54,656 nucleotides of DNA from Chloroflexota bacterium (GTDB lineage: Bacteria > Chloroflexota > JAJPGV01): positions 1 to 54,656 of the forward strand of contig JAJPGV010000021.1 in NCBI GenBank assembly GCA_021325635.1, given 5' to 3'. Under the pieces are notes generated by a model. It was not told the origin of the DNA, ran no database searches, and worked only from the letters and a program-made list of their open reading frames with translations. Shown here one piece after another: positions 1 through 54,656 of this stretch. A program made the translations under genes and the position numbers. The first letter of the stretch is position 1, and the number at the start of each line of letters is the position of its first letter.

Positions 1-78
1 GAGATGCTCCAGCGGCACCTCGTGACGCGCCTTGAGAAGCTGGGTTACGACGTTGCTCTCACCCCGAAAGCCGCCTGA
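1..78 (+). CDS. C-terminal end of an unidentified protein (partial)
   Basis: The frame is open from the first base and ends at TGA 76-78, giving a 25-residue tail ending in GYDVALTPKAA. The gene begins outside the window. A short basic helix followed by a GYxVxLxP tail resembles the C-termini of some transposases, but 25 residues cannot establish this. The tandem-repeat array starts 27 bp after the stop. Confidence 0.4.
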   Translation, partial: EMLQRHLVTRLEKLGYDVALTPKAA

Positions 79-104
79 CATCCTCATTCAACGATTTTCA
101 TGGC

Positions 105-247
105 AGGGTCGAGGGTCTAGGAGTGACCTGTCCCTCGACCCTCGACCCTGAACCCTCGACCCTTTTCCTCGACCCTGAACCCTCGACCCTGACCCTCGAC
201 CCTGAACCCTCGCCCCTCAACCCTCGACCCTGAACCCTCGCCCCTCC
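105..247. repeat. Heptanucleotide array 1 (CCCTCGA/CCCTGAA) with an inverted first unit
   Basis: From about 132 the + strand is an imperfect 7-bp tandem array of CCCTCGA, CCCTGAA, CCCTCAA and CCCCTCG units. Its first unit is flipped: AGGGTCGAGGG at 105-115 is the exact reverse complement of CCCTCGACCCT at 132-142, so an 11-bp stem with a 16-nt loop can form. The array ends 2 bp from the stop codon of the leftward crotonase gene. Confidence 0.9.
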
Positions 248-249
248 AC

Positions 250-1068
250 CTATTCCCCCTGCCACGAGGGAGGGCGTTTTGCGAGAAAAGCGTCCACGCC
301 TTCGTGGAAGTCGTGGGAGAGGTAGCAGGTCAGGATGAGGTCGTCGTCCGGACCCTCGGGAACGAGGCGGTCGCGGATCAGGCGAAGGGATGCTTTGCTG
401 ACGCGCAGCGTGAGCGGGGCGTTGGCGGCCACTTCCGCGGCGAGGATCGAGGCTGCAGGCCAGAGATCGCCGTCGGCCGGAACGACGGAGCGGATGAAGC
501 CGCGCTGCAGAAGCTCGGGCGCCTCCAGCAGGCGGGCAGTGAGGAGCATGTCCTTGACCAGGCCCAATCCAAGGGCCCCAACCAGGCGGGCGCAGGCGCG
601 CAGGGACAGGCAGTTGCCCAGGGTGCGGGCGATTGGGACCCCGTAGCGCACCGAGGGGGCAGCCAGGCGCAAGTCGCAGCAGGCGGCGATGACGGCGCCG
701 GCGCCGGTGCAGGGACCAGCCAGGGCAGCAATGACCGGGACGCGAACGGACTCCAGGACGTCCATGACCGCCGACCCGCGAGCCTCGTAGTCGATCGCAT
801 CCTGCGGGGCGTTGAACGCTCGGAATTGAGCGATGTCAGTGCCGGCGGCAAAGGCGCCGCCTGCGCCGCTGAGTACCATGGCGCGTATCGAGCTGTCGGC
901 GTTGACCTCTTCGCAAACCTCGACCAGCTGCTCGTACATCGCCCAGGTAAGGGCGTTACGGGCGTGGGGACGGTTGAACACGGCCCACTGGATGGCGCCG
1001 TCTCGGAGGAGGACGAGCTGGCCATGGTCCGGGTTGATGGCTCGCAGGCGCTCGAGAATGTCGGTCAT
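250..1068 (-). CDS. Enoyl-CoA hydratase/isomerase family protein (crotonase)
   Basis: 272 residues from ATG 1068 (MTDILERL). An upstream in-frame start at 1146 would add an unlikely leader; the complement carries a GAGGGAG ribosome-binding site about 14 nt before 1068. The crotonase fold is clear: the substrate-binding stretch NRPHARNALT, the first oxyanion-hole segment FAAGTDIAQF, and the second glycine-rich segment AGPCTGAGAVIAACCDLRLA. The family hydrates or isomerises acyl-CoA thioesters in the cytoplasm, and the substrate cannot be read from sequence. The gene is divergent from the LUD gene, and its stop lies against heptamer array 1. Confidence 0.85.
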   Translation of the reverse strand: MTDILERLRAINPDHGQLVLLRDGAIQWAVFNRPHARNALTWAMYEQLVEVCEEVNADSSIRAMVLSGAGGAFAAGTDIAQFRAFNAPQDAIDYEARGSAVMDVLESVRVPVIAALAGPCTGAGAVIAACCDLRLAAPSVRYGVPIARTLGNCLSLRACARLVGALGLGLVKDMLLTARLLEAPELLQRGFIRSVVPADGDLWPAASILAAEVAANAPLTLRVSKASLRLIRDRLVPEGPDDDLILTCYLSHDFHEGVDAFLAKRPPSWQGE

Positions 1069-1209
1069 CGCGTGGTAGGTTGCTCCCTCACCGTAACGCC
1101 AGCCTACCAGGGAGGGAGGAGCTGAGAGTACAATCCTGGGCAGCAACTTCCCTCGGGGAGTGGGTCCATTTCTGGCGCCTCTTCATCCTTCCTGGCCGGA
1201 GCTTAGGTG

Positions 1210-1860
1210 ATGCTTGATCCCAGCGTGGCGGCTTACCAGCGTACGCTGGCGAACACGCTCATCCCGGTGCTGGCGCGGCGGAACATCGCCACGCACTACT
1301 GCCCGACGGGCCAGGAGGCCGTCAAGCTCATCCTGGACATGATCCCGGATGGCGCCAGCGTGATGGCGGGCAGCTCGACCACGATGTACCAGATCGGTCT
1401 GGAGGACGCGTTGAACGCCGAAACGCGCTTCGACTACATGCGTACCCGCGTCCGCGGTCACAGCGATCCGGAGCTGCGCAGCGAGGCCCGCCGCCACTCA
1501 ATCGTGGCGGACGTCTTCCTGGGCGGAGTCAACGCCATCAGCCTGACGGGAGAGCTGGTGTGTGTCGACGCCGGCGGAAATCGCGTGGCAGGCTTTGCTT
1601 TTGGGGGCAAGAAGGTGATCGTGGTCGCCGGGGTGAACAAGATCGTCTACACGCTCGAGGAGGCGATTGCTCGCGTGCGGCGGGCAGCAGTGCAGGAATC
1701 GTTTCGCCTAGACCGGCATCCACCGTGCCTGCCGGACGGCATCTGCCGCAACTACGAATGCTTTCCGCCGGAGCGAGAGTGCGGCAAGCTGCTGATCATC
1801 GAGAAGGACATTCCGGGGCGCATCAGCCTGGTGCTGATCGAGGATTTCCTGGGATTCTGA
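1210..1860 (+). CDS. LUD-domain protein (LutC/YkgG-like)
   Basis: 216 residues. ATG 1210 has GGAG 8 nt upstream; GTG 1207 is an alternative. The LUD fold is recognisable from the early GASVMAGSSTTMYQIGL segment and the diagnostic GGVNAISLTGELVCVDAGGNRVAGFAFGGKKVIVVAGVNKIV block around residues 102-145. A cysteine-containing tail (CLPDGICRNYECFPPERECGK) follows. Relatives take part in lactate utilisation (LutABC), but no LutA or LutB partner is present, so the role is open. A TACAAT -10-like box lies at 1129-1134. The stop is followed at once by the start of the next gene, indicating an operon. Confidence 0.8.
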   Translation: MLDPSVAAYQRTLANTLIPVLARRNIATHYCPTGQEAVKLILDMIPDGASVMAGSSTTMYQIGLEDALNAETRFDYMRTRVRGHSDPELRSEARRHSIVADVFLGGVNAISLTGELVCVDAGGNRVAGFAFGGKKVIVVAGVNKIVYTLEEAIARVRRAAVQESFRLDRHPPCLPDGICRNYECFPPERECGKLLIIEKDIPGRISLVLIEDFLGF

Positions 1861-1861
1861 G

Positions 1862-3085
1862 GTGAGCCGCAGCTGCGCCTCCCTCCTGGAGCCGGACTGC
1901 CCCATCCCGCGGGCGCACCAGCGGCTCGAGGACGCCCACCGGCTGTGGCACCAGACAGCAGACAGCTATGCCGACCCGGCCGCCTTCCGGGAGGGGCTCA
2001 ACAGCACGTTGCAGGCGTTGCGCGGTGGCACCTTTGCGCTGCAGCAGCAGACGCGCGGCGGGCGGGACTTCGCGACCTGGCGCGACGCCTGGCACAACCG
2101 CATCCGCGCCGATGCCGTTCTGAGCTGGCTGGTTCAGCACCATCGTCACCGGGTGGAGGACGATGACCTGGCGTCGGCCAGCAAGGCGCGGGTGGCGCTG
2201 CGGACCATGCCCGACGGCCCGGCGCTGGCGGAGTTTTCGGTGCCGCCGCTGCTGCCTGCCGAGCTGATCCCGCAGCAGCTCAACGACAGCCGCATGGGAC
2301 CACTCGTGCGTGAAGCAACAGTGATGGTGCTGGAGCGGCAGTGGGCGGCCGGCGACCTGCCAGGCTGGGAGCTGCTGGAGGCGCTGGCGCACTGCTACGC
2401 GGCGCTGGCGGAGCCACTTCAGGAAGCGCACGCTCAGTCCTGCGGCGGCCAGCAGTCGCCGACGCCCGAGCCAGGCACGGTACTGCCGGGCCTCCCGCCA
2501 GGCCAGCCTGAGTGCATGAAGGTGTCGGCCAGGACCAAGACGGCGGTGTTCCGGCTGGAGCAGGGACGAGTGCTGGGGCCGGCCCCCGAATCGTTGGACG
2601 AGAGCGACGTCGAACAGGCGCATGCCGGCAACGATGGACGAGGGGAGATCGACGAGCCGGATCTGCCGCCCAAGAAGGATCCGCTGCGTCGGGTCGCGTG
2701 GTATTTCGAGGACGCGCGCCGCAAGCTGCAGGCGGAAGGCTCGTACGCCCAGAGGGTAAGCATCTGGGTGCCCGGCCAGGAGTGGCTGTCGATGGTGCTG
2801 ACGCCGGCCGATACGCAGGATCGCTACCTGCTGTGGAGCCGGGTGGCCCAGGAGGTAGAGCGGACTCGGGCTGAGGCGGTCATGACCATCTTCGAGATGG
2901 GGGCTCGCCGGCCCGGCGAGGGCCAGCGCCTGGTGCTGGCAGCCGAAACAGCCGGACGCGCGCACCGAACCTTCATCGCATCCTTCGAACGCAGGGGCGC
3001 TGAGGTCCGCTTGGGGCGCACCCGCGTCGAGGAGGATGGGCGGCGCTGGTATTTCCTCGATCCCGTACGGGCAGTTTGGAAGTGA
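1862..3085 (+). CDS. Conserved hypothetical protein
   Basis: 407 residues from GTG 1862, one base after the LUD stop, so probably translationally coupled. The first ~100 residues (IPRAHQRLEDAHRLWHQTADSY, LNSTLQALRGGTFALQQQ, RIRADAVLSWLVQ) look like an all-helical region known from bacterial proteins of unassigned function. The middle is low-complexity, rich in Pro, Gly and Gln. The C-terminal third is mixed alpha/beta and ends RRWYFLDPVRAVWK. No catalytic motif, signal peptide or membrane segment is visible. The stop codon sits inside a short GAGTGAA-type repeat. Confidence 0.65.
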   Translation: MSRSCASLLEPDCPIPRAHQRLEDAHRLWHQTADSYADPAAFREGLNSTLQALRGGTFALQQQTRGGRDFATWRDAWHNRIRADAVLSWLVQHHRHRVEDDDLASASKARVALRTMPDGPALAEFSVPPLLPAELIPQQLNDSRMGPLVREATVMVLERQWAAGDLPGWELLEALAHCYAALAEPLQEAHAQSCGGQQSPTPEPGTVLPGLPPGQPECMKVSARTKTAVFRLEQGRVLGPAPESLDESDVEQAHAGNDGRGEIDEPDLPPKKDPLRRVAWYFEDARRKLQAEGSYAQRVSIWVPGQEWLSMVLTPADTQDRYLLWSRVAQEVERTRAEAVMTIFEMGARRPGEGQRLVLAAETAGRAHRTFIASFERRGAEVRLGRTRVEEDGRRWYFLDPVRAVWK

Positions 3086-3112
3086 AGAGTGAAAGGATGA
3101 AACCAATCGCGC

Positions 3113-3811
3113 ATGGCTAACACTGAGACGCAGCTTCGGGAAGACGTGGCGGCAGCCAATCGGATAGTGGAGCGCTTCGGGCTGTCCAATGCCTTCGGGC
3201 ATGTGAGCGCCCGAATCCCGGGAACGAACACGTTCATCTTCCCGACGCGGCGCAGCCCCGCGCTCGCCGATGCCAATAGTCTGCTGGTGCTGGATACCGA
3301 CGGCAACCGCCTGGCGGGCGATGGGGAGCCCAACAGCGAGTTCTGGATCCATGCGCGGCTGTACGCCGCGCGGCCTGACGTGAACGGCGTGGTGCACGCC
3401 CATCCACCGGCATGCGTGTGCCTGACCCAGATTGGCCAGCCGCATCGTGTGGTCCACAACAGCGCCGGCATGTACGGCGAGGGGATTCCGGAGTACGAGC
3501 GCATTGGCCTGATCCGCACGCGCGAGCTGGGCGATGCGCTGGCCAAGGCGCTGAGCTCTTCACCTGCCGTGATGATGCGCGGTCACGGCATAGCGGTCGC
3601 CCAGCCGGACGTGCGCAAGGCCACTGTCGCGGCCTGTTTTTTGGAAGAAAGCGCGGACCTGCAGCTGCGCATGCTGGCCGCCGCCGGCGGGGACGCCAGC
3701 AGGCTGCGGGCCTTCACTGCCGAGGAGTCGGCCCGCGTGGGCGACCAGATTGCCGGTCCGCCGGCCGAACGGGCCTGGGAGTATTACGCCTGGTGCGCCA
3801 CCAAGCGCTAG
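3113..3811 (+). CDS. Class II aldolase/adducin family protein
   Basis: 232 residues from ATG 3113, 27 bp after the preceding gene. The family signature is present: FGLSNAFGHVSARIPG near residue 22, the zinc-binding HAHPPACVC near residue 98, and the later metal histidine in MMRGHGIAVAQ. Members cleave sugar-phosphate or related aldols, or decarboxylate related compounds, with a divalent metal. The substrate is not evident. The gene is convergent with the gentisate-dioxygenase-like gene, so a link to that pathway is contextual only. Confidence 0.85.
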   Translation: MANTETQLREDVAAANRIVERFGLSNAFGHVSARIPGTNTFIFPTRRSPALADANSLLVLDTDGNRLAGDGEPNSEFWIHARLYAARPDVNGVVHAHPPACVCLTQIGQPHRVVHNSAGMYGEGIPEYERIGLIRTRELGDALAKALSSSPAVMMRGHGIAVAQPDVRKATVAACFLEESADLQLRMLAAAGGDASRLRAFTAEESARVGDQIAGPPAERAWEYYAWCATKR

Positions 3812-3832
3812 GAGCGCGAGGCTGGCCGGCCC

Positions 3833-4939
3833 CTACGACGCCGGAGTGAAGGTCGAGGTCGCAGGCTGGTGGCCGCCGTCGGTGGCGTAGGTTTCTTCGC
3901 GGTACAGGGCCAGCGCCTGAAGCACGGGAGCGTCGCTGGCGGCGAACAGGATGGCGTCGCCGCCGTCCGCGGCGTGCTCCTGCCAGCACCACGTGGGCAC
4001 GACGAAGGTGTCGTCCTGCTCCCAGTCGAAGCGCTGACCATTCAACACGCTGTGTCCCCGGCCCTGGGCCACGTGGTACAGCGTGTTGGTCATGTTTCGC
4101 TTCGCCTGAGTGTGCAGGCCCGCCGTCAGCAGGTGCATTGACGCGCTGATGGTGGGCATCACCGGACCGCCGGTGAACGGATTGGAGAAGGTCAGGGCGT
4201 AGCCCTCGGTCGGGCTGGCGGAATAGTCCGTGAGCCGGTACAGCGCCTCTTTGGTGGCCGGGAACTTGTAGGCGAACAGCGGCGAGTAGGGCGCGTCCTG
4301 CCGGCCCATCCAGTGCGGCAGCAGGGAGCCGGTTCCGAAACGTCGCAGCGAGTCGTCGCGCGGCTTGTCTGCCGGCTGCAGCGTCTTGGGCTCGGAGTAC
4401 TCCTCGTAGAACTGCCAGTTCAGCCCGCGCACCAGTGGCACGTCCAGCACGTCCATCCACACCATGTTCTCGGGACCTTCATGCGCATGGCCATGCCAGC
4501 ACCACGAGGGCGTAAGGACGAAGTCACCGGGCTCCATGGTGAGCGGCTGGCCGTTGACGATGGTGTAGCCGCCCTGTCCCTCGATGATGTAGCGCAGCGC
4601 CGCCATGGTGTGGCGGTGGCTGGGGGCCTGCTCGCCTGGCTTGACCAGCTGCATGGCCGCCAGCAGCGTACGGGACGAGCCGTGGTTACTGGCCGGCAGG
4701 GTTGGGTTGCGCATGGTCAGCACGCGCCGGTCTGCGCCGTCACGGCCCACGGGCATGACCTCGCAGGCCTCATACATGTTGGCCCGCATCTGCTTCCAGG
4801 GCCACAGCCAGGGCAGGACCTCCCCGGTTGGTTCCGAGGCATTGACGGAGGTGTTGAGCCACAGCGGTCGCAAGGACTGCCTCTCGACCCGCTCGTAGAA
4901 CGCCTTCAGCCGAGCATCCGGTTCAACGGCAACTGCCAT
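3833..4939 (-). CDS. Gentisate 1,2-dioxygenase-like bicupin
   Basis: 368 residues from ATG 4939, behind a strong ribosome-binding site (AAGGAGG on the complement). The N-terminal cupin carries the iron-ligand region SHRHTMAALRYIIEGQG and the later histidines of WCWHGHAHEG. A second cupin follows from about residue 240 (TKAEM-like region HTQAKRNMTN, then WCWQEHAAD). This layout fits gentisate 1,2-dioxygenases, which open the ring of gentisate to maleylpyruvate with Fe(II). 1-Hydroxy-2-naphthoate or salicylate 1,2-dioxygenases are close alternatives. No maleylpyruvate isomerase is in the window. The flavin oxidoreductase and hydrolase upstream on the same strand may belong to one catabolic unit. 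Confidence 0.85.
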   Translation of the reverse strand: MAVAVEPDARLKAFYERVERQSLRPLWLNTSVNASEPTGEVLPWLWPWKQMRANMYEACEVMPVGRDGADRRVLTMRNPTLPASNHGSSRTLLAAMQLVKPGEQAPSHRHTMAALRYIIEGQGGYTIVNGQPLTMEPGDFVLTPSWCWHGHAHEGPENMVWMDVLDVPLVRGLNWQFYEEYSEPKTLQPADKPRDDSLRRFGTGSLLPHWMGRQDAPYSPLFAYKFPATKEALYRLTDYSASPTEGYALTFSNPFTGGPVMPTISASMHLLTAGLHTQAKRNMTNTLYHVAQGRGHSVLNGQRFDWEQDDTFVVPTWCWQEHAADGGDAILFAASDAPVLQALALYREETYATDGGHQPATSTFTPAS

Positions 4940-4999
4940 GGTGCGACCTCCTTCGTCGGTTGGCCCTAGTGTACGCCTGCCGAATGCCCTCGCGCCGGA

Positions 5000-6163
5000 T
5001 CAGGCGAGGGCCAGCGCCTCGGACTTGCCCGACGGCTGCGCGCCCAGGTGCTTGATCGCGGGATACACCTCCTTGGCGAACAGCTCCATGCTGCGGCGGG
5101 TCTTCTCCGGTGACATGAAGCCGGCATGGTTCATCATCAGCAGGTGGCCGATATTGCAGCGCTCGTGCAGGTAGGTGATCTTCTCGATCATCGTGTCCGG
5201 GCTGCCGGCCAGCACGATGCCCTTCTCCTGTAGCTGCTCGAAGCTGTCGCGATAGGCCTTGCCGGCCGTGCCCAGGATCTGCTTGGCCAGCACCTGCGGT
5301 GGTAGGTAGCCCGGAGGCGCATTGAGCTGCGGGTGCCGTTCGCGGTACAGGTACCACAGCAGGTTCTTGCCGTAGTCGGCCGCCTCTTCGTCGGTCTCGG
5401 CGGTGTAGCACAGCGCCAGGTAGGCAAACTTGTCTGGGCCAGGCTCGGGGAAGCCGAGCTCCGCGCTGCGCTGGCGATAGGCGTTGACCAGGCCCTCGGT
5501 CCATTCGTAGGGCGTCAGGAAGCAGGCGTAGGTGTACTGCCGCTCGGCCGTCCAGGTCACGCTGTCGGGCGTCGATCCCGTGATCCAGATCGGTGGGTGG
5601 GGCTGCTGGTAGGTGCGCGGCCACACGTTGACATAACGGTGTTGCCAGAAGCGGCCCTCCCAGTTGAACGGTTCGGGCGTGGTCCAGGCCCTGACGATGA
5701 GGTCGTGCGCCTCTTCGAAGCGCTGTCGGGTGAGCACGGGATTGGTATTGGCCGGCTGAATCTCGGTCGGCACGCCGCGCACGAAGCCGGAGATGATGCG
5801 CCCGCGTGACATGCAGTCCAGCATGGCCAGCTCTTCAGCCACGCGCACCGGGTTGTCGCGGTGCGGCAGGGGCGAGCCGAGGATGCAGATCTTGGCGCGC
5901 TTGGTGCGCTGGATCAGCGCCGCGGCGGACAGCGGCACGGTCACGTCCAGGCAGGTCATTGTCTGGTGGTGCTCGTTGAGCATGATCTCCAGGCCGAGCT
6001 CGTCGGCGTAGACGTAGTCGTCCAGGTAGCGCTCGTACAGCTCGGCCACAATCTTCGGATCGCAGTAGCTGTTGGGCACGATGACACGAGCCGACTTGTA
6101 CTCCTTTTCAACCTCCTCGGGCACGTAGGGGTACGGCATCTCGGTGAAGTGATAGGCCAGCAT
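5000..6163 (-). CDS. LLM-class flavin-dependent oxidoreductase
   Basis: 387 residues from ATG 6163, preceded on the complement by GGGAGAG. The luciferase-like TIM-barrel pattern is clear: LGLEIMLNEHHQTMTC, the catalytic-loop region ICILGSPLPHRDNPVRVAEELAMLDCMSRGRIISGFVRG, and a C-terminal domain with IVLAGSPDTMIEKITYLHERCNIGHLLMM. Members use FMNH2 (sometimes F420) for oxygenation or hydride transfer. The substrate is not predictable. It lies 60 bp upstream of the dioxygenase gene on the same strand, and the hydrolase at 6210 precedes it, suggesting a three-gene degradation operon. Confidence 0.85.
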   Translation of the reverse strand: MLAYHFTEMPYPYVPEEVEKEYKSARVIVPNSYCDPKIVAELYERYLDDYVYADELGLEIMLNEHHQTMTCLDVTVPLSAAALIQRTKRAKICILGSPLPHRDNPVRVAEELAMLDCMSRGRIISGFVRGVPTEIQPANTNPVLTRQRFEEAHDLIVRAWTTPEPFNWEGRFWQHRYVNVWPRTYQQPHPPIWITGSTPDSVTWTAERQYTYACFLTPYEWTEGLVNAYRQRSAELGFPEPGPDKFAYLALCYTAETDEEAADYGKNLLWYLYRERHPQLNAPPGYLPPQVLAKQILGTAGKAYRDSFEQLQEKGIVLAGSPDTMIEKITYLHERCNIGHLLMMNHAGFMSPEKTRRSMELFAKEVYPAIKHLGAQPSGKSEALALA

Positions 6164-6209
6164 CGTCAGCTCTCCCGGCTCGGTATTGGAATCGACAGGT
6201 TGGCCGCGC

Positions 6210-7028
6210 TCATCGGCTCAGGAACGGCAGCACTCTTTGCACGAAGGCGTCAGGCTGCTCGAGATAGGGGAAGTGCCCGGCGTTGGGAATCAGCTCGAAC
6301 GTGGCGCCGGGGATCTCGGCCGCGAACGCCCGACCGTAATCGGCGCTGACGAGCCGGTCGCTCTCGCCCCACGCGACCAATGTGGGCACGTCGATGCGTC
6401 TCAGCCGCGCCCGCAGCTTGGGGTTGTGCATGAATGGCTTCCAGCCGAACAGCGCCGCCGCCTGGCGATTGCGCAGCAGCGCTATCAAGTCGTCCTCGGG
6501 AACCTTGGGCCCGGGCAGCTTCATCGTCCGCGCGCCCAGCCCGGGGTCGTGCCACGTGGCTTCGAGCAGCGCTTCGGCGTCCAGCACGAAATTGTCGGCG
6601 ACGTCACGCGTGGTCGGCTCCGAGACCTTGATGCCTACCGCATCCACCAGCAGCAGGCGGTCGACGTCGTGCGTGCAGCGGACGGCCATCTCCGCCGCGA
6701 TCCAGCCACCGAAGCCAAACCCAGCCAAGCGGACGAGCCGCCGCTCCAGGGCCCGCAGGAGGTCGAGGTACACGTACACCAGGTCGTCCAGCGCGTCGAA
6801 ATGCTCGGGCAGGGCCGATCGGCCGAAGCCCGGGTGCGACGGCACCAGCACCTCGAAGTGCTCGGCCAGGGCGTCGAGATAGGGCCACTCCGTGTTCAGG
6901 TACTCCTGGTCGTGCAGCACCAGCAGCGGCGCGCCCTGGCCGGCCCGCAGGCATTCGAGCTCCACGCCTTGGACCAGGAGCGGAGCGGTCTGCCAGGCCG
7001 TCGTGGCGGCCGTTGTGGGGGAGCTCAT
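6210..7028 (-). CDS. Alpha/beta hydrolase
   Basis: 272 residues from ATG 7028 (MSSPTTAATT). The frame extends further upstream but runs antisense through the IclR gene, so the longer start is rejected. Motifs: the oxyanion-region LLVLHDQEYLNTEWPYLDAL, a nucleophile elbow altered to GFGFGGW (Gly where Ser is expected), the acid in LVAWGESDRLVS, and the catalytic His in IPNAGHFPYLEQPD. The missing nucleophile serine is notable and could mean a non-hydrolytic or altered enzyme. The gene is divergent from the IclR regulator and shares its promoter region. Confidence 0.8.
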   Translation of the reverse strand: MSSPTTAATTAWQTAPLLVQGVELECLRAGQGAPLLVLHDQEYLNTEWPYLDALAEHFEVLVPSHPGFGRSALPEHFDALDDLVYVYLDLLRALERRLVRLAGFGFGGWIAAEMAVRCTHDVDRLLLVDAVGIKVSEPTTRDVADNFVLDAEALLEATWHDPGLGARTMKLPGPKVPEDDLIALLRNRQAAALFGWKPFMHNPKLRARLRRIDVPTLVAWGESDRLVSADYGRAFAAEIPGATFELIPNAGHFPYLEQPDAFVQRVLPFLSR

Positions 7029-7038
7029 CCCAGCGTAG

Positions 7039-7073
7039 TTCCGTGTAGTGGAACAAATTCCGTATAATGAACC
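7039..7073 (+). promoter_or_regulatory. Tandem operator-like sites overlapping the IclR promoter
   Basis: Two 16-bp near-copies, TTCCGTGTAGTGGAAC (7039-7054) and TTCCGTATAATGAACC (7058-7073), repeat with a 19-bp period. The first contains the palindrome GTTCC-N7-GGAAC. The second contains a perfect TATAAT -10 box (7063-7068) for the regulator gene. IclR-family proteins commonly bind such short palindromes. Binding here would cover both divergent promoters, so autoregulation and control of the 6210-7028 hydrolase operon are inferred. Confidence 0.6.
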
Positions 7074-7103
7074 AACACCCGATGAACGTAGCTGGTAACG
7101 TCC

Positions 7104-7913
7104 ATGGCTGTCAAGCAGGCTGAAGGTCTGGCTGCGCCCGCACCGGCGGAACGATCGGGCTCGGTGCGCGCGGTGGAGCGCGCGGTCGAACTGCTGTTCC
7201 GCCTGGCCAGCCATCCCGAGGGCATCGGGCTGCAGCGTCTGGCGGCTGAGGTAGGCTGCAGCAAGAGCACAGTCCACCGGCTCCTGGCCACGCTGCAAGG
7301 GTTGGGCGTGGTGGAGCAGGACGGGCGCCTGCGGGAGTACCGCCTGGGGCAGCGGGTCCGCGAGCTGGCCGGGCAGGGGGACGAGCTGCGCCGCGCCGCG
7401 CTGCCGCTGATGCGCGAGCTGGTCGAGAGCACCGCGGAGACGGTGACCCTTCACGTGATCGAGGGCGACAGCCACGTGGTGATCGAGCAGTGCGAGAGTC
7501 CCCACGAAATCCGGCGGATCCTGCCGCTGGGCCAGGCCGTGCCATTGCTCACGGGGGCAACGGCGCGCGCCATATTGGCCTTTCTGCCGTCCGATCGCAC
7601 GCAGCAGACCCTGGCCCGTACCCGCACCACCAGGGAGTCGGGGCCGAGCATGGCCCAGCTCGCCGAGGTTCGTGAGCGGGGCTATTCGCTCAGTCCCGGG
7701 GAACGTATCGCGGGCGGGACGGCGCTGTCCGCTCCGATATTCGATCGCTCCGGCGATCTCTGCGCCGCGCTGAGCCTGTCCGGGCCGCGCTTTCGTCTGA
7801 GCAGCGCCCGCGCGGCCAGGTTCGCCCCACTGCTGGTGGGCGCCGCAGCGCGGATCTCGCATGCGCTCGGTTTCCGGCAGCCGCGGTCCAGGTCAGCAGG
7901 GGCAGGCGCGTGA
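7104..7913 (+). CDS. IclR-family transcriptional regulator
   Basis: 269 residues from ATG 7104. An N-terminal winged helix-turn-helix (residues about 13-75: RAVERAVELLFRLASHPEGIGLQRLAAEVGCSKSTVHRLL) is followed by an IclR effector-binding domain (LIMRELVESTAETVTLHVIEGDSHVVIEQCES-type core and a C-terminal GGTALSAPIFDRSGDLCAALSLSG). Members sense small carboxylates or aromatics and regulate adjacent catabolic genes. The 3' end overlaps the next hydrolase by 4 bp (GTGA), so that hydrolase is its operon partner. The ligand is unknown; the gentisate/LLM context suggests an aromatic metabolite. Confidence 0.9.
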   Translation: MAVKQAEGLAAPAPAERSGSVRAVERAVELLFRLASHPEGIGLQRLAAEVGCSKSTVHRLLATLQGLGVVEQDGRLREYRLGQRVRELAGQGDELRRAALPLMRELVESTAETVTLHVIEGDSHVVIEQCESPHEIRRILPLGQAVPLLTGATARAILAFLPSDRTQQTLARTRTTRESGPSMAQLAEVRERGYSLSPGERIAGGTALSAPIFDRSGDLCAALSLSGPRFRLSSARAARFAPLLVGAAARISHALGFRQPRSRSAGAGA

Positions 7914-8767
7914 ACGCGGCCGTGTCGCGCTACGTCATGGCCAGCGGCGTGCGCACGCACTATTTGGAGGCCGGCCAGGGCGAGCCCCTGATCCTGATCC
8001 ACAGCGGCGAGTTCGGCGGCCGGGCGGAGCTCTCGTGGCGCCACAACATCGATGCGCTCTCCGAGCGCTTTCACGTCTACGCGGTGGACGTGGTCGGCTT
8101 TGGGCGAACCGACAAGCTGGTGAGCTTTTCGGACCAGGCCGGCTTTCGCGTTCGCCACATTCGCGCCTTCATGGACGCGCTGTGCATCGATTCCGCACAC
8201 TTCATGGGCAACTCCTTCGGCGGCTCGCTGATCCTCACTGTCGCTGCCGCGCCCAGGCCGGCCTGGAACATCCGGACGATCGTGGCTTCCAGCGGAGGTG
8301 GTTTCGCGCCGGACAACGACGCTCGTAAGGTGCTGACGCACTACGACGGGTCACGCGAGGGCATGCGCGAGATCCTCAAAGTGCTGTTCTACGACTCGCG
8401 CTGGTGGTCCGATGAGCTGGTCGACGAGCGCTGGCGGGCGGCGATGGAGCCTGGTGCGTGGGAAGCTGTGGCCGCCTCCCGTCTCGCTCCGCCGGGCAAG
8501 GTCAAGGGGTTCGGCTCGGAGCGCGGCGACCCGGCCAACATCAAGGTGCCGGTGCTTATCGTCGGCGGGGACCGGGACCTGCTCCGAGAGCCAGGCTGCT
8601 GGCCGGCCCTACACGCTCGCATCCCCGGCTCGGAGATGAAGATCTTCTCGCCCGCGCGGCACTGTCCGCACATTGAGTTCGCCGACGACTTCAACAGGCT
8701 GGCCCTCGACTTCCTCGCGCGGCATGCTCAGCCCTCTCCCGTCGCCACTCATGGTGGGGCCCCCTAA
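7910..8767 (+). CDS. Alpha/beta hydrolase (meta-cleavage hydrolase-like)
   Basis: 285 residues from GTG 7910, overlapping the regulator stop by 4 bp. The fold is complete: LIHSGEFGGRAELSW (oxyanion region), AVDVVGFGRTDK, the nucleophile elbow MGNSFGGSL with Ser, the acid in IVGGDRDLLREP, and the catalytic His in ARHCPHIEFADDF. The GNSFGG elbow and overall length resemble C-C bond hydrolases acting on ring-fission products, which would suit an aromatic pathway. This substrate assignment is inference. The stop TAA lies at the start of a C-rich repeat. Confidence 0.82.
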   Translation: MNAAVSRYVMASGVRTHYLEAGQGEPLILIHSGEFGGRAELSWRHNIDALSERFHVYAVDVVGFGRTDKLVSFSDQAGFRVRHIRAFMDALCIDSAHFMGNSFGGSLILTVAAAPRPAWNIRTIVASSGGGFAPDNDARKVLTHYDGSREGMREILKVLFYDSRWWSDELVDERWRAAMEPGAWEAVAASRLAPPGKVKGFGSERGDPANIKVPVLIVGGDRDLLREPGCWPALHARIPGSEMKIFSPARHCPHIEFADDFNRLALDFLARHAQPSPVATHGGAP

Positions 8768-8820
8768 CTCCTGACCCCTATCCCCCATCCCCTGATCCCT
8801 ATCCCCTGGCCCCCCTTCCC
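8764..8820. repeat. C-rich short repeat (CCCCTA/CCCCTGA type)
   Basis: Directly at the hydrolase stop the + strand runs as imperfect units of CCCCTA, CCCCCAT, CCCCTGAT and CCCTAT, with C-runs spaced about every 7 bases. It resembles heptanucleotide short tandem repeats described in filamentous cyanobacteria. It shares C-rich-on-plus polarity with the other arrays here but diverges in unit sequence. Confidence 0.7.
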
Positions 8821-8862
8821 GTTGTATCCTCGTAACGAAGCCCGTTAGCTGGAGGTCCTGAG

Positions 8863-10266
8863 CTGATCGAGAAAGACGTCGCCGTCATAGGCGCCGGCCC
8901 GGGAGGGTACGTCGCGGCGATCCGCGCGGCTCAGCTCGGCGCCAGCGTGGTGTGTATCGAGAAGGAATACATCGGCGGCGTGTGCCTGAACGTCGGCTGC
9001 ATTCCGACCAAGGCGCTCATTCGCAGCGCGGAGCTGTTTGCCACTATGCGGCACGCCGAGCGCTACGGCATCAAGGCCGACAACGTTGCCGTTGACTATC
9101 CGGCCATGGTCAAGCGCGAGCAGACGATCGTGAAGCGGCTCGTTGCCGGCGTGGGCGCGCTCTTCAAGAGCAATGGCGTCGAATCGCTCATGGGCTATGC
9201 CAGGCTCAACGCCGACAGGTCCGTCACGGTCAAGCTCAACGACGGCGGCGACGAGACGGTGAAGGCCCGCAGTGTGATCGTCGCTACCGGATCGTCGCCC
9301 AGCCGTCCTCCGCTGCCCGGCATGGATCTGCCTGGCGTCATCGACTCCACCGGCGCGCTGCAGCTCGACCAGGTCCCTTCCCGCCTGACGATCGTGGGCG
9401 GCGGCGTGATCGGCGTCGAGTTCGGCTGCATGTTCGCCAACCTTGGCTCACAGGTAACCATCATCGAGATGCTGCCCAGCATCATCGCCAACGAAGACGC
9501 CGACGTCATCAAGGCGGTGGATGCCGATCTGAAGAAGCTGGGAGTGACCATCCTGGTCGACACCCAGCTGAAAGAGATCAGAGCCAGCGGCGCCGCTCAG
9601 GTGTGCGTCGTGGAAACTGCGGGCGGCAGCAAGGAGATCGAAGGCGACTGCACGCTGGTGGCCACCGGCCGCTCGCCCAATACCAGGGACCTGGGCCTCG
9701 AAGCGCTGGGCGTCGTGCTCAACCGCGGCTGGGTCACGGTCGACGACGACATGCGCACCAACGTCGACGGCGTGTATGCCGTGGGCGACGTCAACGGGCG
9801 CAGCCTGCTGGCCCACGCGGGGTTTGCCCAAGGCGTTCGGGCGGCCGAGACGATCGCTGGGCAGCGCTCCAACCAGGACGTCAGCCTGGTCCCGCGCTGC
9901 GTCTACACCATCCCTGAGATCGCCGCCGTGGGCATGACCGAGAAAGAGGCGCGCGATGCCGGCAAGCAGGTCAAGGTGGGCCGCTTCCCTTTCAGCGCCA
10001 ACGGCAAGGCGATGTGCGTGGGAGAATCCACGGGCTTCGTCAAGATCGTGGCCGACGCGGCCTACGGCGAGATCCTTGGCGTCCACATCTACGGCCACGA
10101 GGCCAGCTCGCTGATCATGGAAGGCGTGCTGGGCATGCGGCTGGAAGCGGGGGTCGAGGACGTCTACACCACCATCCATCCGCACCCCACGCTCACCGAA
10201 GCATTTGCTGAGGCGGCCCTGTCGGTGGACGGTATCGCGCTGCACTGGCCCAAGGCGGGTGGCTAG
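8863..10266 (+). CDS. lpdA: Dihydrolipoamide dehydrogenase (non-ATG start)
   Basis: 467 residues from CTG 8863. The frame is closed by TAA 8833-8835, and no ATG, GTG or TTG occurs before GTG 8947, which would remove the FAD-binding VIGAGPGGYVAA. GGAGG at 8851-8855 sits 7 nt before CTG and 10 nt before ATC 8866, so one of these is the likely start. Features include the redox disulfide CLNVGC (C41, C46), a second nucleotide-binding GGGVIGVEFG, the GVYAVGDV FAD loop, and the catalytic HPHPTLTE (about 439-446). The enzyme is the E3 of 2-oxoacid dehydrogenases or the glycine cleavage system, reoxidising lipoamide with NAD+. No E1 or E2 gene is nearby. Confidence 0.9.
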   Translation: MIEKDVAVIGAGPGGYVAAIRAAQLGASVVCIEKEYIGGVCLNVGCIPTKALIRSAELFATMRHAERYGIKADNVAVDYPAMVKREQTIVKRLVAGVGALFKSNGVESLMGYARLNADRSVTVKLNDGGDETVKARSVIVATGSSPSRPPLPGMDLPGVIDSTGALQLDQVPSRLTIVGGGVIGVEFGCMFANLGSQVTIIEMLPSIIANEDADVIKAVDADLKKLGVTILVDTQLKEIRASGAAQVCVVETAGGSKEIEGDCTLVATGRSPNTRDLGLEALGVVLNRGWVTVDDDMRTNVDGVYAVGDVNGRSLLAHAGFAQGVRAAETIAGQRSNQDVSLVPRCVYTIPEIAAVGMTEKEARDAGKQVKVGRFPFSANGKAMCVGESTGFVKIVADAAYGEILGVHIYGHEASSLIMEGVLGMRLEAGVEDVYTTIHPHPTLTEAFAEAALSVDGIALHWPKAGG

Positions 10267-10371
10267 CCGTGGCTGAGCGCATCCGGGCGATCGCAGGCTG
10301 CTCGGCTGGTCCCGGTCTTGCGGGATGGCCGGAGGCGCACATCTAGGATTCATCGAACAACCAGCAACGCC

Positions 10372-11454
10372 GTGGAAGAGATCACCGACCGCAAGGCCGA
10401 ACACATCACCATCTCGACAGCGCACGACGTTGAGCCGTCCATGGCCGCGTCCTGGGCGGACGTGGCGCTGATCCACAACTGCTTGCCGGAGATCGACCTG
10501 GACGACGTCGATCTGTCCGTCGAGTTCCTGGGCCGCCGCCTGGCCGCCCCGCTGCTGATCTCGTCGATGACCGGCGGCCACGCCCTGGCTCGTTCCATCA
10601 ATGCCGTGCTGGCCCAAGTGGCCGAGCGCTTTGGGCTGGCCATGGGCGTGGGCAGCCAGCGGGCCTTCGTGAAAGACGCCTCCCTGGCCGATACCTACGC
10701 GATAGTCCGCGAAGTCGCGCCCACGGCCTTCATGGTGGCCAACGTCGGCGCTCCGCAGCTCATCCCGCAGGGCGAGGCGCCGCCGCTCACGCTGGAGGAG
10801 GTCCGCAGCGCTGTCGCGCTGGTGCAGGCCGATGCCCTGGCCATCCACCTCAACTACCTGCAGGAGATGATCCAGCCGGAGGGCGACACCCGGGCTCGTG
10901 GCGTGCTGCGGGCAATCAGGGAGGTGGCGTCGGCTGCCGGCGTGCCGGTCATCGCCAAGGAGACAGGCGCCGGCATGGCCCGGCCGCAGGCGCAGCAGCT
11001 CAAAGAGGCCGGCGTCGACGCCCTGGACGTGGGTGGCCTCGGCGGAACGAGCTTTGCCATCGTCGAAGCCCAGCGGGCGCGCCTGCGCGATCGCCACAGC
11101 AAGGCCGACCTGGGCGAGCTGTTCTCCGGCTGGGGCATCCCCACCATGGTCTCGATCCCGCTGGCCGCGCGGACCGGGCTGCCGGTCATCGGCAGCGGCG
11201 GCATCCGCAACGGGCTGGACGCGGCGCGGGCGCTGGCGCTGGGTGCCAGCCTGGTGGGCATTGCGCGGCCGCTGCTGATCGTGGCCCAGCAGGGTGTGGA
11301 GGCCACGGCTGCCTGGGTCGAGCGCTTCCTGGAGGAGCTGAGGACCGCGCTGTTCCTCACCGGCTCAACACGCCCTTCCGCCCTTCAGGGCCGTGCCATC
11401 GTCGCGGGTCGTACCAGGGAGTGGCTCAGCCAGCTGGAAGCGCCGCCCGCCTAG
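10372..11454 (+). CDS. fni: Type 2 isopentenyl-diphosphate delta-isomerase
   Basis: 360 residues from GTG 10372 ([12 protein letters not shown]), the position where type 2 enzymes normally begin. TTG 10318 would add 18 residues not typical of the family. FMN-binding TIM-barrel motifs are present: [71 protein letters not shown]. The enzyme interconverts IPP and DMAPP using reduced FMN and Mg2+ for isoprenoid synthesis. The ribosome-binding site is weak. The 105 bp between lpdA and this gene show no other feature. Confidence 0.9.
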
Positions 11455-11485
11455 CGTCGCGAGGCCATGGGCCAAGCCAAAGAAG

Positions 11486-11496
11486 CGTGCTAGAAT
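11486..11496 (+). promoter_or_regulatory. Extended -10 promoter of rplU-rpmA
   Basis: TAGAAT at 11491-11496 is preceded by TGC, an extended -10 pattern. Only 8 bases separate it from the GTG start of rplU, and no Shine-Dalgarno sequence fits between. The transcript would therefore begin at or within a few bases of the start codon (leaderless). Confidence 0.55.
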
Positions 11497-11504
11497 CTCC
11501 CTTC

Positions 11505-11819
11505 GTGCGTTACGCAGTCGTGAAAACTGGCGGGAAGCAGTACACCGTGTCCGCCGGGCAGGTGGTCGAGGTGGAGAAGCTGGACGCGCCCGCGGGCAGC
11601 GAGATCGAGCTGCGCGAGGTCTTGATGGTGTCCGACGAGGGCGTCGTGAAGGCCGGCCGGCCGCTGGTGGAGGGTGCCCGCGTGGTAGCCCGCGTCCTGG
11701 CCCAGGATCGCGACCGCAAGATCGTGGTGTTCAAGTACAAGCCCAAGAAGCGCTACCGGCGGACGACTGGTCATCGCCAGTCCATTACCCGGCTGGCGAT
11801 CAAGGAGATCGCGCTCTAA
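11505..11819 (+). CDS. rplU: 50S ribosomal protein L21
   Basis: 104 residues from GTG 11505 ([18 protein letters not shown]), the normal L21 N-terminus. The longer frame from 11421 would add 28 residues absent from the family and overlap the isomerase gene. The L21 signature [28 protein letters not shown] ends the protein. L21 binds 23S rRNA in the large subunit. It is followed after 3 bp by rpmA, the usual pair. Initiation looks leaderless because TAGAAT lies only 8 nt upstream. Confidence 0.95.
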
Positions 11820-11822
11820 GCC

Positions 11823-12089
11823 ATGGCACACAAGAAGGGCGGCGGCAGCACCAAGAACGGACGCGACAGCAAACCGAAGATGCTGGGCGTCAAGCTCTAC
11901 GATGGCCAGGCCGTGCGGCCGGGCGGCATCATCGTGCGCCAGCGCGGCACGCGTATCAAGCCGGGTAACAACGTTGGCTGCGGCCGCGACCATACGCTGT
12001 TCGCGCTGATCGAAGGCCGGGTGAAGTTCGAGCACTACCACCACGATCAGAAGCAAGTGAGCGTGTACCAGGAAGCGGCCGCGTCCTAG
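11823..12089 (+). CDS. rpmA: 50S ribosomal protein L27
   Basis: 88 residues from ATG 11823, 3 bp after rplU. The start [24 protein letters not shown] is the classic L27 N-terminus whose tail reaches the peptidyl-transferase centre, followed by [37 protein letters not shown]. There is no extra N-terminal cleavage peptide of the Firmicutes type. A strong intrinsic terminator ends the unit. The obgE gene often found downstream is absent. Confidence 0.96.
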
Positions 12090-12111
12090 CCCAGCGTCCC
12101 GGCAGTCGATG

Positions 12112-12138
12112 AAGCCTCGCCATGCAGCGAGGCTTTTT
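12112..12138 (+). terminator. Intrinsic terminator of rplU-rpmA
   Basis: A perfect 9-bp stem, AAGCCTCGC (12112-12120) with GCGAGGCTT (12127-12135), encloses a CATGCA loop and runs into a T-stretch ending at 12138, 22 bp after the rpmA stop. It is the only hairpin in the window with a proper T-tract that I found. Confidence 0.9.
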
Positions 12139-12179
12139 GGTTATCTGCGTACCATGCTGAGAGCCACTACCCTATAGCC

Positions 12180-13247
12180 GTGACGATAAGCAGCTGGACG
12201 CGCGCGCTGGTCGTGTCCGCGACCATCATCCTGGTCGGGATCATCGTCATGGGCGTCATCTGGCTGCTGCTTCGGGTGGGCCAGATCGTGCTGCTGGTGC
12301 TGTTGGGTGGCCTGCTGGCGGTCGTGTTGATGCCCTTCGTCGACATGCTCGATCGGCGCCGGTCTATTCCACGGCCACTGGCGGTGCTGATCGCGTACGT
12401 GCTGCTGGCCCTGGTGTTTGGCGGCATCGTCTACCTGATCGTCCCACCCCTCCTGGCTCAGGGCAACCAGCTGGCCCAAGGCCTGCCCGACATCGTGCAG
12501 TCCCTGGTGGGACCGAATTCTCTGCTGACCCGAACCCTCGAAGGGCTGGGTATCAGCCCGTCCGTGGCCGGGCTTGGGGGCGTGAGCTCGCAGGTGCAGG
12601 AGGTGGTGAAGGCGGTGGTCAGCAATGCCGCCACCATCGTCCGCGACGTTACCACCATCGCCGTCGGCTTCATCGTCATCCTGGTGATTGCGTTCTATCT
12701 GCTCAACGAGGGCCACCGCTTTCAGGCCGGGCTGCGCCAGGTGATTCCGCCGCAGCATCGCGAGTGGGCGGAGTTCCTGCAGGACTCCTTGGTAAATGCT
12801 GTTGCCGGCTACGTCCGCGCGCAGCTCACGGTGGCGCTGATGGTCGGCGTGCTGGCCGGCCTGGCGGCTTCGCTGATAGGGGTGAGGTTCCCGCTCATCA
12901 TCGGGCTGCTGGCCGGGCTGCTGGAGCTGATCCCTTTCTTCGGCCCAACCATCGGCGCCATTCCCGCGGTGGTCATCGCCATCTTCCAGGGTCCCTGGCT
13001 GCGCGTTGGCCTCATTGTGGCGGCCTTCGTGGTCATCCAGCAGATCGAAAGCAACATCGTGGGGCCGCGCATCATGGCCCGCCGGGTGGGCGTACACCCG
13101 CTGCTCGTCATCATCTCGGTGCTCGCGGGCATCGAGCTCGCCGGCATCTGGGGCGCGGTGTTCGCCGTCCCCACCGTGGCCGTGCTGGTCACGATCTGCC
13201 AGCGTATCTACCAGGCTAACCGCGAGGAGCAGGACGTGGCGGCGTGA
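12180..13247 (+). CDS. AI-2E family transporter (PerM/YdiK-like permease)
   Basis: 355 residues from GTG 12180. The protein is highly hydrophobic with about eight membrane segments: a pair near residues 8-60, one near 65-85 (PLAVLIAYVLLALVFGGIVYLIVPPLL), a soluble stretch, one near 155-175, and a C-terminal cluster with the family-typical PLIIGLLAGLLELIPFFGPTIGAIPAVVIAI and VGPRIMARRVGVHPLLVIISVLAGIELAGIWG. Relatives include TqsA and sodium/proton exchangers, so autoinducer export is only one possibility. It is convergent with infC, 13 bp apart. Confidence 0.88.
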   Translation: MTISSWTRALVVSATIILVGIIVMGVIWLLLRVGQIVLLVLLGGLLAVVLMPFVDMLDRRRSIPRPLAVLIAYVLLALVFGGIVYLIVPPLLAQGNQLAQGLPDIVQSLVGPNSLLTRTLEGLGISPSVAGLGGVSSQVQEVVKAVVSNAATIVRDVTTIAVGFIVILVIAFYLLNEGHRFQAGLRQVIPPQHREWAEFLQDSLVNAVAGYVRAQLTVALMVGVLAGLAASLIGVRFPLIIGLLAGLLELIPFFGPTIGAIPAVVIAIFQGPWLRVGLIVAAFVVIQQIESNIVGPRIMARRVGVHPLLVIISVLAGIELAGIWGAVFAVPTVAVLVTICQRIYQANREEQDVAA

Positions 13248-13260
13248 TGCTTGCCGCCGG

Positions 13261-13911
13261 TTAGGCGGGCGTGGGGACCTTGACGTCCTCGCGCTGAACC
13301 GCCAGCGCCTGCACGGCCGGCGCCCCCACTGGGGCAGCCGCGGCCCCTGCTTCCGGCGGCCGGCCAGTGACCGCGGTAGGAGTGGCGGGCGGCTTCAGCA
13401 GCGCCTTACCGGGCGCGACGATCATGCTCATCGAGCGCGCTTCCAGCACCGGCGGCTTCTCCACCGCAGCGTGCGCTTTGAGGTCCTCGGCTACCTGGTT
13501 CAGCAGGTTCCTGGCCAGCTCAGGGTGAGCTATTTCCCGCCCGCGGAAGCGAACGGTGGCCTTGACCTTGTCACCCTCTTCCAGGAACTGCCGGATGCGC
13601 TTGGTCTTGAACAGCCGGTCGTGCTGGTTAACGTTCGGCCTGAACCAGATCTCCTTGAGCACCAGCTGCTTCTGCCCTTTGCGAGCTTCGCGCTCGCGCT
13701 TGGTCTGCTCGTACTTGAAGCGGCCGTAGTCGAGCAGCTTGCAGACTGGGGGATTGGCGTTGGGAGCGACTTCTACGAGGTCGAGATTTCGGGACTCCGC
13801 CAGCCTCAGCGCATCCTCAATGCGGACCACCCCAAGCTGTCCTCCGCGGTCGTCCACCAAGCGCACTTCACGAGCGTTGATCTTCTCGTTCGTTCGCAGC
13901 TCTTTGCTTAT
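13261..13911 (-). CDS. infC: Translation initiation factor IF-3 (ATA start)
   Basis: 216 residues from ATA 13911 on the complement. The N-terminus reads (M)SKELRTNEKINAREVRLVDDRGGQLG, as in IF-3. An in-frame TGA lies upstream and no ATG, GTG or TTG occurs until GTG 13866, which would cut off conserved residues. A GAGGAG ribosome-binding site sits 9 nt before ATA. Then come the IF3-N domain (EALRLAESRNLDLVEVAPNANPPVCKLLDYGRFKYE), the linker and the IF3-C domain (KEIWFRPNVNQHD, FRGREIAHPELA). A ~35-residue Ala/Pro-rich tail is extra. infC in other bacteria uses rare AUU-type starts for autoregulation. The usual rpmI-rplT partners are absent. Confidence 0.95.
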   Translation of the reverse strand: MSKELRTNEKINAREVRLVDDRGGQLGVVRIEDALRLAESRNLDLVEVAPNANPPVCKLLDYGRFKYEQTKREREARKGQKQLVLKEIWFRPNVNQHDRLFKTKRIRQFLEEGDKVKATVRFRGREIAHPELARNLLNQVAEDLKAHAAVEKPPVLEARSMSMIVAPGKALLKPPATPTAVTGRPPEAGAAAAPVGAPAVQALAVQREDVKVPTPA

Positions 13912-14038
13912 GTTGCAGCGCTCCTCAGGACACGGGAACTGATCGGCTCTTCAGCGCCAAAGTAGCACAGGGTTTTGGTGAAATCAATCCCGATCAGGCC
14001 CCCGGGCGGCAGGTGGGAATGGGCTACGATGGGCTGAC

Positions 14039-14824
14039 ATGTCTGACACTGTCCTCATCGCAAGCGACGGGCCAGTAGCAACCGTAACGCTGAACCGTCC
14101 GGATGTCCGCAACGCCTTCAACCTGGCCATGTGGGAGCGCCTTGCCGCGGGCGTGGAGGCGCTTGCTGCCAGCCGCGAGGTGCGGGTGATCGTCATCAAG
14201 GGCGCCGGCGACAAGGCCTTTGCGGCCGGCGCCGACGTCAACGAGTTCCCCGAGACCCGCTCCACGCTGCTGCAGGCCACCGCCTACAGCCGCACCATTG
14301 CCCGTGCCTTGAGCGCCATCCGGCTGGCGCGCCAGCCGGTCATCGCCATGATCCGCGGCTTCTGCATCGGCGGCGGCTGCGAGCTGGCCTCGGCCTGCGA
14401 TATCCGCATCGGCGCCGAAGATGCGCGGGTGGGTATCACCCCGGCCAAGATCGGGATCATCCTGCCTTATGAGGAGGTCCGCCACTTAACGGGCATTGTC
14501 GGGCCCGGGCTGGCCAAGGAGCTGCTGTTCACCGGCCGCCTCATGGACGCCGCCGAGGCCAAGCAGGCCGGCTATTTGAACCACGTCGTTCCGGTGGAAG
14601 AGCTGGACGGCTTCACGGCGGAATTTGCACGCGGCCTGCTGCAAAACTCCCCGCTCAGCATCGAGGCGGCCAAGCGCGCGGTGAACGCCTGCCTGCCGGG
14701 GCCAGACTCGCGAGTCGTCGCCGATCAGCTGGAGCTGCAGGTCCGACAGGACGCCAGTGGGGATTTCCAGGAGGGCGTGGCGGCCTTCATGCAGAAGCGC
14801 AAGCCTGAGTTCAAGGGCGACTGA
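14039..14824 (+). CDS. Enoyl-CoA hydratase/isomerase family protein
   Basis: 261 residues from ATG 14039. Crotonase motifs: LNRPDVRNAFNLAM, the first oxyanion segment DKAFAAGADVNEF, and MIRGFCIGGGCELASACDIRIGAEDARVGITPAKIGI, with Glu at GGCELA. It ends with the PLSIEAAKRAVNA-type C-terminal helices and LASGDFQEGVAAFMQKRKPEFKG. Length and motifs fit a true short-chain enoyl-CoA hydratase better than the two other crotonases in the window. TACGAT lies 8 bases before ATG and there is no ribosome-binding site, so a leaderless mRNA is likely. It is convergent with the PPOX-like gene. Confidence 0.88.
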   Translation: MSDTVLIASDGPVATVTLNRPDVRNAFNLAMWERLAAGVEALAASREVRVIVIKGAGDKAFAAGADVNEFPETRSTLLQATAYSRTIARALSAIRLARQPVIAMIRGFCIGGGCELASACDIRIGAEDARVGITPAKIGIILPYEEVRHLTGIVGPGLAKELLFTGRLMDAAEAKQAGYLNHVVPVEELDGFTAEFARGLLQNSPLSIEAAKRAVNACLPGPDSRVVADQLELQVRQDASGDFQEGVAAFMQKRKPEFKGD

Positions 14825-14869
14825 TCGTCGCCGAAGGCCCGAGCCAGGGAATGCTGGATCAGCCTGGCG

Positions 14870-15184
14870 CTACAGCCGCCAGCTCACCACGCTGTCCGGA
14901 TCGAGCCGGATCAGCGCTTGGTCCTTGCCCTGCGCGTCGCGCACGATCTGCGCGCTGCCGCGGAGCAGCACGCCACGCTTGCGCTCTCCGTCCACCAGGA
15001 TGCAGATCTTCGGATTGCGGCGGATGTTGCGCATCTTCCGCGAGCCGCCGTCCGTTTCGAATTCAACCGCCCGGCCGTCGAACCGCAAACGCACCGGAGT
15101 GCTGTGCGGAAAGCCGTCCGGGGCGATGGTGCTGACGCGCCCGATGGCCGTCTCGGCCAGGAAGGCGCGTTCGGCGTCGTTCAT
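14870..15184 (-). CDS. PPOX-class (pyridoxamine 5'-phosphate oxidase-like) short protein
   Basis: 104 residues from ATG 15184 (MNDAERAFLAETAIGRVSTIAPDGFPHSTPVRLRF). The split-barrel flavin-binding start is typical of the PPOX/F420-dependent superfamily and continues NIRRNPKICILVDGERKRGVLLRGSAQIV. The protein then passes directly to the usual C-terminal strand ALIRLDPDSVVSWRL. About 25-30 residues found at this point in many homologs are missing, so it may be a minimal or internally deleted member. It follows clpS by 5 bp and is probably co-transcribed. The cofactor (FMN, F420 or haem) is unknown. Confidence 0.75.
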   Translation of the reverse strand: MNDAERAFLAETAIGRVSTIAPDGFPHSTPVRLRFDGRAVEFETDGGSRKMRNIRRNPKICILVDGERKRGVLLRGSAQIVRDAQGKDQALIRLDPDSVVSWRL

Positions 15185-15189
15185 GGCGG

Positions 15190-15480
15190 CTACGCGGCCG
15201 GCTCGATAGTGACCGTGAGCTTGTAGGCCTCGAGGCGTTCGCGGTACATCTCGGCCTGCTCTTTGCGGCAGGTCGCCACCACGCATTTGCCGTGGTTGTG
15301 CACCGTATCGGCCATCTCGTAGCCGCGCTTGAGGGACACGCCAATCACGCGGTTCAGCGCGCGGGCGACTTCATCGAAGGTGTGCACGTCATCGTTGTGG
15401 AGGACGACGTGGTAGGGAGGCAGCAGCTTCTGCAGCAGCTCTTCGTCGAGCGCCAGGTCCGGGACCGTCTCAGCCGGCAT
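15190..15480 (-). CDS. clpS: ATP-dependent Clp protease adaptor ClpS
   Basis: 96 residues from ATG 15480. The ClpS core is plain: PPYHVVLHNDDVHTFDEVARALNRVIGVSLKRGYEMADTVHNHGKCVVATCRKEQAEMYRERLEAYKLTVTIEPA. The HNDD motif and following residues bind the N-terminal residue of N-degron substrates, and the C-terminal strand docks on the ClpA/ClpC N-domain. It delivers N-end-rule substrates to the Clp protease in the cytoplasm. clpA/clpC and clpP are not in the window. Confidence 0.95.
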   Translation of the reverse strand: MPAETVPDLALDEELLQKLLPPYHVVLHNDDVHTFDEVARALNRVIGVSLKRGYEMADTVHNHGKCVVATCRKEQAEMYRERLEAYKLTVTIEPAA

Positions 15481-15540
15481 AGTTTGATTTTGCCGCCGGA
15501 TCCGGCTCCGTCAAGGCCTACGGCTCATCTGTGGCTGAGA

Positions 15541-15882
15541 TCACAGCTCCGGCAGCGCCAGGTCCAGGGCTACTGCGGCCGCAACCAGCAGCACCCAGCC
15601 GCCGGCGGCCAGCGCCTTGTCCGGCGAGCTCAGCAGCGGGATGCGCTGCCGCAGGCCCTTGGCGTCGGCCGCCAGCAGCGCCAGCGCCAGCAGCTCCAGG
15701 CCCTGCACGATGACGCTGCTGCGGCCGATGGCCAGACCTCCGGCCATGAGCGCGCCCGCGAGCGCGTACAGGGGAATGCCGATCGCCGGTTTCCACCACG
15801 GATCTCGCCAGCTCGGAGGCGGGCCCTGCCAGCGCGGCTTGGATGGGCCGGGCGCGGGCTTCGAGCTCGGGGCTTCGGCGAT
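15541..15882 (-). CDS. Small membrane protein ORF in frame after the DUF169 stop
   Basis: Directly after the TAG of the DUF169 gene, in the same frame, 114 sense codons run to TGA 15541. The product has a Pro-rich start (PSSKPAPGPSKPRWQGPPPSWRDPWWKP) and three hydrophobic helices (AIGIPLYALAGALMAGGLAIG; VIVQGLELLALALLAA; ALAAGGWVLLVAAAVALDLAL). The only ATG (15747) lies within helix 1. ATC 15882, with AGGTG 6 nt before it, is a possible start; readthrough of TAG or a sequencing error are alternatives. The function is unknown. Confidence 0.5.
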   Translation of the reverse strand: MAEAPSSKPAPGPSKPRWQGPPPSWRDPWWKPAIGIPLYALAGALMAGGLAIGRSSVIVQGLELLALALLAADAKGLRQRIPLLSSPDKALAAGGWVLLVAAAVALDLALPEL

Positions 15883-15885
15883 CGC

Positions 15886-16626
15886 CTACACCTGCGCGGG
15901 CCGCGGATTCGGCTCGCGGCTGTGCAGCGCCTTCTGACCCCGGTAATGCTGAGCCATCTTCTGGTTCGCGTCGGCGACGCGGTTCAAACCGGCCGGCAGC
16001 TCGTCCAGCAGCTGCTTCGGCAGCACGCCCAGCAGCTTGTCCTGGGCTACTTCGGTGAAGACGCGCATGCCCATGCAGCCAAGTGACTGCGTGGCCACAC
16101 CTCGGCCGAGCGCGACCGGAATGGCGGCGCACGAGGGCCGGCCAAAGGTGGGTATCCCCGGCTGGGCCGACCAGGCGGCGGTGCCGGCCGCTTCCTGCAT
16201 CAGCATAGACTGGTAGGGCGTCAGCCAGACCAGCACGGCGTCGGGCGTGTCCTCGAACGAGGCCAGCGGGCCGTAGACGATCCCGCTCTTGTCGCCTGGT
16301 ACGGTCGGCACGTGCGGCACTTCGGCATCGCTGAAATACTGCGCCTCGCCCATCTGGCCGATGAGCGCCATCAGCTCCGGGCCCTTCTCGGCCGGCATGG
16401 GCAGGCCCATGGTGTGGGTGCCGATGAGGCAGTTGAAGTGCGCCGAAGCGTCTGCGTAGAAGGTGCCGCGCTCGGCTCGGCGCCAGAAGGTGCAGGCCGA
16501 GGGGACCTCGCCTTCGAACCGGGGAACGCCGGCTGGCGCTGACTCTACGAAGCGGACGGCAATGGGCGGGCTGGTGAGACCGAGCGTGTCCGTCAGCAGG
16601 GTGGCAAGTTGAGGGTTGGTGGTCAT
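15886..16626 (-). CDS. DUF169-domain protein
   Basis: 246 residues from ATG 16626 (MTTNPQLATLLTDTLGL); an upstream ATG at 16644 adds six residues. DUF169 features: LTSPPIAVRFV, SACTFWRRAERGTFYADASAHFNCLIGTHTMG, YGPLASFEDTPDAVLVWLTPYQSMLM and the Cys-bearing PSCAAIPVALGRGVATQSLGCMGMRVFTEV. Conserved cysteines (in ACTFW, NCLIG, SCAAIP and GCMGMR) suggest metal or haem binding. The biochemical role of the family is not established. It lies downstream of a hairpin that ends the preceding lipoprotein gene. Confidence 0.8.
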   Translation of the reverse strand: MTTNPQLATLLTDTLGLTSPPIAVRFVESAPAGVPRFEGEVPSACTFWRRAERGTFYADASAHFNCLIGTHTMGLPMPAEKGPELMALIGQMGEAQYFSDAEVPHVPTVPGDKSGIVYGPLASFEDTPDAVLVWLTPYQSMLMQEAAGTAAWSAQPGIPTFGRPSCAAIPVALGRGVATQSLGCMGMRVFTEVAQDKLLGVLPKQLLDELPAGLNRVADANQKMAQHYRGQKALHSREPNPRPAQV

Positions 16627-16664
16627 TGCCGACCACTCTAGCATGGTGAGCTCTGCCTGAAGAG

Positions 16665-16694
16665 CGAGGGCGGGCTCCGCCAGGCCCGCCCTCG
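16665..16694 (-). terminator. Perfect GC hairpin after the lipoprotein gene
   Basis: CGAGGGCGGG (16665-16674) pairs fully with CCCGCCCTCG (16685-16694) around a 10-nt loop, 18 bp past the lipoprotein stop and before the DUF169 start. No T-tract follows on either strand, so it would be an atypical terminator or an mRNA 3'-end stabiliser. Confidence 0.55.
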
Positions 16695-16712
16695 TCGACT
16701 ACTGCTGCAGCG

Positions 16713-17390
16713 TCAGCTGCCCTTGATCACGTGCCAGTTGCCGCCGACCCCATCGCCCTTGGTGTCGCCAGGGTTGGTATCGGCTGCGTAGTAGTAGAGC
16801 GGCTTGCCGCCCAGGCTCACCTGCTTGGCGGAGTTGTCCGCTCGGGTGAAGACGGCCATGGTGCCGGTAATCCCGGCCGGCGCGGTGGGCGCGCTGTTGC
16901 TGTAGAGCGGCGGCCAGGTCGCCAGGCAGCCGCCGGTGCAGGCGCTCTCGTTCGGCGTGGTGTCGCGATCGAAGGTGTACAGCGTGCGGTTCTTATCGTC
17001 GGTCAGGATCTTGCCCAGCGTGGCGCTCGTGCCCACGGCCAAGGTCACGCTGGCCGGAACGCTCGGAGGAGCCGCGGCCGCGGCGGAACCTGAGGCGGCG
17101 GGCTTCGCCGCGGCCGATCCCGATGCCGCGGGTTTGGCAGCGGCTGATCCGGAGGCGGCTGCCCCGGAGGCGGCAGGCTTGGCGGCCGCGGACGCGGATG
17201 CTGCGGGCTTGGCCTCGGCGCTGGCGCTGGCCGCCGGCTTGGACGCCGCGGCGCTGGCAGCCGGGCTTGTGGTGGCTGGCGTTGACGCGGGCGCGCTGCT
17301 GGCCGGCGCCGATCCGCCTCCGCAGGCGGCCAGCAGGCTCGACCCGAGCAGCAGGCCGGCGAAACCGGTTAGGGGTTTGGACGTGCTCAT
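16713..17390 (-). CDS. Lipoprotein with Ala-rich repeat linker and Lipoprotein_15 (COG4315-like) domain
   Basis: 225 residues from ATG 17390, with AGGAGG 11 nt upstream. A signal peptide ends in the lipobox LLAACGGG, so the protein is lipid-anchored outside the membrane. Residues about 25-115 are low-complexity, built of repeated AAAKPAASGS-like units. The C-terminal domain (TLGKILTDDKNRTLYTFDRDTTPNESACTGGCLATWPPLY ... GGKPLYYYAADTNPGDTKGDGVGGNWHVIKG) is the secreted family with a paired CTGGC cysteine motif. Its function is unknown. The DNA of the linker is an imperfect minisatellite, so its length may vary between strains. Confidence 0.85.
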   Translation of the reverse strand: MSTSKPLTGFAGLLLGSSLLAACGGGSAPASSAPASTPATTSPAASAAASKPAASASAEAKPAASASAAAKPAASGAAASGSAAAKPAASGSAAAKPAASGSAAAAAPPSVPASVTLAVGTSATLGKILTDDKNRTLYTFDRDTTPNESACTGGCLATWPPLYSNSAPTAPAGITGTMAVFTRADNSAKQVSLGGKPLYYYAADTNPGDTKGDGVGGNWHVIKGS

Positions 17391-17551
17391 GTACGACAAT
17401 TCCTCCTCGAAAAGGCCAAAATCAGGATTGAGACTATTCTCCCAAACGGTGTAGTCGTGCCTTGGTTACGAAACGGGCCGGATCGATCGCGGCAGCGGCC
17501 CCCTGCCATCGAACGGCGAGGCCTGCTCGAGCACGGCGTGAGGAGCGGGAT

Positions 17552-19906
17552 ATGGCGGTTGCGCATCCCCGGCCGGCAGGCTGGATAGGCCGTTCACGCA
17601 AGCGCGTGGAGGACCAGCGTCTGATTTCGGGCCAGGGCCTGTACGTGGACGACGTGCGCTTGCCAGGCACGCTCAGTCTGGCCATGGTGCGCAGTCCGTA
17701 CCCGCACGCGCGCATCAAGGGCGTGCAGCTGGCCGCGGCGCGATCGCTGCCGGGCGTGGTGGACGCCATCGACGGCCGCGAGACAGCACACCTGGAGTAC
17801 TTCACGCGCAACAACCTGGTCGAGGGCACCAAGTGGCCGCCGTTCCTGCCGCTGACCATCGATAAGGCGCGCTACGCCGGCGATGGCGTGGCCGCCGTGC
17901 TGGCTGAGACGCGCTACCAGGCGGAAGACGCGGCGCGCCTGGTGGAGGTCGAGTACGAGCCCCTGCCCGCCGTGACCGAGCCTGAGGCGGCTCTGGCCGG
18001 CGGAGCGCGCCTCCTGCATGACGCCTTCGGCACGAACGGCGCCTACGAGGCGTCCTATGGCAGCGCTCCGGAGGACTGGGACGCGGCCTTCGCTCTGGCC
18101 GAGCACGTGGTGTCGCTGCGCATCGAGCACAACCGCCTCGCGCCGGTCGCCATCGAGCCGCGCGGCGCCCTGTTCAGCTATGACCCCACCGAGCGGCGGC
18201 TCGACGCCTGGATCAGCACGCAGCGGCCGCACCCCAACCGGGAGGAGCTGGCGCGGGTCTTCCAGCTCGATCCCGATCGCGTCCGCGTCATCTGCCAGGA
18301 CGTGGGCGGAGCGTTTGGCTCGAAAAGCGTCATCTACCGTGAATACATCGTCGCGGCCTATCTCAGCATCAAGCACGGCCGGCCGGTGCGCTTCATCGCC
18401 ACGCGCAGCGAAGACTTCCAGGCGTGCAGCGCCGGCCGGGGACTGGTCAGCTACGTCGAGGCGGGCTTCAAGAAGGACGGCGAGCTGCTGGCGATTCGCT
18501 CGCGGGTGTTCGGCGATCTGGGTGCCTACATGGCCGGCAGCACGTCGCTGACGCCCAGCCGCGCCGGCCGGTTGATCTGCGGCGCCTACCGCGTGCGCCA
18601 CGCGCGCAGCGAGGTGGTGGGCGTATTCACCAACAAGGCCCCGGCCGGCCCCTATCGCGGGGCGGGCCGGCCGGAGGGGGCGCTCACCATCGAGCGGGTG
18701 ATGGACGTCGCGGCGCACCAGCTGGGCATCGATCCGGTCGCCATCCGGCGCCGCAACTTCATTCGCCCGGATGAGTTCCCATGGACCACGCCCTTCGGCC
18801 TGACGTACGATTCCGGCGACTACGAGCGCACCCTGGATCATGCGCTCGCACTGGGGGACTACGCCGGCCTGCTGCAGGAGCGGTCCGAGGCCAGGGCCAG
18901 GGGCGAGCTGCACGGCATAGGGCTGTCGACGTTCATCGAGCCCAGCGGCGGCGGCTTCGAGGTGGGCAGCGTACGCGTAGAGGCCGACGGCAGCGTAACC
19001 GCGGCTACCGGCTCGGCGTCGCACGGCCAGGGACACGTGACGACCTGGGCGCAGATCCTGGCCGATAGGCTCAGCGTCCCGATCGAGCGGATTACGGTGC
19101 TGGAGAACGATACCGCCGTGACCCCGCCGGGCATCGGCACCATGGGCAGCCGCAGCACCTACCTCGGAGGTGGGGCCATGGCCCGCGCCGCCGATGCCGT
19201 GCTGGACAAGATGAAGCGCTTGGTCGGCCACGCGCTCGAAGTGGATCCGGCCGACCTGGTGATGGACGACGGCAGCTTCCACCCCGCGGGCGACCCGGCG
19301 CACGCGCTGCCCTGGTCAGAGGTGGCCGCCATGGCCTACCAACCGGACCGGCTGCCGCCGGGCGAGGAGGTTGGCCTGGCGGTGACCGACCGCTTCCAGG
19401 CGCCATCCGAGGCCTGGGGGCACGGCACGCACCTCGTGGCGCTGAGCGTGGATCGAGGGACGGGCGCCATTCGCATCCGCAAGCTGCTGGCGGTGGACGA
19501 CGCCGGCGTGGTGATCAACCCGCTGCTGGCGGAGGGGCAGATCGCCGGCGGGCTGGCCCAGGGCGTGGCCCAGGCGCTGTTCGAGGAGATGGCCTACGAT
19601 CCGGAGTCGGGCGCGGTGCTGACCGGCACGATGATGGACTATGAGATCCCCACCGCCAGGGACCTGCCGCCGTTCCAGCTGGGGGAAACCGAGACGCCAA
19701 GCCCGTTGAACCCGCTGGGGGTCAAAGGCCTGGGCGAGGCCGGCACCGTGGGCATTCCCGCGGCGGTCGTCAACGCGGTGGTGGACGCGCTGTGGGACGA
19801 ATACGGCGTGACCCAGCTGAACATGCCGCTCACGCCCGCCAAGATGTGGTCCATCCTGAACGGCGGCGCTGGAGCAGCGAAGATGGTGGAAGCCGGCTCG
19901 GGCTAG
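17552..19906 (+). CDS. Xanthine dehydrogenase/CoxL-family molybdopterin-binding large subunit
   Basis: 784 residues from ATG 17552, with GAGGAG 6 nt upstream; the longer start at 17462 lacks support. Family motifs run in order: a N-terminal Ald_Xan_dh_C-type domain (DQRLISGQGLYVDDVRLPGTLSLAMVRSPYPHARI), QDVGGAFGSK, NKAPAGPYRGAGRPEG, SHGQGHVTTWAQI, GIGTMGSRSTYLGGGA, and the catalytic glutamate in VKGLGEAGTVG. The loop PYRGAGR is not the VAYRCSFR of true aerobic CO dehydrogenases. An aldehyde or N-heterocycle hydroxylase is therefore more likely. The usual FAD (CoxM) and 2Fe-2S (CoxS) subunits are not adjacent. Confidence 0.88.
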   Translation: MAVAHPRPAGWIGRSRKRVEDQRLISGQGLYVDDVRLPGTLSLAMVRSPYPHARIKGVQLAAARSLPGVVDAIDGRETAHLEYFTRNNLVEGTKWPPFLPLTIDKARYAGDGVAAVLAETRYQAEDAARLVEVEYEPLPAVTEPEAALAGGARLLHDAFGTNGAYEASYGSAPEDWDAAFALAEHVVSLRIEHNRLAPVAIEPRGALFSYDPTERRLDAWISTQRPHPNREELARVFQLDPDRVRVICQDVGGAFGSKSVIYREYIVAAYLSIKHGRPVRFIATRSEDFQACSAGRGLVSYVEAGFKKDGELLAIRSRVFGDLGAYMAGSTSLTPSRAGRLICGAYRVRHARSEVVGVFTNKAPAGPYRGAGRPEGALTIERVMDVAAHQLGIDPVAIRRRNFIRPDEFPWTTPFGLTYDSGDYERTLDHALALGDYAGLLQERSEARARGELHGIGLSTFIEPSGGGFEVGSVRVEADGSVTAATGSASHGQGHVTTWAQILADRLSVPIERITVLENDTAVTPPGIGTMGSRSTYLGGGAMARAADAVLDKMKRLVGHALEVDPADLVMDDGSFHPAGDPAHALPWSEVAAMAYQPDRLPPGEEVGLAVTDRFQAPSEAWGHGTHLVALSVDRGTGAIRIRKLLAVDDAGVVINPLLAEGQIAGGLAQGVAQALFEEMAYDPESGAVLTGTMMDYEIPTARDLPPFQLGETETPSPLNPLGVKGLGEAGTVGIPAAVVNAVVDALWDEYGVTQLNMPLTPAKMWSILNGGAGAAKMVEAGSG

Positions 19907-19941
19907 ATGCGCGGCGGCCCGAGAGTGAAGCCGGGCACCTC

Positions 19942-21234
19942 TCAGGGCAGTCGCGTTTCGCCGCTGAGCTGCTCCGGCAGCAGCTGCTCGGGCTTGAAGA
20001 TGTTGTCCGAGAAGAGCCGCGCGTCGCGTGCCAGCTCACCCACATTGGCCAGCGTGATCTGCCCCGCTTTGGCCCACGGCGTGTCGTGCTTCCACAGCTG
20101 GAACACCACCCGCTGCGTGCGCAGCAAGAGCGCGTCGTCCGTCTCGGCGATGCCGGACGTCGGCAGTCCGAACCGGCCGACGGGATCGGGCACGGCGTTG
20201 TACGCCGCCTTGAACGCGTTGTTGCCGTCCAGCAGCGCCAGGTGCGCCTTGACGATCTCGTCCCAGCCGCGGCCCTGATCGGCGTCGCTGTAGTCCGCCG
20301 CCAGCGGCACCTGGTAGTTCTCGAACAGCCAGCCGTCGATGTCGGCGTCGTGCAGCAGATCCATGACGTTCATAAGGCCGAGCTGCTGCTTGGCCGGGTC
20401 CCAGTCGACGATCTCCTTCTGGAAGGCCTGGTACACGTGCCCGCCGCCGTCGCTCAGGGTGAAGCGGCGAGATACCGGGTAGCCGATGGCAGCGGGGCCG
20501 CCGGCCGACTTGTAGGCCGTCCACAACGGCGCCATGTCGTCGTCGAACACCGAGAAGCCGCTCCCGCCACCACCGCCCCGGCCGTTGGTCTGGGTGTAGA
20601 AGTGGCCGTTGAGCACGTCGAATTCGAGCAGCCTGGCGTTGCCCGAACGGTACTCGTGCCGGGTGAGCGGGATGCCGTTCTGGTCCTCGACCTCGGCGAA
20701 GCCGATCGAGAACGACTGTGACAGGTACTGCCCGGGATTGTTGTGCTGCACCTGGAAGTGCAGGTGCGGTCCGCCGCTCTGCCCGGTGTTGTCCGACAGC
20801 CCCAGGAAGTCGCCCTGCTCCACCCGCTGGCCCAGCCGCACCCGCGCCCCGTCCTTGACGCCGTGCAGGTAGGCGGCCGACGAGCCGTCGCCGTGGTCGA
20901 CCACGATGTAGTTGTTCCAATCCGGACAGGACAGGTCGAAGCAGTGGTCGGTCTGGTCCTGCTTGATCATGGACACCGTGCCGCCGCGGGCGGCGGCAAT
21001 CGGCGAGCCGGTCGGCATGCGGAAGTCCCAAGCCCAGGCTGCCCGGCCATTGTGCGAAAAGGCGGTGTTGTTGCCCTGGATGACGAACCACACCACACCG
21101 CCGGGAAACGGCAGGTGGTACACCGGCTGGACGGCCGCCGCCCGGGCGATGAGCCGGCCCAGCGGAGAGAAGGCGGCCGCGGCCGCGAGCGGCAGGCCCA
21201 GGAAGGAACGTCTGGTCAAGGAAGCTGGCGGCAT
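19942..21234 (-). CDS. Tat-exported M23-family peptidase with LGFP-like C-terminal region
   Basis: 430 residues from ATG 21234. The twin-arginine signal LTRRSFLGLPLAAAAAF indicates Tat export. The M23 domain has the zinc ligands H61 and D70 (SHNGRAAWAWDFRMPTGSPIAAARGG) and the HxH motif in GGPHLHFQV. A Gly-rich linker follows. The C-terminal half contains an LGFP-like repeat (AIGYPVSRRFTLSDGGGHVYQAFQKEIVDWDP) and another AIxYP-style stretch (VGRFGLPTSGIAETDDALLLRTQRVVFQLW). It probably cleaves peptide cross-links in the cell envelope. It is divergent from arginase, with a 101-bp shared promoter region. Confidence 0.85.
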   Translation of the reverse strand: MPPASLTRRSFLGLPLAAAAAFSPLGRLIARAAAVQPVYHLPFPGGVVWFVIQGNNTAFSHNGRAAWAWDFRMPTGSPIAAARGGTVSMIKQDQTDHCFDLSCPDWNNYIVVDHGDGSSAAYLHGVKDGARVRLGQRVEQGDFLGLSDNTGQSGGPHLHFQVQHNNPGQYLSQSFSIGFAEVEDQNGIPLTRHEYRSGNARLLEFDVLNGHFYTQTNGRGGGGGSGFSVFDDDMAPLWTAYKSAGGPAAIGYPVSRRFTLSDGGGHVYQAFQKEIVDWDPAKQQLGLMNVMDLLHDADIDGWLFENYQVPLAADYSDADQGRGWDEIVKAHLALLDGNNAFKAAYNAVPDPVGRFGLPTSGIAETDDALLLRTQRVVFQLWKHDTPWAKAGQITLANVGELARDARLFSDNIFKPEQLLPEQLSGETRLP

Positions 21235-21335
21235 TGGGGTTGCAGTAAGAGCATATACCGCGGCTTGACAATATCCTCGGGCAGGCGGACCGGCGGCCGA
21301 ATGTTGCGCCTCTCAACCGCTACGCTTGTACGCGA

Positions 21336-22229
21336 ATGGCGCGCGAGGTGGACATCGTTGGGGTTCCTATGGACCTGGGGGCCGGCCGGCGGGGAGTCGA
21401 CATGGGTCCGTACGCCGTGCGCTACGCCGGTCTGGAGCGCGATCTCCAGGACCTGGGCGTCGGCGTGAACGACTTCCATAACCTGGCCGTCCCGGGGCCC
21501 GAGAGCACCGACGTGCAGGATGGCCGGGCCAAGTACGTGCCGCAGATCGAAGCGGCCTGCGCTCTGCTGCGTAAGCGCGTGGCGGCCAGCGCGACCGCCG
21601 GGCATTTCCCGTTGGTGCTGGGAGGCGACCACTCCATCGCCATGGGCACGGTGGCCGGGCTGCTGGATGCCTGGGGCGACTGCGGCGTGCTGTGGGTGGA
21701 TGCGCATGGCGACGCCAACACGCCCGAGACGAGCCCCAGCGGCAACGTGCACGGCATGCCGGTGGCGGTCATCCTGGGCCAGACGCAGCTGTTCGAAGGA
21801 CTTGGCTGGACGGACCGGCCGCTCGACGCTGCCCGGCTGGTGCTGTTCGGCATCCGCAACCTCGACCCCGGTGAGCGCGAGCTGCTGCGGCGGCTGCGGG
21901 TGCGGGTGGTGACCATGTCCGAGATCGATCAGGTGGGCGTGAAGGCGGCGGTCCTCGAGGCGCTGGAGCTGCTTCGGCCGGCCGGCCGGATTCACCTGTC
22001 GGTGGACATGGACGCCATGGATCCGATCGAGGCACCGGGCGTGGGCACGCCCTGGCCTGGGGGCCTGACCTATCGCGAGGCGCACCTGTGCATGGAGCTG
22101 CTGGCGGCCAGCGGCCTGGTGGCCGCGATGGAGGTCGTCGAGGTCAATCCCATCGCCGACCACGAGAACCGCACCGGGAGATTTGCCGAAGGGCTGGTCC
22201 TATCGGCGCTGGGGAGGACGATCCTATGA
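21336..22229 (+). CDS. rocF: Arginase (ureohydrolase family)
   Basis: 297 residues from ATG 21336. All manganese-site motifs are present: [35 protein letters not shown] and [17 protein letters not shown], plus the arginase-like start [23 protein letters not shown] and the end [16 protein letters not shown]. It converts arginine to ornithine and urea. Agmatinase is an alternative, but GRRGVDMGP and the length favour arginase. The stop overlaps the next start by 4 bp (ATGA), so its product ornithine probably feeds that enzyme. TACGCT lies 9 nt before ATG and there is no ribosome-binding site, suggesting a leaderless transcript. Confidence 0.9.
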
Positions 22230-23449
22230 GCGCCAGCGAGCGCATTGAAATGAGCGGCCACATCATCGACTCCGGCGCGCTCATGAAGCTGATGGACACC
22301 ATCATGGACCTGGGCGGCGACTTCGAGATCCAGGAGCAGCACTACGGCCGGCGCAAGGAGGAGCCCAGCTACGTGCGGCTCGAGGTACGCGCCCCGACCG
22401 GCAAGGTGCTCGAGCAGATCCTGCTCTCGTGCCAGTCGTTGGGCGCCAACCTGTCCGAGGCCACGGACGTGCACACCGTGCCCGCGCCTCGCGACGGCGC
22501 GCTGCCGGACGGCTTCTACTCGACCACCAACCTGCGCACCGAGGTGCGCATCAATGGGCGCTGGATCGGCGCGCAGGATCAGGAGATGGACCTGGCGCTG
22601 GTAGTCGATCCGGAGCGTGAGGCCGCCCGCTGCACGCCGATGGCGGACGTACGCGAGGGCGATGCGGTGGTCGTGGGCCACCACGGTCTGCGAGTCACCC
22701 CGTTGGAGCGGGCCCGCGAGCGTGAGGTCTTTTCGTTCATGCGGTCCGAGGTATCGTCGGAGCGGCCCAAGCAGCTGGCCATCGCCGAGATCGCCGAGAC
22801 GATGCGCCAGATACGGCAGCGCCGCGGCAAGATCCTGTTCGTCGTCGGCCCGGCCATCATCCACACCGGCGCCGGGCCGTACCTGGAGGAGCTGATCCGC
22901 TCCGGCTACGTGCAGGTGCTGTTCGGGGGCAACGCCATCGCTACGCACGACGTCGAGTCGGCGCTGTACGGCACTTCGCTGGGCGTGGACCTGGGCACGG
23001 GCATGACGGTGGAGGGCGGCCACGCCAACCACATGCGCGCGCTCAACACCATCCGCCAGGCCGGCTCCATTGCCGCCGCGGTCGAGCAGGGCATCCTGAG
23101 CCGCGGGGTCATGTACGAGTGCGTTCGGCATGGCGTGGAGATGGTGCTGGCCGGCTCGATTCGCGACGACGGGCCCATGCCGGAGGTCGTCACCGACGTG
23201 ATCGAGGCCCAACGCCTGATGCGCCGCTGCGTGCAGAGCGGCGTCGAGATGGCCATCATGATCAGCACCATGCTGCACTCCATCGCCACCGGCAACCTGC
23301 TGCCGGCCACGGTCAAGACCGTGGTGGTGGACATCAATCCGGCCACCGTCACCAAGCTGGCAGATCGCGGCAGCTTCCAGGTGGCCGGCCTCGTGTCCGA
23401 CGCCGAGCTGTTCCTCAGCTCCCTGGCCCAAGCGCTGACCGCCCGATAG
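22226..23449 (+). CDS. LOR/SDH-type (TIGR00300, archaeal-type) ornithine cyclodeaminase
   Basis: 407 residues from ATG 22226, overlapping the arginase stop by 4 bp, with GGGGAGGA upstream. The N-terminal LOR/SDH segment reads SGHIIDSGALMKLMDTIMDLGGDFEIQEQHYGRRKEEPSYVRLEV. The C-terminal part is a Rossmann-like region (ILFVVGPAIIHTGAGPYLEELIRSGYVQVLFGGNAIATHDVESALYGTSLGV) ending VVVDINPATVTKLADRGS. Characterised relatives in methanogens are NAD-dependent ornithine cyclodeaminases. Cyanobacterial AgrE/ArgZ carries the same domain after an arginine dihydrolase. With arginase, the pair would turn arginine into proline, urea and ammonia. Confidence 0.85.
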   Translation: MSASERIEMSGHIIDSGALMKLMDTIMDLGGDFEIQEQHYGRRKEEPSYVRLEVRAPTGKVLEQILLSCQSLGANLSEATDVHTVPAPRDGALPDGFYSTTNLRTEVRINGRWIGAQDQEMDLALVVDPEREAARCTPMADVREGDAVVVGHHGLRVTPLERAREREVFSFMRSEVSSERPKQLAIAEIAETMRQIRQRRGKILFVVGPAIIHTGAGPYLEELIRSGYVQVLFGGNAIATHDVESALYGTSLGVDLGTGMTVEGGHANHMRALNTIRQAGSIAAAVEQGILSRGVMYECVRHGVEMVLAGSIRDDGPMPEVVTDVIEAQRLMRRCVQSGVEMAIMISTMLHSIATGNLLPATVKTVVVDINPATVTKLADRGSFQVAGLVSDAELFLSSLAQALTAR

Positions 23450-23468
23450 CTGGTGGCGGGCGGTCAGC
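23434..23468 (+). terminator. 12-bp perfect hairpin spanning the ornithine cyclodeaminase stop codon
   Basis: GCTGACCGCCCG (23434-23445) pairs perfectly with CGGGCGGTCAGC (23457-23468), leaving an 11-nt loop that contains the TAG stop codon. No T-tract follows. It may end or stabilise the arginase operon transcript. Confidence 0.55.
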
Positions 23469-23543
23469 TGCCCGACTGGGTGCAAGCCGTCGGCGGTTGG
23501 CGCTTGGTTTGCCGTCGACTAGCGACTGGCCCCGAACGTCGGC

Positions 23544-23747
23544 TCAGCTGCCGGCCAGTGAATCGTCGAGCGATCGTCGCACGATCGCCACGGGCAGCGG
23601 CTTGCGCTGGCCCTTGCCTTTGGGATGCACTCCCACCAGCTCCCATCCGTCACGAAGCCAGCCCAGGAACACCCGCTCGCGGTCCGTGTCGGGAATGTCG
23701 AACTCACGATATTCGAACGTGACCGGCTCCGCCCCCATCTGTTTCAT
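23544..23747 (-). CDS. Small hypothetical protein
   Basis: 67 residues from ATG 23747 (MKQMGAEPVTFEYREFDIPDTDRERVFLGWLRDGWELVGVHPKGKGQRKPLPVAIVRRSL); GTG 23750 is an adjacent alternative. The FLGWLRDGWELVGV core resembles the GWELV pattern of small DUF4177-like proteins. No catalytic motif or membrane segment is seen. It stands alone between convergent and same-strand genes. The roughly 140 bp between it and the ABC gene hold no recognisable feature. Confidence 0.55.
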   Translation of the reverse strand: MKQMGAEPVTFEYREFDIPDTDRERVFLGWLRDGWELVGVHPKGKGQRKPLPVAIVRRSLDDSLAGS

Positions 23748-23892
23748 CACATTCCCAGCCTACGATTACAGGCTGCTTCCCGCAGTGCCTTGCAGCACGC
23801 GACAGGTGTGATGTTTAGCGCATTACGATACGAGCTGCCGGTTGCGAGTGGCTGCTTGCCAGACGCGGCCGCCGGCAACCAGCGACCGGCAC

Positions 23893-25743
23893 CTACACGG
23901 ACACGGGTTCGCCGAGCGGCGGAAGCGCCGAGGGCGCGCCGCGGTGGCGGGGCTTGAACTGCTGCTCGTACAGGCGCGCGTACAGCCCGCCGAGGGCCAG
24001 CAGCTCCTGGTGCGTGCCGCGCTCGACCAGCTGCCCGTGATCGACGACCAGGATCACGTCGGCAGCCAGGATGGTAGACAGGCGATGGGCGATGACGATG
24101 CTGGTCCGTCCTCGCAGCAGGGGCTGCAGAGCGGCCTGGATCAGCGCCTCGGAGTGCGAGTCCAGTGACGACGTGGCCTCGTCCATGACCAGGATGCGCG
24201 GGTCCTTGAGGATGACTCGGGCGATGGCCACGCGCTGCTTCTCTCCGCCCGAGAGGCGGTAGCCGCGCTCGCCTACCACGGTGTCGTAGCCCTCCGGCAG
24301 CGCGGTGATGAAGTCGTGGATGTTGGCGGCCTGGCAGGCGGCCACCATCTCCTCGTCGCTGGCATCGTCTCGGGCGTACAGCAGGTTGTCGCGCAGGCTG
24401 GCGTGGAACAGGAAGGTCTCTTGCGTGACCACGCCGATGGCTTCGCGAATGGAGTGCTGGGTGAGCTCCCGCAGATCCCGGCCGTCAATGCGCACCACCC
24501 CGGTGGTGGGGTCGTAGAAGCGCGGCACCAGGTAGGTGATGGTGGTCTTGCCGGCACCGCTGGGGCCGACCAGCGCTGCCAGCTGACCCGGCTCGACCTC
24601 GAAGCTTACGCCGCGCAGCGCCGGGATGTCGGCCCGGTAGGCGAAGCTCACGTCGGCGAAGCTGATCTGGCCCCGGACGTCGCCCAGCGTGGCCGCGCCC
24701 GGCTGGTCGGCGATTTCCGGCTGCAGGTCCATGTACTCGAACAGCCGGTTGAACAGCGCCAGCGCGCTCATGAAGTCGACGTGCACGCTGGCCAGCTGCG
24801 CGGCCGGCCCGTACAGCCGGCTGAGCAGGGCCACGAAGGCCACGATCGTCCCGATCGTCAGCTGGCCGCGAATGACCAGCAGGCCGCCGGCCAGGTAGAT
24901 GAGGGCCGGCCCGATCGAGCCGATGGTCTGCATCATCATGAAGAACCAGCGGCCCACGACGCTGCGGCGCATGGATAGGTCGAAGATCTCCTGGTTCTTG
25001 GCCCGGAACTTAGCCAGCTGCGCGCTGTCGCGGGTGAAGATCTTCATCAGCAGGTAGCCGCTGATGTTCAGCGTCTCCTCCATGAAGGCGGTCAGCTCGG
25101 CATAGCGCCGCTGGGTGTCGCGCGCGATGTCGTGCCGTATGCGGCCGACCCGCCGCGTGGGCAGGATGAACAGCGGCAGAATGCCGATGGCCAGCACCGA
25201 CAGCTGCCAGTTCATCTTGAAGATGAGCACCAATGTGCTGGCCAGCATGAACAGGTTGCTCACGATGGAGATCAGCGCGCCGGTGACCGTGTCCTGCACG
25301 CCGCCGACGTCGTTGTTCAGCCGAGACATGATCTCGCCGGTCTTGGTGTTGGTGAAGAACCGCAGCGACAGCGTGGTCAGGTGCTGGTAGAGGTAGTTGC
25401 GCAGGTCCATCATGATGCGCTGGCCGATGTAGTTGTTGAAATAGCTCTGCAGCACGTTGATCAGGCCGCCCAGCAGTGGGAAGCCGATCATGCCGGCCAC
25501 CAGCAGGAACAGCAGCCGGCTGTCGCCGTGCGGCAGCGCATCGTCGATCACGCCGCGCATCATCAGCGGCGGCAGCAGCCCGATGACCGACCCCACCGCC
25601 AGGCAGACGAGGATGACCAGCCCCTGCCGCCAGTAGGGCAGCAGGAAGCTGAGGATGCGCACCAGCAGCGCGCGGGTCAGCTTGGGGCTGTCCTTCGGCT
25701 TGGTCAGATTGACGTGCCAGAAGGCGCCCCCACCGTACATCAT
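23893..25743 (-). CDS. ABC exporter half-transporter (permease-ATPase fusion)
   Basis: 616 residues from ATG 25743. An N-terminal six-helix type I exporter domain (about residues 30-330: ILSFLLPYWRQGLVILVCLAVGSVIGL ... RFFTNTKTGEIMSRLNNDV) is joined to a nucleotide-binding domain. That domain has Walker A GPSGAGKTT, the Q-loop VVTQETFLF, signature LSGGEKQR, Walker B ILVMDEATSSLD and the switch histidine in VIAHRLST. It must dimerise; no second half-transporter is adjacent, so a homodimer is likely. MsbA/LmrA-like lipid or drug export is typical, but the substrate is unknown. The small gene at 25781 lies 37 bp upstream on the same strand. Confidence 0.92.
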   Translation of the reverse strand: MMYGGGAFWHVNLTKPKDSPKLTRALLVRILSFLLPYWRQGLVILVCLAVGSVIGLLPPLMMRGVIDDALPHGDSRLLFLLVAGMIGFPLLGGLINVLQSYFNNYIGQRIMMDLRNYLYQHLTTLSLRFFTNTKTGEIMSRLNNDVGGVQDTVTGALISIVSNLFMLASTLVLIFKMNWQLSVLAIGILPLFILPTRRVGRIRHDIARDTQRRYAELTAFMEETLNISGYLLMKIFTRDSAQLAKFRAKNQEIFDLSMRRSVVGRWFFMMMQTIGSIGPALIYLAGGLLVIRGQLTIGTIVAFVALLSRLYGPAAQLASVHVDFMSALALFNRLFEYMDLQPEIADQPGAATLGDVRGQISFADVSFAYRADIPALRGVSFEVEPGQLAALVGPSGAGKTTITYLVPRFYDPTTGVVRIDGRDLRELTQHSIREAIGVVTQETFLFHASLRDNLLYARDDASDEEMVAACQAANIHDFITALPEGYDTVVGERGYRLSGGEKQRVAIARVILKDPRILVMDEATSSLDSHSEALIQAALQPLLRGRTSIVIAHRLSTILAADVILVVDHGQLVERGTHQELLALGGLYARLYEQQFKPRHRGAPSALPPLGEPVSV

Positions 25744-25780
25744 GATTGCTGAAGCCTAGCAATCACGGTGCGAAAAGCGG

Positions 25781-26014
25781 TTACCAGGAGAGGATGTAGG
25801 CCTCGCCCCGGCGGGTCTTGAAGTTGAACATGTCGCCCACCTTGCGGTGCGACGACAGCCACTGGATGTAGTCGGCCTCGGTCAGCGGGTCGGCGTCCCG
25901 GCGGGCCTGCTCCAGGGTCTTGGTGGTCATGAGGTCACCCAGCTCCTCGACCACGCGCAGGCCCGAGCCCGGGCCGTGGTACTCCCTGTCGTCGATGACG
26001 GCTTCCGTCGCCAT
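25781..26014 (-). CDS. Small hypothetical protein
   Basis: 77 residues from ATG 26014, with a perfect CAGGAGG site just upstream on the complement, which supports a real gene. The sequence (MATEAVIDDREYHGPGSGLRVVEELGDLMTTKTLEQARRDADPLTEADYIQWLSSHRKVGDMFNFKTRRGEAYILSW) is soluble and charged with no family I recognise. It lies 30 bp after the hydrolase at 26045 and before the ABC exporter on the same strand, so it may be co-transcribed with both. Confidence 0.65.
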   Translation of the reverse strand: MATEAVIDDREYHGPGSGLRVVEELGDLMTTKTLEQARRDADPLTEADYIQWLSSHRKVGDMFNFKTRRGEAYILSW

Positions 26015-26044
26015 GCGTCCTCCTGAATGCTTCCAGCTAGAAGT

Positions 26045-26824
26045 TTACGAGCGCAGCGCCAGCGCCAGCTCGGTGACCCGCTCGGGCGCGTCCCAGGCGG
26101 GGTAGTGGGCTACGCCTTCCAGCAGCACGTGCTCGGCCTTGGGCAGCGCTTTCATCAACGCGGGTCTGCCGGGTAGGAAGGGATCGTGCTCGCCGTAGGC
26201 GGTGATCGTCCGGGCCTGGATGGCCCGCGCGCGCTCGGCCGCGTCGTAGGCGCCGATGGCCCACAGGTCGTGCAGGGCCCACAGGCCGGCCTGGGCCCGC
26301 TCCTCGTTCACTCGCTCCACCAGGTCGTCCGGGCGGTGCTCGTAGCGGGCGAAGATGGTGGCTTCCTCCATCGGGGCCGCCAGGCCGTCGGGACCGACGA
26401 ACGTCGCGACGCGGTTGCCGAGCCACTCCAGGCGCGCCTCCTTGCCGGGAAAGGCCGGCGCGCCCAGCAGCAGCAGCCCGCGCACCAGCTTGGGCTTGCG
26501 CAGCGTCAGCTCCATAGCCACCAGCGCGCCCAGGGCGGCCCCGGCCAGGTAAAAGCCGTTGGTCAGCCCCAGGACCTTGGCCAGCCGCTCCAGCGCCGCG
26601 GCGTGGTGCTCCACCGACACCACGTCGCGCTTGGCTTCCGAGCGGCCATGCCCCAGCAGGTCGGGCGCGCATACGCTGAAGTGCTCCTCGAGGTGGGGGA
26701 TCGAGCGCGACCACGACCACTTCGAGGCGGCCATGGAATGCAGCAGCAGCAGCACCGGCCCCTTCCCGCCTTCGTAGCAGTGGAACTTCCCGCCGCCCCA
26801 GGTATCGACCTTGACCTCAGGCAT
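26045..26824 (-). CDS. Alpha/beta hydrolase
   Basis: 259 residues from ATG 26824. Motifs: LLLLHSMAASKWSWSRSIPHLEEHFSVCAPDLLGHGRS (oxyanion loop), the nucleophile-elbow position AGAALGAL (Ala where Ser is expected), the acid in ITAYGEHDPFLPGRP, and the His in LLEGVAHYPAWDAPE. As in the 6210 hydrolase, the canonical Ser is not visible at the elbow, so hydrolytic activity is doubtful. It follows carB by 62 bp on the same strand and may be read through from the pyr operon. The substrate is unknown. Confidence 0.78.
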   Translation of the reverse strand: MPEVKVDTWGGGKFHCYEGGKGPVLLLLHSMAASKWSWSRSIPHLEEHFSVCAPDLLGHGRSEAKRDVVSVEHHAAALERLAKVLGLTNGFYLAGAALGALVAMELTLRKPKLVRGLLLLGAPAFPGKEARLEWLGNRVATFVGPDGLAAPMEEATIFARYEHRPDDLVERVNEERAQAGLWALHDLWAIGAYDAAERARAIQARTITAYGEHDPFLPGRPALMKALPKAEHVLLEGVAHYPAWDAPERVTELALALRS

Positions 26825-26886
26825 CGCCGCTAATCCTAATCGGCCCTGCCGTTAGCGCCGGCGCCGACCTCGCTGCAATCGTTCGG

Positions 26887-29800
26887 CTATGCGCCCACGT
26901 ATTCGGTCAGCGGGTGCACCTCCAGGTCGGCCAGCGCGGTGTGCTCGAGGGCGTTGACGAGCGCCTGGGCGGTGTCCAGCGACGTCAGGCAGGGGATGCG
27001 CGCTTCGACGGCCGCGCGGCGGATCTCGAAGCCGTCCTTGATGGCGCCGCCGCCGCTGACGGTGTTGATGACCGCCTGCACCTGGCCGGCGGCGATGGCG
27101 TCGATGATGTCCGGGCTGCCCTCGCCCAGGCGGTTGACGCGCTCCACCGCGACGCCGTGCTCGCGCAGGAACTTGGTGGTGCCCGAAGTGGCCAGCAGGC
27201 GGTAGCCCATGCGGTCCAGCCTGGTGAGCAGGCCCAGCGCCTCCTGCTTGTCCCGGTCGGCGATCGAGGCCAGCACGCAGCCCCGCTCCGGGATGTCGAT
27301 GCCCGAGGCGCGAAAGGCCTTGGCGATGGCGCCGTTGAAATCGCGGTCGATGCCCATGACCTCGCCGGTCGACTTCATCTCCGGGCCCAGGTAGGCGTCC
27401 ACGCCCAGCAGCTTGGACATGGAGAACACCGGGGCCTTAACCGCGCTGAGCTGCTTGGCCGGCAGCAGGCCGGAGGGGTAGCCCAGCTCCGCCAGGGGCT
27501 TGCCCAGCGAGACGAGCGTGGCCAGCTGGACCATCGGCACGCCGGTGACCTTGCTCAGGAACGGCACCGTGCGGCTGGAGCGCGGATTGGCTTCGAGCAC
27601 CAGGACTCCCGGCGTTTCGCCCGGGGTGGCCCGTCCGCCCTCGTGCATCTCATGATTGCCGGTCACCACGAACTGGATGTTCAGCAGCCCGCGGATGTTG
27701 AGTGCCAGCGCCATGCGCGTGCTGATGTCGACCATCTCCTCGATCTGCTTGTCGGTGAGGTTGATCGGCGGATAGGCGGCCATGCTGTCGCCCGAATGCA
27801 CGCCGGCGCGCTCGATGTGCTCCATGATGCCGGGAATCAGCACCTGCCGGCCGTCGCAGATCAGATCGACTTCGACTTCGATGCCCTGCAGGTAGCGGTC
27901 CACCAGGATGGGACGGCTGGGGCTCACGGCGATGGCCAGGGTAAGGTAGCGCCGCAGCTCGGTGCTGTTGTAGATGATCTCCATGGCCCGACCGCCCAGC
28001 ACGTACGACGGCCGCACCAGCACCGGGTAGCCGATCGCGTCGGCAACGTCCAGGGCCTGCTGCACGGTCGTAGCCATGCCGCCCGGCGGCTGCGGGATGT
28101 CCAGCCGCCGCAGCAGGTCGTTGAACTTCTCGCGGTCCTCGGCCAGGTCGATGGCCAGCACGTCGCTGCCGGCGATGGCGTAGCGCGCCCGCTCTACCGT
28201 CTCGGCCAGGTTGATGGCGGTCTGCCCGCCGAATTGGCACACCACGCGGCAGTCGGCTCCCGCTGCGCCCTCGTTCTCCAGCACGTCCAGCACGGCTTCG
28301 GGGTCGAGCGGCTCGAAGTACAGCCGGTCGCTGGTGTCGAAGTCGGTGCTGACCGTCTCCGGGTTGCTGTTCATCATGATGCTGCGGTAGCCGGCCTTGC
28401 GCAGCGCCCAGGCGCTGTGCACGCTGCAGTAGTCGAACTCGATGCCCTGCCCGATGCGGATCGGGCCCGAGCCCAGCACCACGGCCTTGGGCGAGGGCAG
28501 GGCCGGCGCCTCGTTCTCGCGGTCGTAGCTGGAGTAGAAGTAGGGCGTGCGGGCTTCGAACTCGGCGGCGCAGGTATCCACCATCTTGTAGGTCGGACGG
28601 ACGCCCAGCGCATGGCGCTCGATGCGCACCGATTCGGCGCTCTTACCCAGCAGCTCGCCAATGGTCGCGTCGGATAGGCCCAGCCGCTTGGCCGCGGCCA
28701 GCGATCCGCCCGCCGCCACGGCCCGCTCGCCCTCGACGATGTGCATGAAGCGGGTGAGGAACCAGCGATCGATGCCGCTCAGGTCATGGATCTCGTCGAT
28801 CTCCATGCCGTCGCGCAGGGCCGCGAACAGCGCCCACAGCCGCAGGTCGTTGCCCTCGGCGATCATGCGGCGCAGATCCCAGCCGGGATCGCGCCAAAGC
28901 AGGCTCTTGCCGCCGACCTCCAGGCAGCGCACCGCCTTCTGGAAGGCGGCCTCGAAGGTGCGGTCGATGGCCATGACCTCGCCCGTGGCCTTCATCTGGG
29001 TGCCTATGGTGCGATCCCCGCCGGGGAACTTGTCGAACGGCCAGCGCGGGATCTTGACCACGCAGTAGTCCAGCGCCGGCTCGAAGGCCGCCGTGGTCTC
29101 GCGCGTGACCGCGTTGGGGATCTCGTGCAGCCGCTTGCCGATGGCGATCTTGGCGGCGACGCGGGCGATGGGGTAGCCGGTGGCTTTGGAGGCCAGCGCC
29201 GAGGAGCGGCTGACCCGCGGGTTGACCTCGATGACGTAGTACTGGAACGAAGCCGGGTCGAGCGCGAACTGCACGTTGCAGCCGCCCTCGATCTTGAGCG
29301 CCCGGATGATGCGCAGCGCGGCCGAGCGCAGCATCTGGTACTCCTTGTCGGTCAGCGTCTGGCTCGGCGCGGCCACGATCGAGTCCCCGGTGTGGACCCC
29401 CATGGGGTCGATGTTCTCCATGTTGCAGATGGTGATGCAGGTGTCGCCCGCGTCTCGCATCACCTCGTACTCGATCTCTTTCCAGCCGTGCAGGTACTTC
29501 TCCACCAGCACCTGGTTGATGGGGCTGGCGTCGAGTCCCGCCTGCACGGTCGGCCGCAGCTGCGCCGGGGTGCGGGCGATGCCGCCGCCCGTGCCGCCCA
29601 GGGTGAAGGCCGGGCGCACGATGACCGGCAGCCCTATCCGCGCCACGAACTCGGCCGCGTCGTCGACGTGCGACACGGTCACGCTGTCCGGCACGGGCTC
29701 GCCGATGTCGATCAGCAACTGCTTGAACAGGTCGCGGTCCTCGGCTTTGCGGATGGTGTCCAGGCTGGTGCCCAGCAGGCGCACGTTGTGACGCTCCAGC

Positions 29801-30095
29801 ACGCCCGCCTCGGCCAGCTCCAGGGCCAGGTTCAGCCCGGTCTGGCCACCCAGGGTGGGCAGCAGGCCGTCCGGCTTCTCGCGGCTGATGATCTTCTCCA
29901 GGAACGAGACGGTCAGCGGCTCCACGTAGACCACGTCCGCCACCTCGGGGTCGGTCATGATCGTGGCCGGGTTGCTGTTGACCAGCACCGTGGTCACGCC
30001 CTCCTCGCGCAGCGAGCGGCAGGCCTGGGTGCCGGCGTAGTCGAACTCCGCCGCCTGTCCGATGACGATTGGCCCCGAGCCGATGATCAGCACCT

Positions 30096-30099
<4 letters not shown>
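26887..30099 (-). CDS. carB: Carbamoyl-phosphate synthase large subunit
   Basis: 1070 residues from GTG 30099 ([26 protein letters not shown]), overlapping the carA stop by 4 bp (GTGA). Two homologous ATP-grasp halves are visible. The first has [15 protein letters not shown] and [19 protein letters not shown]; the second has [41 protein letters not shown] and [15 protein letters not shown]-terminal MGS-like allosteric domain follows ([41 protein letters not shown]). It makes carbamoyl phosphate from bicarbonate, ammonia delivered by CarA, and two ATP. It is the last pyrimidine gene of the operon. Confidence 0.97.
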
Positions 30100-31232
<1,133 letters not shown>

Positions 31233-31241
31233 GGGCGACCT

Positions 31242-31700
31242 CCGAGGCGCGCGGGGGCAGGGGGCCGGGAGCCGGCGGAGTGCGGAGTGCCGAGTGCCGA
31301 GTGCCGAGGCGCGCGGAGCACGGAGCGCACGGGGGCCGGGGGCCGGGGGACGGGGGCCGGAGGAGTGCCGAGTGGCGGAGGAGTGCCGAGTGGCGGAGGA
31401 GTGCCGAGTGCGGAGTGCCGAGTGCCGAGGCGCGCGGAGCGCAGGGGGGTAAGGGGCTGGGGGCTGGGGACCGGCGGCGCGGCGAGTGGCGGCCGAGTGC
31501 CGAGTGGCGGCCGAGTGCCGAGTGGCGGACGAGTGCCGAGTGGCGGACGAGTGCCGAGTGGCGGACGAGTGCCGAGTGCGAAGTGCCGAGTGCCGAGGCG
31601 CGCGGCGCGCGCGGGGACAGGGGGCCGGGAGCCGGCCGAGTGTCGAGTGCGGAGTGGCGAGCGCGGAGGCGCGCGGAGCGCGGAGCGGGTGGGGGTTGGG
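31242..31700. repeat. Composite GAGTGCC/GAGTGGC repeat block between pyrC and carA
   Basis: About 460 bp of the + strand consist of GAGTGCC heptamers, 18-bp units such as GAGTGGCGGACGAGTGCC, and G-rich stretches (GGGGGCCGGG). These are organised in about four super-units, each closing with a GAGGCGCGCGGAGC-type segment (near 31306, 31428, 31596 and 31665). No plausible gene lies here; the open frames are repeat translations. It forms nearly all of the gap inside the pyr operon. Confidence 0.9.
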
Positions 31701-31717
31701 CGATCATCAGACCAACT

Positions 31718-32929
31718 TCAGCTGGCAATGGCGGCCTCCCGCAGGGCGTCGTACACGACCCGGCCGCGGCAGATGGTGAGCATCACCCGGCCGCGAAGCG
31801 TGTGGCCGTGCAGCGGAGTATTCCTGCCCCGGCTGTGCAGGCGGGCCGCGTCCACGGTCCACTCCGCGTCCGGATCCACCAGCACCCAGTCGTCCGCGGG
31901 CAGATCCAGGCCCAGCACGGCAGCCGGACTGCGGGTCAGCTTGTCCACCAGCAGGTCAAAGGGCAGCTTGCCGGCGTGGACCAAGCCCATCAGCGAAGCG
32001 AACGCCGTCTCGATGTTGGAGATGCCGAACGCTGCCTGTTCGAACTCGCAGGCCTTGTCGGCCATGGCGTGCGGCGCATGGTCGGTGGCGATGGCGTCGA
32101 TGGTGCCATCCAGCAGCCCTTCTATCAGCGCCAGTTGGTCCCCTTCCGAGCGCAGCGGCGGGTTCACCTTGCAGTTGGCGTCGTATGCGCCGCGCTCGAT
32201 CCATTCGTCGGTGAGGGTGAGATGGTGCGGGGTCACCTCCGAGGTGACGCGGATGCCGCGGCGCTTGGCGTCGCGGATGACCTGCACGCTGCCGGCGCTG
32301 CTGACGTGGGCGATGTGCACCCGCGCGCCGGTTTGCGCCGCCAGCGCAACGTCTCGAGCGACCATCACCTCCTCGCCCGCGGCCGGCCAGCCGGGCAGCC
32401 CCAGGCGCTCCGACACCTGCCCCTCGTGCATGGCGCCGCCCTTGGTCAGGGCCGGGTCCTCGCAGTGGTCGATGACCACCCGCCCGAAGCTGTTGGCGTA
32501 CTCCAGCGCGTGGCGCATCATGCTGCTGCTGGCGACCGGGCTGCCGTCGTCGGAGAAGGCCACCGCCCCGGCGGCGGCCAGCTCGGCCATGTCGCTGAGC
32601 TCCGCGCCGCGCCGGGCGCGCGTCACCGCGGCGATGGGCAGCACCCGTACCACGGCTTCCTGGCGGGCGATCTCCACGACGTGCTGCAGCGTGCCCACCG
32701 TATCGATGGTTGGCTCCGTGTTGGGCATGCAGCACACCGTGGTGAAGCCGCCCGCGGCGGCTGCCAGCGTGCCCGTGGCAATCGTCTCCTTGTGCTCGAA
32801 GCCGGGCTGACGCAGGTGGCAGTGCAGATCCACGAAGCCGGGCAGCAGCACCAAGCCCCGCCCGTCGACGACCTCCTCGCTGCCCTCCAGCCGCACGTCC
32901 GCGCGGTTGCGCAGGTTCCTAATCAGCAT
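31718..32929 (-). CDS. pyrC: Dihydroorotase (class I)
   Basis: 403 residues from ATG 32929 (MLIRNLRNRADV); TTG 32935 is an alternative. Amidohydrolase metal motifs: DLHCHLRQPGFEHKET, the later VVIDHCEDPAL and VHIAHVSSAGSVQVI, and the Asp in DAIATDHAPHAMADK. It closes carbamoyl aspartate to dihydroorotate with zinc. Length and the LRQPG motif fit the class I enzyme that often associates with PyrB. It lies between pyrB and carA on the same strand, separated from each by repeat arrays. Confidence 0.96.
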   Translation of the reverse strand: MLIRNLRNRADVRLEGSEEVVDGRGLVLLPGFVDLHCHLRQPGFEHKETIATGTLAAAAGGFTTVCCMPNTEPTIDTVGTLQHVVEIARQEAVVRVLPIAAVTRARRGAELSDMAELAAAGAVAFSDDGSPVASSSMMRHALEYANSFGRVVIDHCEDPALTKGGAMHEGQVSERLGLPGWPAAGEEVMVARDVALAAQTGARVHIAHVSSAGSVQVIRDAKRRGIRVTSEVTPHHLTLTDEWIERGAYDANCKVNPPLRSEGDQLALIEGLLDGTIDAIATDHAPHAMADKACEFEQAAFGISNIETAFASLMGLVHAGKLPFDLLVDKLTRSPAAVLGLDLPADDWVLVDPDAEWTVDAARLHSRGRNTPLHGHTLRGRVMLTICRGRVVYDALREAAIAS

Positions 32930-32950
32930 GCACAACCCCCATCACGTGGA

Positions 32951-33046
32951 ACCCCCCTGCCCCCGGCCCCAACCCCGCGCGCCCCGCGCCTCGGCACCCG
33001 GCACTCGGCACTCGGCACCCGGCACTCGGCACTCGGCACTCGGTAC

Positions 33047-33049
<3 letters not shown>
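32951..33049. repeat. CGGCACT (GAGTGCC-class) repeat between pyrB and pyrC
   Basis: The + strand carries CTCGGCACCCGGCACTCGG-type heptamers (32985-33048) preceded by CCCGCGCGCCCCGCG. It is the same composite repeat as at 31242 but in the opposite orientation. The pyrB stop TGA (33047-33049) is built from the first repeat unit (T+GAGTACC on the complement). Confidence 0.88.
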
Positions 33050-34732
<1,683 letters not shown>

Positions 34733-34773
34733 CTGTCCGAACGCCTGTAAGTCTAGCTCACAGGATCGATCAC

Positions 34774-34802
34774 AGTGTCATGACTATTGCGCCCAATGTC
34801 AA
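34774..34802 (-). promoter_or_regulatory. Promoter of the pyr operon
   Basis: On the complement TTGACA (34802-34797) is separated by exactly 17 bp from GACACT (34779-34774). Transcription would begin near 34767, giving a leader of about 80 nt that contains the PyrR-binding loop. Confidence 0.65.
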
Positions 34803-34846
34803 TGGTCCGGCGCGGACAAGATGAGGACGAGCTGGGAGGTCGAGGG

Positions 34847-35134
34847 TCAGTGATCCCGGACGCGTCCCTGCTCCACCAGCCACCTGGCAAAGCCCAGCCG
34901 GTGCGGGTCGAGGGGCGCGCTGGGGACGCGCAGAGGCGCCCGGGTGACCGGCACCGGCTCGCCTCGATCCAGCCGGCTGGAGATGTAGCGCACCCGCTCC
35001 TCGTCCAGCCGTTCGATGGCCTCGATGGCCGTCGGCGCCTCCACCACGCAGCCCGGCAGCTCCGGGTGCCAGGCGCGCCGTACCCACTCCCCATCGGCCC
35101 GCTGGACCGATTCCACCGCCATGATGTAGGGCAC
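34847..35134 (-). CDS. HicB-like antitoxin-fold protein
   Basis: 95 residues from GTG 35134, with GAGGAG 9 nt upstream on the complement; GTG 35158 would add eight residues but leaves that site inside the gene. The HicB-type pseudo-RNase H-like fold is suggested by YIMAVESVQRADGEWVRRAWHPELPGCVVEAPTAIEAIERLDEERVRYI, with the typical PELPGC followed by A-x-EAI. No HicA toxin gene is on either side, and the C-terminus (RLGFARWLVEQG) does not show an obvious DNA-binding domain. It is an orphan HicB-like protein, possibly not part of a toxin-antitoxin pair. Confidence 0.7.
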   Translation of the reverse strand: MPYIMAVESVQRADGEWVRRAWHPELPGCVVEAPTAIEAIERLDEERVRYISSRLDRGEPVPVTRAPLRVPSAPLDPHRLGFARWLVEQGRVRDH

Positions 35135-35229
35135 GGCCAGGTGCTCCTCACGGGTCACGTGGCAGATGCTAGCAAACCGGTCGGCGGCGTTCGGCCATAA
35201 TGAGCCCGAAACGCAGTCAGGGAGGACAG

Positions 35230-36228
35230 GTGGCCGATCTCGAGCTCAGCATCATCATGAGCGACAACCCCCGTTCGCGGGCGGTGGTCGACGGCTCCGT
35301 CAAGCCGGAGGGCATTCGCCTGTCCGGCACCTTTGGCCATCCCGCGGAGATCTTCTGGCGGCAGCTGAAATCGGCCGAGTTCGACGTGTCGGAGATGTCG
35401 CTGTCGTCGCTGATCATGCTGCAGGCCGGCGGCAGCCGGGACTGGGTGGGACTGCCCATCTTCCCGCAGCGGCGCTTCTTCCATACCTGGGCCTGGATCC
35501 GGCTGGGCGCCGGCATCGAGCGGCCCGAGGACCTGAAGGGCAAGCGCGTCGGCGTGCCGGAGTACCAGCAGACCGCGGCGCTGTGGTCGCGCGGCGTGCT
35601 GCAGCATGAGTTCGGCGTCTCGCCCCTGGACGTGGAGTGGTTCATGGAGCGCACCGAGGAGCAGAGCCACGGCGGCTCGACCGGCTTCCGTCCGCCCGCG
35701 GGCCTGAGGTTCCAGCGCATCCCGCCCAGCGAGAGCATCGGCTCTCTGCTGCTGGCCGGCGGGCTCGACGCCACGCTGATGTACATTGCCGGCGGCAGCG
35801 CCATCGATCGCAGCCGCGGCAGCTTGGAGGACTATCCCGACCGCTTCCGGCTGCTGTTCCCCGACCCCCTGGCCGAGAGCCGCCGCTACTATGCCAAGAC
35901 GGGCATCTTTCCCATCAACCATGGGATGGTGGTCCGCCGCTCCATCGTGGAGCGCCATCCCTGGGTGGTCCTGAACCTGTTCAACGCCTTCCGCCGGGCC
36001 AAGGACGCCTGGCTGGCCGGCGTCAACGAGCTGGCCGCGACGCACCTGTCCCTGGGCCTGCTGCCGCCCGCCTCGGCCGAGGCGCTGCGCATCGATCCCT
36101 ACCCTTACGGCGTGGCCTCCAACCGCCAGGTCCTGGAGACCGTGACCGCCTACTCCCACGAGCAGGGCCTGACCCCTCGCCAGGTGCCGCTCGACGAGGT
36201 CTTCGCCGCCAGCACCATGGACCTGTAA
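35230..36228 (+). CDS. 4,5-dihydroxyphthalate decarboxylase-like/periplasmic-binding-fold protein (paralog A)
   Basis: 332 residues from GTG 35230 behind GGGAGGAC. There is no signal peptide, unlike exported binding proteins. The fold pattern is the PBP2-like family of 4,5-dihydroxyphthalate decarboxylases: HPAEIFWRQLKSAEFDVSEMSLSSL, IERPEDLKGKRVGVPEYQQTAALWSRGVLQHEFGV, RLLFPDPLAESRRYYAKTGIFPINHGMVVRRSIVERHPWVVLNLFNAF. It may be a cytoplasmic decarboxylase of an aromatic acid. A near-identical-length paralog lies at 39761. The adjacent amidohydrolase-2 genes, also a family with decarboxylases, support a catabolic role. Confidence 0.8.
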   Translation: MADLELSIIMSDNPRSRAVVDGSVKPEGIRLSGTFGHPAEIFWRQLKSAEFDVSEMSLSSLIMLQAGGSRDWVGLPIFPQRRFFHTWAWIRLGAGIERPEDLKGKRVGVPEYQQTAALWSRGVLQHEFGVSPLDVEWFMERTEEQSHGGSTGFRPPAGLRFQRIPPSESIGSLLLAGGLDATLMYIAGGSAIDRSRGSLEDYPDRFRLLFPDPLAESRRYYAKTGIFPINHGMVVRRSIVERHPWVVLNLFNAFRRAKDAWLAGVNELAATHLSLGLLPPASAEALRIDPYPYGVASNRQVLETVTAYSHEQGLTPRQVPLDEVFAASTMDL

Positions 36229-36265
36229 GGTCCCCCGTCAGCCGCCTGGCCCCCGCCGCCAGGGC

Positions 36266-36294
36266 GTGACAAATGCCGAGCTGTGGCGCACTAT
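36266..36294 (+). promoter_or_regulatory. Promoter of the amidohydrolase operon
   Basis: GTGACA (36266-36271), a 17-bp spacer and CACTAT (36289-36294) lie 30 bp before the ATG at 36324. A weak hairpin (CCTGGC-N7-GCCAGG, 36245-36263) just upstream could end the preceding transcript. Confidence 0.55.
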
Positions 36295-36323
36295 TGGCTC
36301 GATTCGCGCCAAGGAGCACGGCC

Positions 36324-37400
36324 ATGGCCATCATCGACGCCGACTGCCACGTCATCGAAACCGAGGACACCTGGGCCGGCTTCGACGAGTCGCAGGCCGA
36401 GCACCGTCCGTTGGTGCTCACCGCGGCCGGTGCGGAGGGCGAAGGTAAGCGGCTGCTGGCTATCGACGGCCGGTTGTGGAACGCCGCACCCGGGGATGCC
36501 TCGAACCGCAAGGCCGTGTCAAAGAGGGCCATTCGAGAGTCACTGTCCGGCTACGTGGCGACCAGCGACGCGGTGCGCACCATGCGCGACGTGCCCGGCC
36601 GGCTGCGACACATGGACGAGCTGGGGGTGGATGTGCAGGTGCTCTACCCCACTATCTTTCTGAGCCGGCTGACGGCCCGCCCGCCGCTGGAGGTGGCGTT
36701 GTGCCGCAGCTACAATCGCTGGCTCGGGTCCATCTGCAAGGAGAGTCGGGGCCGGCTGCGCTGGGTTGCGGTGCCGCCCCTGCTCAATATGGAAGCCGCG
36801 CTGGATGAGCTCGCCTGGGCGCGAGACAGCGGCGCCTGCGGCATCTTCATGCGTGGCTTCGAGGGTGAGCGGCTGCTCAGCCATCCGTTCTTTTTTCCCC
36901 TGTACGAGCGGGCTCAGGAGCTCGATCTGCCCATCTGCGTCCACGCCGGCGGGGCCAACCCGGCCTACGCTGCGTTGGTGGAGGGCAGCGCTTTCTCCAC
37001 GGCCAAGGTGCTCGTGTTCAGCGCTTTTCACCACCTTCTGTACTACGGCATCCCGGCGCGTTTTCCCCGCCTGCGCTTCGGTTTCATCGAGGCCACCGCC
37101 TCGTGGCTGCCCTACGTGTTGACTGATCTGCGCCGGCGCCTGGCTCGCGATGGCCTGCCGCCGCTGGGGAAGGATCCGCTGCGCGACAACCGCCTGTACG
37201 TGGCCTGTCAGACCAACGACGACCTGCGCTACATCCTGGGCTACGGGGGCGAAGACAACCTGGTCATCGGCTCCGACTACGGCCATTCGGACACCTCCAG
37301 CGAGCTGGAGGCGCTGCGCAACCTCAGGGCCACGGAGCTGCCGGCGTCCATCGTCCGCAAAATCCTGGAGGACAATCCGGCACGGCTGTACGGGCTCTAG
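36324..37400 (+). CDS. Amidohydrolase family 2 protein (paralog 1)
   Basis: 358 residues from ATG 36324, with AAGGAG 7 nt upstream. Amidohydrolase-2/ACMSD-like features: the N-terminal metal motif DADCHVIE, RHMDELGVDVQVLYPTIFLS, SYNRWLGSICKESRGRLRWVAVPPL, the metal-binding VHAGG (ICVHAGGANPAYA), RLRFGFIEATASWLPYVL, and the catalytic Asp in LVIGSDYGHSDTSSE. The family hydrolyses or decarboxylates aromatic and other carboxylic acids with a divalent metal. The product shares the whole layout of the next gene, so they arose by duplication. Confidence 0.85.
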   Translation: MAIIDADCHVIETEDTWAGFDESQAEHRPLVLTAAGAEGEGKRLLAIDGRLWNAAPGDASNRKAVSKRAIRESLSGYVATSDAVRTMRDVPGRLRHMDELGVDVQVLYPTIFLSRLTARPPLEVALCRSYNRWLGSICKESRGRLRWVAVPPLLNMEAALDELAWARDSGACGIFMRGFEGERLLSHPFFFPLYERAQELDLPICVHAGGANPAYAALVEGSAFSTAKVLVFSAFHHLLYYGIPARFPRLRFGFIEATASWLPYVLTDLRRRLARDGLPPLGKDPLRDNRLYVACQTNDDLRYILGYGGEDNLVIGSDYGHSDTSSELEALRNLRATELPASIVRKILEDNPARLYGL

Positions 37401-37484
37401 CCGGTCGTTGGCGAAGGCGCGCCGAGCAGGCGTTATACAATGCCGGCCAGGCTGAATGACCGGTCGTTGGAGAAGGAGTGACCA

Positions 37485-38552
37485 ATGGTCAGGATCGATG
37501 CCGACGCCCATGTCGACGAGAGCGACGCGACGTGGGAGTACATGGATGCCGCGGAGCAGCACCTCAAGCCGCTGACGCTCACGGGCCCGGAGAACACCGC
37601 CCTGTCGTCAGGCGACAGCCGCGTGCATCGCCTGTGGCTGCTCGACGGACGCGTGCAGCTGCGCCGGACCAGGAACGACGCTCGCTCGGGGACGACGGCA
37701 GCGGTTCGCGAGCTGGCCGACGTAGAGGGCCGTGTGCGGCACCTGGACCGGCTCGGTATCGACGTGCAGGTGCTGTATCCGACGGTTCTGCTCGGCGCGG
37801 TTGCCGCTCGCCCGGAGGTGGAGGTGGCGCTGTGCCGCAGCTACAACCGCTGGATCGCCCAGGCGACCGAGCGCAGTCGCGGTCGCCTGCGCTGGGTGGC
37901 GGTCGTGCCGCTGCTGGACATGGACGAGGCCCTGCGCCAGCTGCGCTGGGCCAAGGATCATGGCGCCTGCGGAGTGCTCAAGCGCGGCATCGAGCATGGC
38001 AAAGTGATCAGCGATCCGTGCTTCTTCCCGCTCTACGAAGAGGCCATGCGGCTGGACCTGCCGATCTGCATCCACGTGGGACCAGGCGATCCGCGCGTGG
38101 CCGCCCTATCGCCGTTCGAAGGGACGTCACGCTTCGAGAAGCCGTTCCTGAGCGCTTTCGAGTGCCTGATCGTCTATGGCCTGCCGGATCGCTTCCCGAC
38201 GCTGCGGGTCGGATTCATCGAGACCATGGCCAGCTGGCTGCCGTACGTCATCGCCGATCTCTCGGCCAGGAACACCTTCAACCGCAACAGTCAGCCCTGG
38301 TCGCTGCAGGCGGACCTCCTGCGCCGGAGCCGCATCTACGTGGCGGTGCAGACCTCGGAGGATCTGCCCTATCTCCTCAAATTCGGCACCGAGGACAACC
38401 TGCTGGTGGGCACCGACTACACACACGAGGATCAATCCGCCGTGCTTGGGGTGTTCCAGCACTTCGAGGACATGGCGGGCCGGGGCGAGATTCCGCGAGC
38501 GGTGGTGCCCAAGATGTTCGAAGACAACCCTCGCGCCTTTTACGGCCTGTGA
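37485..38552 (+). CDS. Amidohydrolase family 2 protein (paralog 2)
   Basis: 355 residues from ATG 37485 behind GAAGGAG. Motifs parallel paralog 1: RIDADAHVDES, RHLDRLGIDVQVLYPTVLLG, SYNRWIAQATERSRGRLRWVAVVPLLDMDEALRQL, the metal histidine in ICIHVGPGDP, TLRVGFIETMASWLPYVIADL and LLVGTDYTHEDQSAVLG. The gene follows a TACAAT -10-like box (37436-37441) and a copy of a 17-bp direct repeat also found just after paralog 1. It is 21 bp from the next gene, a lipoprotein with solute-binding fold. Confidence 0.85.
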   Translation: MVRIDADAHVDESDATWEYMDAAEQHLKPLTLTGPENTALSSGDSRVHRLWLLDGRVQLRRTRNDARSGTTAAVRELADVEGRVRHLDRLGIDVQVLYPTVLLGAVAARPEVEVALCRSYNRWIAQATERSRGRLRWVAVVPLLDMDEALRQLRWAKDHGACGVLKRGIEHGKVISDPCFFPLYEEAMRLDLPICIHVGPGDPRVAALSPFEGTSRFEKPFLSAFECLIVYGLPDRFPTLRVGFIETMASWLPYVIADLSARNTFNRNSQPWSLQADLLRRSRIYVAVQTSEDLPYLLKFGTEDNLLVGTDYTHEDQSAVLGVFQHFEDMAGRGEIPRAVVPKMFEDNPRAFYGL

Positions 38553-38573
38553 CCAATCCGTAGGGAGGCAATC

Positions 38574-39653
38574 ATGAAGCGGTACTTTCACGGCTTTCTC
38601 CTGAGTGGGCTCATCGCCTGTTTGGCAGCGTGCGCGGGTGCAGCGCCGCCCGCCTCGTCCAACGGCGGAGCCGCCGGCAGCAAACCAGCGGCCGTATCAG
38701 TCCTTCCCAGGGGCGCGTCTGGCTCGGCCCCGGCCGCGCTGTTCCCGTTCAAGATCGCTTACGCCAGTATCAGCGGCACAGCCCTGCCGCTGTGGATCGC
38801 CGCCGACGCAGGCCTGTTTCGCGACAGCGGCCTGGACGCCAGCCTGGTGGCGATGACGGTCAACAGCTCGGCCCTGATGGCGGCGCTGTCCTCGGGCGAG
38901 GTCAACCTGGTGCTCACCGACGGGGGTACGGCGGCTGATGGACGGGCGGCCGGGGCGGACGTGCGTGTCGTGGCCCAGCTTCAGCCGGTTTCACCTTACG
39001 GGCTGGCTGGTGCGCCGGAAATCAAGTCGACCGACGATCTCAAGGGCAGGAAGATCGGCGTGCAGAGCCTGTCCGGCTCGGACGCCGTGGCTACCAAGCT
39101 GCTCCTGTCCAAGCTGGGACTGGACTGGAAAACCGACGTCAGCCTGATATCGGTGGGCTCGGGGGGCTCGTCCACTCGGGTGGCCGCGCTGCTGAACGGC
39201 ACCGTGCAGGCCACCGTCGTCGATCCCCGCGCCGACCTGCCGGCTATCCAGCCGAAAGGGTTTCACCTGGTGGCTGACCTGGCGGCTCTGGGCGTGCCGG
39301 CATTGAGCGCCTCGCTGGCGATCAACGGTGCGTATGCCACGGCTCACCCGGAGGCCATCCAGAAGTTCACCGACGCCATCGTGCGGGCGATTGCGCGGGA
39401 GAAGACGGACAAGCCTTACGGTCTCAAGCTGCTGGAGCGCAACTTGAAAAACGACGACGACGCGGTCATGGGACCGGCCTACGATTTCTTCCAGCAGGCG
39501 GTGCCGTCCCTGCCCTATCCGCAGCGTCCGGGCTTCGAGGCAACGCTGCCTCTCCTGAGCGACGACAATCCCAAGCTGAAGGAGGTTGACCTCTCGGCCC
39601 TGCTCGATCCGTCGTTCGTGCGCAGCGCGGCCGAGCGCAAGGTCGGGCAATGA
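38574..39653 (+). CDS. NMT1/THI5-like substrate-binding lipoprotein
   Basis: 359 residues from ATG 38574 behind GGGAGG. The signal peptide ends with the lipobox LAACAG, then a Gly/Ser/Pro linker. The mature part is a PBP2-type binding protein (FKIAYASISGTALPLWIAADAGLFRDSGLDASLVAM ... DDLKGRKIGVQSLSGSDAVATKLLLSKLGLD). Such proteins feed ABC importers for sulfonates, nitrate or pyrimidine precursors, and some bind aromatic acids. No permease or ATPase is nearby, so the importer is encoded elsewhere or the protein acts differently. It is tightly linked to the amidohydrolase upstream. Confidence 0.85.
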   Translation: MKRYFHGFLLSGLIACLAACAGAAPPASSNGGAAGSKPAAVSVLPRGASGSAPAALFPFKIAYASISGTALPLWIAADAGLFRDSGLDASLVAMTVNSSALMAALSSGEVNLVLTDGGTAADGRAAGADVRVVAQLQPVSPYGLAGAPEIKSTDDLKGRKIGVQSLSGSDAVATKLLLSKLGLDWKTDVSLISVGSGGSSTRVAALLNGTVQATVVDPRADLPAIQPKGFHLVADLAALGVPALSASLAINGAYATAHPEAIQKFTDAIVRAIAREKTDKPYGLKLLERNLKNDDDAVMGPAYDFFQQAVPSLPYPQRPGFEATLPLLSDDNPKLKEVDLSALLDPSFVRSAAERKVGQ

Positions 39654-39760
39654 CGCCGCGAGGCCCGCAGCTGATCCCGCCCATGCTACCCTAGCCAGCG
39701 CTCGGCTACGTTCGCGGCGCGCCAGTGGCAGCGCCGTGTGAGATTCCGACCAGGAGGGCA

Positions 39761-40759
39761 GTGCTGGCAGACCTGCAGTTGAGCTTGATCGTGGCCGCCA
39801 ATCCGCGGTCGCGCCCGGTCCTGGACGGCACGGTCAAGCCCGAGGGCGTGGAGTTCGTGGCCACGGCCGGGCATCCCTCCGAGATCTTCTGGCGGCAGCT
39901 GCACTTCAAGGAGTTCGACGTCTCGGAGATGTCGCTGTCCTCACTGCTGATCGCCCTGGCCCAGGGCAACCGCGATTGGGTGGGCATTCCCGTGTTCACC
40001 ACGAGGCGCTTCTTCCACACCGGCGCCTGGGTGCGGCGCGACGCCGGGATCGAGCGTCCGCAGGACCTCACGGGCAAGCGCGTGGGCGTGCCCGAGTACC
40101 AGCAGACGGCCGCGCTGTGGGCGCGCGGCATCCTGCAGCACGAGTTCGGCGTCAGCCCCGGCGACATGGAGTGGTGGATGGAGCGCACCGAAGAGCGCAG
40201 CCACGGTGGGGCCACAGGCTTCGAGCCGCCGGCCGGCCTGCGCTTCCAGCGCATCCCGGCCGAGGAGAGCATGGCCTCGCTGCTGCTGAGCGGGCGGATC
40301 GACGCCGCCCTGCTCTACCTCAACGACAACAACCTGGTCGACCGCAGCCGCGTGGACCTGCGCGAGCGGCCTGAGGTCCGCCTGCTGTTTCCCGATCCCC
40401 AGGCCGAGAACCGCCGCTATTACGCGAAGACCGGCATCTGGCCGATCAACCACGGGCTGGTGGTGCGGCGCGAGATTGCGGAGCGGCATCCGTGGGTGGT
40501 GCGGAGCATCTTCAACGCCTTTCAGCAGGCCAAGGCGGCCTGGCTGGCGAGGGTGGCGAACGCCGCCGAGACGCATCTCATGCTGGGCCTGCTGCCGCCC
40601 GACGCGGAAGACGCCCTGCGCCGGGACCCCTATCCCTACGGCGTCACGTCCAACGTCGATCTCCTGCAGACGCTGGCGGCCTACTCCTACGAGCAGGGCC
40701 TTACGCCGCGCCTGATGGGCCTGGATGAAGTCTTCGCCCCGGGCACGCTCGATCTCTGA
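39761..40759 (+). CDS. 4,5-dihydroxyphthalate decarboxylase-like/periplasmic-binding-fold protein (paralog B)
   Basis: 332 residues from GTG 39761, the same position and length as paralog A at 35230; AGGAGG is 4 nt upstream. The sequence follows paralog A almost residue for residue in the main motifs (HPSEIFWRQLHFKEFDVSEMSLSSL, RPQDLTGKRVGVPEYQQTAALWARGILQHEFGV, RRYYAKTGIWPINHGLVVRREIAERHPWVV). No signal peptide is present. A short inverted repeat (39654-39661 with 39712-39719) lies in the 107-bp gap upstream. With paralog A it frames the amidohydrolase/binding-protein block. Confidence 0.8.
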   Translation: MLADLQLSLIVAANPRSRPVLDGTVKPEGVEFVATAGHPSEIFWRQLHFKEFDVSEMSLSSLLIALAQGNRDWVGIPVFTTRRFFHTGAWVRRDAGIERPQDLTGKRVGVPEYQQTAALWARGILQHEFGVSPGDMEWWMERTEERSHGGATGFEPPAGLRFQRIPAEESMASLLLSGRIDAALLYLNDNNLVDRSRVDLRERPEVRLLFPDPQAENRRYYAKTGIWPINHGLVVRREIAERHPWVVRSIFNAFQQAKAAWLARVANAAETHLMLGLLPPDAEDALRRDPYPYGVTSNVDLLQTLAAYSYEQGLTPRLMGLDEVFAPGTLDL

Positions 40760-40991
40760 GCCGCCGCGCCGCGCCGCGCCGAGCCGCTGGGACGCCCTGG
40801 GGTACGTGCTGTCGCCGCTGATCGGCGCTGCCCTGGGAGGCTGGTTCCAGGGACTCAACGAGGTGCGCTTCGCCTGGGGCGAGGTGGCCGGCGCCGCCGG
40901 CGGGCTGCTGCTCTTCCACCTCCACCGCCTCGATCTCGACGGCCGCCTGCCCGCCTGGTTCCCCGGCCGGCCCCATCCTCACCGCGGGTGA
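40725..40991 (+). CDS. Small hypothetical protein overlapping paralog B
   Basis: 88 residues from ATG 40725, overlapping the preceding gene by 35 bp; the conserved-looking part starts later (RWDALGYVLSPLIGAALGGWFQGLNEVRFAWGEVAGAAGGLLLFHLHRLDLDGRLPAWFPG). One or two hydrophobic stretches suggest a small membrane protein. No better start is visible. It could be a chance frame in GC-rich DNA. A repeat array follows at about 41040. Confidence 0.4.
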   Translation: MKSSPRARSISEPPRRAAPSRWDALGYVLSPLIGAALGGWFQGLNEVRFAWGEVAGAAGGLLLFHLHRLDLDGRLPAWFPGRPHPHRG

Positions 40992-41039
40992 TGCCTGACG
41001 TTCATATACGCCAAAGCCAGCTGCGAGATGCACTGACGC

Positions 41040-41312
<273 letters not shown>

Positions 41313-41315
<3 letters not shown>

Positions 41316-42146
41316 ACGATCCGGCCTCTTGTACTCCGCGTTGGTGCCGCCGCTCTGCGACTTGAGGTAATCCTCCACGTGGGCCAGCGGGTCCACCGCC
41401 AGGCGCTGGCGCGAGCCCAGCAGCCAGTCCAGGTGGATGGCCTGCGGCAGGCTGAGGTCGCGGCCCAGCTGCGCGGCGATCTTGGCGTTCTGCAGCGGCG
41501 CCAGGTGCCGCGAGCCGATCTCCCGCGCCAGGTCGGTCGTGGCCTGCTCCAGCTCCTCTTCGGGCACGGCCAGCGACACCAGCCCCAGCCGGTCCGCCTC
41601 CTCGCCGCTGATGTTCCGCCCGGTGAACTGAATCAGCGCCGCCTTCTTGTGCGGGATGACGGAGTGGTACAGCGTGCTGGTGGCCATCTGGCCGAAGCTG
41701 CCGCGCAGGATCTCGGGCATGCCCAGCTGGGCGTTGGCGGCGGCAACCACCAGGTCGTGGCTGTTCATGAAGGCCAGCGCGCCGCCCAGGCAGTAGCCGT
41801 GCACCTGGGCGATCATCACCCTGGGGAAGGCGCGCACCGCCTCGAACAGCTGGGCCGTGACGCTGGGCCGGTCCCAGTCGCGCGGCGGGCCTTCGCTGGC
41901 GCCGCGCAGGTAGTACAGGTCCAGTCCCGAGCTGAACGACGGCCCGCTGCCCTTGGTGACGACGGCCTTGATGTCGGGCCTGGCGCGCACGATCTCCAGC
42001 GCCTCCAGCATGGCCTCGGCCAGGTCCGGGTTGAGGGCATTGCGCTTCTCCGGGCGGTTCAGGATGACCCGCGCCGCGCCGCCCCCTTCGAGCTCCTCCA
42101 GGATCAGGACCGGCCATTCACGGATGACGCGCCAGCTGTCGGGCAT
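41313..42146 (-). CDS. Enoyl-CoA hydratase/isomerase family protein
   Basis: 277 residues from ATG 42146 behind GGAGGAGGAG. Crotonase motifs: VILNRPEKRNALNPDLAEAM, the first oxyanion segment PSFSSGLDLYYLRG, QVHGYCLGGALAFMNSHDLVVAAANAQLGMPEILRGSFGQMATS, and the C-terminal NISGEEADRLGLVSLAVPEEEL. The Glu pairs expected in true hydratases are not evident (GGALAFMNS), so an isomerase or related thioesterase role is as likely. Its stop codon comes from the adjacent repeat array. It is divergent from the methyltransferase gene. Confidence 0.85.
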
Positions 42147-42227
42147 CAGACTCCTCCTCCTGCTCCCGGCCCGCCGGGCGGTACGCCGCTCCACGATCCC
42201 GGCCGGTGCGCCAACCATACTTACACA

Positions 42228-42944
42228 ATGTCGTTGCCCCGCCCCGCCGCTCCGCCGCCGGTGGAGGTCGAAGCCATGTTCGACGGCCTGGTCGATCATT
42301 ACGACCGCCTCAACCGGCTGCTGTCGTGGGGCCTGGACCGCCGCTGGCGGGCCGCCGCCTGCCGTTCGCTGGACCTTGCTCCCGGCAGCCGCGTGCTGGA
42401 CCTGGGCTGCGGCAGCGGCGACCTGAGCCTGGCGCTGACCCCGCGCTTCCGTGTGGTGGGCCTAGACATCAGCGAGCGCATGCTGCGCCTGGCCGCACGG
42501 CGGCTGGCCGGCCGCGCGGCGCTGCTGCGCGGCAGCGTCTTCCAGCTGCCGTTCCCCGCCGCCGCCTTCGACGGCCTGGTCAGCGGCTTCGTGCTGCGCA
42601 ACCTGTACGATCTGCCCGCCGCCTTCGCCGAGATGGCCCGCGTCGTCGCTCCCGGGGGACGCGTGGCGCTGCTGGACGCTGTCGAGCCAGGCAACCCGCT
42701 GGTTCGGCGCCTGTTCGACGCCTATTTCGGGCGGGTCGCGCCCGCGCTGGGTGCGCTCGTCGGCCAGCGCCGGGCCTATCAATACCTGGTGCGATCGCTG
42801 GCCCACCTGCCGCCCCCGCGGCAGCTGTGCCGCCTGCTGGAGGAGGCCGGCTTCAGCGACTGCCGCGCCCGCCCGCTGCAGCTGGGCGCGGTGACCCTGC
42901 TCACCGCGGCGCGCCGTTCAGCGAGCGAGGGCTCGGAAAGCTAG
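42228..42944 (+). CDS. UbiE/MenG-type methyltransferase
   Basis: 238 residues from ATG 42228. The COQ5/UbiE start VEAMFDGLVDHYDRLNRLLSWGLDRRWR and SAM-binding motif VLDLGCGSGDLSLAL are clear. They are followed by VVGLDISERMLRLA, GSVFQLPFPAAAFDGLVSGFVLRNLYD, and the end region AYQYLVRSLAHLPPPRQLCRLLEEAGF. It probably methylates demethylmenaquinone, a step in menaquinone synthesis. CATACT ends 6 bases before ATG with no ribosome-binding site, so a leaderless transcript is likely. Its stop TAG shares the tetranucleotide CTAG with the stop of the convergent gene. Confidence 0.88.
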   Translation: MSLPRPAAPPPVEVEAMFDGLVDHYDRLNRLLSWGLDRRWRAAACRSLDLAPGSRVLDLGCGSGDLSLALTPRFRVVGLDISERMLRLAARRLAGRAALLRGSVFQLPFPAAAFDGLVSGFVLRNLYDLPAAFAEMARVVAPGGRVALLDAVEPGNPLVRRLFDAYFGRVAPALGALVGQRRAYQYLVRSLAHLPPPRQLCRLLEEAGFSDCRARPLQLGAVTLLTAARRSASEGSES

Positions 42945-43852
42945 CGCTTCAGCAGGGAGCGCAGCGTCGGCTCCAGCTCCGTCTGCTGGAAGCGGAAGCC
43001 GCTGCCTTCCAGGCGCGTGGGCAGGGCCCGCTGGCTGGCCAGCAGCAGGCCGTCGGCCATCTCCCCCAGCGCCAGCCGCAGCGCCGCCGCCGGGGCCGGC
43101 AGAATGGCCGGCCGTCCCAGCACCCGCGCCAGCATGGCGCTGAACTCGGCGTTGCTGACGGGGTTCGGAGCGACGGTGTTGACCGCCCCGGCCAGCTGGC
43201 CGTCGGCCAGCGCATGCATGATCGCGCCCACCACGTCGTCCAGGGCGATCCAGCTCCAGTACTGCCGGCCGGAGCCGAGCCGCCCGCCGAGGCCGAGGGC
43301 GAACAGCGGCAGCAGCCGTGGCAGCGCCCCGCCGGCTGGGCTCAGGATCAGGCCAAAACGGGTGTGCACGGTGCGGATGCCAGCCCCTCTGGCCGGCTCG
43401 GCCGCGCTTTCCCAGGCCTGGCACACCTGGGCCAGGAAGTCCTGGCCGGGCGGGCTCTCCTCGCTCAGCGCCTCGTCGCCGCGGCTGCCGTAGTAGCCGA
43501 CTGCCGAGGCCACCAGCAGCGTCCTGGGCCCGTGCTCGAGGGTCGCCACGGCCTCGGCCAGCAGCCGCGTGCCGTCCACTCGGCTGCGCAGGATGCGCGC
43601 CTTCTTGGCCGCCGTCCAGCGGCCCTGGGAGATCGACTCGCCGGCCAGGTGCACCACCGCCTGAAAGCGGGCCAGCTCGCCCGCCTCCAGCTGCCCGGCG
43701 GCGGGGTCCCAGGTGACCTCGTCCTCCGCGGCAGCCGGCCGGCGCACCAGCCGCGCCACTTCGTGGCCTGCGCGCCGCAGCGCCTGCAGCAGCGCCTGCC
43801 CCACGAAGCCGCTGGCGCCCGACACCAGCACCGCCGGCCGCGGCTCGTTCAC
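42941..43852 (-). CDS. TIGR01777-family NAD-dependent epimerase-like protein
   Basis: 303 residues from GTG 43852 (VNEPRPAVLVSGASGFVGQAL), with GGTGAG upstream; a start at 43894 would add 14 residues. Extended SDR features: nucleotide-binding SGASGFVGQALLQAL, VVHLAGESISQGRWTAAKK, the region VASAVGYYGSRGDEALSEESPPG containing the YxxxS-like tyrosine, RFGLILSPAGGALPRLLPLFALGLGGRLGSGRQYWSWI, and VNTVAPNPVSNAEF. The TIGR01777 family includes E. coli YfcH; its biochemical role is uncertain. Its stop overlaps that of the methyltransferase tail to tail. Confidence 0.86.
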   Translation of the reverse strand: MNEPRPAVLVSGASGFVGQALLQALRRAGHEVARLVRRPAAAEDEVTWDPAAGQLEAGELARFQAVVHLAGESISQGRWTAAKKARILRSRVDGTRLLAEAVATLEHGPRTLLVASAVGYYGSRGDEALSEESPPGQDFLAQVCQAWESAAEPARGAGIRTVHTRFGLILSPAGGALPRLLPLFALGLGGRLGSGRQYWSWIALDDVVGAIMHALADGQLAGAVNTVAPNPVSNAEFSAMLARVLGRPAILPAPAAALRLALGEMADGLLLASQRALPTRLEGSGFRFQQTELEPTLRSLLKR

Positions 43853-43904
43853 GCGCCGCTCACCCGCGCCAGCCAGGCGGCCGGCATGGAACAATCGAGA
43901 TGCG

Positions 43905-44318
43905 ATGAGTGCGAACGAGCCACGTCCGGTTGGGGTCAGCCATGTGAGCCTGCGGGTCCGCGACCTGGAAGCCTCGCGGCGTTTCTACCAGGACGTGCTG
44001 GGCTTCGACGTGGAGCGCTCGGCGCCCGATCGTTACCGCTTCTGGGTGGGAGCCACACGCATCATCTTACGCCCACCGCTGCCTGGCACGGCCGCGGACG
44101 ACCGCTTCAGCGAGCGGCGCATCGGGCTCGACCACCTGGCCCTGGCCGTTGACGGCCCTGCTGCCCTGGACGCTGTGCTGGCTCGTCTGCGCGCTGCTGG
44201 CGTGCCGTCGGAGGGTATCCAGGAGCTGCCGCAGTTCGGCGCCTGCTTGGTGTGCTTTCGCGATCCGGACAACGTGCAGTGGGAGTTCTACACCGACCAG
44301 ATCGAGCCGCCCCGCTAG
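43905..44318 (+). CDS. VOC (glyoxalase/dioxygenase-fold) family protein
   Basis: 137 residues from ATG 43905 (MSANEPRPVGVSHVSLRVRDLEASRRFYQDVLGFDVE). The paired beta-alpha-beta-beta-beta VOC fold shows metal-ligand positions at H14 (SHVSLRV), the later His in IGLDHLALAV, and Glu in VQWEFYTDQIE. It may be a glyoxalase, dioxygenase or fosfomycin-type enzyme; the substrate cannot be told. It is divergent from the TIGR01777 gene and convergent with mutL, sharing CTAG stop codons with mutL. Confidence 0.85.
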   Translation: MSANEPRPVGVSHVSLRVRDLEASRRFYQDVLGFDVERSAPDRYRFWVGATRIILRPPLPGTAADDRFSERRIGLDHLALAVDGPAALDAVLARLRAAGVPSEGIQELPQFGACLVCFRDPDNVQWEFYTDQIEPPR

Positions 44319-46075
44319 CGCCGCCCGAACTCGCGCTCCAGCTGCGCCTGCGAAAAGTGCACCATGGTCGGCCGGCCGTGGGCGCAGGCCTGCGGCGACC
44401 AGCAGCGCTCCAGCTGGGCGATAAGCGCATCCATCTCCTCGGCCGACAGCTTCTGCCCGGCGCGCACCGCGGTGTGGCAGGCCAGGGAATGCTCGGCCGC
44501 CTCGTCCCAGCCTTCGGACGCGCTCTCGGCCGACAGCTCGTCGAGCATGGCCGAGATGGTCTCCCGCGCCGCCGGCAGCGGCAGGGCCGCCGGCACCGAT
44601 CGCAGCAGGTAGGTGCGGTCCCCGAACGGCTCCAGGTCCAGCCCCAGGCGCGACAGCGCCGGCCGGGCGGCCTCGGCCGCGGCCGCCTGCGCCGGCGAGA
44701 CCTCGACCGTCAGCGGCTGCAGCAGCAGCTGCGCGTCGGGCGCCTGGCCGGTGTCGTTGGCGCGCGAGCGCTGGATCTCGTCCAGCCGCACGCGCTCGTG
44801 GGCCGCGTGCTGGTCGATCAGGTACATTCCGCCCGGCCCCTCGGCGATGATGTAGGTCAGCGCCAGCTGCCCCAGCACGCGCAGCATGGGCAGGGCCTGG
44901 AAGGCGTTGGCGGGAGCAGTGCCAAGTGCCGGGCGCGGGCCGCCGAGGTCCTCCAAGCCGTGAAATCCCGGCCCCCACTGGGGGCCTACGGCCGCGGCGC
45001 CGGCGGTGGGCCACACGGTCTCCGTGTCCTCGGCACTCGGCACCTGGCGCTCGGCGCTGCCGGATGGGTCAGCCCTGCCGATCACCGTCAGCGGCGCGTA
45101 GCGCGCTACCGCGCCGTGCACTGCCTGGTGCACGCGGGCGTACACCAGGCGCTCGGCGGCGAACTTGACCTCGGCCTTGCTGGGATGGACGTTGACGTCC
45201 ACCTGGGCGGGATCGAGGTTGATGTTGATCACCGCCAGCGGGTGGCGGCCGACCATCAGCAGCGAGGCGTAGGCCTCCTCGATGGCATGCAGCAGCTGCC
45301 GGCCCTGGATCCAGCGGCCGTTGACGAACAGCGACAGGTAGCCGCGGCTGGAGCGGCTGACCCGCGGCTCGCTCACATAGCCGCGCACCTGCAGGCCGTC
45401 GTTGCACTCCGCCGGCAGCATGCCACGGGCCACCTCGGGCCCATACAGGCGGGCAATCACGTCCAGCAGGTCCCCGCTGCCGCTGGACTGGAACACCGGC
45501 TTGCCGTCGGACAGCAGCGTGAAGCCGATGCCGGGATAGGCCAGGGCGAAGTGGCCCACCACGCGGGTGATCTGTCCGCCTTCGGCCAGCGGCGATTTCA
45601 GGAACTTGAGCCGGGCGGGGGTATTGAAGAACAGCTCGCGCACGCTCACCGTGGTGCCCGGCGGACAGCCCGCCGGCGCGTGCTCCAGCACCTCGCCGCC
45701 CGACAGCCGGATGCAGCCGCCGCTGCTCGCACCCGCCGCGCGGCTGGTCAGCGTCACCTGGGCTACCGCGGCGATGCTGGGCAGGGCTTCGCCACGAAAG
45801 CCCAGCGTGGCTACTACCGCCAGGTCGTCGATGGAGGTGATCTTGCTGGTGGCGTGCCGCTCGAAGGCAACCGGCAGCTCGGCCAGGGGGATGCCGCCGC
45901 CGTTGTCGGCGATGCGCAGCAGGGAAATGCCGCCATCCTTGATCTCGATGCGCACGTCGGTGGCCCCGGCGTCGATGGCGTTCTCGATCAGCTCTTTGGC
46001 GACTGACGCCGGCCGCTCCACCACCTCGCCCGCCGCGATCTTGGCAGCGCTGGCCGCATCGAGGGCGCGGATCAT
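44315..46075 (-). CDS. mutL: DNA mismatch repair protein MutL (endonuclease type) with repeat-derived linker
   Basis: 586 residues from ATG 46075 (MIRALDAASAAKIAAGEVVERPASVAKELIENAIDAGA); TTG 46174 would add 33 non-conserved residues. The N-terminal GHKL ATPase has DNGGGIPLAEL and GFRGEALPSIAAV. The C-terminal half has the endonuclease motif LIDQHAAHERVRLDE (Asp where the last Glu is usual), ACHTAVRAGQKL and ACAHGRPTMVHF. The linker, about residues 338-386, contains two oppositely oriented fragments of the GAGTGCC-class repeat (45028-45060, 44917-44940), read in frame. MutS is not in the window. Confidence 0.93.
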   Translation of the reverse strand: MIRALDAASAAKIAAGEVVERPASVAKELIENAIDAGATDVRIEIKDGGISLLRIADNGGGIPLAELPVAFERHATSKITSIDDLAVVATLGFRGEALPSIAAVAQVTLTSRAAGASSGGCIRLSGGEVLEHAPAGCPPGTTVSVRELFFNTPARLKFLKSPLAEGGQITRVVGHFALAYPGIGFTLLSDGKPVFQSSGSGDLLDVIARLYGPEVARGMLPAECNDGLQVRGYVSEPRVSRSSRGYLSLFVNGRWIQGRQLLHAIEEAYASLLMVGRHPLAVININLDPAQVDVNVHPSKAEVKFAAERLVYARVHQAVHGAVARYAPLTVIGRADPSGSAERQVPSAEDTETVWPTAGAAAVGPQWGPGFHGLEDLGGPRPALGTAPANAFQALPMLRVLGQLALTYIIAEGPGGMYLIDQHAAHERVRLDEIQRSRANDTGQAPDAQLLLQPLTVEVSPAQAAAAEAARPALSRLGLDLEPFGDRTYLLRSVPAALPLPAARETISAMLDELSAESASEGWDEAAEHSLACHTAVRAGQKLSAEEMDALIAQLERCWSPQACAHGRPTMVHFSQAQLEREFGRR

Positions 46076-46202
46076 GGCCGGCTGCGCCGGCCGGGGGGCC
46101 AGGAGTTGGGGGCCAGGGGCCGCCCGTCCGCTCGGGAGCAACCCAACCACGCCCTGCACTGAAAGCTTGGCCAACGTAGAACGATTGTACTAGCCGGAGG
46201 GA

Positions 46203-46389
46203 AGAGGAAAGAGTGAAGAGTGAAGAGTGAACGCCACTCGGCTCGCCTCCGCGTCCCGCGGCCTCGACCCTGGACCCTGAACCCTGGACCCTGGACCCTC
46301 GACCCTGAACCCTCGACCCTAAACCCTCGACCCTAAACCCTCGACCCTAAACCCTCGACCCTGAACCCTCGACCCTCGACCCTGAACCC
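46203..46389. repeat. Mixed repeat block (GAGTGAA plus CCCTGAA/CCCTCGA/CCCTAAA)
   Basis: Three GAGTGAA units (about 46209-46230) are followed by a CACTCGG/CCTCCGCGTCCCGCGG segment resembling the composite repeat. A C-rich heptamer array then runs from 46262 to 46389. The last unit runs straight into the -10 box of the fabZ-like gene. It combines all three repeat classes at one locus, between divergent mutL and fabZ-like genes. Confidence 0.9.
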
Positions 46390-46395
46390 TACAAT
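46390..46395 (+). promoter_or_regulatory. Leaderless -10 box of the FabZ-like gene at the array edge
   Basis: TACAAT lies 7 bases before the GTG start at 46403, too close for a ribosome-binding site. The preceding base is the last C of the heptamer array, so any -35 region lies inside the repeats. Confidence 0.5.
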
Positions 46396-46402
46396 CCATG
46401 CT

Positions 46403-46864
46403 GTGTCCGAGCTGAGTCGCGCCGACATCGAGGCGATCCTTCCCCATCGCGAGCCGTTCATCTTCGTGGACCGCATCAGCGAGATCGAGTTCGGGCGGCG
46501 CGCGGTGGGCTGGATGGACGACGTGGGCCGGCACGAGCTCATCCTGTCCGGGCACTTTCCCAACTTCCCGGTGCTGCCCGGCGCCATCCTGGTGGAGGCC
46601 CTGGCCGAGGTGGGAGCCGTGGCCGCGCTGGGCGTGGAGGGCTACCGCGGCAAGATCGGCGTGCTGGCCGGCCTGGACGGATGGAAGTTCCGGCGCATGG
46701 TGCGTCCCGGCGACCAGGTGCGGCTGGAGGCTGAGCTGCACCACCTCCGCGGCAAATATGGCAAAGGCCATCTCCGCGCCACCGTCGACGGCGAGCTGGC
46801 CGCCGAAGGCGAGATGTCCTTCGGCGTCGTCGATCGCCCCGCCGCACCTCCCGCCCAGGCCTAG
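46403..46864 (+). CDS. fabZ: FabZ-like 3-hydroxyacyl-ACP dehydratase
   Basis: 153 residues from GTG 46403. Hot-dog fold with the FabZ active-site stretch LSGHFPNFPVLPGAILVEALAEVGAVAAL (catalytic His in GHFP, Glu in VEALAE), the start ILPHREPFIFVDRI, and DKCKFRR-like GWKFRRMVRPGDQVRLEAEL. It dehydrates 3-hydroxyacyl-ACP in fatty acid synthesis. Other fab genes are not in the window. A leaderless promoter at the end of the preceding repeat array is the only initiation signal. The next repeat array begins just past its stop. Confidence 0.9.
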   Translation: MSELSRADIEAILPHREPFIFVDRISEIEFGRRAVGWMDDVGRHELILSGHFPNFPVLPGAILVEALAEVGAVAALGVEGYRGKIGVLAGLDGWKFRRMVRPGDQVRLEAELHHLRGKYGKGHLRATVDGELAAEGEMSFGVVDRPAAPPAQA

Positions 46865-46865
46865 T

Positions 46866-46965
46866 TCAACCCTGAACCCCTCGCCCCTGAACCCTCGCCC
46901 CTCGACCCTCGCCCCTGAACCCTCGACCCTGAACCCTCGACCCTGACCCCCAACCCCCATCCTCC
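46866..46965. repeat. Heptanucleotide array 7 (CCCTGAA/CCCTCGA/CCCCTGA)
   Basis: About 100 bp of C-rich units on the + strand begin 1-2 bp after the FabZ-like stop and fade into C-runs. A TACAAT box at 46986-46991 for the next gene follows. Confidence 0.88.
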
Positions 46966-47020
46966 GGCCCCCACTCCCGCGGGAGTACAATGCCCCCAAC
47001 ACCATCCATGGAGGTCTGCC

Positions 47021-48214
47021 GTGGCTCAAGTCATGCATGCTGGACCAAGCCTGTCGGTGCGCGAGCGCGACCGCCGCTACGCTGCGCTGCGGGCGGCACT
47101 CAGGGAGCGCGGCGTCGATTGCGCCGTGGCTGTAGGCAGCAACCTGTTCTACCTGACCAATGGCATATCGGGCGAAAAGGTCGGGCTGCTGCCGACCGAC
47201 GACCTGCCGGTCACCGTGCTGGTCAACGCCCGCCATCTGGTGGACGTGCCGGCCAGCGTCATCGTCGAGTCTCAGGAGTGGATCGCCGACGTGCACGGCT
47301 CCAACGACCTGGGCCCGATCATCGAGCGCGTCCAGCAGCTCAGCTGTGACAGGGGCAGCATCGGCCTGGCCGACAAGACGCTGCCGCTGGGCTCCTACCA
47401 GCAGCTGCAGAAGGGGCTGCCCGAGGCCAAGCTGGTCGACGTGTCGGACATCTTCAACAACGTCCGCACCATCAAGAGCGACGAGGAGGTGGCGCTGATC
47501 GAGCAGGCCAACCGCGTGTTCGACGCCGCCATCGCGCACATGCACGAGCGCGTGCGGCCGGGCATGACCGGGGCCGAGGCGGTGCGCGAAGCCATCCAGG
47601 GCATGTGGGCCGCGGGCGGCGACCTGGACTCGACGCTGAGCTTCAACTTCGGGCCGGTGGCCAAGCAGAACCCGGTGCTGGCCGACCTGTGCCTCAGCCA
47701 GACCATCAAGTGGGGCGACGTCGGCACGCTGACGGCCCATGCCGAGTACCGGCACTACGCGGGGCACAGCGATCAGGAGATCTCGTTCGGCGAGCCTTCC
47801 GCACTGCATCGCGACATGTTCCAGGCGGTGCTGAAGGTGCGCGAGGCGGTCCTCAAAGCGGTCAAGCCCGGGGCCACCCAGCGCGACCTGATCGAGGCCT
47901 ACCGCGCCGCCACCGCCGAGACCGGCTTCCGCTCATCGCCCCATTCGCAGATCCACCAGTACGGCATCGACGTGCCGGAGTTCGCCGGGCCGGCCTTCCG
48001 TGTGGCCGACCCGGCCGGCGGGGGACCCGGCAAGGGTGGGCTGGGCTCGGCCGGCAACTTCACCCTGGCGCCGGGCATGATCTACAGCATCTCGCCCACG
48101 CTGGTCGCGCCCAACGGCGAGGATACGCTGCTGGGCGGCACCTGCTTGGTCGTCACCGAGGAGGGCTACCGCGAGCTGGGCGAGCGCAAGGTCGAGCTGC
48201 TGGTCGTGGCCTAG
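47021..48214 (+). CDS. M24-fold (Xaa-Pro peptidase/creatinase-like) protein 1
   Basis: 397 residues from GTG 47021 behind GGAGG. The N-terminal creatinase-like domain (LSVRERDRRYAALRAALRERGVDCAVAVGSNLFYLTNGI) and pita-bread C-terminal domain (EVALIEQANRVFDAAIAHMHERVRPGMTGAEAVREAIQG) are recognisable. Metal ligands of M24 peptidases look lost: TLTAHAEYRHYAGHSDQEI replaces IDAGAEYxGYxSDITR, and SISPTLVAP replaces TIEPG. It may be a metal-free creatinase-type C-N hydrolase or a non-enzymatic paralog. Two more M24-like genes lie at 49478 and 50677. Confidence 0.8.
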   Translation: MAQVMHAGPSLSVRERDRRYAALRAALRERGVDCAVAVGSNLFYLTNGISGEKVGLLPTDDLPVTVLVNARHLVDVPASVIVESQEWIADVHGSNDLGPIIERVQQLSCDRGSIGLADKTLPLGSYQQLQKGLPEAKLVDVSDIFNNVRTIKSDEEVALIEQANRVFDAAIAHMHERVRPGMTGAEAVREAIQGMWAAGGDLDSTLSFNFGPVAKQNPVLADLCLSQTIKWGDVGTLTAHAEYRHYAGHSDQEISFGEPSALHRDMFQAVLKVREAVLKAVKPGATQRDLIEAYRAATAETGFRSSPHSQIHQYGIDVPEFAGPAFRVADPAGGGPGKGGLGSAGNFTLAPGMIYSISPTLVAPNGEDTLLGGTCLVVTEEGYRELGERKVELLVVA

Positions 48215-48330
48215 GAGCGTGGCCGGAGCCGAACCGAGCCGCCTCGGCGGGCCGCCGGCCCGCGCGCGAGCCGGCGTGAATCGCAGCGGCAGACGGACGG
48301 GCTGCCGGTGAGCGCAGCGCAGGCGAGCTG

Positions 48331-49308
48331 ATGGCGCTGCTGCTGACAGGCGCTGATGTGCGCGGCCTGCTGGATTTCGACGCCGCCATGGAGCAGACGG
48401 CGCAGGCCTTCCGGGAGCAGGCCGAGGGCGCCGTGGCGGTCGATCCGCCGCGCATGCTCACCACCCCCAAGGGCGCCCTGCGCACCGTCAGCGGCGCGCT
48501 CTTGGGCAGCCGGCGCATGGGCATTCGCGTGGGCCCGGCGGCGGGCTATTCCGACGCCTCGGGTACCGACTCGCGCATGGTGGCGCTGCTGTACGACACC
48601 GACAGCGGCGACCTGCTCAGCATCATGGCCTATCCCTTCGGCACGCTGCGCACCGGCGCCACCGTCGGCCTGGCCACGCGCTACTTCGCCCGGGAGGACG
48701 CGACCGTGGTGGCCATGGTCGGGACCGGCCGCAACGCTCTGAGCCTGCTGCGCGCGGTGTGCCACGTCCGGCCGATCGAGCGCATCCGCGTCTTCAGCCG
48801 GAACCCGGAGGCCCGCGCCGCCTTCGCCCGGCGAGCCCAGGCCGAACTGGGCCGGCCGGTGGAGGCTGCCGGCAGCACGGCCGAGGCCACGCTGGGGGCC
48901 GGCGTGGTGTGCGTGGCGACGAGCTCGCTTACGCCGGTCATCGACGCCAGCCAGCTGTCTCCGGGCGTATTCCTGGCCACCATGGGCCGCCCCAGCGAGA
49001 TCGACCAGTCCATCTACCGCGCCGCGTCGCTGATTGTGGTGGGCCACAAGAAGCACGAGGAGGAGTACTTCGACGGCAGCCGCTACCCCCACCAGCTGCT
49101 GGCGCTGGTCAAGAGTGGCGAGGTGGACTGGGCCAGCGGGGTCCACGAGATGTGCGACGTGGCGGCCGGCCGCGTGCCCAAACGCACCGCCCCGGATCAG
49201 ACCATCGTCTTCAAGGAGTCGCAGGGCGGCTTCGGCGACATCGCCTTCGCCGACCACGTCTTCGCCGAAGCCCGCCGCCGTGGCCTGGGGACGGAGGTGG
49301 ATTTGTGA
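48331..49308 (+). CDS. Ornithine cyclodeaminase/mu-crystallin family protein
   Basis: 325 residues from ATG 48331. Motifs: VDPPRMLTTPKGALRTVSGALLG, the MVALLYDTDSGDLLSIMAYPFGTLRTGATVGLATRYFAREDA substrate-domain stretch, and the Rossmann VAMVGTGRNALSLLRAVCHVRPIERIRVFSRNPEARAAFA. The family includes NAD-dependent ornithine cyclodeaminases, alanine dehydrogenases and ketimine reductases, and the substrate is unknown. The 116-bp gap after the M24 gene has no feature. The stop codon is joined directly to a GAGTGAA repeat. Confidence 0.85.
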   Translation: MALLLTGADVRGLLDFDAAMEQTAQAFREQAEGAVAVDPPRMLTTPKGALRTVSGALLGSRRMGIRVGPAAGYSDASGTDSRMVALLYDTDSGDLLSIMAYPFGTLRTGATVGLATRYFAREDATVVAMVGTGRNALSLLRAVCHVRPIERIRVFSRNPEARAAFARRAQAELGRPVEAAGSTAEATLGAGVVCVATSSLTPVIDASQLSPGVFLATMGRPSEIDQSIYRAASLIVVGHKKHEEEYFDGSRYPHQLLALVKSGEVDWASGVHEMCDVAAGRVPKRTAPDQTIVFKESQGGFGDIAFADHVFAEARRRGLGTEVDL

Positions 49309-49480
49309 GAGTGAAGAGTGAAGAGCGGGTCCCCTGACCCTGAAAGCTCGACCCTAAACCCTCGACCCCAAACCTCGACCCTCGACCCCAAACCTGAACC
49401 CTCGACCCTAAACCCTCAACCCTAAACTCTCGACCCTCGACCCTAAACTCTCGACCCTCGACCCTAAACTCTCGACCCTA
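49306..49480. repeat. Repeat array 8 between convergent genes (GAGTGAA plus CCCTAAA/CCCTCGA)
   Basis: Starts with the stop TGA and two GAGTGAA units, then C-rich heptamers (CCCTAAA, CCCTCGA, CTCTCGA) to 49480. The TAG stop of the leftward M24 gene (49478-49480) is the CTA of the last CCCTA unit, so this single array provides or touches both stop codons of a convergent pair. Confidence 0.92.
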
Positions 49481-50680
49481 TCCCCCTATCGCTTCCACCA
49501 TCCCGTGGGAGCGCTTGAAGAGCGGCTCGCCACCTCGTTCGGTGACGAGGACGTCGCCGCCCCAGGTGAAGGAGATGCGGCCGTCGGCGCTTGAAGCGGT
49601 GGGCTTCCACACCCAGGCGTTGCCGCGCTCGATGCGCAGCGAGCGCACACGTTGGCCGCTGACTCGCGGCGTCAGCAGTGGCCCGTCGTCGCCACCGCCG
49701 CGGCCGTGCATGAGGATGGCCGTGCGCAGCCCGCGCCCGGCGCCAAAGCCGTTGACGAAGTCGATCAGCTCGCCCATGGTCGTCCCTGGGGTCATCTTCT
49801 CCAGCCCAGCCTGGAAGACCTCCCGCTGCAGCTCGATGACCGGCTTCCAGGCGTCGGGCACGCGGCCCAGCAGCACCGGCTGGTCCTCCTGCGCCACCTG
49901 GATGCCCCACACGGCGCTGACCTCACTGCTGATGAGCGTGTTGGGCTGCAGCACGCGGCCGGCGGGTGGGTTGGTATAGCGAACGGTCTCGGTCGCGTCG
50001 ATGTCATCCACGTGCAGGGCCAGCGGGTAGTATTCGCTGCCCAGGCGCAGCAGGCGGCCCATCACCCGCGCGTACAGCACCGCCGCGTCCAGGCCCGGTC
50101 GAGCCTGCTTGACGAGCTCATCGACGCCGGCCTCGGCGATGGCCGTGGCCTTCTTGAGGCTCTCGATCTCCTCGTCGCTCTTGACGTAACGAACCATGCC
50201 GACGACGTCCGTAGCGTCTTCGAAGGTGGCGTTGGGCAGCCGGTGCAGCACGTGGTCGTAGGCGGTATGCACCACCACGCCGTCGATTGCGCGTACGTGC
50301 GATACCGTTCCGCCCAGCAGCCCGGCCACGCCGATGCGCGCCCGCTCCATGCCCAGGTCCAGCAGCGCCTGGGCCATCAGCTCGGCCCAATCGCGCCCGG
50401 TGAGGCGCGGCTCCGGCACCCAGGCGTTGCGCGACCCGCGGTCGGCGATGACGATCGGCGGCCGGCCGTCCGTAGGCAGCGCCATCGCCGAGCAGCGCAG
50501 CTGCGTGAGGTAGCGCGCGTCGGTGCCGTTGCCCAGGGGCACGAAGATGCAGTCGAAGCCGCGCTGCGCGGCGCCGGCGCGCACCGCGTTCCAGCGCCGG
50601 TCGCGCTCGGCCAGCGAGTAGCCGTCCCACACCGGCACGTTGGCGCCGCCCAGCCGCTGCTGCTTCGGTCCGGGCGTCAT
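49478..50680 (-). CDS. M24-fold (Xaa-Pro peptidase/creatinase-like) protein 2
   Basis: 400 residues from ATG 50680, overlapping the upstream M24 gene by 4 bp (ATGA), so translationally coupled. N-terminal domain with YSLAERDRRWNAVRAGAAQRGFDCIFVPLGNGTDARYLTQLRC. The C-terminal pita-bread domain has the conserved His region LMHGRGGGDDGPLL and final Glu in VLVTERGGEPL. The two aspartate ligands expected near LISSEVSAVWGIQVAQED are not evident. It is closer to protein 3 than to protein 1. The subfamily is usually annotated as aminopeptidase P-like without proof. Confidence 0.8.
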   Translation of the reverse strand: MTPGPKQQRLGGANVPVWDGYSLAERDRRWNAVRAGAAQRGFDCIFVPLGNGTDARYLTQLRCSAMALPTDGRPPIVIADRGSRNAWVPEPRLTGRDWAELMAQALLDLGMERARIGVAGLLGGTVSHVRAIDGVVVHTAYDHVLHRLPNATFEDATDVVGMVRYVKSDEEIESLKKATAIAEAGVDELVKQARPGLDAAVLYARVMGRLLRLGSEYYPLALHVDDIDATETVRYTNPPAGRVLQPNTLISSEVSAVWGIQVAQEDQPVLLGRVPDAWKPVIELQREVFQAGLEKMTPGTTMGELIDFVNGFGAGRGLRTAILMHGRGGGDDGPLLTPRVSGQRVRSLRIERGNAWVWKPTASSADGRISFTWGGDVLVTERGGEPLFKRSHGMVEAIGG

Positions 50681-51891
50681 TGGATGCTCACCAGGCCTGG
50701 CCGGCGATCGACCAGCTGCTCGCCGCCCCTATCGGTCACCAGCACGCAGCCTCCCCAGCTGAACTCGATGCTCTCGTCGGCGCTGTAGGCGATGGGCTTC
50801 CATACCCACACGTTGCCCTTCTGCACCACTACGCTGCGGATGTGCTCCTCGCGGCGATGCTGCGGCGTGAGCAGCGGGCCGTCGTTGCCATGGCCGCGAC
50901 CATGGATCAGGATGAGCGACAGCATGCCGCGCTGCCGTCCCATGTCGTTGGTGAAGTCGATCAGCTCGCCGAAGGTCACCCCAGGCTTCATGAACTCCAT
51001 GCCGGCGTAGAACATGTCCCGCTGCAGCTCGATCACCGGCTTCCAGGTGTCGGGGATCGGCCCCAGCAGGATGGGCTGCAATTCCTGAGCGATGAGCTGG
51101 CCCCACACCGCGTCGGTCTCGTTGGTGATCAGGTAGTCGGGCCCCAGTACGCGGTCGATGGGTGGATCCTCGAAACGCGGCCGGACGCCGCCCATCGGCC
51201 CGGCGTACAGCGCCAGCGGGTAGTACTCACTGCCCAGCTCCAGCATGCGCTCCATCACCTGGGCGTACAGCTCCGGCAGCGGCACGCCGGGGCGGGCGCC
51301 GGCGACCATCGCTTCGATGCCCGCCGCGGCGATGGCTGCGCCGCGGCGCAGCGCGGCGATCTCTTCGTCGCTCTTGATGTAGCGCACAAAGCCGACGACG
51401 TCCGTGGCGTCCTCGAAGGTGGCGTTGGGCAGGCGGCGCACAACCTCCACATAGGAGCTGTGGTTGATCACGCCCTCGATGGCCCGCGTATGGGTCACCC
51501 GGCCGCGGCGCAGCCCCGACACGCCGATGCGCGCCCCCTCGAAGCCCAGCTCCAGCAGCGCCTCGGCCATGGCCGGGGCCCACGAGCCGCGCTGCCCCTG
51601 CATGGCCGGCCGAGCCTCGGTCCAGGCGTTGCCCTCGCCGCGGTCGTTGATCACGATTGGAGGGCGGCCGTCGGTCGGCAGGATGACCGCCGCGCTGTCC
51701 ATCTGGGTCAGATAGCGCCCGTCGGAGCGCGTGCCGCGGGCCTGCTCCAGTGACAGGTGCAGGTTGCGGCCGTCGAGACACAGCGGGACGAATGTGCAGT
51801 CGAAGCCGGCTTCCGCGGCGTTCTTGCGCACACCGTTCCAGCGGCGATCCCGCTCCGCCAGCGAGTAGCCTGTCCAGGCCGTGTCGGCTAT
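50677..51891 (-). CDS. M24-fold (Xaa-Pro peptidase/creatinase-like) protein 3 (ATA start)
   Basis: 404 residues from ATA 51891. The frame carries DTAWTGYSLAERDRRWNGVRKNAAEAGFDC, matching VWDGYSLAERDRRWNAVRAGAAQRGFDC in protein 2. The first standard start, GTG 51831, would remove these residues. GAGGAGG sits 5 nt before ATA, and an in-frame TAA lies 11 codons farther upstream with only CTG between. The pita-bread domain shows LIHGRGHGNDGPLLTPQH and CVLVTDRGGEQL; the final Glu becomes Asp. It is the promoter-proximal M24 gene of a leftward operon headed by two solute-binding lipoproteins. Confidence 0.8.
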   Translation of the reverse strand: MADTAWTGYSLAERDRRWNGVRKNAAEAGFDCTFVPLCLDGRNLHLSLEQARGTRSDGRYLTQMDSAAVILPTDGRPPIVINDRGEGNAWTEARPAMQGQRGSWAPAMAEALLELGFEGARIGVSGLRRGRVTHTRAIEGVINHSSYVEVVRRLPNATFEDATDVVGFVRYIKSDEEIAALRRGAAIAAAGIEAMVAGARPGVPLPELYAQVMERMLELGSEYYPLALYAGPMGGVRPRFEDPPIDRVLGPDYLITNETDAVWGQLIAQELQPILLGPIPDTWKPVIELQRDMFYAGMEFMKPGVTFGELIDFTNDMGRQRGMLSLILIHGRGHGNDGPLLTPQHRREEHIRSVVVQKGNVWVWKPIAYSADESIEFSWGGCVLVTDRGGEQLVDRRPGLVSIQ

Positions 51892-51976
51892 GTCGGCCTC
51901 CTCACGCTCCGCGTCCCGCAGTTACCGGGCGGGCCGGATTGTACATCAGAGTGAAGAGTGGGTCGCTTCATCCCCC

Positions 51977-53116
51977 TCAGCCCTTGGCAAGGATCACGGC
52001 CGCTTGCTTGGCGAAGGCGTCGCTCATCGAGGCGGCGTTACGCTGCACGAACTGCACGTTCAGCTCCTTGAGGGCGACACCCGAGGCTTTCAGCCTGTCC
52101 AGGGCGGCGCCGCTGTGAGAGCCGGGCAGCAGGTAGTGGTCGCTGAAGGCGTGCTTGTACAGGATGTCCTGTCCTGGCCGGCTGACCACGTAGTTGATGA
52201 ACAGCTGCGCCGCGTTGGGGTGGGCCGAGTTCTTGGGCACGCCCATGTAGCGAAACTGCACGAAGGGCGCGTCAGAGGGCACGACGTGCTGCAGCGGCAC
52301 CCCCTTGGCCTGCCAGCGCAGAGCCGCCGATCCGTCGGTGTTGATGGCCATGATGTCGAACTCGCCGTTGGCCAGCCGCTGGATGTCGCCAGATCGCATC
52401 AGCCCCGAGACCTGCTGCGAGTAGGCTTTCAGGAAGTCGAGCGTGCGCTGCTGGCCCCACATCTCCGGCGTGGCCAGGTCTTCGAACACGCCGGTGTAGG
52501 GCGTGGAGGCGATGTGGCCCTTGAAGCGCGGGTTGAGCAGGTCCTGCAGGCTGGCCGGCGCCTCCTCGGCTTTGATCTTGGCGCCGTTGTAGGTGATTCC
52601 GGGCGTGGCCGAGAGCACTTCGACCGCCACGTTGCCCGGGGCGATGATCTGCGGGTTGGTGACGTTCGTGGCCCACGACGTCCAGTCCACCGGCTGCAGC
52701 GCTTCGGCCTTCAGCAGCGAGATGATGTGCGTTTCGGCGCCCAGGAACACGTCGGTCGTGGCCGGCCGGTTGGTGGCGTACTCCTGAGCCACCTTGGCGG
52801 CCATCTCCGGCATCGAGGGGCCGGGCGTGAACTGCACCGTGAGGTTGAGCCCGTACAGCTGGTTGAAGCCGTCGGCCCACTCCGTGGCAGTCTCGGCGCC
52901 GCCGATGGTGTCCTCGGAGAACACCAGGTCCAGCCGGCCCTCCTTGCGCGCGCCCTGGACCAGCCCGGCCAGTGTTCCAGTCGCCGCGGCTCGCCCGCTC
53001 ACGCCGCTTGGCACGGCAGCCCCCGAGCCCGCCGGCGCCGCCACCGGCGCACTCCCCCCACACGCCGCCAGCATCCCCGCCAGCACGCTCAGCACCCATA
53101 TCCTGAACCGCCTCAC
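51977..53116 (-). CDS. Iron-type ABC solute-binding lipoprotein 2
   Basis: 379 residues from GTG 53116, with AGGAGG 7 nt upstream. The signal peptide ends in LAACGG (lipobox). The mature protein is an extracellular solute-binding type 1/Fe3+-type PBP (LAGLVQGARKEGRLDLVFSE, DLLNPRFKGHIASTPYTGVFEDLA, RYMGVPKNSAHPNAAQLFINYVVSRPGQDILYK). It is a paralog of the next gene upstream. No ABC permease or ATPase is within the window. A short GAGTGAAGAGTG element (51949-51960) lies between this gene and M24 protein 3. Confidence 0.85.
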   Translation of the reverse strand: MRRFRIWVLSVLAGMLAACGGSAPVAAPAGSGAAVPSGVSGRAAATGTLAGLVQGARKEGRLDLVFSEDTIGGAETATEWADGFNQLYGLNLTVQFTPGPSMPEMAAKVAQEYATNRPATTDVFLGAETHIISLLKAEALQPVDWTSWATNVTNPQIIAPGNVAVEVLSATPGITYNGAKIKAEEAPASLQDLLNPRFKGHIASTPYTGVFEDLATPEMWGQQRTLDFLKAYSQQVSGLMRSGDIQRLANGEFDIMAINTDGSAALRWQAKGVPLQHVVPSDAPFVQFRYMGVPKNSAHPNAAQLFINYVVSRPGQDILYKHAFSDHYLLPGSHSGAALDRLKASGVALKELNVQFVQRNAASMSDAFAKQAAVILAKG

Positions 53117-53125
53117 GCTCGTCCT

Positions 53126-53255
53126 CCTGGCCCTCGACCCTCAACCCTCGACCCTCAACCCTGAACCCTGAACCCTCGACCCTCAACCCTCAACCCTCGA
53201 CCCTCAACCCTGAACCCTCAACCCTGAACCCTCAACCCTGAACCCTCGACCCTCA
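53126..53255. repeat. Heptanucleotide array 9 (CCCTCGA/CCCTCAA/CCCTGAA)
   Basis: About 130 bp of 7-bp units, C-rich on the + strand, fill the gap between the two solute-binding genes. The TGA stop of the upstream gene (53253-53255) is the TCA of the last CCCTCA unit on the + strand. Confidence 0.94.
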
Positions 53256-54446
53256 CTTCTTCGCCAGGATGTTCTGTATCTGCTCCCGGGTCTGGCTCAA
53301 CTTCTTCTCGTCGTTGCGCAGCACGAAGTCGATGTCGACGCTCTTCATCACCACGCCGGCGGCCTTGAGCTTGGCGACTTCGGCGGCGCTGTGCGAGCCG
53401 GGCAGCAACACCTGGTCGTCGAACGAGGTCTTCCAGGTGATGTCCTGCCCCTCCGGGGTCATGACGTAGTTGATGAACAGCTTGGCGGCGTTGGGATGCG
53501 CGGCGTTCTTGGGCACGCCCATGTACCAGTACACCAGCGACGCCGCGTCGGTCGGCACGATCTGCGCCACCGGCGCCCCCTTGGCCTGGGCGCGCAGGGC
53601 ATCCTCGGCGCCGCAGTCCAGGGCGAAGATGTCGAACTCGCCGCTGGCCACGCGCTCGTTGTCGCCGCAGCGAATGAGGCCGCTGAGCTGGTTGGAGAAC
53701 TTGGTCAGGTAGTCCAGCGTCTTCTGCTGTCCCCACCACTCGTCGGCCGCCATGCGGTCGAAGTTGGCGCCATAGGAGGTCGAGGCGATGCGGCCCTTGT
53801 ACTGCGGCTTGAGCAGGTCGTCCATGCTGTGGGGGATGGCGTCGCCCTTGATCTTATTGCTGTTGTAGGTGATGCCCGGCGTGCGCGCGGCCACCTTCAC
53901 CGCCTGCCCGTCCGGGGTGCCCAGCAGCTGCGGGTCCTTGATGGTTTCCGACCAGCTGGCCCAGTCAACCGTCTCCAGCGCCTTGGCGGCCATGAGCGGC
54001 GGGAAGTGCGCCTCCGAGCCCAGCATCACGTCCGAGCTGGCCGGGCGGTTGGTCTGGAACTCCTGCAGGATCTTGGCGGCCATGTCGGGCATGGACGGCC
54101 CCAGCGTGAACTGCACGTCCAGGTTGAGCCCGTAGCGTTTGTTCAGGCCGGCCGCGAAGGCGCGCGCGCCTTCGTCGGCGCCCATGGAGCCGCCACCCCA
54201 CACCAGCTGCAGCTTGCCCTCCTTGCGGGCGCCGTCGACGATGGCCTGCAGCCCGGGCGAGGCCACGGCCGACGCCGGGGCCGAGGCCGCCGGGGAAGCC
54301 GGCCCGGCCGCGCTGCCGGCCGGCGGCTGGCTGGCCGGGGCGGCGCTTCCGCTGCAGGCCGCCAGGGCCAGCGCCAGCGTGATCGCGGCGGTGCCCAGCG
54401 CGCCGCGTGCGTTGGGTCCGGGGAGCTTGCTTCGCACATGAGACAT
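53253..54446 (-). CDS. Iron-type ABC solute-binding lipoprotein 1
   Basis: 397 residues from ATG 54446, with GAAGGAGG upstream; an extension to 54650 would run through the promoter. The lipobox is LALAACSG. A Pro/Ala linker follows, then the type 1 solute-binding domain (LQAIVDGARKEGKLQLVWGGGSMGADEGARAFAAGLNKRYGLNLDVQFTLGPSMPDMAAKILQEFQTNRPASSDVMLGSEAHF ... YMGVPKNAAHPNAAKLFINYVMTPEGQDITWK). It is the first gene of a leftward unit with its paralog and two M24 genes. The ligand is unknown; the M24 genes hint at a peptide or nitrogenous compound. Confidence 0.87.
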   Translation of the reverse strand: MSHVRSKLPGPNARGALGTAAITLALALAACSGSAAPASQPPAGSAAGPASPAASAPASAVASPGLQAIVDGARKEGKLQLVWGGGSMGADEGARAFAAGLNKRYGLNLDVQFTLGPSMPDMAAKILQEFQTNRPASSDVMLGSEAHFPPLMAAKALETVDWASWSETIKDPQLLGTPDGQAVKVAARTPGITYNSNKIKGDAIPHSMDDLLKPQYKGRIASTSYGANFDRMAADEWWGQQKTLDYLTKFSNQLSGLIRCGDNERVASGEFDIFALDCGAEDALRAQAKGAPVAQIVPTDAASLVYWYMGVPKNAAHPNAAKLFINYVMTPEGQDITWKTSFDDQVLLPGSHSAAEVAKLKAAGVVMKSVDIDFVLRNDEKKLSQTREQIQNILAKK

Positions 54447-54505
54447 GACACGCCTCCTTCGTCCGAGCCGTTCGTGCGAGAGAGCGCCGGCCCGGTGTTT
54501 GGCCC

Positions 54506-54534
54506 AGTCTACGCAGCGCCTGCGCCGTTGGCAA
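54506..54534 (-). promoter_or_regulatory. Promoter of the solute-binding/M24 unit
   Basis: On the complement TTGCCA (54534-54529) and TAGACT (54511-54506) are separated by exactly 17 bp. Start of transcription near 54499 gives a leader of about 53 nt carrying the GAAGGAGG site. The remaining DNA to the window end (54535-54656) shows no feature I recognise. Confidence 0.65.
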
Positions 54535-54656
54535 GAAGCGGAAGGAGGCGGATGCAGTATCCCGTTAGTAGGCGGGCTTGGCTGGTCAGTCAAGGATACG
54601 GTCCCAGAAGAAGGGCAGCCGGTCGGAGGCGGCAGCACCTTTGAGGGCATGGAAAA

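Follow-up and report, generated by a model that had tools for sequence, protein, structure and literature searches.

The window, a stretch of 54,656 nt (contig C30) from a 4.64-Mb Chloroflexota assembly for which the nearest genomes compared share only the phylum, carries a mutL gene whose product contains the sequences DQHAAHER, ACHTAVRAG and CAHGRP, which we take to be endonuclease-type MutL motifs. The best named relatives of this protein are encoded by Chloroflexota MAGs and are about 50% identical to it. Pfam matches to HATPase and DNA_mis_repair (207-322) reach residue 322, and MutL_C spans residues 401-543. An AlphaFold2 model built on an alignment of 30 MutLs has high confidence in either half of the protein; pLDDT falls below 50 at residues 329-336 and 338-392, where disorder is predicted, and the main low-confidence stretch, residues 338-392, is flanked by values above 90. 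By both Pfam and the model, the GHKL ATPase, DNA_mis_repair and MutL_C domains are uninterrupted, in agreement with an earlier note on this DNA, which described the flanking ATPase and C-terminal domains as intact. The features of the gene are as follows.

44318-46075, minus strand: mutL, 586 amino acids, with the endonuclease-type motifs named above
44900-45091, minus strand: interdomain linker, residues 329-392, placed from the AlphaFold2 model and Pfam boundaries
45028-45058, minus strand: heptad arm 1, about four copies (AGCGCCG AGCGCCA GGTGCCG AGTGCCG AG(G)), protein SAERQVPSAED
44918-44938, plus strand: heptad arm 2, about two copies (AGTGCCA AGTGCCG GGCGCGG), read on the minus strand as RPALGTA
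44970-44986, no strand assigned: perfect short palindrome GGCCCCCACTGGGGGCC between the arms, which together with them gives a predicted hairpin

The two arms have opposite orientations and are both read in frame, within linker residues 338-392; the earlier note had recognised them as two GAGTGCC fragments, and the peptides it named, VPSAED and PALGTA, are present. Matches to AGTGCCGAGTGCCG with at most one mismatch lie at 44918-44931 (plus strand) and 45031-45044 (minus strand), 113 nt apart, and the minus-strand piece runs on through degraded copies to 45058. The arms are short and degraded, with only about two perfect copies in this mutL, and the period-7 self-similarity of the array is moderate (score 10.5, codon-shuffle p = 0.004). 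We nonetheless consider the array call secure, because it rests on the match to a genome-wide GAGTGCC family and not on the period-7 score alone. When a 151-bp mutL query was searched against the DNA of its own genome, it matched dozens of GAGTGCC arrays (E about 5e-5), nearly always over positions 45029-45059; the inter-arm DNA did not recur elsewhere in the genome in this search. Judged by these matches, the linker holds what reads as the degraded remains of the GAGTGCC heptad repeat of this genome, probably captured in the lineage of this MAG itself.

The GAGTGCC family in its own genome

Within the window, AGTGCCGAGTGCCG is matched 22 times with at most one mismatch, versus 0.08 matches expected by chance. 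Apart from the two in mutL, all of these matches (20 of 22) lie in the carA-pyrC-pyrB gaps (31279-33047), bearing out the earlier description of the family as one that fills the pyr intergenic gaps; Pfam identifies CarB, CarA, DHOase, ATCase and a PyrR-like protein in this neighbourhood. Two arrays of opposite orientation are found there.

31279-31659, plus strand: intergenic GAGTGCC array in the gap between the pyrC-like gene and carA, with an 18-nt higher-order unit
32992-33047, minus strand: intergenic GAGTGCC array in the gap between the pyrB-like and pyrC-like genes, in the opposite orientation

Genome-wide, the 14-mer GAGTGCCGAGTGCC has 128 matches with at most one mismatch (57 + 71), versus three (1 + 2) for a reversed control. 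A GAGTGCC 17-mer occurs 32 times in this genome and only twice in total in 399 other Chloroflexota; across the 400 genomes, GAGTGCC arrays are abundant in this one only and absent or single-copy in the rest. Conservation of the same linker sequence in distant relatives whose genomes have no such repeats, which the earlier note had named as evidence against capture, was not seen: the linkers of distant relatives lack this sequence. With its 7-nt period, its dispersed and mostly intergenic copies and its sporadic, lineage-specific distribution, the GAGTGCC repeat fits the class of dispersed heptanucleotide (STRR/LSSR-like) repeats.

Most GAGTGCC array clusters in this genome are intergenic, and in-frame arrays are also found in genes for a DUF2298 membrane protein, a spermine-synthase-like protein, an Lhr-type helicase, YfhO and a CobN-like protein. 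The helicase gene (1555-6132 of locus L226, on contig C23 of the same genome) carries a paired opposite array in frame, as mutL does, between its DEAD_assoc and winged-helix domains. Loss of mismatch repair was rejected as a cause of the arrays, since this genome also has a full-length MutS frame (895 amino acids).

Other heptads occur in the same genome. A second, telomere-like family, ACCCTNR (ACCCTCG, ACCCTGA or ACCCTAA), lies in intergenic gaps and, within this window, always on the plus strand; matches to its triple unit number 170 genome-wide, and the control gave none. A GGGGGCC class is present but rare (3 + 8, versus 2 + 3 for the control). Period-7 arrays are strongly clustered by region, with 12 in the 54-kb contig versus five in 400 kb sampled elsewhere. 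The ACCCTNR arrays in the window are the following.

132-250, plus strand: ACCCTNR gap array
41050-41317, plus strand: ACCCTNR gap array
46262-46390, plus strand: ACCCTNR gap array
46870-46965, plus strand: ACCCTNR gap array
49348-49479, plus strand: ACCCTNR gap array
53131-53255, plus strand: ACCCTNR gap array

Heptad arrays in other MutL linkers and in control proteins

Translated repeats of quite different sequence are found in the MutL linkers of other Chloroflexota, for example SDQLSVNSDQLSVNSEQ. We scored period 7 in linker DNA against codon-shuffled linkers, taking p <= 0.004 as significant; genes in this census were called with a simple hexamer model, and the genomes, without exception assemblies, include many MAGs. 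Of 61 diverse MutLs, about nine have a significant score, including the mutL described here and those at loci L069, L073, L075 and L076, all four of which lie outside the family considered next. In one family, f6 (the family of genome G054), 58 of 85 MutL linkers are significant at period 7, whereas periods 4-6 and 8-13 are significant in only 0-7 of the 85; significance was judged linker by linker, and the f6 genomes are related, such that these counts are not independent events. Within the linker, the f6 arrays occupy the second half, at a median relative position of 0.72. Arrays in MutL linkers are short and mostly degenerate, with a longest perfect run of four copies. The 58 f6 arrays fall into 50 consensus unit classes, a number inflated by the noise of short arrays.

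Turnover of these arrays is visible among close sisters, which can have different heptads at one place (L155/L158 and L163/L165). The earlier note had suggested looking for length differences in 21-bp steps between close relatives. In the analogous arrays of f6, to which this comparison applies, the expectation held for two pairs that differ by exactly 21 nt and are among the closest length-variant pairs (L163/L164 and L019/L153, with 96% and 93% N-terminal identity), but not for other pairs, whose length differences are not divisible by 7 owing to the exchange of entire blocks. The heptad in a mutL gene tends to be one that is found elsewhere in that genome: AATCGTN occurs elsewhere in 12 of the 13 genomes that have it in mutL, versus 37 of 72 otherwise (p = 0.006), and three other long frames of G054 resemble its MutL linker. 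In the mutL gene of L069 (2228-2323 and 3012-3036), heptads occur just before the start codon, in the N-terminal half and in the linker, and include two adjacent arrays of opposite orientation. The mutL gene of G071 is split between two contig ends (L377 and L378) in the heptad region of the linker; nearly the same sequence, inverted, occurs at both ends (AGATTTGTTGC[AG]TAATTG), the pattern expected after insertion of an IS.

Low-complexity linkers of other f6 proteins gave a different picture. Period-7 arrays were not detected in the region after DnaX domain III (0/30), in SSB (0/30) or in the FtsZ C-terminal linker (0/29); strong arrays, with a score of at least 9, are present in 53 of 85 MutLs versus none of 89 controls (Fisher p about 1e-22). 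Apparent DnaX arrays in L293, L297 and L310 were discarded because they precede the start codon, and those near residue 215 in L283 and L297 because they correspond to a conserved coding motif. The MutL linker is therefore a heptad hotspot relative to these three control proteins, and the earlier remark that a repair gene is a striking location has a firmer basis than this one example implied, given the recurrence in MutL linkers of other lineages. Heptads do, however, enter genes other than mutL. In genome G336, 13 of 334 genes (about 4%), MutL among them, have an array score of at least 9, versus two of 334 after codon shuffling.

Origin of the linker arrays

We propose that heptads grow locally in a permissive MutL linker with the reading frame kept by selection, without the repeat needing any current function, a reading to which we assign a probability of roughly 80%. 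Both the seeding of short arrays and their growth would come about through replication slippage, template switching or the copying of one array from another. Such arrays would persist in mutL if the linker accepts nearly any sequence that preserves its length, flexibility and frame, with selection purging variants that introduce stop codons or a net shift of frame. Since a 7-nt unit does not divide into whole codons, a surviving array is read through all three frames, with a period of 21 nt in DNA and 7 amino acids in protein. The linker of Escherichia coli MutL is functional, and shortening it abolishes roadblock bypass (PMC6902014); such a loss would explain why linker length is retained. 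Tolerance alone leaves the array-free linkers of DnaX, FtsZ and SSB, which are also low-complexity, unexplained. Base composition or amino-acid constraint may be the reason that they lack arrays.

An alternative is that the arrays are contingency switches: gain or loss of a 7-nt unit would shift the mutL frame and drop the C-terminal endonuclease and dimerisation domain, producing reversible mutators. Besides the frame-shifting length of the unit, this would fit the far greater frequency of arrays in MutL than in the three control linkers, the mutL gene of G487 (L374, about 1384-1482), which is frameshifted at a CAGTNNN linker array, and the mutL switch demonstrated in Salmonella, which uses three 6-bp repeats (PMC2955026). 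Nevertheless, the G487 frameshift is the sole example, from a single MAG, and could be an assembly error, and genes outside DNA repair carry arrays too. Slippage should be slow in arrays that are so short and degenerate, and nearly all sampled mutL genes are intact; for these two reasons we do not prefer the switch, and think it unlikely. A bolder form of the idea would make the Chloroflexota MutL linker a favoured and perhaps selected site for lineage-specific heptad arrays, serving as a slow and reversible mutator switch that each lineage re-invents from a heptad of its own genome; we consider this improbable to the same degree.

The paired arms invite two further explanations, both of which we doubt more strongly. 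Insertion of a transposable element, MITE-like or similar to the Rickettsia palindromes, with inverted arms would account for the two opposite arms in mutL. It is also consistent with the order GAGTGCC...GGCACTC in all six pairs of opposite GAGTGCC arrays less than 700 nt apart, and with inverted 12-nt arms in 19 of 85 f6 MutL linkers versus 2-10 codon-shuffled ones. On the other hand, the arms of a pair lie anywhere between about 80 and 1300 nt apart, the number of copies is freely variable, and many arrays have no partner. The inter-arm DNA of mutL is unique in the genome-wide DNA search, and it is this lack of a core common to the copies that led us to reject a mobile element as quite unlikely. 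Where the earlier note spoke of a repeat "mobile" enough to enter genes, the entry into genes is borne out by the arrays in other genes, but the non-recurrent inter-arm DNA argues against a transposable unit. Alternatively, the paired arms may form a hairpin that acts in the transcript, or otherwise serve in RNA or DNA structure or binding. The convergent order of paired arrays could point this way, as could the predicted folding of the arms and palindrome in mutL, which is modestly stable (z = -2.5, with three of 200 shuffles as stable); for so GC-rich a sequence such a z is weak, and the arms are imperfect, and we regard a structural role as very unlikely. Lastly, a GC-rich linker might resemble the repeat by chance or composition, given that linkers are low-complexity and that the period-7 self-score of this mutL is only moderate. 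At the level tested, this is refuted by two one-mismatch matches within 120 bp, where 0.08 would be expected in the whole 54-kb window, and by the similarity to other arrays (E about 5e-5), such that a chance origin is barely credible.

With its repeated colonisation by heptads, the MutL linker offers a natural assay for how heptad repeats arise and spread. Mismatch repair controls the instability of repeats, which raises the question of whether MutL is itself exposed to such instability. The linker appears to capture, time and again, repeats that in principle might turn DNA repair off, and they would act on a working part of the protein, because the E. coli linker is functional (PMC6902014).

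Comparison with known repeats

Heptad repeats dispersed through genomes have been described before, as have repeats within proteins; the repeated colonisation of the linker of one conserved repair protein by unrelated heptads appears to be new. Our literature search on heptads in Chloroflexota returned nothing on MutL linkers, the related finding being the satellites of Chloroflexus (PMC6749651). TAACTGA heptanucleotide repeats occur in Beggiatoaceae, Cyanobacteria and Bacteroidetes, where copies in ORFs belong mostly to hypothetical proteins or to the termini of proteins (PMC4679880), and Chloroflexus aurantiacus has a heptamer satellite, GATAGRA (PMC6749651). The repeats described here resemble these in being 7-base, lineage-specific, dispersed and mostly intergenic, with some copies in ORFs. 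Indeed, the CAGTTAT unit of several Chloroflexota MutL linkers is TAACTGA (PMC4679880) read on the other strand. The units of the present genome are instead GAGTGCC and ACCCTNR, and, unlike the ORF copies of TAACTGA-type repeats (PMC4679880), Chloroflexota heptads return repeatedly to the internal linker of a single housekeeping gene.

Rickettsia palindromic elements are likewise dispersed selfish repeats found in frame within housekeeping proteins, but they are about 150 bp long and form recognisable families (PMC10969869), whereas here there are heptads of varying number and no conserved element. As with the tandem repeats of Borgs, the repeats in ORFs make or occupy disordered regions and evolve fast; Borg ORF repeat units are all divisible by three (PMC9879509), whereas the heptads are read through three frames. 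The mutL switch of Salmonella also consists of short tandem repeats within mutL, but in that case three perfect 6-bp copies lie at a fixed site and switching was observed by experiment (PMC2955026), whereas the arrays described here are degenerate 7-bp copies in the interdomain linker, where switching is hypothetical.
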